From: Hydromonas duriensis
GTDB lineage: Bacteria; Pseudomonadota; Gammaproteobacteria; Burkholderiales; Burkholderiaceae
Direction: 5' to 3'
DNA length: 64,000 bases
Assembly (NCBI RefSeq): GCF_004363775.1
Contig: NZ_SNZE01000001.1
Location: forward strand, 168,860 to 232,859
In this document: positions 1 through 64,000 of the stretch, piece by piece
Numbering within the stretch: position 1 is the first letter of the stretch
Layout: every line of letters begins with the position of its first letter
The notes under the pieces: model-generated
The model's input: only the letters and a program-made list of their open reading frames with translations
Databases searched by the model: none
Told to the model about the DNA's origin: nothing
Made by a program: the position numbers and the translations under genes

Positions 1-2
1 GA

Positions 3-977
3 GAGCAAGGCGTGACGGTGCTCATCATTACGCATAAGCTCCGTGAAATTATGGACGTTACGGACAATGTGTCGGTCATGCGCAGCGGTCAAATGGTCGC
101 GCATCGCAAAACCAGTGACACCAGTGCTGAAGAGCTTGCTGAGTTGATGGTGGGTCGTCCTGTGGCTAAAGAGTTGCCGAAAGGTGCGACTGACCAGTCT
201 CAAGTGTATTTGTCCGTTAAAAACCTGTCTTATACCGATGTCAAAGGCATTCAGCGTTTAAAAAACGTGTCGTTTGAATTACGCTCGGGCGAGATTGTTG
301 GCTTGGCGGGAGTATCGGGCAATGGTCAAACCGAGCTTTTGAAAATTTTATCGGGTGAGATGCGCGGCACAAGCGGTACGATAGACTTCGTTGCCGATGG
401 TCAACCTGAATATACTTGCCAAACGTGGCCACATCCCAAAGCGTTGCGCCAGCTTGGCGTGGCTCATATCCCCGAGGATAGGATTGGACAGGGTTTGCTG
501 AAAAATTTCAGTATGGCCGAGTCGTCTATCTTGGGCTATCACCACGACGTTTCAATTGGCTCTCGTTTTACACTCAGCGTGCAAAAAATTCGAGACACGG
601 CCTTGCGACTCATTAAAGCGTTTGATGTGCGCCCAGGCTTGCCTGAGATTCGTTCTGCGAATATGTCGGGCGGTAATCAACAAAAACTCATCATTGCCCG
701 TGAAATGACGCGCGAACCCAAAGTGCTTTTGGTTGGGCAGCCGACGCGTGGTGTCGATATTGGCGCGATAGAGTTGATTTATAAAGAGCTGGTTAAGGCT
801 CGTGATGCAGGAGCCGCGATTTTGGTGGTTTCGGTCGAATTGGATGAGGTACTGACCTTGTCGGATCGAATTTTGGTGATGAACCAAGGTCAACTGACGG
901 GTGAGCTCAAAGCGGCCGATGCAGACCCTAGAACCATTGGCATGATGATGGCCAGTTCAGATGCGATGAAAGTGTAA
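3..977 (+). CDS. Nucleoside/sugar-type ABC transporter ATP-binding protein, 5' end missing
   Basis: Partial gene: the frame is open to the left edge, so the true start and most of the first nucleotide-binding domain lie outside the window. What remains is the end of domain 1 (TVLIITHKL, the switch-His region) and a complete second domain. That second domain has GVSGNGQTE in the Walker A position, where Gln replaces Lys as is usual for domain 2 of this class, then the signature MSGGNQQK and the Walker B-like VLLVGQPTRGVDIGA. This double-domain layout is known from ribose and nucleoside importers (RbsA, YufO/NupO type). It is followed 2 bp later by two permeases, a ribokinase-like gene and a nucleoside hydrolase, so I infer nucleoside uptake. 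The substrate itself is not shown by the sequence. Confidence 0.9.
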   Translation, partial: EQGVTVLIITHKLREIMDVTDNVSVMRSGQMVAHRKTSDTSAEELAELMVGRPVAKELPKGATDQSQVYLSVKNLSYTDVKGIQRLKNVSFELRSGEIVGLAGVSGNGQTELLKILSGEMRGTSGTIDFVADGQPEYTCQTWPHPKALRQLGVAHIPEDRIGQGLLKNFSMAESSILGYHHDVSIGSRFTLSVQKIRDTALRLIKAFDVRPGLPEIRSANMSGGNQQKLIIAREMTREPKVLLVGQPTRGVDIGAIELIYKELVKARDAGAAILVVSVELDEVLTLSDRILVMNQGQLTGELKAADADPRTIGMMMASSDAMKV

Positions 978-979
978 TC

Positions 980-2110
980 ATGACAAATCAAAAACAACAA
1001 AAAATACCGCAGCATAAACAACACAACCAAGGCTTGCCTGTTTGGCTCACTGGGTTTGCCATCCCTTTTGTACAACTGATTTTGGCTTTCGGTTTGGCCT
1101 CTTTATTGGTGTTGGCGATAGGACAAAGTCCGCTGGATGTCATGACTGTTTTGGTGCGAGGTGCTTTTAATCTTGATACGGGTTTACCCTCTACGCTGTA
1201 TAACGCCACCAGTCTGATTTTTACAGGGTTGGCTGTGGTGGTGGCTTTCCATGCGGGGCTGTTTAATATTGGTGGTGAAGGGCAGGCATATTTTGCAGGT
1301 TTGGGCGTGACGTTGGCATGTTTGGCGTTTGGTCACGTGCTTCCTGCGCCCTTGATGTTTATTGTGGCCATTATTGGCGCTTTAGTTTTTGGTGGGGCTT
1401 ATGGGTTTATTCCTGGGGTCTTACAAGCCAAGCGCGGCGCGCATGTGGTGGTGACCACCATCATGTTGAACTACATCGTCTTTGCATTTATGAACTATGC
1501 GATGCGCTTTTGGTTGTCAAAAAGCGAAGGTTCTACCGACTCCGCTAACTTTGCTGAAAGTTCGGTTTTACCTCGACTTGCCGACATGATGCCATTTTTA
1601 GGTTTCTCGGATACACCCTTGAATTTTTCCTTTTTCTTGGCTTTGCTGACCGCTGGTTATGTGTGGTGGCTGATTTGGCGCTCGCGTTTGGGTTATGAAA
1701 TTCGTGTGGTGGGGCAAAATCCTCAAGCGGCGGTGTATGCGGGTATTTCTGTTTCAAAGACCGTCATCTCGACCATGGTCATTTCGGGTGCGCTTGCAGG
1801 TTTAATGGCGGTCAATGTGGTCTACGGTGCGCAGGGCCGTTTGAGTTTATCGTTCACTTCTGGCATTGGTTTTATGGGCATTGCGGTTGCACTGATGGGG
1901 CGTAACCATCCCGTCGGCGTGGTGCTGTCCGCCTTGTTGTTTGGTGCGCTGGCGCAGGGTGGTTCGGAGATGCAGTTTGAATTACCTGACATCAGTCCAG
2001 AGTTTAATGTGGTGATTCAAGGTTTGATTATTTTCTTTGTGGCGGCATTGGATGGTTTGATTCGCAAACCGATTGAAGGCTGGTATCGCAATATGCAGGG
2101 GGCAAAATGA
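980..2110 (+). CDS. ABC transporter permease (BPD_transp_2 family, NupP/YufP-like)
   Basis: 376-residue polytopic inner-membrane protein with about ten hydrophobic segments after a short polar N-terminus. It has the RbsC/YufP-type permease look: GLFNIGGEGQAYFAGLG near residues 95-110 and LGYEIRVVGQNPQAAVYAGI near residue 240, the cytoplasmic coupling region facing the ATPase. It starts 2 bp after the ATPase stop, and its own stop overlaps the start of the next permease (ATGA), so the three are translated as a unit. Inferred role: one half of the transmembrane channel of a nucleoside importer. A substrate-binding (BMP/BmpA family) gene is not visible and may lie upstream of the window. Confidence 0.9.
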   Translation: MTNQKQQKIPQHKQHNQGLPVWLTGFAIPFVQLILAFGLASLLVLAIGQSPLDVMTVLVRGAFNLDTGLPSTLYNATSLIFTGLAVVVAFHAGLFNIGGEGQAYFAGLGVTLACLAFGHVLPAPLMFIVAIIGALVFGGAYGFIPGVLQAKRGAHVVVTTIMLNYIVFAFMNYAMRFWLSKSEGSTDSANFAESSVLPRLADMMPFLGFSDTPLNFSFFLALLTAGYVWWLIWRSRLGYEIRVVGQNPQAAVYAGISVSKTVISTMVISGALAGLMAVNVVYGAQGRLSLSFTSGIGFMGIAVALMGRNHPVGVVLSALLFGALAQGGSEMQFELPDISPEFNVVIQGLIIFFVAALDGLIRKPIEGWYRNMQGAK

Positions 2111-3081
2111 ATGATTTAATTGTAACCATCGCCAATGTGATGGGAAGCGGTTTGCGCCAAGCCGTACCGATGATTTTAGTGGCTATGGGTGGACTGATTG
2201 CGGAGCGGTCGGGCACGGTTGATATTGGTTTGGAAGGTAAATTGCTGATGTCGGCGTTTGCAGGGGCGGCCACAGCGAGTTTAACGGGTTCGTTACCGCT
2301 GGCTGTTTTGGCTGCGGTGTTGGTATCCGTTGTGTTTTCGTTGCTGCACGGCTTTGCAACCATTAGCCAAAAAGGTGACCATGTGGTCTCAGGTTTGGCT
2401 ATCAATGTATTGGCTTCGGGTTTGACGTTGGTGTTAGGGCAAGCGTGGTTTCAAAAAGGCGGGCAAACACCGTTGTTACCAGATGAATTGCGTTTTAAAC
2501 CAATTGTATGGCCTGGTGTCGAGGTTGTGCGTGATGTACCTGTGATTGGGCCTGTGTACGAAAAAATCATTTCGGGGCACCATGTCTTTACTTATATTGC
2601 GATTGCATCGGTGTTTTTAACGGCCTTTTTGTTGTATCGCACGCGCATGGGCTTGCGTATTCGCGCGGTGGGAGAAGAGCCGAATGCGGTTGATACGGCA
2701 GGTTTATCCGTGGTGCGATTACGCTATTTGGCCTTGGTTTACACGGGTATCATGTGTGGTTTAGCGGGCGTTGCTTTGTCGATGGCGCAAAATGGTGGCT
2801 TTGTGCGTGAAATGAGTGCGGGTATGGGCTTTATGGCATTGGCTGCGGTTATTTTTGGCAAATGGCGTCCTTGGCCTGCTTTTGCTGCATGCCTGTTGTT
2901 TGGTTTGCTTGGCGCGTTGTCTGACCGTTTGCAGGGTGTGCCGCTGTTTGGGGTGTCCGAAATTCCTTCGCAGGTGTTTAGTGCGATGCCGTATGTATTG
3001 ACGATAGTCTTGTTGGCCAGTTTTGTGGGCAAGGCTGTGGCACCGAAGGCGATTGGCCGTCCTTATGTGAAGGAACGTTGA
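2107..3081 (+). CDS. ABC transporter permease (BPD_transp_2 family, NupQ/YufQ-like)
   Basis: 324-residue polytopic membrane protein, the second permease of the importer. It carries the typical ERSGTVDIGLEGKLLMSAF stretch near residue 35 and the coupling motif MGLRIRAVGEEPNAVDTAGL near residue 180. The start ATG overlaps the previous stop by four bases (ATGA), and an AGGGGG ribosome binding site lies inside the end of the preceding gene. Two different permeases next to one two-domain ATPase is the standard composition of bacterial nucleoside importers of the YufNOPQ type (family knowledge). The kinase gene follows after 1 bp. Confidence 0.9.
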   Translation: MNDLIVTIANVMGSGLRQAVPMILVAMGGLIAERSGTVDIGLEGKLLMSAFAGAATASLTGSLPLAVLAAVLVSVVFSLLHGFATISQKGDHVVSGLAINVLASGLTLVLGQAWFQKGGQTPLLPDELRFKPIVWPGVEVVRDVPVIGPVYEKIISGHHVFTYIAIASVFLTAFLLYRTRMGLRIRAVGEEPNAVDTAGLSVVRLRYLALVYTGIMCGLAGVALSMAQNGGFVREMSAGMGFMALAAVIFGKWRPWPAFAACLLFGLLGALSDRLQGVPLFGVSEIPSQVFSAMPYVLTIVLLASFVGKAVAPKAIGRPYVKER

Positions 3082-3082
3082 A

Positions 3083-3949
3083 ATGGCGCATATTCTTAAT
3101 TTTGGTTCGATTAATATTGACCATGTGTATCAAGTTGAGCATTTTGTCCAGCCAGGTGAAACGTTGTCCAGCCGTGCATATAGTAAAGGCTTAGGTGGCA
3201 AAGGTTTGAATCAAACGGTGGCTTTGCAACGCGCGGGAGCCTCTGTGGCGCATGTTGGTCATATTGCCGCTGATGATGGGTGGTTGAACAAAGAGTTGGT
3301 GGCGTTACAATTGAATATGGATTGCATTCAAGGTGTTGCTGAGGCCACTGGGCATGCGATTATTCAAGTCAATCAAGAGGGTGAAAACTGCATTCTGTTA
3401 TATGCAGGCGCAAATCACCAGATGACGGCATCTGAAATTAATCAATATTTGGATGATGCGCAGGTTGAGTGGGTTTTGTTACAAAATGAAACCAACGCGA
3501 TTGAAGACATTATCCGCATGGCTCATGCACGTGGTAAAAAAATCATTTTTAACCCCGCACCGTGTCACGCGGGTTTGGCTAATTTGCCATTGGAATATGT
3601 GCATACCTTGGTCGTGAATGAAGTGGAAGCGATGCAGTTGTCGGCAATGAGTGATGTTGAGCAGGCACTCGAATTTTTGTCTAAAAAATGCAAAAACGTG
3701 GTCTTGACGCTAGGTGGTGATGGTGTGCGTTATCAAGGCGAATCAGGCGAGTTACGTGTTGACGCTCAAAAAGTTGAAGTCGTCGATACCACCGCAGCAG
3801 GTGATACTTTTATTGGCTATTACCTCGCCAGTCTGTCAAAAGGCATGACCGTAAAAGCTTCTTTGGAGCGAGCGAGTCAAGCGGCCGCGCTGACGGTGAC
3901 CCGCTTGGGAGCGGTGGTGGCGATTCCATTTGCACACGAAGTGGATTAA
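3083..3949 (+). CDS. PfkB-family carbohydrate kinase, ribokinase-like
   Basis: 288 residues, close to the usual ribokinase length (about 305). It shows the N-terminal substrate signature GGKGLNQ (residues 38-44) and the C-terminal PfkB signature DTTAAGDTF with the catalytic base Asp at residue 241; Ala replaces the first Gly of the usual GAGD. It would phosphorylate ribose, or possibly a nucleoside, with ATP in the cytoplasm. It follows the permease by 1 bp with an AAGGAA binding site and precedes a nucleoside hydrolase, so ribose freed by the hydrolase is the most natural substrate. A nucleoside kinase of the same fold cannot be excluded from sequence alone. Confidence 0.85.
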   Translation: MAHILNFGSINIDHVYQVEHFVQPGETLSSRAYSKGLGGKGLNQTVALQRAGASVAHVGHIAADDGWLNKELVALQLNMDCIQGVAEATGHAIIQVNQEGENCILLYAGANHQMTASEINQYLDDAQVEWVLLQNETNAIEDIIRMAHARGKKIIFNPAPCHAGLANLPLEYVHTLVVNEVEAMQLSAMSDVEQALEFLSKKCKNVVLTLGGDGVRYQGESGELRVDAQKVEVVDTTAAGDTFIGYYLASLSKGMTVKASLERASQAAALTVTRLGAVVAIPFAHEVD

Positions 3950-4042
3950 AAATTTATTGCCAAAAATCTGTTACTCAAGCATGGCAACTTTTAAATGAAT
4001 AACGAAATATTTTCGTATCTTAATTTTATTTAGGGAAAAAAT

Positions 4043-5005
4043 ATGACACAAAAAACAAAAATCATCATTGACACAGACCCTGGCGTTGATGATGCGCTGG
4101 CGATTGCATTTGCAGTATTGCACCCAAATTTAGAATTGTTGGGGTTGACCACTGTATTTGGTAATGTTTCAGTTGAACAATCGACTGTTAATGCAGGTTA
4201 TTTGTTGGACCTATTAAAAGCCAAGCACGTGCCTGTCGCTAAAGGTGAAGGCGTGCCGTCGGTGCAGAAACCGCACAGCTTTCCTGATTTTGTACACGGT
4301 AAAAATGGTTTTGGTGACATCGCTGTTAATTACCCTGCCGACTTTAAACCTGTTGACATGAGTGCGGCTGATTTCATTATTAAAACAATTCACGAACACC
4401 CAAACGAAGTGGTTTTAGTGCCAATTGGCCCTTTAACCAACATCGCGTTGGCATTGCAAAAAGACCCAACGATTGCCCATAAGGTAAAAGAAGTCGTCAT
4501 CATGGGCGGAGCAGCCCATGAAAAAGGCAATGTGTCGCCAGGAGCAGAAGCCAATATTTGGAATGACCCACACGCGGCACAAGTGGTTTTTGAAGCGCCA
4601 TGGAAAGTGGTGATGGTTGGCTTGGACGTGACTTGGAAAACCATTATGCCAGACGAGCCGATGGCACGAATTGCTGAGAAATCGCCTGTTGTTGGTGGCT
4701 TTTTAAAAGAAATTTGCAAGTTTTATGCTAATTTTTATCGCACCGTGGGTGGGTTTGATGGCTTTTCATTGCATGACCCTGCAACAGTGATGTATGTGAC
4801 CAACCCAGAGCTATTTGAAACAGAGCAAGGACAAATTGAAGTTGTACAAAGTGGCGCAGGCGCAGGTAAAACGTTTTTTGCGCCTAAAGGTGAGGTGTAT
4901 GCCGAGGACTATTGGTCAAAGCGTGACAATGCGTTTGTGTGCTTAGGGGTTAACAAATCGGGCGTGTTGGCTTTGTTGGAAGACGTATTGAGCACTGGGC
5001 ACTAA
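4043..5005 (+). CDS. Nucleoside hydrolase (IunH/RihA family)
   Basis: 320 residues, the normal family length. The N-terminal calcium-binding signature DTDPGVDDA (Asp10, Asp12, Asp16, Asp17) is intact. NIWNDPHAA near residue 171 and GGFDGFSLHDP (His244, Asp245) near the C-terminus supply the rest of the ribose pocket and metal site. The enzyme hydrolyses the N-glycosidic bond of ribonucleosides to free base and ribose. A clear AGGGA ribosome binding site precedes the ATG. The 93 bp gap after the kinase contains no obvious terminator, so it is probably in the same transcript as the importer. Base preference (purine, pyrimidine or both) cannot be read from the sequence. Confidence 0.92.
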   Translation: MTQKTKIIIDTDPGVDDALAIAFAVLHPNLELLGLTTVFGNVSVEQSTVNAGYLLDLLKAKHVPVAKGEGVPSVQKPHSFPDFVHGKNGFGDIAVNYPADFKPVDMSAADFIIKTIHEHPNEVVLVPIGPLTNIALALQKDPTIAHKVKEVVIMGGAAHEKGNVSPGAEANIWNDPHAAQVVFEAPWKVVMVGLDVTWKTIMPDEPMARIAEKSPVVGGFLKEICKFYANFYRTVGGFDGFSLHDPATVMYVTNPELFETEQGQIEVVQSGAGAGKTFFAPKGEVYAEDYWSKRDNAFVCLGVNKSGVLALLEDVLSTGH

Positions 5006-5048
5006 AATAGTTTAAGACCCATTCAAAAATAACTTAATCGAGAAGAAT

Positions 5049-5891
5049 ATGAGCATTCGTGTAGTTGATTATCGTGGCCCTAATGCAGCGGCTGAGTTTA
5101 CAGAGTCCCTGCACGAAACGGGCTTTGGTGTGTTGGTCAATCATCCAATCGCCCAACCCTTGGTGCAGTCGATTTTTGATGAATGGATGACTTTTTTTAA
5201 GGGTGAGGATAAGTTTAACTTTGCCTACGATACCGAAAAGTTTGATGGTTATTTTTCAACAGAAGTGTCCGAAACCGCTAAAGGTGAAACAGTAAAAGAC
5301 TTTAAAGAGTTTTTTCATGTGTACCCGTGGGGGCGAATTCCCGAATCTTTGCGTGCCAATGCAATGAGTTACTATGCGCAAGCCAGCACGCTGGCTGCCG
5401 AATTGTTGTCATGGGTTGAGCAATATACACCCGATGAGATTAGCCAATATTACAGCCAACCTTTGTCCACGATGATTGAAGGCAGCGCGCAGACCTTGTT
5501 GCGAGTGTTGCACTATCCGCCGCTGAATGGAACAGAACCCGCGGGTTCTGTGCGCGCGGCCGCACATGGTGATATTAATTTGTTGACGGTATTGCCAGCC
5601 GCCAATGAGCCGGGTTTGCAGGTTTTAGCAAAAGATGGGTCGTGGCTCGATGTGCCATGTGATTTTGGTATGTTAATCGTCAATATCGGGGACATGCTTC
5701 AGGAAGTGTCACGCGGCTATTTTCCAAGTACAATTCATCGGGTCATTAATCCTGCGAATGCAAGCAAAAACGTGAGTCGACTTTCATTGCCCCTGTTCTT
5801 ACACCCAAAAGAAGATGTTCGTTTGTCGGAACGCCATACGGCACATTCGTATTTGTCCGAGCGTCTAAAAGAATTGGGCATGAAAAAATAA
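5049..5891 (+). CDS. 2-oxoglutarate/Fe(II)-dependent oxygenase, isopenicillin N synthase-like family
   Basis: 280 residues. The iron facial triad is complete: His173 and Asp175 in AAHGDINLLT and His230 in TIHRVINP. The 2-oxoglutarate-binding Arg and Ser are present in SRLSLP (Arg244, Ser246). It belongs to the large plant-type dioxygenase family that includes isopenicillin N synthase-like and thymine-hydroxylase enzymes. It lies 43 bp after the nucleoside hydrolase with a GAGAAG binding site. I infer that it oxidises a free base or a base-derived compound released by salvage, but the substrate is unknown. It is the least predictable member of the operon. Confidence 0.82.
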   Translation: MSIRVVDYRGPNAAAEFTESLHETGFGVLVNHPIAQPLVQSIFDEWMTFFKGEDKFNFAYDTEKFDGYFSTEVSETAKGETVKDFKEFFHVYPWGRIPESLRANAMSYYAQASTLAAELLSWVEQYTPDEISQYYSQPLSTMIEGSAQTLLRVLHYPPLNGTEPAGSVRAAAHGDINLLTVLPAANEPGLQVLAKDGSWLDVPCDFGMLIVNIGDMLQEVSRGYFPSTIHRVINPANASKNVSRLSLPLFLHPKEDVRLSERHTAHSYLSERLKELGMKK

Positions 5892-5913
5892 TCCATCGAT
5901 ACATTTGATGGAT
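5891..5913. repeat. Short inverted repeat after the oxygenase gene
   Basis: ATCCATC (5891-5897) and GATGGAT (5907-5913) form a 7 bp stem with a 9-base loop directly at the end of the salvage operon. No run of T follows, so it is at best a weak terminator or an RNA 3'-end stabiliser. Confidence 0.4.
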
Positions 5914-6075
5914 ATGAAAAAATATAAGAAATATATTGTAAAAATTAGACAGCATTGGTAACAAAATGAACGCATGTTCAATAAAAACCTGTTATCCATT
6001 ATCCCTTGCTGGTAGAATACTTGCTTGAATTTTTACACGGTCAAGGTATTTACCGTGGTCGTGCTTAAGGAGTGG

Positions 6076-6870
6076 ATGTTGAGTCCTCTGGTGAAAACAA
6101 TACAATCAAATGTGGACGACAGCCCCGCTGTGACTGGACGTCATGGTTTGGCAGAATCGGTCACCGTGTGTTGGGCCACCACACAAGCAGAAGTTGAAGA
6201 GGTTCAACGGCTGCGCTATCAGGTTTTTGCCGATGAATTGGGCGTACATCTGTCAGGGCATAAGGGCTTAGATGAAGATAAATTTGACCCTTATGCTGAG
6301 CATGTTTATGTCCGTGACAATAAAACTGGGCAGGTCGTTGGCACTTATCGTGCATTAACCGCGCTCGGTGCAGCGCAATGTGGCTGGTACTCAGACCAAG
6401 AGTTTGACATTCGTGACTTATTGCGTGATAGCGAAAAAATGCTTGAAGTTGGCCGTGCATGTGTCCATAAAGATTATCGTAATGGCACGGTGCTAATGAC
6501 TTTATGGAAAGCAATATTACAATTTGCTGCGAAAAATCAATTTGAGTTGATTCTGGGCTGTACGAGTGTGCCTGTTGCAAGCCATACACCTGCAATAGCT
6601 GATATTCATCAAATGCTGATAGAAATAGAAGCCATGAGCGATGAATATGCGGTGTCTCCACGTAATCCCTTTACCGCTCAGATGCAACCAGAGGTAGAGC
6701 AGGGTGTTAAACGAATATTGCCTCCGCTCTTTAAAGGTTACCTGCGTCTAGGTGCGAAAGTGTGTGGCGAGCCGACTTATGACCCCGATTTTCAGACGGC
6801 TGATTACTTAACTGTTTTGCGCCTGTCCAGCGTATCGCCACGCTATGTTAAGCATTTTGATTTGAGTTAA
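6076..6870 (+). CDS. olsB: GNAT-type N-acyltransferase, OlsB-like (ornithine lipid synthesis)
   Basis: 264 residues. It contains the autoinducer-synthase-like GNAT fold typical of L-ornithine N-alpha-acyltransferase: EVQRLRYQVFADELG (about residues 37-51 here), GTYRAL, MLEVGRACVHKDYRNG and ILGCTSVPV. OlsB transfers a 3-hydroxyacyl chain from acyl-ACP to ornithine, the first step of ornithine lipids. The frame extends upstream to a TTG at 6025, but AAGGAG at 6067-6072 marks the start at ATG 6076 or TTG 6079. The second enzyme, OlsA, is a PlsC-family protein. The plsC gene at 42 kb looks like the housekeeping enzyme, so OlsA is not identified here. A strong shared terminator follows. Confidence 0.8.
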   Translation: MLSPLVKTIQSNVDDSPAVTGRHGLAESVTVCWATTQAEVEEVQRLRYQVFADELGVHLSGHKGLDEDKFDPYAEHVYVRDNKTGQVVGTYRALTALGAAQCGWYSDQEFDIRDLLRDSEKMLEVGRACVHKDYRNGTVLMTLWKAILQFAAKNQFELILGCTSVPVASHTPAIADIHQMLIEIEAMSDEYAVSPRNPFTAQMQPEVEQGVKRILPPLFKGYLRLGAKVCGEPTYDPDFQTADYLTVLRLSSVSPRYVKHFDLS

Positions 6871-6902
6871 GCATTTCTTTGTCGAACACATGGACTGAAT
6901 AT

Positions 6903-6933
6903 AAAAAAGCCTTTCATTTTGAAAGGCTTTTTT
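6903..6933. terminator. Bidirectional rho-independent terminator between olsB and tig
   Basis: GCCTTTC (6909-6915) pairs with GAAAGGC (6921-6927) around a five-base loop, flanked by six A on the left and six T on the right, so it can stop transcription from both olsB (plus) and tig (minus). Confidence 0.92.
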
Positions 6934-7013
6934 ATATTAACCGTTAAACTAAAACAGATGGATAGAGGGCTTATGATTGTAAGTATCTATCCATCATCGG
7001 CATGTTTTATAAA

Positions 7014-8381
7014 TTAACGCTGTTGATTCATCAATTCTTCAAATGCGACCGCTTTGGTTGAAACGCTGGCTTGAGATAATGCCCAAGTGACAACATTGTC
7101 TTCCATTGTGACCGCTTCCACTTCAGCCATGCGAGCGGCATCTGTTTTGTACCATTTGATGAAGCCTTTTGGATCCTCGTACGCTTGAGCGATGGTTGCA
7201 ATTTGTGCATCAACTTGTTCAGAGTTGGCACGCAATTCGTGTGTTTTAACCAAGCCTGCAATCAACAAACCTAAACGAACTCGGCGTTCAGCGCGGTCTT
7301 TGAAGATGTCAGCAGGCAACGCCATTTTGTCATCAACAGGAATGCCGCGTGCGCGCAAATCTGAGCGGGCGTTATCCTGCAAGCGTTCAATATCCTCATT
7401 AACCAACGCTGTTGGCACATCAAATGAAACGGCAGACAAAAGCGCGTCCATGACGTTGCTTTTGGTCATTGCTTTGGTGCGCTGAGCAATTTCGCGCTCT
7501 AAATTGGCTCTGATGTCAGTTTTCATCTTTTCAACATCGCCATCAGGTACGCCAAGTGATTTGGCAAATGCGCTATCCAACTCTGGTAATTTTGGAGCGG
7601 CTACATTTTTGACGGTCACAGTGAACTGAGCTGTTTTGCCTGCAACATCTTTACCGTGATAATCCTCTGGGAATGGCAAGTCAAAAGCACGAGACTCGCT
7701 TGCTTTTAAGCCTTCAATTGCAGTTTCAAACTCAGGCAGCATGCGCCCTTGACCTAAAACGAAAGGATAGTCTTGAGCAGAACCACCCGCAAAAGCCACG
7801 CCGTCGATTTTACCTTCAAAGTCAATCGTGACTTGGTCGTCTTTGGCTGCTGCTTTATCAGCTGTCTCATACGATACGCGTTGTTGACGCAATACATTCA
7901 AAGTGCGGTCAATGTCGGCCTCGGTGACATCACATTCTGCTTTTTCAATTTTGACACCGCTTAAGTTGACATCGCCAACTTCTGGGTAGACTTCAAAAGT
8001 CGCTTTGAACGTCAATTCGCCATCTGTACCTTTTGTTTCGCTTGGCTCAATGTTTGGCATGCCCGCAATGCGCAGTTTATCAGCATCAGCTTTGGCCGCA
8101 AATGCTTCGCCAACCTTATCGTTTAAAGCTTCCCAAGAGGCTTGTTGACCGTACATCTGCTTAACGCGTGACATAGGAACTTTGCCTGGGCGGAAGCCGT
8201 CGATTTTTACAGTCTTAGCGATTTTTTGTAAGCGCTTCTCAGTCGCTGCATCAATGGATGCTGTGCTAACAACGATATCAAATGAACGAGTCAATGAAGG
8301 CGTCATGACGGGTGCAGGCGTATCAACTGCAGGCGTAGCCGCTTGTGCTTCGTTTACAATCTCTTGAGTTTCATTTGTCAT
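7014..8381 (-). CDS. tig: Trigger factor, ribosome-associated chaperone and peptidyl-prolyl isomerase
   Basis: 455 residues. The ribosome-binding domain carries the signature GFRPGKVPMSRVKQMYG. The central FKBP-type domain (DQVTIDFEGKIDGVAFAGG, FPEDYHGKDVAGK) and the long helical C-terminal domain follow in the usual order. The frame extends upstream, but ATG 8381 has AAAGGG eight bases before it and begins a normal cytosolic protein; the longer version would add a spurious hydrophobic segment. It has an Ala/Thr/Pro-rich tail of about 30 residues before the conserved domain, which is not usual. The gene lies directly after tRNA-Leu. The usual partners clpP, clpX and lon do not follow; a terminator and olsB do. 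Confidence 0.95.
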   Translation of the reverse strand: MTNETQEIVNEAQAATPAVDTPAPVMTPSLTRSFDIVVSTASIDAATEKRLQKIAKTVKIDGFRPGKVPMSRVKQMYGQQASWEALNDKVGEAFAAKADADKLRIAGMPNIEPSETKGTDGELTFKATFEVYPEVGDVNLSGVKIEKAECDVTEADIDRTLNVLRQQRVSYETADKAAAKDDQVTIDFEGKIDGVAFAGGSAQDYPFVLGQGRMLPEFETAIEGLKASESRAFDLPFPEDYHGKDVAGKTAQFTVTVKNVAAPKLPELDSAFAKSLGVPDGDVEKMKTDIRANLEREIAQRTKAMTKSNVMDALLSAVSFDVPTALVNEDIERLQDNARSDLRARGIPVDDKMALPADIFKDRAERRVRLGLLIAGLVKTHELRANSEQVDAQIATIAQAYEDPKGFIKWYKTDAARMAEVEAVTMEDNVVTWALSQASVSTKAVAFEELMNQQR

Positions 8382-8469
8382 TTGGGTAACCCTTTGGTGT
8401 GTATACAGTGTTGTTAACATCGTCAATAACACCAAAACAATAAAAAATTGATTTGATGTCATTAAATTG

Positions 8470-8557
8470 TGGTGCGAAGGAGGGGACTCGAACCCCTACA
8501 CCTGTTTAGGGCGCCAGGACCTAAACCTGGTGCGTCTACCAATTTCGCCACCCTCGC
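8470..8557 (-). tRNA. tRNA-Leu, anticodon UAG
   Basis: Reading the minus strand, GCGAGGG (8551-8557) pairs with CCTTCGC (8474-8480) as acceptor stem. The anticodon stem CCAGG/CCTGG encloses loop TTTAGGT with anticodon TAG, a long class II variable arm follows, and the T-arm shows GGTTCGAGTCC. The 3' CCA is encoded (complement of 8470-8472). It lies 88 bp upstream of tig on the same strand. Confidence 0.96.
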
Positions 8558-8771
8558 TGGTGTATTAAAGCATTTTTATCTCGTGCCTTAAAACCGAAAA
8601 CGCGTATTGTACTGTATTGTGCGAGTACTGTAAAATCCAATTGCATTTCTTTGCACAAGATGTGTTTTAAAAACGTCTTGTTATGCTTTATGTGGTGCTG
8701 TCATCGAGCTATAGCAGGCTTTTCGGCGGCGATTGTGTAGGGTCATTCCATCTTAGAAAGTGAATCGTCCA

Positions 8772-9173
8772 ATGAGTCAAGATAAAACAAATTTACGTGA
8801 GCGTTTAGGTGCTTTGGCCTATCAAGTGACTCAAGAAAAGGCCACTGAAAGGCCCTTTAGCAGTGATTTTGCAGAGCGTTGGTCGGATGGCGTGTACCGT
8901 TGCGTGGTATGTGATACGGCTCTGTTTGACTCTCATCACCAATTTAATGCGGGTTGCGGTTGGCCGAGCTTTGATGCGCCTATGGCGGTTGACGCGGTGA
9001 GTGAGCAGCGAGATGTGTCGCATGGCATGATTCGAACAGAGGTGGTGTGCCACAATTGTGGTGCGCATTTGGGGCATGTTTTTCCAGATGGACCACCACA
9101 AACCACAGGTTTGCGCTATTGTATCAATGGGGTGGCTTTGAAGTTTTTAGCAAACAAGGACATGGGGGATTGA
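8772..9173 (+). CDS. msrB: Peptide-methionine (R)-S-oxide reductase MsrB
   Basis: 133 residues, a single MsrB domain. The two zinc-binding CxxC pairs are Cys44/Cys47 (CVVC) and Cys93/Cys96 (CHNC). The catalytic Cys117 sits in [11 protein letters not shown], with Gly where most homologues have Ser. GWPSFDAP and [12 protein letters not shown] form the substrate pocket. It reduces the R epimer of methionine sulfoxide in proteins. ATG 8772 is preferred over the in-frame GTG at 8760, which has no spaced ribosome binding site. The 112 bp to yciB hold no clear terminator. This is a cytosolic form without signal peptide. Confidence 0.93.
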
Positions 9174-9285
9174 AACGAGGTAGAATGCCCATAGTTATCA
9201 TTTATTATATTAAGTAAGACCGTGTTTGAGACGCGGTCTTGTTCTTTTTTGAACTCTTTTAGAAACTCTTACAGACATACAAATA

Positions 9286-9822
9286 ATGAAAGCACTCATT
9301 GATTTTTTCCCGATTGTTTTGTTTTTTCTTAGTTATAAGTTAACAAACGATATGTTTTTGGCAACAGGTGTTGCAATGGCATCAACGGCTGTGCAGATGT
9401 TGTTGATGAAATGGAAAAAAATTCCCATTCAAATCATGCATTGGATGAGTTTGGTGCTGATTGTGGTTTTAGGCAGTATGAGTATCTATTTTCATGAAAC
9501 GATTTTTTTGAAGTGGAAATTCAGTGTGCTTGAATGGACCATGGGTGCGGCAATTTTAATCGGACAGTATGTGTTTAACAAAAACATGCTGAAAATTTTG
9601 CTTGGGCATGAGCTGCATTTGTCTGATGAGGCTTGGAAAAAATTTGGATTGATGTGGGCTGGTTTTTTTATTTTTTTAGGAACACTGAATATTTATATTG
9701 CGTATAACTTTTCAGATGATGTGTGGTTTAACTTTAAGTTGTACGGCAGTTTAGGCTTGATTTTGGTTTTTGCTATTGTGCAAGAGGCTTGGTTATCTAA
9801 ACAATTACCCAAGGATGAGTGA
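9286..9822 (+). CDS. yciB: YciB/IspZ family inner-membrane septation protein
   Basis: 178 residues with about five hydrophobic segments. The N-terminus KALIDFFPIVLFFLSYK and the later motif EWTMGAAILIGQYVFNKNM are characteristic of the YciB (intracellular septation protein A) family, which affects cell envelope and division. The stop codon overlaps the following bolA start (TGATG), indicating translational coupling. msrB-yciB-bolA-parvulin is a familiar neighbourhood in Burkholderiales. Confidence 0.93.
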   Translation: MKALIDFFPIVLFFLSYKLTNDMFLATGVAMASTAVQMLLMKWKKIPIQIMHWMSLVLIVVLGSMSIYFHETIFLKWKFSVLEWTMGAAILIGQYVFNKNMLKILLGHELHLSDEAWKKFGLMWAGFFIFLGTLNIYIAYNFSDDVWFNFKLYGSLGLILVFAIVQEAWLSKQLPKDE

Positions 9823-10076
9823 TGACTGAGTTGCAAGTTGAGTTAGAATGCCGCTTGCGTATGGCGTTATCTCCTTCTGAATTGGAGGTCATCGATGAGT
9901 CGCACCAACATGCAGGGCACGCAGGTGCGGCTGGTGGGGCAAAACATTTTGCTGTGCGCATTGTTTCTCCGAAATTTATTGGTAAAACCCGAATGGCACA
10001 ACACCGCATGGTTTATGCAGCAGTGGATGATTTGATGCCGTTTCCGATTCATGCTTTGCGCATAGAAACGGTCTAA
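9822..10076 (+). CDS. BolA family protein
   Basis: 84 residues. It has the BolA core: a negatively charged region ending in IDESHQHAGHAG, the FAVRIVSPKFIGKTRMAQHRMVY helix-turn segment and IHALRIET at the end. BolA proteins pair with monothiol glutaredoxins to handle iron-sulfur clusters, and some bind DNA. ATG 9822 overlaps the yciB stop and has AAGGA six bases upstream. A GTG codon at 9819 is in frame but less likely. It belongs to the short-loop BolA/YrbA-like group by length, but the exact subgroup is uncertain. Confidence 0.9.
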   Translation: MTELQVELECRLRMALSPSELEVIDESHQHAGHAGAAGGAKHFAVRIVSPKFIGKTRMAQHRMVYAAVDDLMPFPIHALRIETV

Positions 10077-10115
10077 TTTTTATTTTTTAACCCAAACAAT
10101 AAAGGAATGGGCGTT

Positions 10116-10937
10116 ATGAAAAAAAGCAGTGCGTTAGTCGCAGCGATGATGGTCGGTGCAATAGGTTTGTCAGCGTGTGCAAAAAATGTAGACAAACAGT
10201 ACACCACAGCACAATTGGTGGATGCGGTTGTGAGTGATATGAATAAACAAAACCCTAATCAGCCCGTTTCTGCAGAACAACGCGCTAAGATAGAAGAGGC
10301 GATTACGGTACAGCAAGCGGTTGTTGAAGCAGCGAAAAAAGATGGTTTGGATAAGCAAGAGCACACCCAAATGTTGCTGGCTTTGCAAAAAGATCAAGTC
10401 ATTATGTCTGAATACATGCGTTTGAAGTTGGATGCCTATAAGCCAACCGATGACGAGTTGAAGGCCATTTATGATAAAGAAGTCGCTAAAATGAAAGGCA
10501 GTGGCAAAGAATATCACTTGCGTCATATTTTGGTTGATTCTGAGGTGCAAGCTAAGGACATCATTGCAAAGTTGAAAGCGGGTGCGAAGTTCGCTGATTT
10601 AGCAAAAGGCACGAAAGATACGGCCTCTGCAGCTCAAGGTGGTGACTTAGGTTGGAATACATTGGATAAATGGGTGCCTGAGTTTGCTGAAGCTGCGGGT
10701 CAATTGACACCGAATGCCATCACAGAGACGCCAGTTAAATCTCAGTTTGGTTACCATGTGATTCAGTTGGTTGAAGCGCCACGCGAAGCGAAAGCGGCTG
10801 CCAATATGCCACCGCCACCAGCGTTTGAACAAGTGAAACCACAGATTCTTGAAATGGCGAAACAAGATTACATGAAAAAAATTCAAGATGGTTTCTTGCC
10901 GAAAAAAGATGCTGCACCTGCTGCAGATAAAAAATAA
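10116..10937 (+). CDS. Parvulin-type peptidyl-prolyl cis-trans isomerase, predicted lipoprotein
   Basis: 273 residues. A signal peptide ends in the lipobox LSAC with Cys21 as the lipid-modified residue. A helical SurA/PrsA-like N-terminal part follows, and a single parvulin domain (about residues 125-225) contains YHLRHILV, AQGGDLGWNT and SQFGYHVIQLVE. It should act as a periplasmic folding helper attached to a membrane. ATG 10116 is chosen because AAAGGA at 10101-10106 is nine bases upstream; the ATG at 10107 would touch the binding site. The C-terminal tail is rich in Lys, Ala and Pro. A terminator follows directly. Confidence 0.9.
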   Translation: MKKSSALVAAMMVGAIGLSACAKNVDKQYTTAQLVDAVVSDMNKQNPNQPVSAEQRAKIEEAITVQQAVVEAAKKDGLDKQEHTQMLLALQKDQVIMSEYMRLKLDAYKPTDDELKAIYDKEVAKMKGSGKEYHLRHILVDSEVQAKDIIAKLKAGAKFADLAKGTKDTASAAQGGDLGWNTLDKWVPEFAEAAGQLTPNAITETPVKSQFGYHVIQLVEAPREAKAAANMPPPPAFEQVKPQILEMAKQDYMKKIQDGFLPKKDAAPAADKK

Positions 10938-10957
10938 TCAAGAGGCCTGTGTGCATG

Positions 10958-10988
10958 AAAAAAGCCGCTTTAATCAGCGGCTTTTTTT
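10958..10988. terminator. Bidirectional terminator between the parvulin gene and recX
   Basis: AGCCGCT (10963-10969) pairs with AGCGGCT (10976-10982), with A-run before and T-run after; the T-run reaches into the recX stop codon on the other strand. Confidence 0.92.
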
Positions 10989-11610
10989 AGTCTTCAAATA
11001 AATTGTCTGCGTTTTTAATAATTCGATTGATGATGTCAAAATTAAAGCCGCGACTGGCCATAAAACGCACTTGTTTTGCTTTCTCTTTTAAGTCAGCGGG
11101 AGCTTGACCAAATTTTTTTTGCCACACGTCGTGTGCTCGTTGTAATTCGGTGCTTGCCAACTGCGCCATCTCATGGGCAATGAGTTCATGACTCAGTCCT
11201 TGTTGGTTTAACTCATGTTTAACGCGCGCGCTGCCATAGCGTTCGCCCTTGATTTTAGAAACAGATGCCGCCACGCGTTCGTCTGATTGCCAGTTGTGTT
11301 GAGCCAAATCATCCAGCACATCGTCCAATAAAGTTAAAGCCAAATCATTCTCGCAGTCGTAGTTTCTCAAGGAAAAAAGCACTTTTTTGCGCAGCTCCAC
11401 CCGACTGTATTCTCGACGCGAAAGGTAAGTGATTGCACGGGTGCGCACTTTTTTTAGCCAGTCTTGTTGCGATAAAACGATGGTTTGTGGGTTGTCTGAA
11501 TGGTCGTAGGCCGTCGAGCGTTTGTTCTTATTTTGATTCGGTTCAAGTGTGTTTTCTACGTTTTCAAACTGCTCAAACTCGTTATCGTCAAAATTGATTT
11601 TAGAGACCAT
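10987..11610 (-). CDS. recX: Regulatory protein RecX
   Basis: 207 residues. The conserved RecX three-helix repeats are visible: RAITYLSRREYSRVELRKKV, then DDVLDDLAQHNWQSDERVAAS, RYGSARVKHELNQQGLS and a last copy ending RGFNFDIINRIIK. RecX binds RecA filaments and limits their activity. The first 50 residues are acidic and Asn-rich with no match to the domain. ATG 11610 is chosen because the longer frame would run through the hairpin at 11717-11743; no strong ribosome binding site is visible. It lies downstream of recA on the same strand, separated by a terminator-like hairpin. Confidence 0.92.
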   Translation of the reverse strand: MVSKINFDDNEFEQFENVENTLEPNQNKNKRSTAYDHSDNPQTIVLSQQDWLKKVRTRAITYLSRREYSRVELRKKVLFSLRNYDCENDLALTLLDDVLDDLAQHNWQSDERVAASVSKIKGERYGSARVKHELNQQGLSHELIAHEMAQLASTELQRAHDVWQKKFGQAPADLKEKAKQVRFMASRGFNFDIINRIIKNADNLFED

Positions 11611-11716
11611 AGGCGTATATTTTTCGTTGATGTCTAAGTATGTTGCGACAAGAGGAGTGACAATAGACGTTCGTGTACGATGTGAAAAAAAAGCGGGCGT
11701 TTTTAGAATGAGCGTA

Positions 11717-11743
11717 AAAGCCCTGCACAAGTGCAGGGCTTTT
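11717..11743 (-). terminator. Perfect hairpin between recA and recX
   Basis: AAAAGCCCTGCAC and its exact complement GTGCAGGGCTTTT surround a two-base centre, about 17 bp after the recA stop. It is a rho-independent terminator for recA on the minus strand. Read-through would be the way recX is transcribed at a low level, as known for other recA-recX pairs. Confidence 0.88.
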
Positions 11744-11759
11744 ATTGGTGAGTGCTTGA

Positions 11760-12890
11760 TTAAACAGCGTCGTCCTCTACTGGGGTTTCAGCTTGTTTAG
11801 CGGCTTTGGTTGGCTTTTCCGCTTTTGGGGTTTTATCGCTTGGCACTGCTCGCGCTTTGACGCCCAATTTGTCACGGACCAAGTTTTCAATCTCAACCGC
11901 CACGTTTGGATTTTCGCGCAAGTATTCACGCGCGTTGTCTTTTCCTTGACCGATGCGGTCTTTGCCATAACTGTACCAAGCACCTGCTTTATCAATGATG
12001 CCTGCTGATACGCCCATATCAACGATTTCACCTTCGCGAGAGATGCCTTCGCCATAAAGGATGTCAAACAATGCTTCTTTGAACGGTGGCGCGACTTTGT
12101 TTTTAACGATTTTCACTCGGGTTTCGTTACCCATGACTTCGTCGCCTTTTTTGATGCCACCAATGCGACGAATGTCTAAACGAACAGAAGCATAGAATTT
12201 CAGTGCATTACCGCCCGTTGTTGTTTCTGGTGAACCAAACATGACGCCAATTTTCATACGAATTTGGTTGATGAAAATCACGGTGCAATTGCTGCGACCA
12301 ATTGAAGCGGTTAATTTGCGCAAGGCTTGGCTCATTAAGCGTGCTTGTAGACCAGGCAACGACGCGCCCATGTCGCCTTCAATCTCAGCCTTCGGCACGA
12401 GTGCGGCTACGGAGTCCACCACGATGAGATCCACCGCGCCTGAACGCACCAACGCATCGACCATTTCAAGTGCTTGCTCGCCCGTGTCGGGTTGAGAAAT
12501 CAGCAAGTCAGTCAAGTTGACGCCGAGTTTTTGGGCATAGCTGACATCCAAGGCGTGTTCTGCGTCAACGAAAGCGCACGTGCCACCCAGTTTTTGCATT
12601 TCGGAGACGACGTGCAAGGTGAGTGTGGTTTTGCCCGATGATTCAGGGCCATAAATTTCAATGACGCGTCCGCGCGGTAAGCCGCCGACCCCTAATGCGA
12701 CATCCAGCCCCAAAGAGCCAGTCGAGACCACGGAGATGTCTGGCTGTTCGTTGTTATCGCCCAAACGCATAATCGAACCTTTGCCAAATTGTTTTTCAAT
12801 TTGAGCAAGAGCGGCTGCCAGTGCTTTGGCTTTGTCTTCAGAGTTTCCTGCTTGATTTACAGTGGGTTTTGAATCTGGTTTCGTCGCCAT
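11760..12890 (-). CDS. recA: Recombinase RecA
   Basis: 376 residues, slightly longer than E. coli RecA (353) because of an N-terminal lead and a Lys/Ala-rich acidic tail. Walker [11 protein letters not shown], the loop regions [19 protein letters not shown] and [17 protein letters not shown], and [12 protein letters not shown] are all present. RecA polymerises on single-stranded DNA, drives strand exchange and activates LexA cleavage. I found no CTGT-N8-ACAG SOS box in the 230 bp upstream, which is unexpected for recA. The divergent neighbour is parC. Confidence 0.98.
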
Positions 12891-13090
12891 GTCGCTTCTT
12901 TCGTGAGAATGAGTGTAAAAATGATGTGCTACTTTAGCATAATTTCGTTGTAAAGCGAATGGCGGCTTGCGTTTCAGTGGTTAATCAATCTTCTCGAATC
13001 AACCTGTTGCATCTTTTTTGTTTGAAGTTTTAAAATCACCAGTAGATATCGAAAGCGCGTCATCAGATGCTTTTAGTGGGGTGAATCATT

Positions 13091-13096
13091 TATAAT
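13091..13096 (+). promoter_or_regulatory. Possible -10 element for parC
   Basis: TATAAT lies 32 bp before the parC start. No convincing -35 hexamer is visible at the right distance, so this is a tentative call. Confidence 0.35.
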
Positions 13097-13128
13097 CACT
13101 CATCTTTTTAAATCACAGGATGTGCTGT

Positions 13129-15447
13129 ATGCAAACCACTGATGAACTCATGATGGACACTGACGATACGCGCGTATTGCTTGCGCAGTACGCCGAACGG
13201 GCGTATTTGGATTACGCCGTTTCGGTGGTTAAGGGGCGTGCTTTGCCCGATGTGAGTGATGGGCAAAAACCTGTGCAGCGGCGGATTTTGTATTCGATGC
13301 ATGAAATGGGCTTGAGCCATACGGCTAAACCTGTCAAATCCGCTCGCGTGGTCGGTGATGTGTTGGGTAAGTTTCATCCGCATGGTGACTCATCGGCGTA
13401 TGAGGCGTTGGTGCGTTTGGCGCAAAGTTTTAGTTTGCGTTATCCATTGATTGATGGGCAAGGTAACTTTGGCTCGCGAGACGGCGATGGCGCGGCGGCC
13501 ATGCGTTACACCGAAGCGCGCTTGACGCCGATTGCATCGTTGCTATTGGATGAGTTGGACATGGGGACGATTGATTTTGTGCCCAATTATGATGGTTCAA
13601 TGGAAGAACCCGCGTTGTTGCCCGCGCGCTTGCCGTTTGTATTGCTCAATGGGGCATCGGGCATTGCCGTGGGCATGGCGACCGAAATTCCTTCACATAA
13701 TTTGAATGAAGTGGCCGCAGCGGCCGTGGCGATTTTAAAACGCCCGAATATCAGCGATGAAGAATTGTGCCAGTTATTGCCTGCACCTGACTTCCCAGGC
13801 GGTGGGCAAATCACCAATAGCTTGGATGATATACGTACGATGTATGCCACGGGGCGCGGCTCGGTTAAGGTGCGTGCCCGTTGGACCATCGAAGACTTGG
13901 CGCGTGGACAGTGGCAATTGGTGGTCAATGAGTTACCACCCAATGCGTCGTCGCAGAAGATTCTTGAAGAAATTGAAGAGCTGTCGAACCCGAAGGTGAA
14001 AGCGGGTAAAAAAGCATTGTTGCCTGAGCAACAAAATCTTAAAGCCTTGACGTTATCAATGCTCGACCGTGTTCGCGATGAATCGAGTAAAGACGCGCCT
14101 GTCCGTTTGGTTTTTGAACCAAAATCAAAAAACATCTCGGTTGAAGAATTCAGTAATTTTTTGTTGCTTAACACCAGTTTAGAAGGTTCAGTCTCATTGA
14201 ATTTGGTCATGGTCGGTCGCGATGGTCGGCCAACGCAAAAATCTTTGAGGGCGATTTTGAGCGAGTGGGTCAGTTTTCGTCAAGACACCGTGCGTCGCCG
14301 TACCGTTTTTCGCGCGAACAAAGTGGCCGACCGTATCCATATTTTGGAAGGACGGGAGCAGGTTTTACTTAATATTGATGAAGTGATTCGCATCATTCGT
14401 GACTCTGACGAGCCTAAGCCTGCCTTGATTTCTGCGTTTAATTTGTCTGAACGGCAAGCCGAAGACATTTTGGAAATTCGTTTACGCCAACTGGCACGCT
14501 TAGAAGCAATCAAAATTGAACAAGAGCTGATGGCGTTGCGCGAAGAGCTGGCGGGTTTAAATGAATTGCTCGCGGACGAGAATGTGCTTAAACGTTTGGT
14601 GGTTAAAGAAATAGAAGCGGATGCCAAAAAATTTGGTGACTCACGCCGTACTTTGCTTGAAGAAGCGAAAAAAGCCACGTTGGAAGTCAGTGTGGTTGAT
14701 GAACCGATGACGGTTATTGTGTCGCAAAAAGGCTGGGTGCGCGCGCGTACAGGCCATGCTGTTGATACGGCGACGTTGACGTTCAAGCAAGGCGATGATT
14801 TACATGCCATTTATCCTTGTCGTTCGGTTAATCAATTGTATGCGCTTGATTCAAAAGGGCGGGTGTACAGTGTGCCTGTTTCGGCTTTACCAGGCGGTCG
14901 TGGCGATGGCGTGCCATTGGGTACGTTGATTGATGTCCAAGATGGCGCGCGTTTGTTACATTATTTTGCAGGGGCGGATGATGCAAAATTAGCGATTATC
15001 ACTGAGCAAGGTTTAGGCTTTAGTTGTAAAGCCAGCGATTTGCAAAGTCGCGTTAAAGCAGGTAAATCTTTTGTTAATGTGACTGCAGGTGACAATATTT
15101 TGAAACTGTTGTCGATGGATGAGCACGATTTGTTCTTGGCTTGCTTGAGCAGCAATGGTCGATTGTTGAACTTCTCATTGGTTGAACTGAAAGAATTGGG
15201 CAGCGGTGGTAAGGGCGTGATTTTAATGGGCTTGGATGATGGGGCGACTTTAATTGATGCGTTACCCAATGACGGTATCGCTTTATTGGTTCGACACAGC
15301 GCGCGTGGTGGAAAGACGCAGGAGTTGCGTGTTTCGGGTGGTAATTTGCAACCGTTTGTCGGTGGGCGAGCCAAAAAAGGTAAAGTGATTGACGCTAAGC
15401 TCAAACCCATTGCCTTATGTAAAGTGACGATTCCAACTTTGGTTTAA
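13129..15447 (+). CDS. parC: DNA topoisomerase IV subunit A
   Basis: 772 residues, near the E. coli ParC length (752) and shorter than GyrA. It has the winged-helix start [18 protein letters not shown], the quinolone-determining stretch [18 protein letters not shown] with wild-type Ser and Glu, and the catalytic Tyr in [10 protein letters not shown]. The C-terminal beta-pinwheel is degenerate: no GyrA-box QRRGGKG is seen, as expected for ParC. With ParE (not in this window) it decatenates daughter chromosomes. ATG 13129 has AGGA eight bases upstream. The ATG at 13120 in the same frame overlaps that site and would add Cys-Cys residues. Confidence 0.93.
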
Positions 15448-15460
15448 GGATGCTGTATAC

Positions 15461-15491
15461 AAAAAAAGCCTGTTTTTAAACAGGCTTTTTT
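15461..15491. terminator. Bidirectional terminator between parC and the MATE gene
   Basis: AAGCCTGTTT and AAACAGGCTT form the stem, flanked by an A-run on the left and T6 on the right; convergent genes lie on both sides. Confidence 0.92.
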
Positions 15492-15534
15492 GTGTCTCAA
15501 CTTCATCTGATGAAGCTCATCAAGGCTTTTCGTT

Positions 15535-16896
15535 TCAGCCTCGTTGTTCAATCGTACGTAGCACTCGGAAACACAGCCAGCTGGCGAGCATGCCAAAAAA
15601 CACCACACCTAAACCGTAGCCCGCCAAAGCCCCTTTAGCGCCGTACCAGCTTGCGCCCAGTGAGACAAATGGAATCACCCCTAAAGTTGAACGTCCCCAG
15701 TTGAGCATGGTGGAGTAAAAAGGATAGCCCAAGTTATTGAATGCCGTATTGGCGACGAATAACATGCCATTAAACAAAAAACTGCCCGCGACAAAGGTGC
15801 AGAAAAATACAATGAGTTCACGCGACACATCTTTTGCGCCGAAAGCATCGGAAATCAAGCCGCTGCTTAACCACAACGCTAACCACACCACCAACACGTA
15901 AACCAAAGTGACTTTCATAGAGTCATTCATGGTCGAGCGCACGCGGTCAAAACGTTTGGCGCCATAATTTTGCCCCAAAATAGAACCGATTGAACCTGAT
16001 AACGCGAACAATACGACAAAAGCAACAGGAATGAGTCGACCAATAATGGCCCAGCCTGACACCGCACTGTCGCCAAATTGTGCGATTGAGCGTGTGACAA
16101 ATGAGTTACCAACAGGGGTCGCGATTTGGGTCAGTACGGCGGGTAACGCAATCACCATAAAAGGTTTAATGGTTTGTTTGATGACAGTAAAATCTGGATG
16201 TTTATACAAGCCGTGTACACGAATCAGACCGTGAAAGCCAACCGCAATCATGGCAAAACGAGCCAAGCCTGTTGCGATGGCCGCACCATCTAAACCCAAT
16301 CCAAAGCCAAAGATAAACAAAGGGTCAAGCAGGGCGGTGGCCAAGCCTGCACCCAAAGTCACATACATGGCGCGTCGAGCATCTCCAACTGCGCGAAGAA
16401 GCGCGCTTGTGCACATGCCTATGCCCAGAAGTATTGAAGAGGGCAGCACAATGTACATAAAACGAACCGATAATCGTTCGGTTTCACCCGATGCGCCGAG
16501 CAGTTGAGTCAACGGATGCAAAAAAGGCAACGCGATGAGGGATATCGCCGCCATAAAAAACCCCATAATCCACAAAGAAGCACCTGCTAATTTTTTAGCT
16601 TCTTCTCGATTGCCAGAACCAAGTGCACGAGAGGTTAAAGCTGTGGCAGCGATAGATAAACCAATCCCTAGAGAGGCGATGAAATACAGTAAAGTGCCTG
16701 AGTAGCCCACTGCTGCCGCGAGCTCTTGGTGACCCAAGCGAGAAATGTAAAATAAGTTCAGTACGTCAACCACAAAAATGGCGACCAGTCCCACCGCGCC
16801 TGTCGCGGTCATGTCTAGCACATGGCGCATGGTTGAACCTGTAACGAATTTGCCCTGGTTGGAGGTGCTGGGTGAGGTGTTTTGTTGAGTGGTCAT
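15535..16896 (-). CDS. MATE family efflux transporter
   Basis: 453 residues with twelve predicted membrane segments in two related halves, the standard MATE/NorM length. The first half shows GLSIAATALTSRALGSGNREEA, and the second half shows GSIGSILGQNYGAKRFDR, the matching position after the pseudo-repeat. Such proteins export cationic drugs or metabolites against Na+ or H+ gradients. The substrate cannot be inferred. It is monocistronic, preceded by a 340 bp intergenic region that contains a 12 bp palindrome, and it converges on parC. Confidence 0.93.
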   Translation of the reverse strand: MTTQQNTSPSTSNQGKFVTGSTMRHVLDMTATGAVGLVAIFVVDVLNLFYISRLGHQELAAAVGYSGTLLYFIASLGIGLSIAATALTSRALGSGNREEAKKLAGASLWIMGFFMAAISLIALPFLHPLTQLLGASGETERLSVRFMYIVLPSSILLGIGMCTSALLRAVGDARRAMYVTLGAGLATALLDPLFIFGFGLGLDGAAIATGLARFAMIAVGFHGLIRVHGLYKHPDFTVIKQTIKPFMVIALPAVLTQIATPVGNSFVTRSIAQFGDSAVSGWAIIGRLIPVAFVVLFALSGSIGSILGQNYGAKRFDRVRSTMNDSMKVTLVYVLVVWLALWLSSGLISDAFGAKDVSRELIVFFCTFVAGSFLFNGMLFVANTAFNNLGYPFYSTMLNWGRSTLGVIPFVSLGASWYGAKGALAGYGLGVVFFGMLASWLCFRVLRTIEQRG

Positions 16897-17236
16897 GTGT
16901 GGGTTTAGATTGATTGTTTTTGTTGATTAATATTGAAAAATATTCAGTTCGCAGCATGTGGAATTATTAAGGTGCGCTTTAGGTGCGCAAAAAACACCCC
17001 ATGACAATGCACGTGCATGAGAATTGTGAGACGTGTTTTCCTTGAGGGGGGATGATTTTTTAGAGATTTATTTTGCGCAGCTTAAGTTTCGCAGAATTCT
17101 AACCTAAAAATGAATGCAGCATCAGGTCGTCATTATACATGACACGCGCAGTGTGGTGGGCATGGGTCGTTGGGCTTTAATTGGTATTTATTTTTGATTT
17201 ATATTTTTTATATTCATTATTTCATGAAGCTTGGAA
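16897..17236. other. Intergenic region upstream of the MATE gene with a 12 bp palindrome
   Basis: No coding sequence is supported here. It holds the perfect palindrome ATGCACGTGCAT (17007-17018) and a tandem AGGTGCGC repeat around 16971-16988, both upstream of the minus-strand MATE gene and thus possible operators. The 17170-17235 part is AT-rich, and no GC-rich terminator is seen for rsuA. Confidence 0.5.
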
Positions 17237-17944
17237 TTAAATGTCCAGCAACACCCATTCACCAATCGCCAAGCCTTCAGGCAGGACAAATTCGCCCACA
17301 GAGACACGATGCAGTGCGTCTACGCGATTTCCCGCGGCCGCGACCATTCGTTTAACTTGGTGATATTTGCCTTCGCGCAAGGTGAGTTCCAGTACGTTGT
17401 CGCCTTTTTCTGTTAAAACACGGGCATCGGCTGCTTTAAGTGTTTCGTTTTCATCGTGTAATAAAACACCATTTTTCAGGGCGACAATCATGTCCTCACT
17501 AATGGGGTGACGACACGTGGCGTGATAAACCTTATCGACATTTTTCTTGGGCGAGGTGTTTTTATGGATAAACTGACCATCATCAGACAGCAATAATAAC
17601 CCCGTGGTGTCAACGTCCAAACGCCCAACGGGTTGCACATCGCGCTCGCGTAAGTTTGAAGGCAATAGCGTCAATACGCTTTTATGGTGCTTGGGTTTTT
17701 GTGAGCATTCTACGCCTTCAGGTTTGTTCAGCAATACGTAGACGAACTCCCTATAGTGCCATGTTTCGCCTTCAATTTGCCAGTGCAGTCCATCCAAGTT
17801 AAATAAGGCATCGGGGTCGTCGCACATGACGCCATTAACTAAAACCTCACCCGTTTCAATGAGGGCGGAACAGTAAGCGCGAGTGCCAAAACCTTGTTGT
17901 TGGAGGATTCGAGCGATGGGTTGAGCTTTTGATTTTTTTGCCAT
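17237..17944 (-). CDS. rsuA: Pseudouridine synthase, RsuA/RluB/E/F family (probably 16S rRNA U516)
   Basis: 235 residues, matching RsuA (231). An S4-like RNA-binding region covers residues 1-60 (ARILQQQGFGTRAYCSALIETGEV). The catalytic motif is GRLDVDTTGLLLLSDDG with the nucleophilic Asp in LDVDT, and the C-terminal REGKYHQVKRM and GNRVDALHRVSVG are typical of the RsuA branch. It isomerises uridine to pseudouridine in 16S rRNA. The start is placed at MAKKSKA because the longer frame adds 38 residues without homology character and overlaps proC. No clear ribosome binding site is seen. It follows proC by 55 bp. Confidence 0.88.
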   Translation of the reverse strand: MAKKSKAQPIARILQQQGFGTRAYCSALIETGEVLVNGVMCDDPDALFNLDGLHWQIEGETWHYREFVYVLLNKPEGVECSQKPKHHKSVLTLLPSNLRERDVQPVGRLDVDTTGLLLLSDDGQFIHKNTSPKKNVDKVYHATCRHPISEDMIVALKNGVLLHDENETLKAADARVLTEKGDNVLELTLREGKYHQVKRMVAAAGNRVDALHRVSVGEFVLPEGLAIGEWVLLDI

Positions 17945-17999
17945 ATCAGTGGTCGTAAAAGAATGGTTATCACACAATAAAATTTTTGAGGCGCGAATT

Positions 18000-18833
18000 T
18001 TATCCCTTTGACAATTCGATTGCCAACTCTTCCGCGCGATGAGCCGCTGCGTTCGCACCGTCGATGAGAGTTTGGTTCATGCCTCGCTCATTAAATACAT
18101 TCAATGCCGCAGCGGTGGTGCCGCCCTTTGAGGTGACGCGTTCACGTAAAATGCTGACGGGTTCTTCTGAAGCCTCAACCAGAGCCACTGCGCCTGCAAA
18201 CGTTGCTTGTACCAATTGTTTCGCCGTTTCGTCATTAAAGCCCAAACAACGGGCGGCGGCGGTGAGGTGCTCCATGACGTAAAATACATACGCGGGGCCT
18301 GAGCCTGAAATGGCAGTGATGGCATCAATGCTTTTTTCATCGGAGAGCCATACGTTAGTACCAATAGCAGCAAGGATTTGATTAATAAGAACTTGTTCGT
18401 TTTCAGACACAATCGACAATGGGGCGTAAATGCCCGTGACGCCTTGACCGACAAGGGCGGGTGTGTTGGGCATGGTGCGCACCACTTTGTGGTGACCGTT
18501 GAGCCATTCAGACAGTGTGGCGATGGTTAGGCCTGCGGCGATACTTAATACGATTTGGTCTGGCGTGAGGTGTGGGGTCAGCGAAGTTAAGGCTTCTTTC
18601 ATGGACTGCGGTTTGACAGCCAGTACCCATACATCGGCTGTATGGCTCACATCTTTGATATCGGCAAAAGCGTGAACGCCTAAATGACGTTGTAGATGTT
18701 GGGCTTTTTCGGTGTTGTTTTCTATGACGCTGATTTGTTCGGGAGCGAAGCCGCCTTGCTTAATCATGCCCGTGATAATTGCAGTGGCCATATTGCCGCC
18801 ACCGATAAAAGCGATGTGTGATGTTGGGTGCAT
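18000..18833 (-). CDS. proC: Pyrroline-5-carboxylate reductase
   Basis: 277 residues. The N-terminal NADP-binding loop is IAFIGGGNMATAII. The C-terminal family signature includes AISGSGPAYVFYVME, and the stretch SKGGTTAAALNVF closes the active site. It makes L-proline from pyrroline-5-carboxylate. Two starts compete: ATG 18833 has GGAG six bases upstream, while ATG 18851 overlaps the yggS stop by four bases (ATGA) but lacks a binding site. I prefer 18833. yggS-proC is a widely conserved pair. Confidence 0.93.
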   Translation of the reverse strand: MHPTSHIAFIGGGNMATAIITGMIKQGGFAPEQISVIENNTEKAQHLQRHLGVHAFADIKDVSHTADVWVLAVKPQSMKEALTSLTPHLTPDQIVLSIAAGLTIATLSEWLNGHHKVVRTMPNTPALVGQGVTGIYAPLSIVSENEQVLINQILAAIGTNVWLSDEKSIDAITAISGSGPAYVFYVMEHLTAAARCLGFNDETAKQLVQATFAGAVALVEASEEPVSILRERVTSKGGTTAAALNVFNERGMNQTLIDGANAAAHRAEELAIELSKG

Positions 18834-18847
18834 TTTTAGCTCCAATG

Positions 18848-19621
18848 TCATGAGTGAGATGGTTTGGTTGGGCGCGTTCCGAAAAGCGCACTGCCAATGC
18901 GAATCAGCGTTGCACCTGCAGCAATGGCGTGCGGGAAATCATCCGACATGCCCATAGACAGTGTGTCAAACACTTCGGCATGCTCGTCCGCAAGTTGAGC
19001 TTTGAGGTCGGCATGCAATTTTGCTAAGGCGATAAAAGGCAAACGTTGAGAGGCTTCGTCTGCTGTTGGGTCAATCGCGGCTGGAATGGTCATTAGACCA
19101 CGTAATTTTAAACGCGGCAGTAGAACCACTTGTTGAGCCAATGCCAAGACACTTTCGGGCGTGCAACCGCTTTTACTGGCTTCCGCGCTGATGTTGACCT
19201 GAATCAGTACATTTAAAGGCGAAGCGTTGATTGGACGCTGTTCGCTCAAGCGTTGAGCGATTTTTAAGCGGTCAACGCCGTGTACCCAATCAAAATGCTC
19301 AGCCACAACTCGAGTTTTGTTGCTTTGTAACGGCCCGATAAAATGCCAAACGACGTGGTTGTCTGGCTCGGCAATACGAAAAGCGATGACTTTATCCACG
19401 CCTTCTTGTACATAATTTTCGCCAAAAGCGCGCAGCCCTAGGCTGTACGCGGTTCGGATGGTTTCGAAGGGGTGGGTTTTCGTCACGGCGAGTAGTTGCA
19501 CCTGCTCAATGGGGCGTTGAGCGGTCTGGCACGCATTTAAAATGGCGTTTTGAACCGCTTCAATGCGGTTGTGCATACAACGGGTGAGCGTGCTTTGAGT
19601 ATTCAAGTCTTGGTTTGACAT
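18848..19621 (-). CDS. yggS: YggS family pyridoxal 5'-phosphate homeostasis protein
   Basis: 257 residues from ATG 19621. It is a single alanine-racemase-like barrel domain with the PLP lysine in LLAVTKTHP. Other family motifs are RAFGENYVQEGVDK, WHFIGPLQSNK and LSMGMSDDFPHAI followed by GSALFGTR. It binds PLP without known enzyme activity and buffers B6 and amino acid pools. The start is uncertain: 19651, 19621 and 19576 are all in frame, and none has a good ribosome binding site. It diverges from pilT with about 118 bp between them. Confidence 0.9.
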   Translation of the reverse strand: MSNQDLNTQSTLTRCMHNRIEAVQNAILNACQTAQRPIEQVQLLAVTKTHPFETIRTAYSLGLRAFGENYVQEGVDKVIAFRIAEPDNHVVWHFIGPLQSNKTRVVAEHFDWVHGVDRLKIAQRLSEQRPINASPLNVLIQVNISAEASKSGCTPESVLALAQQVVLLPRLKLRGLMTIPAAIDPTADEASQRLPFIALAKLHADLKAQLADEHAEVFDTLSMGMSDDFPHAIAAGATLIRIGSALFGTRPTKPSHS

Positions 19622-19739
19622 GCGTGAGGTATTCGAGAATAATGCAGCCATTATTGGGCGTTGGACATCCGTAGGTAGTCGTTAGGATAGCACATGCCGT
19701 TGCGTTTTTTATACCTTACCTTTTCAATAAGACCTGTCG

Positions 19740-20762
19740 ATGGATTTTGATGCGATTTTACAAGCGGCTCGAACGGTTCATGCCAGCGATATCCATTTGT
19801 GCCCAAACCAGCCGATTCGAGTGCGGGTCGCGGGTCGCTTACAATCTCTAGATGTGCCGATTTTTGGAATTGAATCGCTCCAAGATTGGTTGAAATCAAA
19901 TTTGACCGAGCAGCAATACGCCGCTTGGTTGGCGCGAGTGCAAGTTGATTTTGCGATACATGACGTTGAGAGTGCTGCGCGTTTAAGCATTTATCCAACT
20001 CACGACGGTACGGCGGTTGCGGTACGTTTGTTGCCTAAAATGCCGCCCACATTGGCCGAGTTGGGCGCACCCGAATTTATCGAGACACTCAGTCCAACTC
20101 GCCATGGTTTAGTGCTGGTCACGGGGGCGACGGGTAGCGGCAAATCAACGACGATGGCGAGCTGGATTGCCCATGTGAACCGTTTATATGATGCGCACAT
20201 CTTGACGCTGGAAGACCCGATTGAGTATTTTTTTAAAAGCGACCGTTGTTTGATTCGACAAACGGAGTTGGATAAAGACACGGATTACAACACGGCTTTA
20301 AGGGATGCCTTGCGTCGCGACCCAGATGCGATTGTGATGGGCGAGTTGCGAGATTTGGCAAGTATTGAAATGGCGTTGCGAGCCGCTGAGACGGGGCATC
20401 TCGTCATTGCCACGTTGCACAGTTCTAACGCGGTGGGCGCAGTTGCTCGTTTGATTGATGTATTTCCATCGGAAAGCAAATCTTTTGTCCGACATGTGTT
20501 GTCCAATGTATTGCTGGGCGTGGTGGCGCAGCGATTGGTGCACTGCAACACAAATGTTCGCAATGGGGGTAGAATAGCAACTTACGAGGTGCTGACCTGT
20601 ACTGCGGCAGTAAAAAACCTCATTAAAGAGGCAAAAGAAGCGCAGCTCTCGGCTGTTATGCAATCAAGCGCGGCGCATCAGATGTTCACTTTTTCTCAAC
20701 ACTTTCAAAAGCTTTTGGATGCTCATTTGGTTGAAGGCCCGATGCCGATTGGGTCCAGTTAA
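19740..20762 (+). CDS. Type IV pilus retraction ATPase, PilT/PilU-like
   Basis: 340 residues, the PilT length. An N-terminal PAS-like domain contains ASDIHLCPNQPIRVRVAG. Walker A is GATGSGKST, the Asp box is TLEDPIEY, the Walker B region is DAIVMGELRD, and the His box is ATLHSSNAV. These are hallmarks of the hexameric motor that depolymerises pili. The C-terminal AIRNLIRE signature of PilT appears as AVKNLIKEAK. Whether it is PilT or the PilU paralogue is unresolved. It stands next to yggS, as in many proteobacteria, but no other pilus gene lies in the window. Confidence 0.9.
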   Translation: MDFDAILQAARTVHASDIHLCPNQPIRVRVAGRLQSLDVPIFGIESLQDWLKSNLTEQQYAAWLARVQVDFAIHDVESAARLSIYPTHDGTAVAVRLLPKMPPTLAELGAPEFIETLSPTRHGLVLVTGATGSGKSTTMASWIAHVNRLYDAHILTLEDPIEYFFKSDRCLIRQTELDKDTDYNTALRDALRRDPDAIVMGELRDLASIEMALRAAETGHLVIATLHSSNAVGAVARLIDVFPSESKSFVRHVLSNVLLGVVAQRLVHCNTNVRNGGRIATYEVLTCTAAVKNLIKEAKEAQLSAVMQSSAAHQMFTFSQHFQKLLDAHLVEGPMPIGSS

Positions 20763-20783
20763 AAATAAAAACAGCACATACAC

Positions 20784-21269
20784 ATGAAGAAAATAACAGA
20801 TTTTACAGTGAGTAACCTCATTGGTGAACCTGAGTCCTTGTCAACCTACGCTGGCGATGTGTTGCTTATAGTCAATAGCGCGAGCGCGTGTCGATTTACG
20901 CCTCAGTATGCAGAGTTACAGACCTTACATGAGCAATATGCCGATAAGGGGTTGCGCATTTTGGCCTTCCCGTGTAACCAGTTTGGAGCTCAAGAAAAAG
21001 GTGATGCAGCCGAAATTGGTGCGTTTTGTGACCGCCATTTTCATGTGACCTTTCCCATCATGGCTAAGGTCAAGGTGAATGGTGATGATGCCGATGCGTT
21101 GTGGAAAGATTTAAAAAATAAAGCGCCAGGGATTTTGGGTAGCCAAAGCATCAAATGGAATTTTACTAAGTTTCTCGTGGCCCGAGATGGTGTCAGTGTT
21201 CAACGCTTCGCACCCAGTACGCGGCCACTGTCGTTAAAAACACATATTGAGTCGTTGTTGGCTCAATAA
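20784..21269 (+). CDS. Glutathione peroxidase family protein (Cys type)
   Basis: 161 residues, one thioredoxin-fold domain. The catalytic tetrad is present: Cys36 in NSASACRFTPQY, Gln70 in FGAQE, and Trp125 and Asn126 in KWNFTKFLV. The residue after the peroxidatic Cys is Arg, where nearly all relatives have Gly (CGFT). The resolving Cys is probably Cys82 (AFCDRHF), the position used by thioredoxin-dependent members, so thioredoxin rather than glutathione may be the reductant. It follows pilT by 21 bp and could be cotranscribed, although no functional link is apparent. Confidence 0.9.
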   Translation: MKKITDFTVSNLIGEPESLSTYAGDVLLIVNSASACRFTPQYAELQTLHEQYADKGLRILAFPCNQFGAQEKGDAAEIGAFCDRHFHVTFPIMAKVKVNGDDADALWKDLKNKAPGILGSQSIKWNFTKFLVARDGVSVQRFAPSTRPLSLKTHIESLLAQ

Positions 21270-21342
21270 TGGTTATGCTTTTAAAAAGAGTAAGTTAAAG
21301 TGGTTTCGTTAAACCTGATTATTTTAAACAAAGAAGGCATTT

Positions 21343-23235
21343 ATGCAAAACGCACATAATACGCAGCATGGTCACGGCAAACAAGCCATGCATGCTTTGG
21401 CATTAGCCGCACTGGGCATTGTGTTTGGGGATATTGGCACCAGCCCGATTTACGCGCTCAAAGAAAGTTTCAGTGAGCACTATGGCTTACCCATGAATGA
21501 AGCGACGGTTTTGGGTTTGCTGTCACTGCTGTTTTGGTCCTCTGCGATTGTGATTAGTTTTAAATATGTCAGCATGATTATGCGTGCGGATAACAATGGT
21601 GAAGGCGGGATTCTATCGCTGATGTCTTTGACGTTGCGTGGCAAAGACCATAAAAAATACCGCTGGATTGTCATACTGGGGATGCTGGGTGCATCCTTGT
21701 TTTATGGCGATTCGGTGATTACGCCTGCTATTTCAGTGCTTTCTGCTGTTGAGGGGCTGAAAGTTGCGATACCCAGTATGGATGATCATTATATTTTGGT
21801 GATTGCTGCCGCAATTTTGACCGCGCTGTTTGCGATTCAAAAGCGTGGAACGGCGACCATCGGTGTGCTTTTTGGCCCCATCATGTTGCTTTGGTTTACT
21901 GTTTTAGGCGTGATGGGGGTGTCGCATATTATTGAAAATCCATATATTTTTCATGCGCTTAACCCTTATCACGCTTTGTATTTTGCAACCCATAACCATA
22001 TGGCTGGTTTCTTGGTTTTTGGTTCGGTACTGCTGGTGCTGACTGGTGGCGAGGCTTTGTATGCAGACATGGGGCATTTTGGTCGTAAACCTATTGTGTG
22101 GGCGTGGTATTGCATTGTTTGGCCAGGTCTGATGCTCAACTATTTTGGTCAAGGTGCGATGATTTTGGCCAATCCTGAGACGAAAGAAAATCCATTCTTT
22201 ATGATGGCACCGACTTGGGGGACTTTGCCATTGGTTTTTTTAGCGGCGCTTGCTTCAATTATTGCTTCACAAGCCGTGATTTCGGGTGCGTTTTCTTTAA
22301 CCAGTGCAGCGATTAAGCTCGGTTACAGCCCTCGTTTGAAAATTGTTCACACAAATGAGCAGGAAAAAGGTCAAATTTATTTGCCATTCATCAACTGGTT
22401 GCTTTGGGCTTTGGTCATGATCTTAATTCTCATGTTCAAAAACTCGAGTAATTTAGCATCTGCTTATGGTTTTGCCGTTGTGACCACCATGGTGATTGAC
22501 GATATTTTGTTGTTGGTCGTGATGTTGACGGTATGGAAATGGAATAAAAGCTTATCCGTTGCGATTTTTGTATTTTTATTTACAGTTAGTTTCACGTTCT
22601 TTTCTGCAACTGCGGTTAAGTTCTTGGAAGGTGGTTGGTTCCCCGCCACTATTGGCTTTGGGATTTTCACCCTGTTAATGACATGGAAAAAAGGCAAGGA
22701 ACTCGTGCACGAGCGGACAGAGGGCATCAATTTGCCGCTCGTTCCTTTCATGGAGGGCTTGTTGGCGCATCCTCCCGTGCGTGTTGAGGGTACGGCGATG
22801 TTCATGCACAGTGATTTGAATAACGTGCCCAATTCCCTATTGCACAACCTTAAACATAATCGTGTGTTGCATGAGCGCGTTGTGTTTTTAGGTGTACATA
22901 CTGAAGATGTGCCTTATATCCCTGATGAGGAAAAAATTAAAATACAAACCATTGGTGATTCGGCTTTTGTGGTCAATGGGCATTATGGTTTTAAAGAGGA
23001 GCCGACCATGGCGGGTATCATGGCTTTATGTGATAAACAAGGCTTGAGCATGGAAATGATGGACACTTCTTTTTTCTTAAATCGTGAAACCATCATTCCA
23101 AGCAAGCTTAAAGGCATGGCTTTGTGGCGTGAAAAAATATTTGCTTTAATGATGCGTAACTCAGTGCGTGCAACGGATTATTTCCAAATTCCACCCAATA
23201 GGGTTGTTGAAATGGGCACGCAGGTTGAGATTTAA
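21343..23235 (+). CDS. kup: Low-affinity potassium transport system protein Kup
   Basis: 630 residues with about twelve membrane segments and a hydrophilic C-terminal domain of roughly 170 residues, as in E. coli Kup (622). The N-terminal signature GIVFGDIGTSPIYALKE is intact, and YFGQGAMILANPE and GFAVVTTMVIDDIL are further family motifs. It imports K+ together with protons. GAAGG six bases before the ATG is a good ribosome binding site. A hairpin terminator at 23278-23320 ends the transcript. Confidence 0.95.
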   Translation: MQNAHNTQHGHGKQAMHALALAALGIVFGDIGTSPIYALKESFSEHYGLPMNEATVLGLLSLLFWSSAIVISFKYVSMIMRADNNGEGGILSLMSLTLRGKDHKKYRWIVILGMLGASLFYGDSVITPAISVLSAVEGLKVAIPSMDDHYILVIAAAILTALFAIQKRGTATIGVLFGPIMLLWFTVLGVMGVSHIIENPYIFHALNPYHALYFATHNHMAGFLVFGSVLLVLTGGEALYADMGHFGRKPIVWAWYCIVWPGLMLNYFGQGAMILANPETKENPFFMMAPTWGTLPLVFLAALASIIASQAVISGAFSLTSAAIKLGYSPRLKIVHTNEQEKGQIYLPFINWLLWALVMILILMFKNSSNLASAYGFAVVTTMVIDDILLLVVMLTVWKWNKSLSVAIFVFLFTVSFTFFSATAVKFLEGGWFPATIGFGIFTLLMTWKKGKELVHERTEGINLPLVPFMEGLLAHPPVRVEGTAMFMHSDLNNVPNSLLHNLKHNRVLHERVVFLGVHTEDVPYIPDEEKIKIQTIGDSAFVVNGHYGFKEEPTMAGIMALCDKQGLSMEMMDTSFFLNRETIIPSKLKGMALWREKIFALMMRNSVRATDYFQIPPNRVVEMGTQVEI

Positions 23236-23277
23236 GCCAACCTTTGTATAAGACACATTATTTAAAAAAGTGGTTTT

Positions 23278-23320
23278 AATCGCCTGTGTGAGATGAGTTC
23301 ATAGACACAGGCGATTTTTT
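23278..23320 (+). terminator. Rho-independent terminator of kup
   Basis: A 12 bp perfect stem, AATCGCCTGTGT (23278-23289) with ACACAGGCGATT (23305-23316), encloses a 15-base loop, followed by a T-run. Confidence 0.9.
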
Positions 23321-23417
23321 ATAATGCCTGCTTAATGTATGTGTATGGTATTTGATTTGAACGCTTGTTTTGACCGTTGCTCACTTCAACCGAGTCGTCA
23401 ATTAGGTAGAAATAAAA

Positions 23418-24566
23418 ATGAACGCTTTTGATGAATTGTATCTAAGCCTAGCGATTAAATGTGCCCATCAAGCCATTGGCTTGTCTTCGCCTAACCCGCG
23501 AGTCGGCTGTGTCTTGGTGAATGATGGGGGCGTACTCGGACAAGGTTTTACTCAGGCAGCGGGGCAGGCGCATGCTGAAGTCATGGCTATTCGAGAGGCT
23601 CAGTCGGCAGGGCATGACTTGGCGGGTTGTACGGTATATGTCACGTTAGAGCCTTGTAGTCATTTTGGTAGAACGCCGCCTTGCGTAGATGCTTTGTTAG
23701 CGATTCAGCCGAAGCGCATAGTTGTGGCTTTAGTAGATGCCAATCCTTTAGTCGCAGGAAAGGGGATTGCAAACCTGCGTGTAGCAGGTGTCCAAGTTGA
23801 CGTTATACCGAGTGAAAGCCAATGGGCGCAGGCCGCATTTGATTTGAATATTGGATTCATCAGCCGTATGAGTCAAAGTAAAGTGTTTACCCGATTGAAG
23901 TGGGCCTCAAGCGCCGATGGCAAAACAGCCTTGCCAGATGGGCGCAGCCAATGGATAACGGGAGCCGTGGCTCGGGCCGATGGTCATTTGTTTAGGGCGC
24001 GCGCTGATGTTTTGGTGACGGGCATTGGTACGGTTTTGCATGATAATCCGCAACTGAATGTGCGCGGAACAGCCGTTGCGCATCCGCCAATTAAATGCGT
24101 AGTTGATAGCTTTACACGCACCCCCGTCAGTGCTCGGTTGTTTGAGGATGGTGCGCCCGTTTGGCTTGCCAATCTAGCTTTGGACGCGAATGATGCTGCT
24201 TATCTGGAGCAAAAAGCGCGCGAACAAATTTTGTGCGCTGCACATCCTCACTTAAAAATTTTAAGCTTACCGAAAGCAGGAAGGCGAGTCGATTTAAAAG
24301 CCCTTTGGCAGTACTTCTATGACCAGCACATCAATGAAGTCCACGTTGAAGCAGGTGCGCAACTCAATGCGGCTGTGCTGAAGCTCGATTTGGTGGATGA
24401 GGTGTTAATGTACATTGCTCCTCGTGTTGTCGGAGACGGTAAAAATGCCGTTGCCTTTGCAAAAGATGAATGTTTAGATGATTTGATGAAAGAAAGTGCT
24501 TGGAAGTGGAGCGACTGCCAATTGTTGGACTCAGATGCCCGATTGAGGTTGCGTCGCAAGCGTTAA
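23418..24566 (+). CDS. ribD: Bifunctional riboflavin biosynthesis deaminase/reductase
   Basis: 382 residues in the usual two-domain order. The N-terminal cytidine-deaminase-like part has the zinc ligands HAEVMAI and PCSHFGRTPPC, and the C-terminal reductase begins near FTRLKWASSADGKTAL and contains VLVTGIGTVLHDNPQLNVR. It carries out steps two and three of riboflavin synthesis. No FMN riboswitch fits in the 97 bp after the kup terminator. The other rib genes are not adjacent, which is less common because ribD often leads ribE/ribBA/ribH. Confidence 0.94.
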   Translation: MNAFDELYLSLAIKCAHQAIGLSSPNPRVGCVLVNDGGVLGQGFTQAAGQAHAEVMAIREAQSAGHDLAGCTVYVTLEPCSHFGRTPPCVDALLAIQPKRIVVALVDANPLVAGKGIANLRVAGVQVDVIPSESQWAQAAFDLNIGFISRMSQSKVFTRLKWASSADGKTALPDGRSQWITGAVARADGHLFRARADVLVTGIGTVLHDNPQLNVRGTAVAHPPIKCVVDSFTRTPVSARLFEDGAPVWLANLALDANDAAYLEQKAREQILCAAHPHLKILSLPKAGRRVDLKALWQYFYDQHINEVHVEAGAQLNAAVLKLDLVDEVLMYIAPRVVGDGKNAVAFAKDECLDDLMKESAWKWSDCQLLDSDARLRLRRKR

Positions 24567-24740
24567 GCAAACGACTTATGGCGTTGTCTATAAGCGGTGG
24601 GAAAAATAACACGTATTTATCCACAATAATTGTAGGGTTTAATGTTTGGTATGCCTTTAAATCAAAAGGATTTTATTCATCTTACAATAGATTTTGCACA
24701 CAATTTAACCAAAAATCCAATCAAAAACCACACTAAAAAG

Positions 24741-24770
24741 TTGGGTTTTGGGTGCAAAAAAGGGTACAAT
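24741..24770 (+). promoter_or_regulatory. Candidate promoter of the cco operon
   Basis: TTGGGT (24741-24746), an 18 bp spacer and TACAAT (24765-24770) lie about 90 bp before ccoN. The -10 is good and the -35 is poor, so an activator may be needed. I saw no clean FNR/ANR palindrome (TTGAT-N4-ATCAA) here. Confidence 0.45.
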
Positions 24771-24858
24771 GTGTGGGTTAGACGACTAAGGGCAAAGCCC
24801 TAAGCCCTGAAGTGGGGCGTGTCAATTTGTTTTTGTATTTTTGAAACTGGAGCATGGT

Positions 24859-26289
24859 ATGTCAGCACAAGCCACAACCTACAATTACCGCGTGGTGCGT
24901 ATGTTCGCCATTATGTCGGTGGTGTGGGGGATCGTCGGAATGTTGGTGGGGGTTTTTATCGCCTCTCAATTGGCGTTTCCTGAATTAAATTTTGGAGTGC
25001 CTTGGTTGTCATTTGGACGTTTACGTCCATTGCACACCAATGCAGTTATTTTTGCATTCGGTGGTTGTGCTTTGATGGCAACTTCGTTTCATGTTGTGCA
25101 ACGCACAACAAATGTACGTTTGTTCGGCGGACGTTTGGCTGATTTCGTGTTTTGGGGCTATCAATTAGTGATTGTCTTGGCTGCGATTACTTTACCTCTT
25201 GGGATTACCCAAGGTAAAGAGTATGCCGAGTTGGAGTGGCCGATTGATCTACTCTTGACTGTTGTTTGGGTCGCTTATGCAGTGGTCTTTTTTGGCACCT
25301 TGGCAACCCGTAAAGTTTCTCACATTTATGTTGCCAACTGGTTCTTTGGTGCCTTTATTTTAACGGTCGCTATTTTACATTTGGTCAACAGCGCAGCAAT
25401 CCCAGCAGGTCTTTGGAAGTCTTATTCTGCTTACGCTGGTGCACAAGATGCAATGGTGCAATGGTGGTACGGTCACAACGCGGTTGGCTTTTTCTTGACA
25501 GCAGGTTTCTTGGGTATGATGTACTACTACGTACCTAAACAAGCAGGTCGCCCAGTGTATTCATATCGCTTGTCAGTCGTGCATTTTTGGGCCTTGATTT
25601 TCACCTATATGTGGGCGGGTCCACACCACTTGCATTACACCGCATTACCAGATTGGACCCAGTCTTTGGGTATGGTGTTCTCTCTGATTTTGCTTGCGCC
25701 AAGCTGGGGCGGTATGATTAACGGGATGATGACCTTGTCGGGCGCATGGGAAAAATTACGTGATGACCCAATCCTTAAATTCCTCGTTGTTTCTCTGTCG
25801 TTCTACGGGATGTCGACGTTTGAAGGTCCAATGATGGCGATTAAAACGGTCAATGCCTTGTCTCACTATACTGACTGGACTGTAGGTCATGTTCACAGCG
25901 GTGCTTTGGGTTGGGTTGGCTTTGTGTCCATCGGTTCTTTGTACTATCTGATTCCACGTATGTTTAACCGTGAAACCATGTACAGCACGCGCTTGATTAA
26001 TTTACATTTTTGGATTGCAACTATCGGTGTGGTCTTGTATATATCGTCTATGTGGATTTCAGGTGTGATGCAAGGCATGATGTGGCGTGCAATTAATCCT
26101 GATGGAACGCTGGTGTATACCTTTATTCAAAGTATTGTCGCTTCAAAACCGCTTTATATTATCCGAGCTTTAGGTGGTTTAATGTATCTATCGGGCATGA
26201 TTATCATGGCTTATAACGTTGCTCGTACCATTATGGCTGGTAAAGCAGTAGAAGCACCAATTCCTGCTTTAAGTCATGACCACCATTAA
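24859..26289 (+). CDS. ccoN: cbb3-type cytochrome c oxidase subunit I
   Basis: 476 residues, about twelve membrane helices, the catalytic heme-copper subunit. The haem ligand region [18 protein letters not shown], the copper-site stretch [20 protein letters not shown] followed by [22 protein letters not shown] and [14 protein letters not shown] supply the expected His ligands. ATG 24859 has GGAG six bases upstream; the in-frame TTG at 24841 is not used. First gene of ccoNOQP, encoding a high-affinity terminal oxidase for low oxygen. Confidence 0.97.
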
Positions 26290-26313
26290 TTGAGCTGTTT
26301 GGAGAAAATTACC

Positions 26314-26928
26314 ATGAGTTTTTTATCACAAGACAAAGTTGAACGCAAAGTTGGTCTGCTGATTGTATTGACCGTGCTCGCAGTTTCATTTGGTGGCCTG
26401 GCTGAAATTGTCCCTTTGTTTTTTCAAAAATCAACAACGCAACCAATTGAGGGTGTAAAACCCTACAACGCCTTGCAATTGGCGGGACGGGATGTCTTTA
26501 CTCGAGAAGGCTGTTATAACTGCCACTCTCAGATGATTCGTCCTTTCCGTGCAGAAACTTTACGCTATGGTCATTATTCTGTTGCGGGTGAGTCCGTTTA
26601 TGATCACCCGTTTCAGTGGGGCTCAAAGCGTACAGGGCCTGATTTAGCCCGAGTGGGTGGACGTTATTCGGATGAGTGGCATCGCATTCACCTTAACGAT
26701 CCTCGCGCAGTGGTTCCGCAATCTATTATGCCATCATATCCATGGTTGAATAATAACAAAGTAGATGCTGTTGTCTTACAACAGCACATGAAAGCTTTGA
26801 CTAAAGTGGGTGTGCCTTATACAGAGCAAGATATTGCGGATGCGCCGAAACTGCTAGAGAATAAAACAGAGATGGATGCTGTTGTCGCATATTTGCAGGG
26901 TCTTGGTTTGGCTTTAAAGGATAAATAG
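26314..26928 (+). CDS. ccoO: cbb3-type cytochrome c oxidase subunit II
   Basis: 204 residues, with one N-terminal membrane anchor ([20 protein letters not shown]) and a periplasmic monohaem cytochrome c domain. The haem motif is CYNCHSQ, with the axial Met in the SIMPSYPWL region. It passes electrons from CcoP to CcoN. ATG 26314 with GGAG upstream is preferred over the TTG at 26290 that would abut the ccoN stop. Confidence 0.96.
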
Positions 26929-26930
26929 TC

Positions 26931-27119
26931 ATGGGCGATTTAGACGGTTCTACCATTGCGCACATCATATATACAGTGGTTAGTTTTGTATGTTTTGTCG
27001 CTTGGATTGTGTGGTTTTTGGGTAAAGATAATCGGGCAAAATATCAAAAATTGGCAGCTGATTTTTTGAACGATGATGACACAACGCCAAATCCGATGGA
27101 TGGGCTGTCAAAAAAATAG
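26931..27119 (+). CDS. ccoQ: cbb3-type oxidase subunit IV (CcoQ/FixQ)
   Basis: 62 residues with a single membrane helix (AHIIYTVVSFVCFVAWIVWFL) and a short hydrophilic tail. Size, position between ccoO and ccoP, and the AAGGA binding site eight bases before the ATG identify CcoQ, which stabilises the core complex. It begins 2 bp after ccoO. Confidence 0.92.
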   Translation: MGDLDGSTIAHIIYTVVSFVCFVAWIVWFLGKDNRAKYQKLAADFLNDDDTTPNPMDGLSKK

Positions 27120-27171
27120 TCGGACTTACAGATATAGAAGCACTACTTTCAGATGAATTGAAGGAAAAAAC

Positions 27172-28320
27172 ATGAGTGATTTTACCAGCCCATTTTGGTC
27201 TTACTGGATTACAGCAATTGCTGTAGGTGGCGTGATATTTTGTATCGCTATTCTGATTAGCCAGATGATGGCCAAAACCAACAAACCTGGTGAAGAGAAT
27301 CTTCAGCCTCACGTCTGGGATGATACTTTACAGGAATATAATAACCCTATGCCGCGTTGGTGGTTGTTTATGTTTGTTGGAACGATTATTTTTGGCGTTG
27401 TATATTTTTGGGTTTACCCCGCTTTGGGTAATAATAAAGGGACTTTTGCTTGGTCATCTCAAGGCGAGTACGAAGCTGAGACCGCAAAGCTCGAAAACCA
27501 AGTTGCACCAATTTATGCTCAGTTTTTGAGCACGCCTATTGAGCAGTTGGCTGAAAACAAAGAGGCTATGGCTTTAGGTCAACGTTTATTCTTAAACAAT
27601 TGTGCCCAGTGTCACGGTGCAGATGGCGGCGGCTCTAAAGGTTTTCCTAACTTAACTGACAGCGATTGGTTGTATGGTGGTTGGCCACAAAATATTGAAC
27701 GCTCCATTATGGGTGGTCGTAATGGTGTGATGACGCCTCAGGCAGATGCTTTGAAAACACCAGTAGCCGTGAACGATGTGGCAAACTATGTCTTGTCATT
27801 GTCCAATACTCCACATGATGCTGTTGCTGCTGCTCGAGGCAAGGACAAGTTCACGTTGTGTGCAAGCTGCCACATGGTGGATGGTAAAGGTGCCATTTCT
27901 GATCAAACAGGCGCGCAGCGCGGTGTAGGTGCTCCTAATTTGACTGATAAAACGTGGTTGTATGGTGGGGATATTAAAACCATTACAGAAACAATTACTA
28001 AAGGTCGAAATAATGTGATGCCAGCATGGGCTTGTTTCTTAGGTGAAGCTCGAGTGCATGTTTTAGCCGCTTATGTCTGGCAGTTGAATCGTGATGAAAA
28101 TGGTAAAGTGTTGAATCCAACACAAGCACCTGAGTATTTAGCTAAATTTGCTGCTGAAGATAAAGCAGCTTGGGATATGGGCAAAACAGAAGGCATCAAA
28201 CGAGGTGTTCCTGAGTGCCAAGGTATCTCTGTTCATATGCAGAAAGCGTGGAAAGCTGAAGCGGATGAGGCTGCGGCGGCTCAGGCTGCTAAACCAGCAG
28301 AAGCAGAGATCAAAAAATAA
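27172..28320 (+). CDS. ccoP: cbb3-type cytochrome c oxidase subunit III, dihaem
   Basis: 382 residues, longer than the usual roughly 300. The CcoP N-terminal region has two membrane helices (ITAIAVGGVIFCIAILIS and WWLFMFVGTIIFGVVYFW). Two cytochrome c domains carry CAQCHG and CASCHM, with the second axial Met in NNVMPAW. After the second haem domain there is an extra segment of about 80 residues ending in an Ala/Glu/Lys-rich tail, which I do not recognise as a standard part. It accepts electrons from soluble cytochrome c. A strong terminator follows. Confidence 0.95.
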   Translation: MSDFTSPFWSYWITAIAVGGVIFCIAILISQMMAKTNKPGEENLQPHVWDDTLQEYNNPMPRWWLFMFVGTIIFGVVYFWVYPALGNNKGTFAWSSQGEYEAETAKLENQVAPIYAQFLSTPIEQLAENKEAMALGQRLFLNNCAQCHGADGGGSKGFPNLTDSDWLYGGWPQNIERSIMGGRNGVMTPQADALKTPVAVNDVANYVLSLSNTPHDAVAAARGKDKFTLCASCHMVDGKGAISDQTGAQRGVGAPNLTDKTWLYGGDIKTITETITKGRNNVMPAWACFLGEARVHVLAAYVWQLNRDENGKVLNPTQAPEYLAKFAAEDKAAWDMGKTEGIKRGVPECQGISVHMQKAWKAEADEAAAAQAAKPAEAEIKK

Positions 28321-28330
28321 GACTAAAATA

Positions 28331-28363
28331 AAAGCGTTCAAATAAAATTGAACGCTTTTTTTA
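28331..28363 (+). terminator. Terminator after ccoP
   Basis: AAAGCGTTCAA (28331-28341) pairs with TTGAACGCTTT (28348-28358) around a six-base AT loop, followed by a T-run. It separates ccoNOQP from ccoG-ccoH, which may have a separate promoter or depend on read-through. Confidence 0.88.
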
Positions 28364-28408
28364 TTTAGAATAGTTTTGACACTGAATTGACATTGAAGAA
28401 AGAGAAAA

Positions 28409-29890
28409 ATGCGCCCTGTATTTTACGCAAAAGTAGAACAGTCTGATTCGGTTGGCGGTCAGACCCCACACCGTCATGGCAAAGAACAGGATAAACCACA
28501 AGGTTTATTTACTGCTCGAAAAAAAATGTTTGTGCGCGAGGTGAGTGGCTTTTTCGATAATTGGCGTTGGGTATTTGTGTGGCTAACGCAAATTGTATTT
28601 TACGGCACACCATGGTTACAGTGGAATGGGCGTCAGGCAGTGTTGTTTGATTTAAACGAACACAAGTTTTATTTGTTTGGACTGGTGTTGTGGCCTTCAG
28701 ATGTGGCCTATATGGCGATTTTGCTTATCATTTGCGCTTTAGCATTGTTTTTGTTTACGGCTGTTGCAGGACGCTTATGGTGTGGTTACACTTGCCCTCA
28801 AACCGTTTATACTGAAATTTTTATGTGGTTTGAACGCAAAATCGAGGGCGACCGTGTGGCGCAGATGCGTTTGGATAAAGCACCGTTGTCTTTTAATAAA
28901 ATTTGGCGTAAGGCTTTAAAACATTCGGCTTGGATTCTGGTTGCCCTTTGGTCTGGTTATACACTGGTTGCCTATTTCACACCCGTCAGAGAGTTGATTG
29001 TCGAAACGCTCAATTTCACTTTGTCAGCCGCAGAGGTGTTTTGGATTTTCTTTTATGGTTTTATGATGTATTTATTCGCAGGCTGGATGCGTGAGCAAGT
29101 CTGTAAATACATGTGCCCTTACGCTCGTTTCCAAAGTGTTATGTTTGATGAAGATACTTTAATCGTGACTTATGATGTCAAGCGTGGAGAATCACGCGGG
29201 CCGCGTAAAAAAGGGATTGATCCAAGAGAGGTGGGTAAAGGCGATTGTATTGACTGCGGTGTTTGTGTGGATGTGTGTCCAACGGGTATTGACATTCGCA
29301 ATGGTTTACAATATGAATGCATTGGTTGTGGGGCTTGCATTGATGGCTGTAATGATATTATGGCAAAAATGGGCTACCCTAAAAATTTGATTCGGTACGA
29401 CACGGAAAATGGTGTGGAATTAGGTTTAAGCAAAAAACAGCTAATTCGTAAAGTCTTTCGAGGTCGAGTCCTGGTGTACACGGCTGTTTTATTGGCCTTA
29501 ATTGGTGGTTTAGCCTATAGTTTAAGCGAACGTAGCGTGGTTAAGGTGCGTGTTGAACGTGATGCGCGGACCGTTGTTCGTGTTTTAGAAAATGGTTTGA
29601 TTGAAAATGTGTATCGCATACAACTATCGAATTCAGATGAAAAGGCGCATCAAATTGCTTTAAGTGCTCATGGTTTGAATGGTATTTCGATTTCAGGGAG
29701 CAATGAAATACTCTTACCTGAGCTAAGTACGCAAACTTTGGTGTTGAGATTACAAGTAGACCCAGTGAAAGCACGCAGTGCGGGTGGAACGTCGGGAACA
29801 AATCCTGTAGAAATTAAGCTTAAGACGTTGGATTTAAAAGAAGAGCCGATGGTTGAGAAAACCATATTTATGCTACCAAAACAAGATTAG
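28409..29890 (+). CDS. ccoG: cbb3 oxidase accessory protein CcoG (RdxA/FixG), ferredoxin-like membrane protein
   Basis: 493 residues with about five membrane segments. Two [4Fe-4S] motifs, CIDCGVCVDVCP and CIGCGACIDGCND, lie on the cytoplasmic side, and there is an Ig-like C-terminal periplasmic domain (FixG_C). WCGYTCPQTVYTE and CKYMCPYARFQSVM are conserved membrane-edge Cys motifs of the family. CcoG reduces copper for insertion into CcoN (family knowledge). It lies after ccoP and 11 bp before ccoH. The maturation genes ccoI and ccoS are not in this window. Confidence 0.95.
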   Translation: MRPVFYAKVEQSDSVGGQTPHRHGKEQDKPQGLFTARKKMFVREVSGFFDNWRWVFVWLTQIVFYGTPWLQWNGRQAVLFDLNEHKFYLFGLVLWPSDVAYMAILLIICALALFLFTAVAGRLWCGYTCPQTVYTEIFMWFERKIEGDRVAQMRLDKAPLSFNKIWRKALKHSAWILVALWSGYTLVAYFTPVRELIVETLNFTLSAAEVFWIFFYGFMMYLFAGWMREQVCKYMCPYARFQSVMFDEDTLIVTYDVKRGESRGPRKKGIDPREVGKGDCIDCGVCVDVCPTGIDIRNGLQYECIGCGACIDGCNDIMAKMGYPKNLIRYDTENGVELGLSKKQLIRKVFRGRVLVYTAVLLALIGGLAYSLSERSVVKVRVERDARTVVRVLENGLIENVYRIQLSNSDEKAHQIALSAHGLNGISISGSNEILLPELSTQTLVLRLQVDPVKARSAGGTSGTNPVEIKLKTLDLKEEPMVEKTIFMLPKQD

Positions 29891-29901
29891 ACAAGGTTGT
29901 T

Positions 29902-30426
29902 ATGAATTCAATTCATGTGAGTCAAAACTCAAATAAAAAAATTGCAGAGCCATGGTATAAAAATCATGTTGTGCTCTTGATGTTGACATTGCCCTTAGTG
30001 GTTGTATTGGCCTCGTTTATCACTTTGTATTTAGCGATAAAAACCAATGATGGCGTGCTTGATGATGACTATTACAAGCAAGGATTGGCCATCAATCAGG
30101 ATTTGGCACGAGATAATCAAGCAAAGACTTTGGGCTTGACCGCTCAATTGCAGATAAAAGGCCCTGCTGTAGAGCTTAAAATGACCAGCTTAGCAACGGC
30201 TGCCTTGGCGGGTCAGCCTATAAAAATGAGCTTGCAAAATATGGCCAGTAAGACCGAGGATTCTGTTTTGACCCTTGTGCCAGCTGGTGAGGGTGTATGG
30301 AGGGGCGAGTTAAAAAAACAGATCTCTACAGGGCATTGGCACATTCAATTGGAAGCACAGGATTGGCGATTGACGCAAACCGTTGTCGGCGGTATGCAAT
30401 CTCCAATTTCATTTTCAGCTAAATGA
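29902..30426 (+). CDS. ccoH: FixH/CcoH family protein
   Basis: 174 residues. One N-terminal membrane helix (HVVLLMLTLPLVVVLASFITL) is followed by DDDYYKQGLAINQDLAR, the signature that defines FixH, and then a beta-rich periplasmic domain. CcoH is needed for stable cbb3 oxidase assembly. It starts 11 bp after ccoG with an AAGG-type binding site and is the last gene of the respiratory cluster. Confidence 0.92.
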   Translation: MNSIHVSQNSNKKIAEPWYKNHVVLLMLTLPLVVVLASFITLYLAIKTNDGVLDDDYYKQGLAINQDLARDNQAKTLGLTAQLQIKGPAVELKMTSLATAALAGQPIKMSLQNMASKTEDSVLTLVPAGEGVWRGELKKQISTGHWHIQLEAQDWRLTQTVVGGMQSPISFSAK

Positions 30427-30473
30427 GAATTGAGTAAAGTGGATCAAGTTTTGTCAGTGGATTCATGAAGTAG

Positions 30474-30503
30474 AAAAAGCCGCTCGTTTAGAGCGGCTTT
30501 TTT
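30474..30503. terminator. Bidirectional terminator between ccoH and gdhA
   Basis: GCCGCTC (30479-30485) and GAGCGGC (30491-30497) form the stem, flanked by A5 and T6. Confidence 0.92.
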
Positions 30504-30527
30504 AGTACGGCTTAAGCGAGTAAAGAA

Positions 30528-31871
30528 TTAATACACGCCTTGGGCAATCATTGCTTCAGCCACTTTTACGAAGCCAGCAATGTTTGCGCCATCTACATAA
30601 TTCACTGAACCATCAGCTTGTGTGCCGTATTTAACACAGTTTTGGTGAATGTCTTTCATGATGGCGTGGAGTTTTGCATCGACTTCTTCACGTGTCCAAG
30701 ACAAGCGAATTGCATTTTGGCTCATTTCTAAACCAGAAGTAGCCACACCACCTGCATTTGAGGCCTTGCCTGGTGCAAACATGATGCCTGCATGTAAGAA
30801 TGCTTCAACAGCTTCTAATGTCGAAGGCATGTTCGCGCCTTCAGATACACAGATGACGCCATTAGCGAGCAAGGTTTTGGCATCATTCTCATCCAATTCA
30901 TTTTGGGTTGCGCATGGCAATGCCACGTCGGCTTTGATGTGCCAAGGACGTTTGCCTGCTTCGAACGTGTGACCATGAGCCGCAGCAAAAGCCGACAGAC
31001 GACCGCGCTGTACATTTTTTAAGTCCATAATCGCCGCAAGTTTCGCAGCGTCAATACCTTCAGGAATGTGTAAAGTCCCTTCTGAATCAGACAGAGACAC
31101 CACTTTTGCGCCCAATTGAGTGGCTTTTTCGCATGCGTATTGTGCGACATTGCCTGAGCCTGAAATCAAAACAGTCTTGCCTTTGATGTCGTCGCCTTTG
31201 TGGTTGAGCATTTCTTGGGCAAAGTATACGGTGCCGTAGCCTGTTGCTTCAGGGCGAATCAAAGAACCGCCGAAGGTAATGCCTTTACCTGTAAACACAG
31301 AACCCGTGTCATTTGAGTATTTTTTCATGTAACCCGTCATGAAGCCGACTTCACGTGCGCCCACGCCGATATCACCAGCAGGCACGTCCGTGTTCGGGCC
31401 AATGTGACGATACAACTCGCCCATCAACGCTTGGCAAAAACGCATCACTTCGCCGTCTGATTTACCCTTCGGATCAAAGTCAGAGCCGCCTTTACCGCCA
31501 CCCATAGGCAGAGTGGTCAATGAGTTTTTAAACGTTTGTTCAAAGGCCAAAAATTTCAAAATAGACAAGTTGACCGATGGGTGAAAACGCATGCCGCCTT
31601 TGTAAGGGCCAATGGCATTGTTGTGTTGAATACGGAAAGCGCGGTTTACTTGAGTATTGCCCGCATCATCAACCCAGCTCACGCGGAATTGAATCACACG
31701 CTCTGGCTCAACCAAACGTTCCAATACTGCATAATTGGCGTATTTTGGATTTTTTTCGATGAACGGCCACAGGCTTGTCATTACCTCTTTGACTGCTTGC
31801 AAAAATTCGGGTTGGTTCGGGTCGCGTTTGGCGACGTAAGCTAAAAAGTCTTCTAATGTTGCGTAAGCCAT
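30528..31871 (-). CDS. gdhA: NADP-specific glutamate dehydrogenase
   Basis: 447 residues, the same length as the E. coli enzyme. The substrate site is MGGGKGGSDFDPKGKSD and YKGGMRFHP; the Rossmann domain has VLISGSGNVAQYACEKA. It assimilates ammonia onto 2-oxoglutarate with NADPH. AAGGAG nine bases before the ATG gives a strong start. It is monocistronic: a bidirectional terminator follows and rpiA lies 244 bp upstream on the same strand. Those 244 bp show no recognisable regulator site, although gdhA upstream regions often carry one. Confidence 0.97.
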   Translation of the reverse strand: MAYATLEDFLAYVAKRDPNQPEFLQAVKEVMTSLWPFIEKNPKYANYAVLERLVEPERVIQFRVSWVDDAGNTQVNRAFRIQHNNAIGPYKGGMRFHPSVNLSILKFLAFEQTFKNSLTTLPMGGGKGGSDFDPKGKSDGEVMRFCQALMGELYRHIGPNTDVPAGDIGVGAREVGFMTGYMKKYSNDTGSVFTGKGITFGGSLIRPEATGYGTVYFAQEMLNHKGDDIKGKTVLISGSGNVAQYACEKATQLGAKVVSLSDSEGTLHIPEGIDAAKLAAIMDLKNVQRGRLSAFAAAHGHTFEAGKRPWHIKADVALPCATQNELDENDAKTLLANGVICVSEGANMPSTLEAVEAFLHAGIMFAPGKASNAGGVATSGLEMSQNAIRLSWTREEVDAKLHAIMKDIHQNCVKYGTQADGSVNYVDGANIAGFVKVAEAMIAQGVY

Positions 31872-32115
31872 GTAGCTGCTCCTTCTTTTCTCATGTGGTT
31901 TTGTAAAAATTAATGATTAATCCGTCACCAATTATCATTTATAAGGTGTAAGATTGATTAATGAAACTGCGCCATTCTAACCTTTTTGAACCGATAAAAC
32001 AAATGATAAAGCCGCGTATTCAAGCGGTTTTCAGGAAGAATTTATGGTTAAATAAAAGCTGTGCGATTGTTTCACTTGGGTTTTTGTGTGTCCCTATTTT
32101 TAAAACAATATTAAC

Positions 32116-32790
32116 TTAATAACTTATTGTTTTGACGCCCTCTGCGGTCGCAATTAAGGCAATATCGGCAGCATTTTGCGCAAAAATGCCCACGGTCAAC
32201 ACGCCTGGAATAATGCTCAGTTGAATTTCCAAGGCCAAAGGCTCGTTAATGCTTAAGCCATGCACATCTAAAATATGACAGCCGTTGTCAGTGATGAGCG
32301 GAGTGCCATCGGCATGTTTGCGCCATACGGGGCGACCGCCCAAATCACTCAACTGGCGCGCGACGGCTTCCCGCGCCAAAGGCACGACCTCAACGGGCAG
32401 GGGGAATGTGCCCAGTATATTCACTTCTTTGCTTGCATCCGCGATGCAGATGAACTGTTCGGCGATAGACGCGCAAATTTTCTCGCGCGTATGTGCGGCG
32501 CCGCCGCCCTTAATCATGTTGCCTTCGGTGTCAATTTCATCCGCGCCATCAATATAAACGGGGACGGACTCGACCTCATTGACGTCAAATACTTGGATGC
32601 CGTGACCTTCGAGTCGCTGCTTAGTGCGCTCCGAGCTGGCAATCGCGCCGATAATTTTATCTTTTATAAGAGCAAGCTCGTCAATAAATAAATCAGCTGT
32701 TGAGCCCGTACCAACACCAATGATGGTGTTGTGCGGCACGTATTCAATGGCTTTTTGGGCAACGAGGCGTTTGAGTTCGTTTTGGTTCAT
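32116..32790 (-). CDS. rpiA: Ribose-5-phosphate isomerase A
   Basis: 224 residues if started at ATG 32790, matching RpiA (219 in E. coli). Motifs are [15 protein letters not shown], the catalytic [22 protein letters not shown], and [15 protein letters not shown]. It interconverts ribose 5-phosphate and ribulose 5-phosphate. The reading frame continues upstream without a stop through a YidD-like sequence to ATG 33216 (five bases after the mutL stop), and no good ribosome binding site precedes ATG 32790. Either a 366-residue fusion is made, or RpiA starts internally. Confidence 0.95.
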
Positions 32791-33216
32791 GATTTTTATC
32801 GCTTTAAATGTTGATTGAGAATCGGGGGTTATAGATAATGGCCGTGCATATTTTAAATTGTTTCCTTTTGAAGTGAAACCACAGCTGCCAATGTCGATGC
32901 AATTTGCAATTTCTCCTGATAATTCAAAACAAGCGCAGTCAGATGGGATATCGCATGATGCGTCACAAAAACCTGCTTGTTGCGATTTATAAGGCGTGGA
33001 AAATTGTATTAATTTTTTGTTTGCTTCGGTGCAACGTAGCAAACGTTGTTGTAAAAGTATGAGGCCTTTTAATGTGCCGAATCGTCGTATAACGCGATAT
33101 CCTAATTTTGAACAGCTAGCTCGTCCCGAGTGTATGCGAAACGCGCATTCAAATCCTTTATGCGGCGATATATATAATTGATAAAAACGAATGACACTTA
33201 AAAATATCCAACGCAT
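32791..33216 (-). CDS. YidD-like segment, in frame with and uninterrupted into rpiA
   Basis: 142 codons starting at ATG 33216, five bases after the mutL stop, with no stop codon before the rpiA ATG. The first 50 residues match the YidD (membrane protein insertion efficiency factor) pattern: [49 protein letters not shown]. Next comes a Cys-rich stretch ([15 protein letters not shown] to DIGSCGF), which I recall from the longer YidD-like proteins of proteobacteria, and then about 20 linker residues. YidD proteins act at the inner membrane near YidC. A fusion to a cytosolic sugar-phosphate isomerase makes no obvious sense. A lost stop codon, or a sequencing error near 32800-32860, is the alternative. 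Confidence 0.72.
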
Positions 33217-33221
33217 TTGGT

Positions 33222-35105
33222 TTATTGCCCACGCATAAATAAAGCATCCAATTGCTTCATCGTCATGTGTACCCAAGTTGGTCGACCGTGATTGCATTGA
33301 TTGGCGCGTTCTGTCGCTTCCATGTCGCGTAGGAGTTGATTCATTTCGGGTAGGGTTAAGTTGCGGTTGGCGCGTACTGCGCCGTGACAGGCGAGTGTGC
33401 CCAGTAATTCATTGCGCTTTTCAGTTAAGACGTGAGTGGCGCCAAACTCAGTGATGTCGGCTAAAACTGCGCGTGCGAGTTCGATGGCGTTCGCCTGCTT
33501 GAGTAAAGTGGGAATGCTGCGAATGGCGATTTCAGTTTGTCCCAGCGGCGTCAGGGTTAGGCCTATGTGAGATAAAACCGCGTTGCATTCAGGTTCGTGC
33601 AAAGTCGCTATTTCGACGGGTGAGGCAGAAAAATGAATGGGGAGCAGCAAGTCTTGACGGGTGAGCGGTTCATTATCGAGAATGTTTTTTAAGCGTTCGT
33701 AGACAATCCGCTCGTGCGCCGCGTGCATGTCGATGAGCACCAAGCCTTGAGTATTTTGCGCCAGTACATATACGCCATGAACTTGTGCGATGGCGAAGCC
33801 GAGAGGATGTTCATCGTGGGTGGATGCTGATTGATTCACATCCGCTGGTGCTTGAGTTTGAAACATTTCAAAGCGTTCGTTGTCCGTGCTTTGAGCTGTG
33901 CCAAAACGTTCAGGTTGGGCAGGGCTGTTCAGCAAGTCAAGGTAATTGCGAGCGGTTTGTGCCAGCTGGAGAGGTTGCTGTTGAGCACTCGTGTATGGTT
34001 TGGCAAAGGGGCGTGTGACGGTTGATGGGTTAGGGTAAGGCAACTTCGCTTGCGAATTGTCAAAGTTGGTATTCACTTCGCCCAATTGCACCCGTGAGCT
34101 GGCCGTTTGTGCCAACGATTTTTTTAAACTGTTGGCGATGAATTGGTGTATCGCGCCACTTTCTCGAAAACGCACTTCGGTTTTGGCAGGGTGAACGTTG
34201 ACGTCAACGCCTTGCGCGGGGCAATCGAGAAATAAAACATAGGCAGGAAAACGCGCGTGATGCAGTACATCGGCATAAGCGGTGCGGATGGCATGATTGA
34301 CCACTTTGTCGCGTACGAAGCGTTGGTTAATATAAGCATACTGAATATCGGCGCGTGCCCGCGCGACGTCGGGCGGACATATCATGCCGATTAGTTGCAA
34401 TTCGCCTGATGTGTGGTGGACCCAAATGGCGTGTTCAGGCAAGTTTTTACCCAATACGTCTTTGATGCGGTGTTGCCAGTCGGTGGCAAGATATTGTTCA
34501 AGTGTTTTGTCGTTGTGCGTCAGCGTGAATGCGCAGTGCGGGTTTGCCAAAGCGGCACGGGTAAAATACTCCACGCAATGGGACAATTCTGTTGCATCTG
34601 TTTTAAGAAATTTCCGTCGCGCAGGGGTGTTGAAATATAAATGCGAGACTTCGATGCGAGTACCTACTTCGCCTGCCGCAGCTCGAGTTTGCCATGTGCC
34701 ATTGAGATTGTCGATGCACATGGCGTGTTCAGCGGCATCGTTGCGGCTGGTTAAACGCATGTGCGAAACCGACGCAATCGAGGCCAATGCTTCGCCCCGA
34801 AATCCCATTGATTCAACGTGTTCAAGCTCATCGAGTGAACGAACTTTACTGGTGGCGTGGCGCGTGACCGCTAAGGATAACTCGTTCGCCGCAATGCCGC
34901 AGCCGTTGTCACTGATGTCAATGAGCGACTTTCCGCCCTCGGACAAGCGTAATGTGATGGTTGTTGCGCCAGCGTCCAAGGCATTTTCCAGCAACTCTTT
35001 GACCACGGATGCGGGGCGTTCAACCACTTCACCCGCAGCAATTTGGCTGATGAGGTGATCAGGCAGTTCGAGTATGGCGCGTTGCGGAGCGAGACGAATT
35101 TTCAT
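33222..35105 (-). CDS. mutL: DNA mismatch repair protein MutL, endonuclease type
   Basis: 627 residues. The GHKL ATPase domain has [16 protein letters not shown] and [11 protein letters not shown] Pro/Gln-rich linker (about residues 340-430) is followed by the dimerisation domain, which carries the nuclease motif [12 protein letters not shown], then ACHGAVR and CNHGRPT, i.e. the metal-binding set found in nicking MutL proteins such as that of Neisseria. So this MutL should cut DNA itself, and a MutH is not expected. It stands divergent from acs and is followed by the YidD-like frame after five bases. Confidence 0.96.
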
Positions 35106-35285
35106 GGAGTGATTGTATAAAATAAGTTCATCATTTTACAGGGACTTTGCTTGCGCTGTGTAGGCAACGTGCATCACTTTATTTTTGGTGCTTGTTAAAC
35201 AGTGTTTTGTGGCGTTTTACGCTTGTCAGCCGTTTGTAAGTCCATGCTTTCAAAATGATTTACAAGCTTGAAAATCTATATTTAC

Positions 35286-35305
35286 GATAAACAATGATAA
35301 ACAAT
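35286..35305 (+). repeat. Two tandem copies of a 10 bp unit before acs
   Basis: GATAAACAAT occurs twice without spacer (35286-35295, 35296-35305), just before the AGGAG of acs. It could be a slipped duplication or part of a leader. Confidence 0.7.
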
Positions 35306-35318
35306 GTTAGGAGACAAA

Positions 35319-37307
35319 ATGACTACGAATACCATTCAAAGTACGGCGACTGAAAACCGTTTATTCACGCCTTCTGTGAATTGGTCCGCTACAGCGGCGA
35401 TTCCTGATATGGCGGCTTATAAAGCACTGTGCGATGAGGCCGCGAATGACTATGAAGGTTTTTGGGCACGTTTGGCGCGGGAAAACTTAACTTGGCATAC
35501 CCCATTTACACAAGTGTTGGATGAGTCCAATGCACCTTTTTATCAATGGTTCGCAGACGGTCGTTTGAACGCTTCTTACAACTGCCTTGACCGTCATGTG
35601 GAAGCAGGGCGTGGCGATAAGGTGGCCATTCGCTTTGAGTCCGATAACGGCGAAGTGACTCTTGTGACCTATTCAAACTTGTTGTCACGCGTGAATAAAA
35701 TGGCGAATGTGCTTAAAAGTCTCGGTGTTCAAAAAGGCGACCGAGTGATGATTTATTTGCCCATGTCGATTGAAGGCGTAACAGCGATGCAAGCGTGCGC
35801 GCGCATTGGCGCAATTCACAGCGTCGTTTTTGGTGGCTTTTCTGCCAAAGCTTTGAACGACCGTATCGTTGATACGGGCGCATCGCTCATTATTACCGCA
35901 GACGAGCAAGCGCGGGGAGGTAAAAATTTACCTTTGAAAGACAATGTCGATGAAGCGCTGGCGCTCGGTGACTGCGAGTCAGTGCGTCATGTCTTGGTCA
36001 ATATTCGGACGCATGGTTCAATTTCATTTAGAGAAGGGTTTGATTTGCATTTAGAACCTTTGCTTGCGCGACAATCCGATCAATGTGAGCCTGTTTGGGT
36101 CGAGGCCGAGCATCCGCTGTTTATTTTGTACACTTCGGGTTCGACAGGCACGCCTAAAGGCGTGCAGCACTCAACGGGTGGTTATTTGCTGTGGGCGACG
36201 CAAACCATGAAGTGGACCTTTGACATTAAGCCCAATGACGTGTTTTGGTGTACGGCGGACATTGGCTGGATTACGGGGCATACGTATGTGTGCTATGGCC
36301 CTTTGTCGGCTGGTGCCACTCAAATAGTATTTGAAGGCATTCCAACCTATCCAAATGCATCACGTTTTTGGAAAATGATTGAATCGCACCGTTGCAGCAT
36401 TTTTCATACCGCCCCCACCGCCATTCGCGCACTGAATAAATCATCGGAAATGGATGAAAGCGTCCATCCTAAGAACTTTGATTTAAGCAGTTTGCGCATC
36501 ATGGGCTCGGTCGGTGAGCCGATTAATCCAGAGGCGTGGATGTGGTACTACAAGAACGTGGGCGGAGAGCGTTGCCCAATCGTTGATACGTTCTGGCAAA
36601 CGGAAACAGGCGGAAATATGATTGCACCGATGCCTGCCGCCACACCTTTAATGCCAGGCTCATGCACGATGCCTTTGCCTGGCATCATGACCGCCATTGT
36701 GGATGAAACAGGACATGATGTAGAGAATGGGCAAGGGGGGCTTTTGGTGGTGAAACGCCCGTGGCCCTCGATGTTGCGCAATGTGTGGGGTAATCCGCAA
36801 CGGTATAAATCGGGCTACTTTCCAGAAGAGTTGGGCGGGACATACTATTTGGCAGGTGATGGTGCAATGCGCTATGTCGATACGACCTATTTCCAAATCA
36901 TGGGACGCATTGACGATATTTTAAATGTATCAGGACATCGTTTGGGTACAATGGAAGTCGAGTCGGCCTTGGTGTCGCATCACCTCGTAGCAGAAGCCGC
37001 AGTGGTGGGTCGCCCAGATGATGTAAGCGGTGAAGCGATTTGTGCGTTTGTGGTTTTGAAACGCACTTTGCCAAAAGGCGCGGAGGCTTTAGAAATAGCC
37101 AAAGAGTTGCGCAACTGGGTTGGGCAGGAAATTGGTCCGATTGCAAAACCCAAAGACATTCGCTTTGGTGACAATCTGCCTAAAACCCGTTCGGGCAAAA
37201 TTATGCGCCGTCTCTTGCGCTCAATTGCCAAAGGTGAAGAAATTTCGCAAGACACATCGACTTTAGAAAATCCCGCTATTTTGGAACAGCTCAAACAGGC
37301 TTTATAA
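35319..37307 (+). CDS. acs: Acetyl-coenzyme A synthetase
   Basis: 662 residues, typical for Acs (652 in E. coli). The adenylation core motifs are [37 protein letters not shown] and the hinge [13 protein letters not shown]. The C-terminal lysine in [14 protein letters not shown] is the site usually acetylated to shut the enzyme off. It converts acetate to acetyl-CoA. ATG 35319 has AGGAG six bases upstream; an in-frame ATG at 35304 lies before that site. It is monocistronic with its own terminator, and a TetR gene follows on the same strand. Confidence 0.96.
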
Positions 37308-37337
37308 TAAGTCATTCAGCTCCTATGCTTCAGCACA

Positions 37338-37363
37338 AGCGGCTCGTGAGAGCCGCTTTTTTT
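37338..37363 (+). terminator. Terminator of acs
   Basis: AGCGGCTC (37338-37345) with GAGCCGCT (37350-37357) around GTGA, then T7. Confidence 0.93.
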
Positions 37364-37506
37364 ATGATCCTTATTGATGGTTATGTGATGAGGTGGCAAG
37401 CCTTGTTCCATTCATTTATTCTTTAAACTCGTCACATCAAAGGATTCGGGTGTTAAAATAATCATCTATATTTTTATGCAATTCTTTTATATTGATTTGA
37501 CCCGCC

Positions 37507-38139
37507 ATGAGTGATGCCCGCCAAAAAATTATTCAAACCGCTTTAGCGCTGCTCGATGAAGTGGGGCTAGAGGGGCTGACGATGCGCGGTTTAGCGAGCA
37601 AACTTTGCATTCAAGCCCCATCTTTATACTGGCATTTCAAAAACAAACAAGAGTTGTTGAATGCCATGATGGACTCAATGTTGATGTTGTATCTGCAGCC
37701 GAGTGAACAGTTCGCCATCAGTGGCCCGTGGCAGGTGCAGATTCACGCGCGTGCAAAATCCTTGCGAAGCATGTTGTTGAGTCACCGAGACGGGGTCTTG
37801 GTCTTTTGTCGAAAAGTCAGCATTTCACACAACTCGATGCGCGTGATGAATGATTTGACGCAGGTGCTGTTAGACGCAGGTTTTAAACCGAAAGATGCGG
37901 CTCGTTGCGTGTTTTCTTTATGGCATTACGTGATTGGCTTTGTGCTGGAAGAGCAAAAAACCACGGGCGCACATGCTTTGGTTGATTTGAATCAATTGAA
38001 ACAAGAGCTGCGCAATAAAGTCACACCAGAGTATTCGGGTCTATTTATGTCGTATGAGTGGTTTTTTGATGCTGATATTGACGCACGTTTTGAGTTTGGC
38101 ATCCAGCTGTTGCTCAGTGGCCTAGCACTCCAATCTTAA
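37507..38139 (+). CDS. TetR family transcriptional regulator
   Basis: 210 residues. The N-terminal helix-turn-helix is clear (residues 5-50): ALALLDEVGLEGLTMRGLASKL, then APSLYWHFKNKQELLNAM. This LYWHFKNK form and the all-helical C-terminus resemble the TetR class that responds to tetracycline-like or other small molecules (TetR_C). The ligand and target are unknown. It is not divergent from an exporter, as classical TetR genes are; its neighbours are acs upstream and glyA downstream on the same strand. No strong ribosome binding site is visible. Whether it acts on acs, on glyA or elsewhere cannot be told. Confidence 0.9.
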   Translation: MSDARQKIIQTALALLDEVGLEGLTMRGLASKLCIQAPSLYWHFKNKQELLNAMMDSMLMLYLQPSEQFAISGPWQVQIHARAKSLRSMLLSHRDGVLVFCRKVSISHNSMRVMNDLTQVLLDAGFKPKDAARCVFSLWHYVIGFVLEEQKTTGAHALVDLNQLKQELRNKVTPEYSGLFMSYEWFFDADIDARFEFGIQLLLSGLALQS

Positions 38140-38489
38140 TTTTGAGAAGGATATTAAATGCCGTTCATCATGCGTGTTTAGCTGAGTTGTGGGTTTGACA
38201 AAACAAGTTAAAACCCGTACAGTGGTGCGTCTAATCAGGATGTGTAAAAGATTTTATTGGCACAATTTTCCCCGCTTAAAGCCACGGTTTACGCACATGG
38301 CACTATTTTGATGTTTTGGCATGTGGTGGGTTAAATGACGTGGCAATTTGTGTGGGCTGTTTAGTCAACATGTGAGACTAACGCCAAACACGCCTCAATA
38401 TGCGAGCACAATGCGAGGTCATTGTGTTTTTTAGTTTTTTCGGTAACGCATTTATATTGCATTGTATTTTTTCGACAAAGGATGACATC
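38140..38489 (+). other. 350 bp intergenic leader upstream of glyA
   Basis: No gene is supported here. It contains a good sigma-70 promoter (listed separately) about 265 bp before the glyA start, leaving a long untranslated leader. I looked for the glycine riboswitch pattern and do not see it. Short repeated GGCATGTGG / GACGTGGCA-like segments between 38315 and 38350 could fold. The glyA frame stays open upstream to 38400, but that stretch does not look coding. Confidence 0.5.
38195..38223 (+). promoter_or_regulatory. Sigma-70 type promoter upstream of glyA
   Basis: A perfect -35 TTGACA (38195-38200), a 17 bp spacer and -10 TACAGT (38218-38223; four of six bases match TATAAT). Confidence 0.6.
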
Positions 38490-39737
38490 ATGTTTGATCG
38501 TACCAACAACAGTTTGGCTCATACGGATCCAGAATTACTGGCGGTTATTGAATTGGAAAATAAACGTCAACAAGATCACATTGAGCTGATTGCCTCTGAG
38601 AACTACACCAGCCCAGCCGTGATGGAAGCGCAAGGTTCGCAATTGACCAATAAATACGCCGAAGGTTATCCAGGCAAGCGTTATTACGGTGGTTGTGAGC
38701 ACGTGGACGTGGTTGAGCAAATGGCGATAGACCGTGTTAAACAATTATTTGGCGCAGAAGCTGCCAATGTGCAACCCAACTCAGGTTCACAAGCCAATCA
38801 AGGTGTGTTCTTTACCGTCTTGCAACCTGGTGATACCATCATGGGCATGAGCTTGGCTGAAGGTGGGCACTTGACGCATGGCATGAAACTCAATCAAAGT
38901 GGCAAATGGTTTAACGTTGTATCGTATGGTTTAGATGCCAATGAAGACATCGATTATGCCGAGATGGAAAAGCTCGCCCGCGAAACCAAGCCCAAACTCA
39001 TTATTGCGGGTGCATCTGCATTTGCTTTGCGCATTGACTTTGAACGTTTCGCTAAAATTGCCAAAGAGGTGGGCGCATATTTCATGGTGGATATGGCGCA
39101 TTATGCAGGTCTGATTGCAGCGGGCGTGTATCCCAACCCAGTCCCACATGCAGACTTTGTGACCACAACAACGCACAAATCTTTGCGTGGTCCTCGTGGG
39201 GGCGTGATTTTGATGAAAGCTGAACACGAAAAAGCCATCAACTCAGCGATTTTTCCTGGTATCCAAGGTGGTCCATTGATGCACGTCATTGCAGGTAAAG
39301 CGGTTGCGTTCAAAGAAGCGTTAAGCCCAGAATTTAAAACCTACCAAGAGCAAGTGGTGAAAAATGCAAAAGTATTGGCCGAGACGTTAGTCGCACGTGG
39401 TTTGCGCATTGTTTCAGGTCGTACCGAGTCACATGTGATGCTGGTTGACTTGCAACCTAAAAATTTGACGGGCAAAGAGGCGGAGCGCATTTTGGGCGAA
39501 GCGCACATGACTTGCAACAAAAACGCCATTCCAAATGACCCACAAACGCCGTTTGTCACCAGCGGCATTCGCATCGGCACGCCCGCGATGACGACACGAG
39601 GTTTTAAAGAGGTTGAAGCTGAAAAGGTTGCAAATTTGATTGCCGATGTGCTCGATAATCCAACCGATGAGTCTGTATTAGAGCGCGTACGTGCTGAAGT
39701 GAAAGTCTTGACAGATGCGTATCCCGTTTATAAATAA
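38490..39737 (+). CDS. glyA: Serine hydroxymethyltransferase
   Basis: 415 residues, standard for GlyA (417). It has [30 protein letters not shown], the PLP-lysine motif [14 protein letters not shown] and NKNAIPNDP. It converts serine and tetrahydrofolate to glycine and methylene-tetrahydrofolate. ATG 38490 has AAAGGA seven bases upstream; the 30-residue upward extension of the frame is not supported. It is monocistronic with a long leader and a bidirectional terminator. Confidence 0.97.
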
Positions 39738-39761
39738 GGTGAATGGATAATACTGCTGCAT

Positions 39762-39791
39762 AAAAAAAGACGGGATTAGCCCGTCTTTTTT
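39762..39791. terminator. Bidirectional terminator between glyA and the O-antigen ligase-like gene
   Basis: GACGGG (39769-39774) and CCCGTC (39780-39785) around ATTAG, with A7 on the left and T6 on the right. Confidence 0.92.
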
Positions 39792-39829
39792 ACGTAAAAC
39801 ATCAACAGTTGATGTGCTTTTTGTGGTGA

Positions 39830-41068
39830 TTAAGTATCAGTCTTCGATTCTTGGTTAGAGCGGATTGAATCATTGTTTTTATAGTATGCAAAAAAGCAGA
39901 CCAATGTAATCACTTCAATTAAGGTAATGCGCTGATGGGCAAGTTGAACTTGAGTAAGCCCAAAAGTAAGCCAGCAGATACAGACCCCAAGTACCAGTAA
40001 TTTTGGAGTTGGCGCTGCGCGGCGAGCCATGAACGCAGCGCCTAGGTAGAGCGCCAGTACGCTCATAAGCCCAATTATTCCTAGCTCGGACAGTAGTTGC
40101 AAATAGTCATTGTGGGCATGATAACCTAAAGCATACGATGGTACATTTAAGGCGTGTTGCTGACTACGGATTTCCTCTACGAGACGTTCTTTACCCACGC
40201 CTGCCATCGGATGTGCCTTAAATAAGGTCCAGCTGGCTTGCCATACTTCAGTACGAATTCCGATGGAGGTGTTTGTATTGCCTTGCTGGATGCTTTTTAA
40301 GTCCAACAACGTGTCGTTGACCCTAGATGCAACAGGTGCAATGTACAAAGATGCAACAAGCGCACAGATAATCACAGAGCAGGTGACAAAGAGTGTTTTT
40401 GGTTTGAATTTGACTTGTAAAACGTTGAGTGAAGCCAATGCTAAAAAGGGCACTGCAATTAAAGGCCCGCGACTGCTAGATAGCACGCAAGCAATTAAGC
40501 CTAAACCAGCTGCTAAAATAATCAAAGCTTTGGCGAGTAGTATTTTTTGTTCATCGAAGTGTTTTGGAATGAATTTCAATAATAAAAGCGTATAAAAGCT
40601 GAACAGAATACTGATTTCACCAAAAGTAATTGGGTTGATGGCTCCAGAGGCACGCGCCTCATTTTCTCGGAACACCTCGTGTAAAGCAGTTGCACCGAAA
40701 CACACGCATGCAATTAAAGCCCCTACTAAAAAATACTGCGGTGCAATTTTTCTGGCTCGAAAAAAGAGATAAACAGGAACACACAAAAGAAAACGAGACA
40801 GTGTGTCAAACTCATTGAGTTCAACCGAGCCTTGTTGTAATAAGCTGATTGCAGACACTAAAGGATACAGACACAAAGCACCGATGAATAAGCGATCTTG
40901 TTTATCCAGATGTTTAGTATTAGAACAAACAGTGCCTAAAGAGATAAGCAAACATAAAATCATCATTCCATCAAATAATCGAGGGATTGCGTTAATAGAA
41001 GCCACGCCAATCAGTAAGGCGCAACTAAAAATTCGCTCAGACCATGAGGATGAAGTTACAGAATACAT
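39830..41068 (-). CDS. O-antigen ligase/polymerase family membrane protein (Wzy_C domain)
   Basis: 412 residues, about twelve membrane segments. The Wzy_C region (about residues 190-350) ends with the diagnostic periplasmic stretch MAGVGKERLVEEI...YHAHNDYLQLLSELGIIG, in which the HxHND motif matches WaaL-type O-antigen ligases. It would join polysaccharide to lipid A-core, or act as a related glycan or protein ligase. ATG 41068 has AGGAA eight bases upstream; the frame continues to 41092 but that start lies before the binding site. Two TGTACA elements sit just upstream. The rhamnose genes at 56-60 kb may supply sugars for its substrate. Confidence 0.88.
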   Translation of the reverse strand: MYSVTSSSWSERIFSCALLIGVASINAIPRLFDGMMILCLLISLGTVCSNTKHLDKQDRLFIGALCLYPLVSAISLLQQGSVELNEFDTLSRFLLCVPVYLFFRARKIAPQYFLVGALIACVCFGATALHEVFRENEARASGAINPITFGEISILFSFYTLLLLKFIPKHFDEQKILLAKALIILAAGLGLIACVLSSSRGPLIAVPFLALASLNVLQVKFKPKTLFVTCSVIICALVASLYIAPVASRVNDTLLDLKSIQQGNTNTSIGIRTEVWQASWTLFKAHPMAGVGKERLVEEIRSQQHALNVPSYALGYHAHNDYLQLLSELGIIGLMSVLALYLGAAFMARRAAPTPKLLVLGVCICWLTFGLTQVQLAHQRITLIEVITLVCFFAYYKNNDSIRSNQESKTDT

Positions 41069-41084
41069 AAAATAATTTCCTGTG

Positions 41085-41102
41085 TTGTACACTGTTTGTA
41101 CA
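41085..41102 (-). promoter_or_regulatory. Paired TTGTACA elements before the O-antigen ligase-like gene
   Basis: TTGTACA at 41085-41091 and again at 41096-41102, an 11 bp period. TGTACA is itself a palindrome, so the pair looks like a two-site operator on one face of the helix, directly upstream of the ribosome binding site. Confidence 0.4.
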
Positions 41103-41475
41103 TTGAAACAAAGTTAAAAAAACTCACATAAAGTAGCACATTTGTATTTTGTATTTTATTTTTTATGTAAGACTTGGCATCATACTCTAAACCCGTGCTT
41201 TTTCAACGTTCAAGCATGTTTTTTAATCACGTCTTTCATGGACATGATATTCATTTATACAGTAAGTGAGTAGGTGTAAAAATTTAAGTCGATGAGAGTC
41301 AATTGTATTCGCATCCCCTGAGTGATGAACATAAATTGGAGTGGTTTGAATATGTTCTCGGCTTGCGCCGAATAGGGGTTGGTAATAAAAATAAAGACTT
41401 TTTGATGATTGGCGTTTGACCCAGCGGCTTAGTTCGTGAACAATAGACGTCTAATTCAACCTCACTGGGGGCAAT
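41103..41475. other. Intergenic region between the O-antigen ligase-like gene and the SMR exporter
   Basis: About 370 bp without a credible gene, AT-rich in the left half (promoter side of the minus-strand gene). A small hairpin TCGGC-TTGC-GCCGA lies at about 41358-41371, followed by a G-rich and A-rich stretch. I do not recognise any guanidine riboswitch class here, although the downstream gene is of the type these control. Confidence 0.45.
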
Positions 41476-41793
41476 ATGGCGTGGGTATGTTTATTTATAG
41501 CGGGTTTGTTTGAGGTCGGTTGGGTGGTTGGATTAAAATACACCGAAGGTTTCACCCATTTTATACCGTCAGTCCTCACGATTGGAGCAATGATAGTTAG
41601 TTTATGGCTGCTTGAAATCGCCATGCGCACGTTACCGATGGGCACCGCGTATACGGTCTGGGGTGGCGTTGGTTCTGTGGGCACTGTTGCGGTCGGTATT
41701 TGGCTCTTTAATGAGCCCGCTGATTGGATACGACTGTTTTGTGTGGGCTTGATTATTGTTGGGGTGATTGGTTTGCAGTGGGTGACGCACTGA
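41476..41793 (+). CDS. sugE: Small multidrug resistance family exporter, Gdx/SugE type
   Basis: 105 residues with four membrane helices. It starts AWVCLFIAGLFEVGWVVGLKYTEGF with the essential membrane Glu13 and shows the SugE/Gdx pattern TAYTVWGGVGSVGTVAVGIWLF rather than the EmrE one. SugE-type proteins export guanidinium in exchange for protons (family knowledge). GGGGG shortly before the ATG serves as binding site. It is a single gene and probably a homodimer of dual topology. Confidence 0.9.
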   Translation: MAWVCLFIAGLFEVGWVVGLKYTEGFTHFIPSVLTIGAMIVSLWLLEIAMRTLPMGTAYTVWGGVGSVGTVAVGIWLFNEPADWIRLFCVGLIIVGVIGLQWVTH

Positions 41794-41966
41794 TTTATAA
41801 ACTATAGTCTACGTTTAGACTGACATCTGTGAACGGTGGCGTTTAAATGTAAGATGTTGGCTATTTGGTTAAGGCGAGTTCCATTTCACCGTGCTTTAGG
41901 TGTAAGTGATTGTGGTGTAAGTGATTTAAAACTCTAAAACAATTAATTTGATAAGGGTGGCGTTTT

Positions 41967-42689
41967 ATGGCGATGATTCGATCGGCTATTTTTATTGTAT
42001 GTGTCGTCTTGTGGACGATTCCATTTTCAATGTTATGTATGTTAACGGCGGTATTGCCGTACCGCTATCGATATGCGTTTACGTCGATTTGGAACCGAGT
42101 GACGATTTTTGCGGCGCGTTGGATTCTTGGTATTCGTTATGAAGTCCGCGGGATGGATAACCTCCCACCGAAAGGCTCGGGGGCTGTGGTCTTGTCGAAA
42201 CACCAGTCTGCTTGGGAAACCATTTTTTTATTGTATGCGCTTGGTAATCCGCTCTGTTTTGTGTTTAAGCGAGAATTGTTGTGGGTGCCTTTTTTTGGTT
42301 GGGGTTTGGGTTTATTGCGCATGGTAGCCATTGACCGCAGTTCAGGTGTGGATGCGTTTGAACAGACTGTGACACAAGCGCGAGTACGCTTATCCGATGG
42401 TGTGTGGATGATTATGTTTCCTGAAGGCACTCGCATCATGCCAGGTGCGTCGAGTAAATTCAAAACTGGCGGCGCGCGCTTGGCAACGGCATTAGAAGCA
42501 CCCATTATTCCAATTGCGCATAATGCAGGGGAATGTTGGCCTAAAAAGCCATGGGTCAAGCGTGCAGGCAAAGTGACGGTTTCAATTGGACCGATGATTC
42601 ATTCTAAAGGTCGTGAGGTGATTGATGTTCATAACGAGATGGTGACGTGGATTCAAACCGAAATGAAACGCTTGCCGAAAGCGTGCTAA
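41967..42689 (+). CDS. plsC: 1-acyl-sn-glycerol-3-phosphate acyltransferase
   Basis: 240 residues. One or two N-terminal hydrophobic segments are followed by the acyltransferase motifs: KHQSAWE (the HX4D-type active site with Glu, a common betaproteobacterial variant), FKRELLWVPFFGWGL, FPEGTRI and a late PIIPIAHNAG. It acylates lysophosphatidic acid to phosphatidic acid at the inner membrane. The gene precedes a YgjP-like peptidase by 52 bp, a common pairing in Burkholderiales. A role as OlsA, partner of the OlsB-like protein at 6 kb, is possible but not indicated. Confidence 0.93.
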   Translation: MAMIRSAIFIVCVVLWTIPFSMLCMLTAVLPYRYRYAFTSIWNRVTIFAARWILGIRYEVRGMDNLPPKGSGAVVLSKHQSAWETIFLLYALGNPLCFVFKRELLWVPFFGWGLGLLRMVAIDRSSGVDAFEQTVTQARVRLSDGVWMIMFPEGTRIMPGASSKFKTGGARLATALEAPIIPIAHNAGECWPKKPWVKRAGKVTVSIGPMIHSKGREVIDVHNEMVTWIQTEMKRLPKAC

Positions 42690-42741
42690 CGTGTTGTTTT
42701 ATTTGTTTAAAGATGTGTGCAAAATTCCATAGGAGAAATGT

Positions 42742-43671
42742 TTGAGTCGCTTGCGTCAGTGGTTGAACCAGTTGCAATTATCCCTGTTTGGCGATGATGA
42801 GCATACTTCGCCATCTCAACCCAAGCCTTTAAATCAAACACGATTGGTAAAACCATCGCCTCGCCCATCTCCAACATTTCCAACATCCCCCACGCAACCG
42901 CTTGCCAAAAAGCCCAGTCAACCTGCGGCGCGTCCAGCCAACGTGCGCGTGGCGCAGTTGGGCTCTCATCAAGTTCCCTATACGATTGAACGTGTGCGCC
43001 GCCGCACGGTTGGCTTATTGGTTGATGGTTCGGGTTTACGGGTGCGCGCCAGCCACGCCGTGACACTGGCTGACATTGAACGGATTGTACAAGGCAAAGC
43101 CGATTGGATACTGCGCAACTTGCACAAAATGCAGAATGCTGCACCAGCTCGTAGCTTTGTGCCTGATTTAAATGTCAATGAAGGGGATGTGTTACCCATT
43201 CTGGGTCGTCAAGTACAAGTTCGTTGGTCAACGCAGGCTGCGAAAAAAATAGATGCAGACCAGTGGTGCGCCCAACAGTTGACAGCAGAACACCCCATCC
43301 TAGAACTGCCCGATGTTGTACCTGCAAAACGCGAACAAACCGTCGTCGACGCGTTGACCGCTATTGTATTGGCGTATCTGTGCCAGCAGGCTCGGCACTA
43401 TGCACAGACGCATCACCTGCGCTATCGCGTCATTGTGCTGTCCAATGCGAAAACGCTATGGGGTACGTGCCGCAGCGACGGTACATTGCGCTTGAATTGG
43501 CGACTGGTGTTTTTAGATACCACACTTGTGGATTATGTATTAGCACATGAGTTATCACATACGGTGCACATGAATCACAGCCGATTGTTTTGGCATCAAG
43601 TGGCTCAACTGTGCCCTGATTATAAAGAACGAGTGAAACGGCTTAAGCAATACAATCTGCGTGCGGTTTGA
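42742..43671 (+). CDS. YgjP-like (DUF45) zinc metallopeptidase domain protein
   Basis: 309 residues. The first 75 or so are low-complexity, rich in Pro, Ser, Gln and Lys. The YgjP-like domain follows with LSNAKTLWGTCRSDGTLRLNW and the zinc motif HELSHTVHMNHSRLFW (HExxH with a later His). The start is TTG 42742, supported by AGGAG six bases upstream; the ATG at 42738 is in another frame and stops after 19 codons. The related E. coli protein YgjP is a putative zinc peptidase of unclear role. It follows plsC closely. Confidence 0.88.
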   Translation: MSRLRQWLNQLQLSLFGDDEHTSPSQPKPLNQTRLVKPSPRPSPTFPTSPTQPLAKKPSQPAARPANVRVAQLGSHQVPYTIERVRRRTVGLLVDGSGLRVRASHAVTLADIERIVQGKADWILRNLHKMQNAAPARSFVPDLNVNEGDVLPILGRQVQVRWSTQAAKKIDADQWCAQQLTAEHPILELPDVVPAKREQTVVDALTAIVLAYLCQQARHYAQTHHLRYRVIVLSNAKTLWGTCRSDGTLRLNWRLVFLDTTLVDYVLAHELSHTVHMNHSRLFWHQVAQLCPDYKERVKRLKQYNLRAV

Positions 43672-43807
43672 AGCAAGCGCAGGAATCATATGCTTTAAAC
43701 AATATTTACAAAATTATTTTGGGCGTTCGCTTGGTCATCCCGTTTGCCATTATTTGAAGCAAAAAGGAAGTTATTTAGCTTACATTACTGTTTTTATGGG
43801 AGCTTTA

Positions 43808-45346
43808 ATGAGCAATTTAATACAGAAATCTGGTGGCTTGTATGTTTTTTTGCAACAAAGCATTAGTGACAATGAGGTGACCAGCAGTGCTTCATACGAA
43901 CAACTTTTTAATGACCTTAGAAAAAAATGGAGAAGGTATGACAAAATTTCATTATCTAAATGTCTTCTTGAGTATATTTATCAGACTAAAAATGCGCGAA
44001 AAGATATCAGCATGACTTTTGTGACAGCAACATTATTGCTATGGGTCATATCGGATACTTATAAACAAAAAGATATCCAACCCGTCACATCTGATAAAGC
44101 TTTGAAACTTCAGAATGCTCTTTGGCTCTTAAATTCACACACATCAATAAAAACGTTGCAGCACAAAAATATAGCCTTGCTTTTACGTAATATGATTTTT
44201 CAGCAGCATACTTTGCAGTTTGACTTGATTAGAACAAATTTTGCAAGGCAATGGATTATTTTTAGTGGGCTGGATGTTTCGAGTAATCTTCGTAATAGTT
44301 TTGAAGAAAAAACAGGGTTGAGCGTGGAGGACAGTTTGCTCGTTGTTTTGTTTTTTTCTTTGGTTTCTAAAATGTTGGAAAAAAACTTTAATCAATGTCA
44401 CAGTGTAATAATGCAGCTAATCAATCAACACGAAAATTTATTTTCAACTATGTTTGCTTTTAGAGATAATAAGCTTCACTCTAAAATTGTAGTCCCAGAT
44501 AAGCCTTCTGCGATTTATGCGCCAACGCCATTTGTCAAATATCCTTTGGTTGAAATTCAAGGTATTCCTTTTGTGGTTCATCCTCAATTGGCATTTCGAA
44601 CTGCTGAAATGTTTGGTTATCGTACAGTTCATGAGCATGTTTCAAGTGAGTGGCAAAATTTAACCAAATTAATTGAGGGTTATGCCAACGACAGAGCAAA
44701 ACAAGTGTTCAGTGATAATGCACGTGTAGACTCGAAAGTGCGGGATTTAATGGGAGGTGGTGCAGCTGAAAACTGTGATCAGGTTATATTGTTAGATGAT
44801 TGCATTTTATTGGTTGAGATTAAATCTAGGCATGTTAGAGAAGATAAGCAAGTTTCAGTCAATGAAACTCATTTAGAAGGTGTTTTTAATGATATTGTCT
44901 TAAAAAGCCATAATCAACTTTTTGAAACACATCAAGCATTGCAGTCTAATAAGGTAATCACGCCAAGTAAAAAAGTATATTGGTTTATTGTGACAAACGA
45001 TGAGTATAACTTTGCTAATGGAGGGCTTTTTAATGAATTTTACCCTCAATTAAAACAAAAACGAGCAAGCTTAGGTCGCTCGCCAGCAGGAGTTTTCGTT
45101 CTAACTTTGGACGAGTATGATATTTTAATCGATGCTCATCACGCTAACAAAATTGACTTGAAGACTTTTTTGTCAGAACTCTGCTTAAAGACTGAAAGTT
45201 TAAGTGCTGATTCTAGATTTAGCATCTTAGAATATGGAGACGAGGATTTAAAAAATCACTATCCAGAGCATTTGAAGTCAAATTTTAAAGAAGCATGGGG
45301 TAGAATGCATTCGTGGATGAAAGATTTTTTGCCAAGTGCATCCTGA
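43808..45346 (+). CDS. Orphan protein with a PD-(D/E)XK nuclease-like motif, AT-rich
   Basis: 512 residues from ATG 43808, chosen because GGGAG lies five bases upstream; the frame extends to 43661 and overlaps the previous gene. I do not recognise the family. Residues 1-230 look helical. Around residues 311-345 GGGAAENCDQVILLDD is followed by ILLVEIKS, the Asp...GluXLys arrangement (Asp324, Glu337, Lys339) of restriction-endonuclease-fold enzymes, and LKSHNQLFETHQAL about 30 residues later could supply the helix with a Gln. No membrane segments or helix-turn-helix are seen. Base composition and codon use are clearly more AT-rich than in the neighbours, suggesting transfer. It sits alone between housekeeping genes. 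Confidence 0.7.
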   Translation: MSNLIQKSGGLYVFLQQSISDNEVTSSASYEQLFNDLRKKWRRYDKISLSKCLLEYIYQTKNARKDISMTFVTATLLLWVISDTYKQKDIQPVTSDKALKLQNALWLLNSHTSIKTLQHKNIALLLRNMIFQQHTLQFDLIRTNFARQWIIFSGLDVSSNLRNSFEEKTGLSVEDSLLVVLFFSLVSKMLEKNFNQCHSVIMQLINQHENLFSTMFAFRDNKLHSKIVVPDKPSAIYAPTPFVKYPLVEIQGIPFVVHPQLAFRTAEMFGYRTVHEHVSSEWQNLTKLIEGYANDRAKQVFSDNARVDSKVRDLMGGGAAENCDQVILLDDCILLVEIKSRHVREDKQVSVNETHLEGVFNDIVLKSHNQLFETHQALQSNKVITPSKKVYWFIVTNDEYNFANGGLFNEFYPQLKQKRASLGRSPAGVFVLTLDEYDILIDAHHANKIDLKTFLSELCLKTESLSADSRFSILEYGDEDLKNHYPEHLKSNFKEAWGRMHSWMKDFLPSAS

Positions 45347-45395
45347 ATTATTTACTTTGTTTTGTATATCAGTGTATTCATCATTCAAGTCTTTT

Positions 45396-46022
45396 TCAAA
45401 ACCCTTTCGGTACTTCCCACTTCAATTTGATGCTTATCAGGCGCAAAAACACAATGACGCCGCTGGCAATCAATAAACTGAGCACGTCGTTCGCATGGAG
45501 ATGTCGCAAGCCGATGTATATCCATGAGCCTGCAAATGCACACGACGCGTAGGGGCTGCTGTCGGTTAAGAGCAAAGGCGTATCGCCGCACAAAATATCT
45601 CGAATCACGCCGCCAAAGGCTGCGCCAATCATGCCCAGCATAGAGGCAACGAAATAGGGCATGCCTGCTTCTAGGGCAACGGCGGTGCTGGTAATGGTGA
45701 ATAGCCCCAAGCCCATGGCATCAGCGACCAACATGGCGCGTCGCGAAAACACACGGTGCGTGAAGTCCATCAGCGTTCCACCGAGCAGTGAGCAAATAAA
45801 AATAGCAATCACATAATTTTGGTGTTCGACCCAATAAAAAGGGCGGCGATCGAGCAGAATATCTCGTAATGTTCCACCGCCGAAAGCCGTGACAAAGCCA
45901 ATGATGAACACGCCAATCGCATCAAACTTACGCTGTTGAGCGCGGATGAAGCCCGAAATGCAAAAGGCAATGATGCCAATGGCTTCTATGAATGGAATCA
46001 GTTTGATGACGGTTGGAAACAT
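45396..46022 (-). CDS. Trimeric intracellular cation channel family protein (YadS/YicG type)
   Basis: 208 residues with seven predicted membrane helices and an internal repeat of the family signature: GFVTAFGGGTLRDILLDRRP in the first half and GAAFGGVIRDILCGDTPLLL in the second. These prokaryotic TRIC channels conduct monovalent cations; the UPF0126 proteins of E. coli have no firm physiological role. It converges on the AT-rich orphan with only about 50 bp between them and no clear terminator. Confidence 0.93.
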   Translation of the reverse strand: MFPTVIKLIPFIEAIGIIAFCISGFIRAQQRKFDAIGVFIIGFVTAFGGGTLRDILLDRRPFYWVEHQNYVIAIFICSLLGGTLMDFTHRVFSRRAMLVADAMGLGLFTITSTAVALEAGMPYFVASMLGMIGAAFGGVIRDILCGDTPLLLTDSSPYASCAFAGSWIYIGLRHLHANDVLSLLIASGVIVFLRLISIKLKWEVPKGF

Positions 46023-46061
46023 GCTTTGCTCAGTTGTTAGGGTTAAAAGTGGGTGTTTTAA

Positions 46062-46721
46062 TTATGAGGATGCGGTGGCGGACTCGTGTCGATGCAGTAA
46101 AACCAACACGGCACCGTGTCCGCCCATTGCGGCGGGAGCAGGGCAAAAGGCCAAAACATTGTTGTTTTGCACCAGCCAATTGCGCACATTTTGTTTGAGC
46201 ACGGCATGCCCCGTTTTTGAGCCGAAACCTTGACCGTGGATGATGGATATCACGCGTGCGCCTTCGTTTATTGCCCGATATAAAAAGGCATTGGTGGCGA
46301 TGCGGGCTTCTTCGCTGGTTTGACCGTGCAAATCCATGCGTAAATCAATGACCCAATCGCCACGTTGGAGTTTTCTCAGTAATGCTTCGGGAACGCCTTT
46401 GCGCAGGTAAGTGCCCATCTCATCATTGAGAAGATGTTGCGCATCAAAGCCATCGGATAACTTGTCTTTTGCCTGTTTTTTTTGCGGGGCGACTCGCTTG
46501 ATGTCGGGCAGTTTGAATTCAGGCGCAGGATGAATGTAGCGTTGCTTGTCTTTGAGCGGGGTGACTTGTTTGACCGCCGTTTTAAACTCATTTTCCATGC
46601 GCGACTGCGCCGCCGCTTGAGCTTTTTGCGCCAATTGTTCTGCTTCGCGTTGTTTAGCTTCTTGCTTGAGTGCTTTTTGTAAGGCGTTTAAATCTGTAAG
46701 TCCGTAGGATTTGGCTTTCAT
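46062..46721 (-). CDS. Smr (MutS2 C-terminal-like) domain protein
   Basis: 219 residues. A charged, coiled-coil-prone N-terminal half (residues 10-120) precedes one Smr domain with MDLHGQTSEEARIAT, ISIIHGQGFGSKTGHAVLK and the C-terminal GGHGAVLVLLH. Stand-alone Smr proteins of this kind are related to E. coli SmrA/SmrB; SmrB cleaves mRNA at collided ribosomes. The start is ATG 46721: the upstream TTG at 46736 lies inside the trxB terminator. trxB followed by this gene is a known Burkholderiales arrangement. Confidence 0.88.
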   Translation of the reverse strand: MKAKSYGLTDLNALQKALKQEAKQREAEQLAQKAQAAAQSRMENEFKTAVKQVTPLKDKQRYIHPAPEFKLPDIKRVAPQKKQAKDKLSDGFDAQHLLNDEMGTYLRKGVPEALLRKLQRGDWVIDLRMDLHGQTSEEARIATNAFLYRAINEGARVISIIHGQGFGSKTGHAVLKQNVRNWLVQNNNVLAFCPAPAAMGGHGAVLVLLHRHESATASS

Positions 46722-46734
46722 GTGGGTGTCAGTC

Positions 46735-46759
46735 AAAAATTCCCGCCGAGGCGGGAATT
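46735..46759 (-). terminator. Hairpin with T-tail after trxB, directly before the Smr gene
   Basis: AATTCCCGCC (46738-46747) and GGCGGGAATT (46750-46759), two-base loop, with T5 on the minus strand after it. It lies only 14 bases before the Smr start codon, so it either ends trxB transcription or works as an attenuator. Confidence 0.75.
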
Positions 46760-46834
46760 AAATGTTCAAAAAAGACTAAAAAGGTTCAATGCGGTTGATG
46801 AAGCTGTCTTATGAAACTGTCATTGAAGTCAATT

Positions 46835-48118
<1,284 letters not shown>

Positions 48119-48910
48119 ATGAAAAAATCAAAAACCAGCTATAAAAAAGAGCCCATTACCTTTTCAGAAATTGGTGATGTGCGTTATTTACACTTTGGCA
48201 CGCCGTGGGTGCAAGGTGCGATGAATTTACGCAAGCCTTTTAAACTGGAGCTTGAATATGCACGCATGATGATGATGTATATTTTGTTCCTCGATGAGCC
48301 CGCACAGGTTGCACAATTGGGCATGGGCTGCGCTTCGCTGACTAAATTTATTTGGAAAAACATGCCGCGCACCAACAGCACGGTGGTTGAGCTTAATCCC
48401 GATGTGGTCAATGCCGCATACACCATGTTTAAGTTGCCGAGCGATGAGGCTCGAATCAATGTGGTGGAAGCCGATGCGGCCGAATGGGTGGAGCAACAAG
48501 CTGCGGTTTTTGATGTGCTGCAAGTTGACTTGTATGATGCGTCTGCGCGAGGCCCTGTGTGTGACAGTGTTGCGTTTTACAGTGGATGTTTCAATGCGCT
48601 CAAGGACAACGGCATGTTGACCGTGAATTTATTTGGCGACCACCCCAGTTTTGAGCGCAATATGACGCATTTAAACCAAGTGTTTGATGGTCGCGTCATT
48701 GCCATGCCTGAAATCCATGAAGGCAATCGCATTGCTTTGGCGTTCAAAGGTGCGCCTTTGGCCGTGACTTGGACCGATTTGTACGCCCGTGCGAGCGTGG
48801 TGAAAGAGGCTTACGATTTGCCCGCCAAACGTTGGGTGAGCGCGCTCAAACAGGTGGCTTTAGAAGCGGCGTCTCATCAAGGAAGTACAAAGGAACAGTT
48901 TTGCGTATGA
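48119..48910 (+). CDS. Spermidine synthase-like SAM-dependent methyltransferase-fold protein
   Basis: 263 residues. The fold is recognisable by QLGMGCASLTKFIWK (the SAM-type glycine loop, slightly unusual), VVELNPDVVNAAYTMF, and DVLQVDLYDASARGP with the acidic residues that in SpeE bind the amine. The N-terminal beta-domain of true spermidine synthases is short. No SpeD is nearby, so polyamine synthesis is not proven; many such proteins are of unknown role. ATG 48119 is chosen as the first Met of the hydrophilic protein, but no clear ribosome binding site supports it. Confidence 0.78.
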   Translation: MKKSKTSYKKEPITFSEIGDVRYLHFGTPWVQGAMNLRKPFKLELEYARMMMMYILFLDEPAQVAQLGMGCASLTKFIWKNMPRTNSTVVELNPDVVNAAYTMFKLPSDEARINVVEADAAEWVEQQAAVFDVLQVDLYDASARGPVCDSVAFYSGCFNALKDNGMLTVNLFGDHPSFERNMTHLNQVFDGRVIAMPEIHEGNRIALAFKGAPLAVTWTDLYARASVVKEAYDLPAKRWVSALKQVALEAASHQGSTKEQFCV

Positions 48911-49025
48911 TGGCTTGAGCACAATGACGCACGCATTTATGCCTCTTCGTCCTTTAGCATTGGCTTAAAGTCATTATAATGTGGGTTAAAAGAAGCCCGA
49001 ATGGGTAATTGTTAAGTGGAAACAT

Positions 49026-49781
49026 ATGGCACGAATTTTAATTAGTAATGATGATGGCTATCATGCGCCAGGTATCGAAGCGTTGTACGATGCCTTGCAT
49101 GATTTAGGCGATGTCTCGGTGATGGCGCCAGACCAAAACCGCAGTGGCGCATCCAATTCATTGACTTTGGATAAGCCTTTGAATGTACGTCAAGCAAGCA
49201 ATGGTTTTTATGTGGTCAATGGAGGGACGCCAACCGACTGTGTGCATTTGGCAAGTACGGGATTTTTTGAGCACAAACCTGATATCGTGGTGTCTGGCAT
49301 CAACAATGGCCAGAACATGGGCGATGATACGCTTTATTCTGGTACGGTCGCCGCAGCGATGGAGGGATTTTTATCAGGTGTTCCTTCATTGGCATTTTCG
49401 CAAGTGAATCGCGGTTGGACGCATGTCGATGCCGCTGCACAGATTGCTCGGCGTTTTGTGCAGATGTTTTTAGAAAAAGAAGTTCGCACCGCGTTATTGT
49501 GGAATATCAACATTCCCAATTTGCCTTTGAGTGATTTAAAAGGCATCGAAGTGACACGCTTGGGTCGTCGTCATACGGCTGAGAATGTTCATGTTGTGTC
49601 CAATCCACGGGGTGAGGCTCAATATTGGATTGGCGCGGCTGGTGATGTCAAAGATGGTGCGGATGGTACGGATTTTCATGCGACAGCGTGTGGTCGAGTG
49701 TCGGTGACACCGTTGCAAATTGACATGACCGCTTTTAGTGCTTTAACCGAAACCCGAGTTTTGGTTGACGGGTTGTTATGA
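49026..49781 (+). CDS. surE: 5'/3'-nucleotidase SurE
   Basis: 251 residues, the typical length. The metal site is [12 protein letters not shown] near the N-terminus with Asn and Ser of [15 protein letters not shown], and [26 protein letters not shown] completes the active site. It removes phosphate from nucleoside monophosphates and short polyphosphates in stationary or stressed cells. A TATAAT-like -10 lies at 48975-48980. It starts the conserved surE-pcm-nlpD series. Confidence 0.96.
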
Positions 49782-49808
49782 TGTCTTAAGAAGGGAGACG
49801 CTTCGCTG

Positions 49809-50666
49809 ATGTCTAAAGGGCCGAAAAAAAACAGCTATGAACCGTTGTCTGAAGTACAGCGGGCATGGTTGCGCTCGCAAGAGCAGGCCCGTCAAAAAGT
49901 GAAGCCGTCCATTGTGCAGTCATTCGCACCCGTTGCCCCGCAGTCGCTGTACCCGATTATGCAAGAGAACACTTTGCGTAATACATCAAGTGATTGGCGT
50001 GAGCGTCCTGAAGTGTTGCTCAAAGCCCGCGCCTTAATGGTGGATACAGTGCGTCAAAAAGGGGTGGACGACACGGCAGTTTTAAACGCGATGCGACGTT
50101 TGCCACGGCATGTTTTTGTCGATGATGCGTTTTATTTGCGTGCATACGATGACGATGCGCTGCCCATTGGTCATGGTCAAACGATATCACAACCCTCAAC
50201 TGTTGCGCGTATGTTGATGTTGTTGCGGGCGCATGCTGATTGTCATAAGGTTTTGGAAATTGGCACAGGTTGTGGTTATCAAGCCGCTGTACTGGCGTTG
50301 TGTGTCGAACAGGTCTATTCGATTGAGCGCATTGCGCCTTTGTACGAATTGGCCTCTTTTAATCTAAATCAAGTGCGTGGTGTCTTGCCGCACATGCCGA
50401 ATCTTCGCTTTAGTGATGGCATGCTTGGTTGGGCAGAGGCGGCTCCGTTTGATGGTATTATTTTAGCGGCCGCAGGTTTGACGGTTCCCCAAACACTTTT
50501 AGAACAATTGCGTGTCGGCGGTGTGTTGATAGCTCCCGTCGCGCTTGAAGCTCATTCTCAACAGCATTTGGTGCGCATCACGCGCACGAGTGAAAAAGAA
50601 TGGCAACGTGAAATTTTAGAAACCGTGCGTTTTGTTCCACTTGTGAAAGGTGTTTTGCATAAGTAA
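49809..50666 (+). CDS. pcm: Protein-L-isoaspartate O-methyltransferase
   Basis: 285 residues, with a variable N-terminal extension of about 70 residues before the catalytic domain. Family motifs are RLPRHVFVDDAF, LPIGHGQTISQPSTVARML, and the SAM site VLEIGTGCGYQAAVLA. It repairs isoaspartyl residues in aged proteins. The gene begins 27 bp after surE with GGGAG upstream. E. coli Pcm is about 208 residues, so the extra N-terminus is the only unusual point, though long forms exist in Burkholderiales. Confidence 0.95.
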   Translation: MSKGPKKNSYEPLSEVQRAWLRSQEQARQKVKPSIVQSFAPVAPQSLYPIMQENTLRNTSSDWRERPEVLLKARALMVDTVRQKGVDDTAVLNAMRRLPRHVFVDDAFYLRAYDDDALPIGHGQTISQPSTVARMLMLLRAHADCHKVLEIGTGCGYQAAVLALCVEQVYSIERIAPLYELASFNLNQVRGVLPHMPNLRFSDGMLGWAEAAPFDGIILAAAGLTVPQTLLEQLRVGGVLIAPVALEAHSQQHLVRITRTSEKEWQREILETVRFVPLVKGVLHK

Positions 50667-50751
50667 AGTGGGGCATCAACACCGCAACAAGTGGATTGCG
50701 GAAATAGGATATGGTAAACCAACACCAATTAAATGATGTAGAGGGAAAACT

Positions 50752-51519
50752 ATGAAAAAAAGGTATCAGTATCTTTTAAAAGCCATTATGACCGTGGGTA
50801 TTGGCATGACTTTAGTGGCGTGTGGCACAAGTAGTGGCGGTGGCTCTTCACGTCACAGTCATCGTGCCGATTCCAGTGGCATGTATCGTGTGCAGTCAGG
50901 AGACACTTTGGCGTTGATTGCGCGTGCAAATAATGTCAATTATGTTGATATCATGCGTTGGAATGGTTTGACCAATCCTGACCGCATTGAGGTCGGCTGG
51001 CGTTTACGCGTGCGACCCAATGCCTCTGGAAAATCGGTGGTCTCGACACCATCCGCTCCACCAGTGGACACCAGCGGCGGGGTTTCGGTGGTTAAAGCCA
51101 AACCGCCCGCATCGGCGAATCAAGATTTGGCCGCTAATCCTGAAATTGTTAATAATTTGCGCTGGGTGTGGCCTGTTCCTGGCGAGGTGCTGAAGCGATT
51201 TGATGGCATAAACAGTAAGGGCGTTGTCTTGGCTGGTAACCTAAAAGACCCTGTGTTCGCTGCGGCGAATGGTGAAGTGATTTATGCAGGCAACAGCTTG
51301 CGAGGTTACGGCAATATGATAGTGATTAAGCACAATGACACATGGAGCACGGTGTATGCCAATAACAGTGAATTGTTGGTTAAGGTGGGCGACCGTGTGA
51401 CGGCTAATCAAACAATTGCGCGCATGGGCAGTACCGAGGCACCGCGCGTGCAGTTGTATTTTGAGGTGCGTTGGAATGCCAAGCAGATTGACCCCCTTAA
51501 AGTTTTACCAGCGCGCTAA
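50752..51519 (+). CDS. nlpD: NlpD-like LysM/M23 domain lipoprotein
   Basis: 255 residues. The signal peptide ends in LVACG with Cys24 as lipobox cysteine. Next are a Ser/Gly-rich linker, a LysM domain (YRVQSGDTLALIARANNVNY, about residues 45-88) and a C-terminal M23 domain. The M23 metal ligands are lost: VYANNSEL has Asn for the first His and LYFEVRW has Tyr for the His of LHFE. So it should not be a peptidase but an amidase activator, like E. coli NlpD/EnvC. It follows pcm; the usual next gene, rpoS, is missing. Confidence 0.93.
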   Translation: MKKRYQYLLKAIMTVGIGMTLVACGTSSGGGSSRHSHRADSSGMYRVQSGDTLALIARANNVNYVDIMRWNGLTNPDRIEVGWRLRVRPNASGKSVVSTPSAPPVDTSGGVSVVKAKPPASANQDLAANPEIVNNLRWVWPVPGEVLKRFDGINSKGVVLAGNLKDPVFAAANGEVIYAGNSLRGYGNMIVIKHNDTWSTVYANNSELLVKVGDRVTANQTIARMGSTEAPRVQLYFEVRWNAKQIDPLKVLPAR

Positions 51520-51541
51520 TTTGTGATTAAAAAGAAAGTAG

Positions 51542-52906
51542 ATGTTTCTGATGGGCAGACGTAAAAAAGAACAAAAAGTCGAAAAAGTATTTCCCGTGGT
51601 GCAATTGACCATAGAGTCCTTGGATATGGAAGGGCGTGGTATTGCGCACCATGATGGTAAGGTCGTGTTTGTTGAAGGTGCGTTGCCTTTTGAAGAAGTG
51701 CGCGCACACGTGATTCGAGAAAAATCAAATTACAATCAAGCCCGAACCACTGAGGTGTTGCGGGCTTCAAGCGAACGTGTGAAACCCAAATGTGCTGCGT
51801 ATGGTGTGTGCGGTGGATGCGCCATGCAACACATCAATCCGCGTGCGCAAGTGGCGGCCAAGCAACGGGTTTTGGAAGACAATTTACAACGAATTGGGCA
51901 GGTGCGACCAGAGATTATTCTGCGTCCAATTGCTGGCCCCACATGGGGTTACCGCTATCGGGCGCGTTTGTCGGTGCGCAATGTGCATAAAAAAGGTCAA
52001 GTCTTGGTTGGTTTTAGGGAGAAAAATGGCAGTTATGTGGCCAACATGCTCGCCTGTGAAGTTTTGCCCAAACACATTTCAGACTTGTTGCCTAAATTAC
52101 GTGAGCTTATCGCAGCGACCAGCGTTGCCGACCATATTCCACAAATCGAAGTTGCAATTGGACAAGACTCCAATGTGCTTGTGTTTCGTCACATGTTACC
52201 GCTCAATGCCGATGATGAACGGCTTTTAAGGGACTTTAGTGAGACCCATCACGTTGATATTTGGTTGCAGCCCAAAGGTGTTGAAACGGTGCATGCTTTT
52301 CATCCGACTGACAGCGCATTGTATTACGATTTACCCGAGTTTGGCATCCGCATGCCCTATCGTCCGACTGACTTTACGCAAGTGAATTTTCACATCAATC
52401 GTGTTTTGGTCGCTCGCGCGATTCGCCTGTTGGAGATTAAGCCCAATGAACGAGTGGCGGATTTTTTCTGTGGCTTAGGCAATTTCACATTGCCTTTGGC
52501 AACGCAAGCCACCCACGTCATTGGCATTGAAGGTTCAACGCAGCTCACGCAACGCGCCTTAGAAAATGCGCAAGTCAATGGTGTGGCGGACAAAACTGAG
52601 TTTTACTGTCGAAATTTGTTTGAAGTGACGGCTGATGATTTACGCTCTTTAGGTGCAATTGACAAATATTTGGTAGACCCGCCGCGCGATGGTGCAGACG
52701 CGTTGTGTCGTGCATTGGCTGAACTGACGCGGCAGGAAAAACCGCGCAAAATTGTTTATGTTTCTTGCAATCCATCGACCTTGGCGCGTGATGCACATAC
52801 CTTGGTGCATCAGGCAGGGTATCGCTTGGTCTCTGCAGGCGTAGTCAATATGTTTCCACACACTGCGCATGTTGAATCAATGGCTGTATTTGAGTTGCAA
52901 GCATAA
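51542..52906 (+). CDS. rlmD: 23S rRNA (uracil(1939)-C5)-methyltransferase RlmD
   Basis: 454 residues. An N-terminal TRAM domain ([21 protein letters not shown]) and an iron-sulfur-type Cys cluster ([14 protein letters not shown]) precede the methyltransferase domain, which has [23 protein letters not shown] and the catalytic [12 protein letters not shown]. It methylates U1939 of 23S rRNA. The start is ATG 51542 or ATG 51551; neither has a strong binding site. It stands directly after nlpD, where rpoS usually sits between the two in related genomes. Confidence 0.94.
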
Positions 52907-53036
52907 TTTAAGCGTTGCTGCTCGACCCTAACGTTGCTCGAAAGCACTCACGAGGGTATGATTTTGGTTAGCTGTATGGCTCGCTGTGCAAAAATACCAA
53001 TGAGCCTATTTTTTAAAAAAGATATAAAGGACAAAG

Positions 53037-54236
53037 ATGAATGTTAAAACTTTAAGCCAATTGGTCACGGCGGGCGAACTTAAAGGTAAGCGTGTATTTA
53101 TTCGTTCGGATTTGAACGTGCCGCTAAACGATGAGCACATCATTACTGATGACACCCGCATCCGTGCGTCTATTCCTGCGATTCAAATGGCTTTGAATGC
53201 GGGTGCAGCCGTTATGGTGACCTCGCACTTAGGTCGCCCGACTGAGGGCGTATTAGCCGAAGGTGATTCGCTCGCGCCTGTGGCCGCTTGTATTGCCGAA
53301 TTGCTTGGCGATGGCATTACAGTCCGACTGGTGCAAAATTGGGTGGATGGCGTTGAGGCTCAAGTGGGTGAGGTGGTCGTGCTTGAGAACTGTCGCGTGA
53401 ATGCAGGCGAGAAAAAAAATGATGAGGCCTTGTCGCGCAAAATGGCAGCATTATGCGATGTCTACGTCAACGATGCTTTTGGCACATCACATCGGGCTGA
53501 GGCCACCACTTATGGCATTGCCCAGTTCGCGCCCATCGCTGTAGCAGGCCCCTTGCTCGAAGCTGAGTTAGATGCCTTAGGTAAAGCCTTACTCGCCCCG
53601 AAAAAACCTTTGGCTGCAATAGTGGCTGGCTCTAAAGTTTCCACCAAACTTACTATCTTGCAAAGTTTAGCCGATAAAGTGGACCAGCTCATTGTGGGCG
53701 GCGGCATTGCCAATACCTTTATGGCGGCAATGGGCTTGCCGATTGGTCAATCCTTATCTGAACCTGATTTGGTTAATGAAGCAAAGTCGATTATCGACAA
53801 AATGGCAGCCCGTGGTGCGAGCGTGCCGATTCCGACCGATGTGGTGTGTGCTAAAGCATTTTCTAAAGATGCCGTTGCAACGGTAAAAAAATCCACAGAA
53901 GTTGAGGCCGATGACATGATTTTAGACATTGGTCCTGACACCGCTGCAGTGATAGCAGGTCAATTATTGACAGCAGGTACCATCGTTTGGAATGGCCCAA
54001 TGGGCGTGTTTGAATTTGACCAATTTGGCAATGGCACGCGCGTATTGGCTCAGGCCATCGCACGCTCAACAGCCTTTTCCATCGCAGGCGGTGGCGACAC
54101 CTTGGCGGCGATTGCGAAATATAACGTTGGTGATGAGGTCAGCTATATTTCAACGGGTGGTGGTGCATTCTTGGAGTTTTTGGAAGGTAAAGAGTTACCC
54201 GCTGTGGCGATTTTGAAGCAGCGCGCATTGGATTGA
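53037..54236 (+). CDS. pgk: Phosphoglycerate kinase
   Basis: 399 residues, standard. Motifs include [23 protein letters not shown], the hinge GGSK-type stretch [23 protein letters not shown] and GGGDTLAAI. It interconverts 1,3-bisphosphoglycerate and 3-phosphoglycerate with ATP. AAAGGA lies eight bases before the ATG. It is followed 105 bp later by fba; in many proteobacteria gapA or pyk join them, but neither is here. Confidence 0.97.
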
Positions 54237-54341
54237 TAAACGGTATCTCGAGAAAATTTTGAGAAACTAAATGGTTGAGCTTGAGGCGCTTAAGGCAATT
54301 GAGCTCAATCGTGTATTTTTTCAAATTAAAGGAGTCCTTCA

Positions 54342-55418
54342 ATGACTAAAATTTTTAATCACGTTAAAGCAGGTGTGTTGACGGGTGATGATGTGCAAAA
54401 AGTATTTGAACTGGCGAAAGCGGGGAACTTTGCTTTGCCCGCAGTCAATGTGGTCAATAGCGACACCATTAACGCCAGTTTAGAAGCCGCGGCCAAAGCG
54501 AAAGCCCCAATTATTATTCAGTTTTCTAATGGTGGCGCAGCGTTTATGGTCGGTAAAGGTTTGAAACTTGAGGGGCAAGAGGCTGCGGTGTTGGGTGCAG
54601 TCGCTGGGGCACGTTATGTGCATCAAGTTGCGGCGGCTTATGGCGTGCCTGTGATGTTACACACCGATCATGCGGCGAAAAAACTGCTGCCATGGATTGA
54701 TGGGCTGTTAGACGCAGGCGAGGCTTTTTTTGCTGAAACAGGCAAACCTTTGTTTTCATCGCATATGTTGGATTTGTCGGAAGAACCTTTGCACGAGAAC
54801 ATTGACATTTGTGCTGAGTATCTCAAACGCATGGATAAAATGGGCATGACGTTGGAAATCGAATTGGGTTGCACGGGCGGCGAAGAAGATGGCGTGGACA
54901 ATACAGGCATGGATGCGTCCGCTTTGTACACGCAGCCAGAGGATGTGGCATATGCTTATGAGCAATTGATTAAAATCAGCCCGCGCTTTACCATTGCGGC
55001 CTCATTTGGCAATGTGCATGGCGTGTATAAACCAGGCAACGTCAAGTTGACCCCACAAATTCTTGATAATTCGCAAAAATATGTGTCAGAAAAATTCGGT
55101 CTGCCCGCCAAATCATTGAACTTTGTATTTCATGGCGGTTCGGGTTCTACGGATGCGGAGATTAAAGAATCTGTTAGCTATGGTGTGGTAAAAATGAACA
55201 TTGATACCGATACGCAGTGGGCGAATTGGGCGGGCGTGCTGAACTATTACAATGACAAAAAAGACTATTTGCAAGGTCAATTGGGCAATCCAGATGGTCC
55301 AGACTCGCCCAATAAAAAACATTATGACCCGCGCGTGTGGTTACGTAAAGGTCAGGAGTCGATGGTGTCTCGCTTGGTTCAAGCGTTTACAGAGTTGAAT
55401 GCTTTGGATGTGTTGTAA
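54342..55418 (+). CDS. fba: Class II fructose-bisphosphate aldolase
   Basis: 358 residues, a long (E. coli FbaA-like) class II A member by length. The zinc-binding HTDHAAKKLLPW, the metal and phosphate sites AASFGNVHGVYKPG, VFHGGSGS and the C-terminal RKGQESMVSRL are present. It cleaves fructose 1,6-bisphosphate to dihydroxyacetone phosphate and glyceraldehyde 3-phosphate. A strong AAAGGAG site precedes the ATG. The pgk-fba pair ends with a bidirectional terminator. Confidence 0.97.
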   Translation: MTKIFNHVKAGVLTGDDVQKVFELAKAGNFALPAVNVVNSDTINASLEAAAKAKAPIIIQFSNGGAAFMVGKGLKLEGQEAAVLGAVAGARYVHQVAAAYGVPVMLHTDHAAKKLLPWIDGLLDAGEAFFAETGKPLFSSHMLDLSEEPLHENIDICAEYLKRMDKMGMTLEIELGCTGGEEDGVDNTGMDASALYTQPEDVAYAYEQLIKISPRFTIAASFGNVHGVYKPGNVKLTPQILDNSQKYVSEKFGLPAKSLNFVFHGGSGSTDAEIKESVSYGVVKMNIDTDTQWANWAGVLNYYNDKKDYLQGQLGNPDGPDSPNKKHYDPRVWLRKGQESMVSRLVQAFTELNALDVL

Positions 55419-55439
55419 TTTTTAGAGCGAGATTGTTAT

Positions 55440-55470
55440 AAAAAAGCCTTTCATGACGAAAGGCTTTTTT
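55440..55470. terminator. Bidirectional terminator between fba and galU
   Basis: GCCTTTC (55446-55452) and GAAAGGC (55458-55464) around ATGAC, flanked by A-run and T6. Same stem sequence as the terminator at 6903-6933. Confidence 0.92.
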
Positions 55471-55511
55471 CAATTCAGACGCATTTAATAAGACGCGATA
55501 AATTAAAAACC

Positions 55512-56345
55512 TTATTTGTCTAAATAACGCAAACCAAAGTGCAGATTTGCTTCTAAGAAGCCCACTTTGTTCCCGCAATCAAAACGTTTGCCTGATAAGG
55601 GAATACCAATCATTTTTTCAGTGGCTAACAGCGCGGAAATGCCATCGGTTAATTGAATTTCACCGCCTGTGCCGCGTTGTACGTTTTGTAAAATAGGCAT
55701 GATGCTTCCACTCAACACATAACGTCCAACAACAGACCAGTTGCTCGGGGCCGCATCACGTTTCGGTTTCTCGACAATGCTTTCAATTTGAACAGGGGTG
55801 GTGCTGTCGTTGACGGGCTTGATGATGCCGTATTTTTCGACCTCGCTCCACGCCACTTGCTCTAGGGCCAAGACGCTACAATGTTCGCGGTCATGGGCTT
55901 GAATGAGCTGTTTCATTGCGCCCACGGGATAGCCATCAATTAGGTCATCAGGCAATAAAACTGCGAAGTGCTCGTCGGGTGTAATGAGCGGTGAGGCGCA
56001 ATTAACGGCATGCCCTAAGCCCAATGCTTCGGATTGACGCACGTAAATGCATTGGATGTGCGAAGGAATGATGTTGCGCACAATCTCTAGGGCGTCTTTT
56101 TTTTGTTTGGCTTCCAGCTCATTTTCAAGATCGGGGTTGCGATCGAAATAATCTGCAATCGCATTTTTGGTTCGACCTGTGACGAAAATTAAGGTCTCGC
56201 ATCCCGCCTCAACGGCTTCCCGTACCGCATAGTCAATAATTGGGCGGTCAACGACGGTCAGCATTTCTTTGGGAATGGCTTTGGTCGCGGGTAAAAAACG
56301 TGTGCCTAAACCTGCCACTGGGAAAACTGCTTTTTGTACGGGCAT
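55512..56345 (-). CDS. galU: UTP-glucose-1-phosphate uridylyltransferase
   Basis: 277 residues. Nucleotide-binding GLGTRFLPATKAIPKEML, VLLPDDLIDG and the later GKRFDCGNKVGFLEA are all typical of GalU. It makes UDP-glucose for polysaccharide and lipopolysaccharide synthesis. AAGGAG lies seven bases before the ATG. It is the last gene of the rfbB-rfbD-rfbA-rfbC-galU block on the minus strand; the 29 bp to rfbC leave no room for a promoter. Confidence 0.96.
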   Translation of the reverse strand: MPVQKAVFPVAGLGTRFLPATKAIPKEMLTVVDRPIIDYAVREAVEAGCETLIFVTGRTKNAIADYFDRNPDLENELEAKQKKDALEIVRNIIPSHIQCIYVRQSEALGLGHAVNCASPLITPDEHFAVLLPDDLIDGYPVGAMKQLIQAHDREHCSVLALEQVAWSEVEKYGIIKPVNDSTTPVQIESIVEKPKRDAAPSNWSVVGRYVLSGSIMPILQNVQRGTGGEIQLTDGISALLATEKMIGIPLSGKRFDCGNKVGFLEANLHFGLRYLDK

Positions 56346-56374
56346 GTGTATCTCCTTAAAATTAATATGTAATG

Positions 56375-56923
56375 CTACTCAAAAAGTTCAGCTTCATTAA
56401 GAAAAAGTGCTTGTTTATCCTTGTCCGCCAATAGAACCATGCTCGGTGTAACGCCCCAATTAATCGCCAGCTCTGGGTCATCCCAACGTATGCTGCGCTC
56501 ATGGGCTTTGAACCAATAGTCAGTGGTTTTGTATAAAAAGTCAGCGCTCTCAGAAGTGACGACAAAACCATGCCCAAACCCAGGTGGTATCCATAACTGT
56601 CGATGATTGTCCGCCGATAATTCTACCGCCACCCATTGTTTAAATGTCGGTGAAGATTGGCGTAAATCAACGGCCACATCAATCACGGTGCCATTGACCA
56701 CACGCACCAGTTTGCCTTGTGCGCGTTCAATTTGGTAGTGCAATCCTCGCAAAACCCCTTGTGTTGAACGGGAGTGATTGTCTTGTACGAAAGGCAAGGT
56801 CACGCCTGTTTGTTTACGGAATTGTTGTTCATTAAAACTTTCAAAGAAAAAACCGCGGGCGTCACCAAAAACAGTGGGCTCGATGATTTTGACTTCAGGA
56901 ATGGCGGTGTCTATGACGTTCAT
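56375..56923 (-). CDS. rfbC: dTDP-4-dehydrorhamnose 3,5-epimerase
   Basis: 182 residues, a single cupin barrel. It shows [37 protein letters not shown] with the catalytic His, and [12 protein letters not shown] with the second His. It epimerises carbons 3 and 5 in dTDP-rhamnose synthesis. Its start overlaps the rfbA stop by four bases (ATGA), so the two are coupled. Confidence 0.97.
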
Positions 56924-57825
56924 ATTGATGTTGTCTTGGTTTGCTTGGTGTTCACAAGCCGTTGTAAATATTGACCGTAGTCACTTTTAAGCAGGGGTTC
57001 AGCTAACTTAGCCAACTGGGCGTTGTTGATGTAGCCCATGCGGTAGGCAATTTCTTCAACGCAAGCGACTTGTAGTCCTTGTCGCTTTTGGATTGAGGCC
57101 ACAAAAGAGCCTGCATCATGTAAGGAGTCATGCGTGCCTGTGTCTAACCAAGCGTAGCCACGATCCATGGCTTGCACGGTCAATTCGCCGCGTTTTAGAT
57201 AAATTTGATTCAAATCGGTAATTTCCAGCTCGCCACGAGCAGAGGGGCGGATGGTTTTGGCGTATTCCACCACGTTGGCATCATAAAAATATAGACCTGT
57301 GACCGCATAGTTTGATTTGGGCTGGCTTGGTTTTTCTTCGATAGAAACCGCTTTGTTGTCGTCATCAAATTCAACCACGCCGTAACGTTCTGGGTCGTGT
57401 ACATGGTAGGAAAACACGGTTGCACCTTGCACTTGATTGTTGGCCTCTTGCAGCAAACCATGCAGGTCGTGTCCAAAGAAAATATTATCGCCGAGAACCA
57501 GAGCAGCGGGGCTGCCTGCTAAAAAGTCTTCTCCAAGGATGAATGCTTGAGCCAAGCCGTCGGGTGAGGGTTGGATTTTATATTGTAAACGCAGCCCCCA
57601 TTGTGAACCATCGCCGAGCAGTGATTCAAACCGACCAATGTCCTGAGGGGTGCTGATGATGAGTATGTCTTGGATGCCTGCAAGCATCAATACGCTCAAG
57701 GGGTAGTAAATCATTGGCTTGTCATATACAGGCAAAAGTTGCTTACTCATTGCGTATGTGATTGGGTACAGCCGTGTCCCTGAGCCGCCCGCGAGAATAA
57801 TCCCTTTTCGATTGGTTGTGTTCAT
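56920..57825 (-). CDS. rfbA: Glucose-1-phosphate thymidylyltransferase
   Basis: 301 residues. It has [16 protein letters not shown], the nucleotide loop and sugar site [13 protein letters not shown], and [19 protein letters not shown]. It forms dTDP-glucose, the first step of dTDP-rhamnose. It overlaps rfbC at its end and follows rfbD by 6 bp. AAGGA is nine bases before the start. Confidence 0.97.
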
Positions 57826-57831
57826 GTGAGT

Positions 57832-58752
57832 TTATCCTTGTTGAAGCAAGTTAAAGACATGTTGAACGCCGCTTTGCCAACTTGGCAAGCTCAAGTTGAA
57901 CGTACTCTCTAAAAGATGACAATCCAAACGCGAATTGTTCGGGCGTTGGGCGGGCGTGGGGTATTCAGCCGATGGGATGCCGCCAATTTGAGAGGCTTTC
58001 ACTTTAAGTTCCAGCCCTTGTTGTTCGGCCAGTTCGGCGACAAACTGCGCATAGCCGTGCCAGCTCGTTGCGCCTGAAGCCGTCAAATGATAAGTGCCGT
58101 AAGCAATATCGTCCGCTGAGTGGATGCCTCGTAAGTAGTGGGCGATAAGTTGAGTGGTGACATCCGCGATGAGTAATGCACTGGTGGGTGCGCCGATTTG
58201 GTCGTTGACGATATTGAGGCTGTCGCGTGTTTGCAACAGTCGCAACATGGTTTTAAGGAAATTCGCACCCAATGCGCCGTATACCCAGCTGGTGCGTAAA
58301 ATAAAATGACGTTGCGCGTGTGCACGCACGGCCTTTTCGCCCGCTAACTTGCTTTGTCCGTATACAGATTTTGGATTGGCTGCATCGTTTTCGGTATAAG
58401 GCTCATTCTTTGTACCATCAAACACATAATCGGTTGAATAATGCACCAATAAAGCGTCATGAGCAGCCGCCCATTTGGCCATGATTTCAACGGCCGTGGC
58501 GTTGATGGCATAAGCGTTTTCAATATCGGTTTCTGCCTTATCGACTGCCGTGTGCGCGGCGGGATTGACAATGATGTGAGGCGCATATTCATCGAGTTTA
58601 CACGTAATGGCTTGCGGGTCGGTCAAATCCATTTGTTCGCGGTCAATGGCGATGATGTCGCCGAGTATGGATAACGAGCGCATCAATTCAAAGCCAACTT
58701 GGCCTTGTGTGCCTGTGATGAGGATGCGAGGTTTTTTTAAGTTATGCGCCAT
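57832..58752 (-). CDS. rfbD: dTDP-4-dehydrorhamnose reductase
   Basis: 306 residues. The Rossmann loop [14 protein letters not shown], the short-chain dehydrogenase motif [12 protein letters not shown] with catalytic Tyr and Lys, and [10 protein letters not shown] identify RfbD. It performs the last step to dTDP-L-rhamnose. ATG 58752 overlaps the end of rfbB by 11 bases; the frame also has a GTG at 58773, which is less likely. A weak binding site suggests coupling to rfbB translation. Confidence 0.94.
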
Positions 58753-59800
58753 AATGCTTTGCCGTCCATTCACGGTATTGGCCGCTGGTCACATGATGTG
58801 TCCAGTCTTGATTGTCCAAATACCATTGCACGGTTTTTCGGATGCCCGTTTCAAAAGTTTCGGCGGGTTTCCAGCCCAAATGATGTTCTAATTTTCGAGC
58901 GTCTATCGCATAACGGCGATCGTGCCCTGGGCGATCCGTGACATACGTGATTTGCTCGGCGTAGCCTTTACCATCGGCTCGGGGGCGCAGCTCGTCGAGT
59001 AGTGTGCAAATGGTGTGTACAACATCCAGATTGGTCTTTTCGTTCCAGCCGCCCACATTATACGTTTCGCCCAACTGACCCGCCTCAAGCACGCGGCGAA
59101 TGGCACTGCAATGGTCTTTGACAAACAGCCAGTCTCGAACTTGTTGTCCATCGCCATAAATAGGCAATGGCTTACCCGCCAAAGCATTCAGAATCACCAG
59201 TGGAATTAATTTTTCAGGGAAATGATACGGCCCGTAGTTGTTACTGCAATTGGTTGTCAGTACAGGCAGGCCATAGGTGTGATGCCACGCGCGCACCAGA
59301 TGGTCAGACGCTGCTTTGCTGGCAGAGTATGGACTATTGGGTTCGTAGCGGTTGCTTTCACAAAAAGGGGCGTCGTGTGCATCGAGTGTGCCGTAGACTT
59401 CATCGGTGGAAATATGTAAAAAACGAAAAGCGGTTTTATCCACCTCGGGCAAATCGTTCCAGTACGCTCGTGTTGATTCAAGCAGATTGAATGTGCCGAC
59501 GACATTGGTTTGTATGAAGTCACTTGGGCCATGAATTGAGCGGTCTACGTGCGATTCTGCGGCAAAGTTGATGATGGCGCGAGGACGGTGTGTTGACAAT
59601 AGGCGTGCCATCAACTCACGGTCACCGATGTCGCCGTGGATAAAAATGTGTTTGGGATTGTCTTTGAGAGAGGAAAGTGTGTCTAAATTACCCGCGTAGG
59701 TCAATTTATCCAAATTAACCACAGCCTCATTGCCGTTGGCTAACCAGTCCAATACAAAATTGCTACCGATAAAGCCTGCGCCCCCCGTCACTAAAATCAT
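58742..59800 (-). CDS. rfbB: dTDP-glucose 4,6-dehydratase
   Basis: 352 residues. NAD-binding [24 protein letters not shown] and [15 protein letters not shown] with catalytic Tyr and Lys are clear. It makes dTDP-4-keto-6-deoxyglucose. It is the first gene of the rhamnose/galU operon; AAAGGA is six bases before the ATG. It diverges from radA with about 210 bp between, which must hold both promoters. Confidence 0.97.
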
Positions 59801-60011
59801 GATGTTCCTTTGTTTTTGCCGTTTACGTGGGCTTCATTCTACCAGCTCAAGTTGTACTTGTTGTTGAAACAAATGTGTTTTTTATATCAATTTATATGAA
59901 CTTATATAAACCGTTAAGCTCTATTGATAAAGCTTTTGAATCAGCTAAAAGCGCCCATCGTCTTTCACGTAAAATAACGCTTTGAATCGAATCATTGTTG
60001 ATAAAAAGAAT

Positions 60012-61379
60012 ATGGCTACTAAATCTAAGATCCAATATGTTTGCAACGAGTGTGGCGGCGTGTCCGCCAAATGGTCGGGGCAGTGCCCGCATTGCCATAC
60101 ATGGAATTCTCTTGTTGAAACCACCGAACAAAAAAGCAGCCAAAACCGCTTTGCTTCGCTCGCTCCGAGCGCACCTGTACAGTCGTTGGCGCAAATAGAC
60201 GCGGCCGATGTGCCGCGCTTTTCCAGTGAAGTGTCGGAGTTTGATCGCGTTCTCGGTGGTGGGCTGGTACCAGGCGCGGTGATTTTGATTGGCGGTGACC
60301 CTGGCATTGGCAAATCAACTTTGCTGTTGCAATCGCTCGCGGAATTATCAAAAAGCAGGCATGTGCTGTATGTGAGTGGAGAGGAATCAGGGGCGCAAAT
60401 CGCATTGCGGGCGCAGCGTTTGGGCGTGTCCAATGCTCAAATGCAGTTTCAAGCTGAAATTGGTTTAGAAGCCATTATGACAACCTTGCAGACATTAAAA
60501 CCAGATGTTGCAGTGGTTGACTCGATTCAAACCATCTATTCGGGTGAGTTGACCGCAGCGCCAGGCTCCGTGTCGCAGGTAAGGGAGTGTGCGGCACAAT
60601 TGACGCGTGTTGCTAAGTCAACGGGAGTCACCTTAATCATGGTCGGTCATGTGACCAAAGAAGGCAGCCTCGCAGGGCCACGGGTGTTGGAGCACATTGT
60701 TGACACGGTCTTGTATTTCGAAGGCGACACTCAATCATCATTTCGCTTGATTCGTGCCTTTAAAAATCGTTTTGGTGCGGTCAATGAATTGGGCGTGTTT
60801 GCCATGACCGAAAAAGGTTTAAAAGGCGTGACCAATCCGTCAGCAATTTTCTTGTCGCAGCACAATGCTGGCGTTGCGGGTTCGTGTGTCATGGTGACGC
60901 AAGAAGGTACACGTCCTTTATTGGTTGAAATTCAAGCCTTAGTCGATGCCTCTCATGCGCCCGCACCGCGTCGCTTGTCGGTTGGTTTGGAACAGAATCG
61001 CTTGGCCATGTTGCTTGCCGTGTTGCATCGGCATGCGGGCGTGGCGTGTTTTGACCAAGATGTCTTCATCAATGCAGTGGGCGGTGTGAAAATTACCGAG
61101 CCAGCAGCGGACTTGGCGGTTTTGTTATCAATTGTCTCGTCGTTGCGCAATAAACCTTTACCTGCGGGCTTGGTTGTCTTTGGTGAGATTGGTTTGGCGG
61201 GTGAAGTTCGGCCTGCGCCGCGCGGGCAAGAGCGATTGAAAGAAGCGGCTAAACTTGGATTTACTCACGCCCTTATTCCTAAAGCCAATGCGCCAAAACA
61301 AAAAATCGACGGCTTGAAAGTGATTGCTGTTGAGCGAATTGATGAGGCTTTAAATAAGTTACGAGATATGGAGACTTAA
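60012..61379 (+). CDS. radA: DNA repair protein RadA
   Basis: 455 residues. It has an N-terminal C4 zinc finger (CNECGG and CPHCHTW), the RecA-like ATPase with Walker A GGDPGIGKST, the KNRFG motif specific to RadA, and a C-terminal Lon-protease-like domain (GGVKITEPAADLAVLLSIVSS). It moves DNA branches in homologous recombination. The start is ATG 60012 rather than 59982, because the shorter form begins the zinc finger region normally and has an AAAGA-type site. Confidence 0.96.
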   Translation: MATKSKIQYVCNECGGVSAKWSGQCPHCHTWNSLVETTEQKSSQNRFASLAPSAPVQSLAQIDAADVPRFSSEVSEFDRVLGGGLVPGAVILIGGDPGIGKSTLLLQSLAELSKSRHVLYVSGEESGAQIALRAQRLGVSNAQMQFQAEIGLEAIMTTLQTLKPDVAVVDSIQTIYSGELTAAPGSVSQVRECAAQLTRVAKSTGVTLIMVGHVTKEGSLAGPRVLEHIVDTVLYFEGDTQSSFRLIRAFKNRFGAVNELGVFAMTEKGLKGVTNPSAIFLSQHNAGVAGSCVMVTQEGTRPLLVEIQALVDASHAPAPRRLSVGLEQNRLAMLLAVLHRHAGVACFDQDVFINAVGGVKITEPAADLAVLLSIVSSLRNKPLPAGLVVFGEIGLAGEVRPAPRGQERLKEAAKLGFTHALIPKANAPKQKIDGLKVIAVERIDEALNKLRDMET

Positions 61380-61390
61380 TCTCACAGGAT

Positions 61391-61419
61391 AAAAAAAACC
61401 CAGTGCATTGCACTGGGTA
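61391..61419 (-). terminator. Rho-independent terminator of dadA
   Basis: ACCCAGTGCA and TGCACTGGGT form a 10 bp stem with a single-base centre (61399-61419). On the minus strand eight T follow. On the plus strand the tail is not T-rich, so it serves dadA; radA has at best the weaker hairpin at 61423-61444. Confidence 0.85.
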
Positions 61420-61531
61420 AATTCTCTTTTATTCCTAAAAGAGAAGAGGGTTCGTGTCGATTGTCTTGCTGTCGTAAACGCTTAAAACTATCTAAGTAAA
61501 TTTACGTTTCTGTGCATTAATGTCGTTGTTT

Positions 61532-62791
61532 TTAGTTGTCGCTATTGTAACGCGACAATGAAAGGTCTGTGTATTCAATTTGGGCTTCTTTTTGACTAAT
61601 AAGGTCGGCGATGAGTTGACCTGAGCCACACGCCATTGTCCAGCCTAACGTGCCATGCCCTGCGTTTAACCACAGGTTTTGAATCGGCGTTTGCCCGACA
61701 ATGGGCGTGGAATCTGGTGTCACAGGGCGCAGTCCTGTCCAAAAGCTGGCTTTTGCAGTGTCGCCTGCATCTGGGTATAAATCATTGACCACCATCTCTA
61801 GGGTTTCGCGGCGCGACGCGAGTAAGTCTTTGTTGTAACCGCGCAACTCGGCCATGCCGCCAACGCGGATGCGGTCATCAAACCGCGTGATTGCAACTTT
61901 ATAGGTTTCGTCCAACACAGTAGAGACGGGTGCTCGCTCAGTGTTTTTAATGGGTACTGTAATTGAAAAACCTTTAATTGGGTAAATGGGAATCTCTAAA
62001 CGACCCTTGAGCAGCTGTGGCGTATAAACACCAAGTGTGCATAACACAATATCTGCCGAATGTATCTCTGAGCCGCAACGCACGCCAGTCGCAACATTTT
62101 GATGAATGATGATTTCATCGATATTGGTGTTGTATAAAAAAGTCACGCCCTTGTCCGCGCACATTTGCGCCAAATGTGTGGTGAATATTTGACAGTCGCC
62201 TGTTTCATCATTAGGCAAACGCAAACCGCCCACCAAAGGCACGCGGCTATTTGCCAATGCAGGTTCGGCGTGAATTAATTCTTCTGCGTTGAGTAATTCG
62301 TAAGGTACGCCCAACTCCTTGAGCACCTTGATGTCTTTGTCGGCGGCCTCAAGTTGAGACAAAGAGCGAAATACTTGAGTTGTTCCTTTTTGGCGCGCCT
62401 CATAAGCAATACCCGTATCTGCTCGCAACTTAATTAAGCATTCGCGTGAATATTCCGCCAGTCGAACCATGCGTAGTTTGTTGCGTTGGTAGCGAGTTTG
62501 GTCGCAATTTTTAAGCATCGCCAGCATCCACTTGATTTGTGCAAAAGACCAATCGGGGCGGATGGTTAGCGGCGAATTTTTTGCAAACATCCATTTTAAT
62601 GCTTTGGTTGGCACACCAGGAGCCGCCCAAGGCGAGGCATAGCCGGGTGAAATTTGACCCGCATTGGCATAGCTGGTGTCTAAAGCGGCCGCCTCATGCC
62701 GTTCAATGACTGTTACATCATGACCTGCTTGAGCCAGATAATATGCGCTGGTAACGCCAATGACGCCGCTACCTAAAATGACGATTTTCAT
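61532..62791 (-). CDS. dadA: D-amino acid dehydrogenase small subunit
   Basis: 419 residues, a FAD-dependent oxidoreductase of the DadA type. FAD loop [40 protein letters not shown], and the C-terminal [17 protein letters not shown] and [20 protein letters not shown]. It oxidises D-amino acids, chiefly D-alanine, to keto acids and passes electrons to the respiratory chain. It diverges from an Lrp-type regulator, the classical dad arrangement, though dadX (alanine racemase) is not adjacent. Confidence 0.95.
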
Positions 62792-62837
62792 AAAATGCTC
62801 ACTTAAACGAAATAATAAAAGAGGGGTCTATTGAGTG

Positions 62838-62927
62838 CAGTACGGTTTAATGGATATTTGTTGGGATTAAAACGTTTCTGTCGAGTGTGTTAGGTTATCT
62901 CTATGTGATAGATTTTGAACCGTACTG
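62838..62927. promoter_or_regulatory. Widely spaced inverted repeat in the dadA-lrp intergenic region
   Basis: CAGTACGGTT (62838-62847) and its exact complement AACCGTACTG (62918-62927) lie 80 bp apart centre to centre between the divergent genes. A candidate paired binding site for the neighbouring Lrp-type regulator. Confidence 0.45.
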
Positions 62928-63054
62928 TTCAATTGGCATAAGTAATGTTTACATGAAATGAAACAGTCTATGCGATAATTTTTGCTATCATATTCAAAAA
63001 TTGCTAGAATTACTTACTGAAATTTTATTTTAATTTGAAAATGATTGGGGTTTT

Positions 63055-63567
63055 ATGCGGGTCGAAAAAAAAACCAGTAAAACTTTAGACAAAATTGACC
63101 GACGTATCCTAGGTATTTTGCAAGAAGATGGCCGAATTGTAATGACAGACTTGGCCGAAAAGGTTGGGTTGTCTCTCACGCCGTGTATTGAGCGCGTGCG
63201 TCGCATGGAGCGTGAAGGCATCATCATGGGCTATCATGCACGATTAAACCCAAAGGAGTTGGGCGCGAGTTTGTTGGTGTTTGTTGAAATTAGCTTGAAA
63301 GACATGGCCAACGGTAAGTTTGAAGAGTTTCGTCGCGCCGTACTCGAAGTCGAACAGGTGCAAGAGTGTCATTTGGTTTCTGGCGACTTCGATTACCTTG
63401 TTAAAGCCCGTATTCGAGAAATGAGCGAATACCGCCAGTTGTTGGATGTGCTGTTGCGTTTGCCTGGCGTGGTGAACTCAAAAAGCTATGTGGTTATGGA
63501 AGAAATCAAGGAAACTTTAGCCTTATCACTTAATCATACGGCAGGCTCTTCAATGATGCAGCCGTAA
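63055..63567 (+). CDS. Lrp/AsnC family transcriptional regulator
   Basis: 170 residues. The N-terminal helix-turn-helix (LDKIDRRILGILQEDGRIVMTDLAEKVGLSLTPCIERVRRME) is followed by the RAM ligand domain (LLVFVEISLKD, VQECHLVSGDFDYLVKARI). The sequence resembles Lrp itself, DadR or BkdR. The divergent position next to dadA strongly suggests it controls dadA in response to alanine or another amino acid. GC content upstream is low. No strong ribosome binding site precedes the ATG. Confidence 0.93.
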   Translation: MRVEKKTSKTLDKIDRRILGILQEDGRIVMTDLAEKVGLSLTPCIERVRRMEREGIIMGYHARLNPKELGASLLVFVEISLKDMANGKFEEFRRAVLEVEQVQECHLVSGDFDYLVKARIREMSEYRQLLDVLLRLPGVVNSKSYVVMEEIKETLALSLNHTAGSSMMQP

Positions 63568-63627
63568 TGTAATTTATTTACCCAAGAAAAGCTGAATGGC
63601 GTATTGAATAGTTGATAGCAAGAAATA

Positions 63628-63657
63628 TTGCCAATAATCTAATTTTTCCAGTATAAT
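63628..63657 (+). promoter_or_regulatory. Sigma-70 promoter of rpsP
   Basis: TTGCCA (63628-63633), an 18 bp spacer and a perfect TATAAT (63652-63657), about 97 bp before the rpsP start. Confidence 0.7.
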
Positions 63658-63753
63658 GCTGAGTTTACAAGTTTTGTGGTGCGCGAATGGGTATGGCGCG
63701 TACTGTTGAGAAAACAATATTTAACTAATTCGTTAAAAATTAAAGGATTTATC

Positions 63754-64000
63754 ATGGTAGTGATTCGTATGGCTCGCGGCGGTTCTAAAAAGCGTCCTTT
63801 TTACAACATCGTGGCAGCTGACTCACGCAACCGTCGTGATGGTCGTTACATCGAACGCGTGGGTTTTTACAATCCATTGGCTGCTGAAGGTGTTGAAGGC
63901 TTGCGTATTGCCGCAGACCGTTTGACTTATTGGCAAAGTGTTGGCGCACAATTGTCGCCAGCAGTTGCGCGTTTGGTTAAAGAAGCCAAGCCAGTAGCTT
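63754..64000 (+). CDS. rpsP: 30S ribosomal protein S16, 3' end beyond the window
   Basis: The first 82 codons are present and the frame runs off the right edge. The start [20 protein letters not shown] and [14 protein letters not shown] are diagnostic for S16. AAAGGA lies six bases before the ATG. The rest of the rpsP-rimM-trmD-rplS operon probably follows outside the window. Confidence 0.97.

Follow-up and report, generated by a model that had tools for sequence, protein, structure and literature searches.

GapS1, also written GAPS1, is an antiphage protein encoded by a single gene and described on Gamma-Mobile-Trio (GMT) islands. In work credited to Mahata et al. in 2024, GAPS1 reportedly responds to a capsid protein of the phage and causes dormancy. 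The CRISPR-accessory nucleases Can2, Card1 and Cdn1, together with Shedu SduA, have a nuclease fold of the same type as that predicted for the protein considered here. A passage of the Phold paper (PMC12774648) presents a protein of Klebsiella phage ST437-OXA245phi4.1 as structurally GAPS1-like, and in a table of PMC10855318 the protein Upx appears under nuclease activity.

The window analysed, a stretch of 64,000 nucleotides from Hydromonas duriensis, encodes a divergent member of the GapS1-like family in the broad sense. We read this gene as encoding an anti-phage nuclease of that family, solitary and probably gained by horizontal transfer, in which a PD-(D/E)XK effector would be released by phage from the control of a helical sensing half and would act through abortive infection or dormancy; a probability of about 0.75 is given to this reading. 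It draws on near full-length GapS1 homology, the active-site pattern, a C-terminal fold predicted with moderate model confidence and an accessory distribution. Single-gene defence had already been proposed in the earlier note, and it is the best guess here as well. The features discussed below are the following.

Positions 41967 to 43671, forward strand: conserved pair on the upstream side, an acyltransferase and a YgjP-like metallopeptidase, found together in 4 sister genomes
Positions 43798 to 43802, forward strand: GGGAG, a probable ribosome-binding site as read from the sequence, 5 nt before the ATG
Positions 43808 to 45346, forward strand: gene of the GapS1-like protein, 512 amino acids plus stop, matching NCBIfam NF047931 below its cut-off
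Positions 43808 to 44638, forward strand: N-terminal helical half, residues 1-277, the putative sensing or regulatory part
Positions 44246 to 44248, forward strand: codon of R147, in the helical half
Positions 44639 to 45262, forward strand: C-terminal nuclease-type domain of the PD-(D/E)XK kind in the predicted structure, residues about 278-485
Positions 44675 to 44677, forward strand: codon of E290, which lies in helix 278-301 and is the first of the acidic residues in the pattern
Positions 44777 to 44779, forward strand: codon of D324
Positions 44816 to 44824, forward strand: codons of E337-I-K339, the (D/E)XK motif
Positions 44915 to 44917, forward strand: codon of Q370, a conserved Gln (24 of 25 proteins) in the helix after the motif
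Positions 45396 to 48910: downstream genes, namely Gly_transporter, Smr and a thioredoxin-reductase type (reverse strand) and a spermidine-synthase domain (forward strand), which stand together or almost together in three of the four sister genomes

The reading frame of 512 residues noticed earlier is present at 43808-45346. It starts with the ATG at 43808; a further in-frame ATG lies at 43796, and the frame is open from a GTG at 43661.

The family assignment comes from NF047931 (antiphage_GapS1), which with E = 4.1e-45 is the sole NCBIfam model to reach the protein under a limit of E up to 1. Residues 38-463 align with positions 2-443 of the 455-position profile, covering both halves, and the score of 154.5 bits is less than half of the curated cut-off of 320, which places the protein outside the strict GapS1 subfamily. 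A near full-length match with a score below 320 points, on sequence comparison, to a protein homologous to GapS1 over both halves yet lying outside the curated subfamily. The gene had been regarded in the earlier note as an orphan and as the best candidate here for an undescribed function. Both views have to be given up, because a named antiphage family matches the protein almost end to end, below cut-off; the family is thus a described one, but not a housekeeping one. The first half, which had been called helical and unassignable, is indeed helical, but it belongs to the GapS1 family and carries conserved residues of its own.

Proteins of this kind form a coherent set. In an alignment of 13 proteins including the window protein (A1), NF047931 matches all 13 and is the one NCBIfam model to match any of them at E up to 0.01. 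Identity of the window protein to the 12 others is only 15-19%, so that a capsid-protein trigger like that of GAPS1 is possible for it rather than probable. Other libraries gave partial matches. PHROG 14259, a family of unknown function, matches residues 120-412 (2.7e-9), and PADLOC gave a single weak match, PDC-M29B (E = 3.6e-4), to residues 308-383, within the nuclease core alone. No Pfam family matched the window protein at E up to 10, and sequence searches of the PDB gave no match with either the window protein or a Nitrosomonas relative as query. When the family profile was compared with PDB sequences, with matches accepted to E = 1, Can2 alone was obtained, aligned at the same motif (E = 0.29, not significant).

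The residues expected of a nuclease were counted across 25 aligned GapS1-like proteins, the window protein included. K339 is Lys in all 25. Position 337 is Glu in 19 and Asp in 6, position 324 is Asp in 23 and Glu in 2, and position 290 is Glu in 23 and Gln in 2. The pattern [EQ]-[DE]-[ED]-K at 290/324/337/339 is therefore found in 25 of 25 proteins and its strict form, E-D-E-K, in 16. Acidic residues and a Lys arranged in this way are an active site of the PD-(D/E)XK type, which supports the assignment of E337 and K339; the residues by which this superfamily is recognized, E290, D324, E337 and K339, are all present in the window protein. The Asp...Glu-X-Lys core that had been proposed for the second half, with E337 and K339 as placed there, thus recurs across the family and exceeds a chance resemblance. 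Conservation extends to the helical half as well: R147 and P246 are invariant (25/25), Q133 and Q137 are each kept in 23 of 25, and R127 is kept in 19. The active-site pattern, R147 and P246 are shared with the GapS1 proteins that score over the cut-off.

Several sequences were kept out of the 25-row alignment. L014 and L019 are two pieces in one genome (G194), and L016 is an ORF of 246 aa in G306. Matches in G100 (L018), G413 (L035) and G942 (L079) span only part of the profile; the ORF of G100, judged by eye, resembles an AAA ATPase carrying a nuclease tail. L001-L003 and L009 repeat kept loci or the window, and the contig loci L061-L069 were mostly taken to be the same genomes as, or close relatives of, kept rows. 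A weakly matching subgroup has the motif version ECKT (L053, 6744-8288; L054, 7153-8625; L058, 5611-7173). It forms a separate group in the tree, and a family model of its own may be warranted.

The predicted structures agree with a nuclease assignment for the second half. An AlphaFold2 model of the window protein, built on 9 sequences, is of low confidence (mean pLDDT 56.8, pTM 0.55), and ten-residue blocks of its nuclease region range from 37 to 83. In structural re-alignment, model residues 277-485 superpose on Nt.BspD6I with the best Z of 9.1 (172 residues, 4.2 A), to be read against a best Z of 7-8 that is typical even for models with no clear match. The 11 top rows comprise Nt.BspD6I, R.BspD6I2, Upx, FokI (6.8), Cdn1 (6.5) and Can2 (6.2); the lower rows hold further nucleases but also chains that are unrelated, acetyl-CoA carboxylase (5.9) among them. 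Foldseek searches with this model gave no match at E <=0.001 in the PDB or in the viral library. A second model was made for a relative that is 18% identical to the window protein (L068, Burkholderia sp. Leaf177, 7929-9434). This model is better (pLDDT 76.2, pTM 0.79) and superposes on Nt.BspD6I with Z 11.9. A restriction-endonuclease fold was thus found with both models, and the C-terminal domain is restriction-endonuclease-like at moderate model confidence, so that the absence of this fold, which the earlier note had named as grounds for refutation, was not observed.

The same fold invites a different reading, in which a solitary restriction-type nuclease would cut foreign DNA directly, by its sequence, modification or plasmid origin, and need no phage-protein trigger. 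The top solved structures do include the restriction or nicking enzymes Nt.BspD6I, FokI, HindIII and McrC. This fold is, however, common to a very wide superfamily, neither a methyltransferase nor an ATPase is found among the nine flanking genes scanned, and the GapS1 family is said to be phage-triggered. Direct restriction is therefore considered unlikely. For Can2, Card1, Cdn1 and SduA, Z is lower (4.4 to 7.8 over the two models, with 4.6 for the SduA structure against the window protein model), and mostly the nuclease domain alone is aligned. Shedu is absent from the PADLOC matches, and no Pfam family was found at E up to 10; both libraries presumably contain Shedu models.

Upx gives a fit over more than the nuclease domain. 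Residues 24-495 of the L068 model, nearly its whole length, superpose on residues 32-525 of Upx (PDB 9wuf) with Z 11.2 over 372 residues at 4.8 A, so that a GapS1-like protein fits the N-terminal half of the 1212-residue Upx chain. Foldseek with the L068 model also places Upx first (E 1.1e-4, probability 1.00), though the TM of this fit is 0.33 and the rmsd 10.3. With the window protein model, Z is no higher than 7.4 at 10.8 A and a different part of Upx is aligned; Upx is absent from the sequence matches. Since the strong fit is obtained with the L068 model, the Upx link is a result for that relative and a putative one for the window protein. GapS1-like proteins, the window lineage included, and the N-terminal half of the defence protein Upx might represent one ancient two-domain module of helical sensor and PD-(D/E)XK nuclease. 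This proposal is tentative, and we rate it somewhat below even chances.

In the phage-triggered nuclease reading that we prefer, the two halves would have distinct tasks. The helical N-terminal half would hold the C-terminal nuclease inactive until a phage product met it, and the nuclease would then be released. As the effector, the PD-(D/E)XK domain would cleave nucleic acid in a metal-dependent manner through E290, D324, E337 and K339, and this cleavage would stop the infected cell by abortive infection or dormancy. Nuclease activity, phage protection and N-terminal sensing are properties that we infer for the window protein.

All nine flanking genes scanned belong to ordinary Pfam families: O-antigen ligase, small multidrug resistance, acyltransferase and YgjP-like peptidase upstream, and Gly_transporter, Smr, pyridine nucleotide-disulphide oxidoreductase, a spermidine-synthase domain and SurE downstream. 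As had been stated earlier, the gene stands between housekeeping genes, and no partner gene is evident among these nine. The Pfam scan also revealed no island gene, mobile-element gene or recombinase among them. In this the locus may differ from GapS1 on its islands. Between 43400 and 45700, repeats are confined to short or imperfect ones inside the gene, with none at its ends. A scan for promoters and terminators gave 6, against 6.4 expected, and 3, against 2.1 expected.

Comparison with sister genomes shows that the GapS1-like gene occupies the junction of two gene blocks that sister species carry separately. Both flanks were located in four sister genomes. In each of the four, no transporter gene comes after the acyltransferase-YgjP pair; the flanks lie on different contigs in two of these genomes and far apart on one contig in the other two. 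Smr and TrxB are beside or near the transporter gene in three of the four. In a single-contig sister genome (G005), YgjP is followed by one small unassigned ORF call and then ScpA, and the transporter gene is followed by CorA. The ScpA homologue of the window's genome is on the same contig, about 62 kb upstream, and CorA has only a partial match elsewhere in that genome, at 30% identity. As none of the four sister genomes has the two blocks (41967-48910 in the window) side by side, gene order in the genus is fluid here. The lack of end repeats and of a mobile gene among the scanned neighbours means that the route of gain leaves no visible trace.

Base composition sets the gene apart from the rest of the window. 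Its GC content of 34.8% is the lowest among the 54 non-overlapping ORFs with 150 aa or more that the script kept, some of which are possibly not genes; the other 53 average 47.5% (SD 3.1), giving z = -4.2. GC3 is 30.2%, against 47.7%. Second in AT-richness is the window ORF at 9286-9822 (GC 35.6%), an ordinary gene of the Pfam family IspA. The codon-usage distance of the GapS1-like gene is only the third largest of 31, and the foreign signal rests therefore mainly on base composition. The sharp difference from its neighbours claimed in the earlier note holds for GC and less so for codon use, and gain by transfer, as proposed there, fits composition and distribution, with neither an insertion end nor a mobile gene visible.

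The distribution is that of an accessory gene. The GapS1 model matches in 15 of 398 related genomes (2 over cut-off), in 6 of 369 genomes of the class (1 over cut-off) and in 11 of 398 of the phylum (3 over cut-off); these three sets overlap, the genome of the window is counted in each, and a few of the hits span no more than the nuclease part or a fragment. In the five other genomes of the genus, one of them 85% complete, there was no match. This rarity bears on a further explanation, a host-domesticated nuclease of DNA repair or recombination with no role in defence. Holliday junction resolvases and Vsr use the same fold, and the position between housekeeping genes outside any island would suit such a function. 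It is at odds, however, with the empty genomes of the genus, the scarcity in relatives, the foreign composition and a GapS1 match across both halves, and we consider it very improbable.

In the tree, the window protein is on a lone branch of length 2.51, the second longest of 25. It is apart both from a Burkholderia-group clade (100/100) and from a group that includes the six proteins over the cut-off (84/90), and the fork joining the three is left open. The low score, the identity of 15-19% and the long branch suggest that its function may have drifted. Decay into a functionless remnant of a GapS1-like gene, to which the long branch could also point, is contradicted by 512 open codons, an intact active-site pattern and a plausible ribosome-binding site, and is given hardly any weight. 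We regard the gene as a real, accessory and probably working defence gene.

The GapS1-like proteins of Burkholderia, Paraburkholderia, Caballeronia and Pandoraea come from the same taxonomic family as the window's genome, share the architecture and are likewise below cut-off; they differ in forming the clade of their own that excludes the window protein. A tblastn search with the window protein retrieved nothing among plasmid records (E 1e-5) or phage records (E 0.01), and peptide-pattern scans, whose reach is limited to close relatives, found none in species genomes or viral contigs. A relative (L055) used as query retrieved 5 plasmid and 17 phage records and no viral contig. One relative is carried by the conjugative plasmid p2 of Nitrosomonas eutropha. 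Another is the protein of Klebsiella phage ST437-OXA245phi4.1, a P2-like prophage; it aligns in the same family, and its gene directly follows the integrase as cargo, unlike the window gene between housekeeping genes.

The neighbourhood survey took in ORFs of 11 relatives, and 10 neighbour proteins picked by eye were tested from six loci (L044, L046, L049-L052). Clear defence-family matches were obtained in two of the six loci and an integrase in one. In Paraburkholderia metrosideri (L049, 3428-7446), the GapS1-like gene comes after two proteins of the candidate defence families PDC-M65A/B. In L051 (1272-6968), it has upstream a Prok-E2/ThiF/JAB protein (E1-E2/JAB at 1.8e-14) and a metallo-beta-lactamase-type protein of the candidate defence family PDC-M48B (3.8e-113). 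A phage integrase adjoins the gene in L052. A weak LmuB match of a neighbour in L046 (E 2.7e-5) was discounted, as Pfam calls that protein KfrA. Homologues thus lie beside candidate defence genes in some loci, but most of the 10 neighbours have no clear defence family.

With this gene, the broad GapS1-like family gains a deep branch to which the curated model would assign no name. Matches over the cut-off number 2, 1 and 3 in the three genome sets, against 15, 6 and 11 matches of any score, a difference that points to under-counting of solitary GapS1-like nucleases when the cut-off is applied strictly. The helical-half residues R147, Q133 and Q137 provide testable points for the sensing step. 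If the module shared with Upx is real, two separately named single-protein defences would share an activation mechanism.
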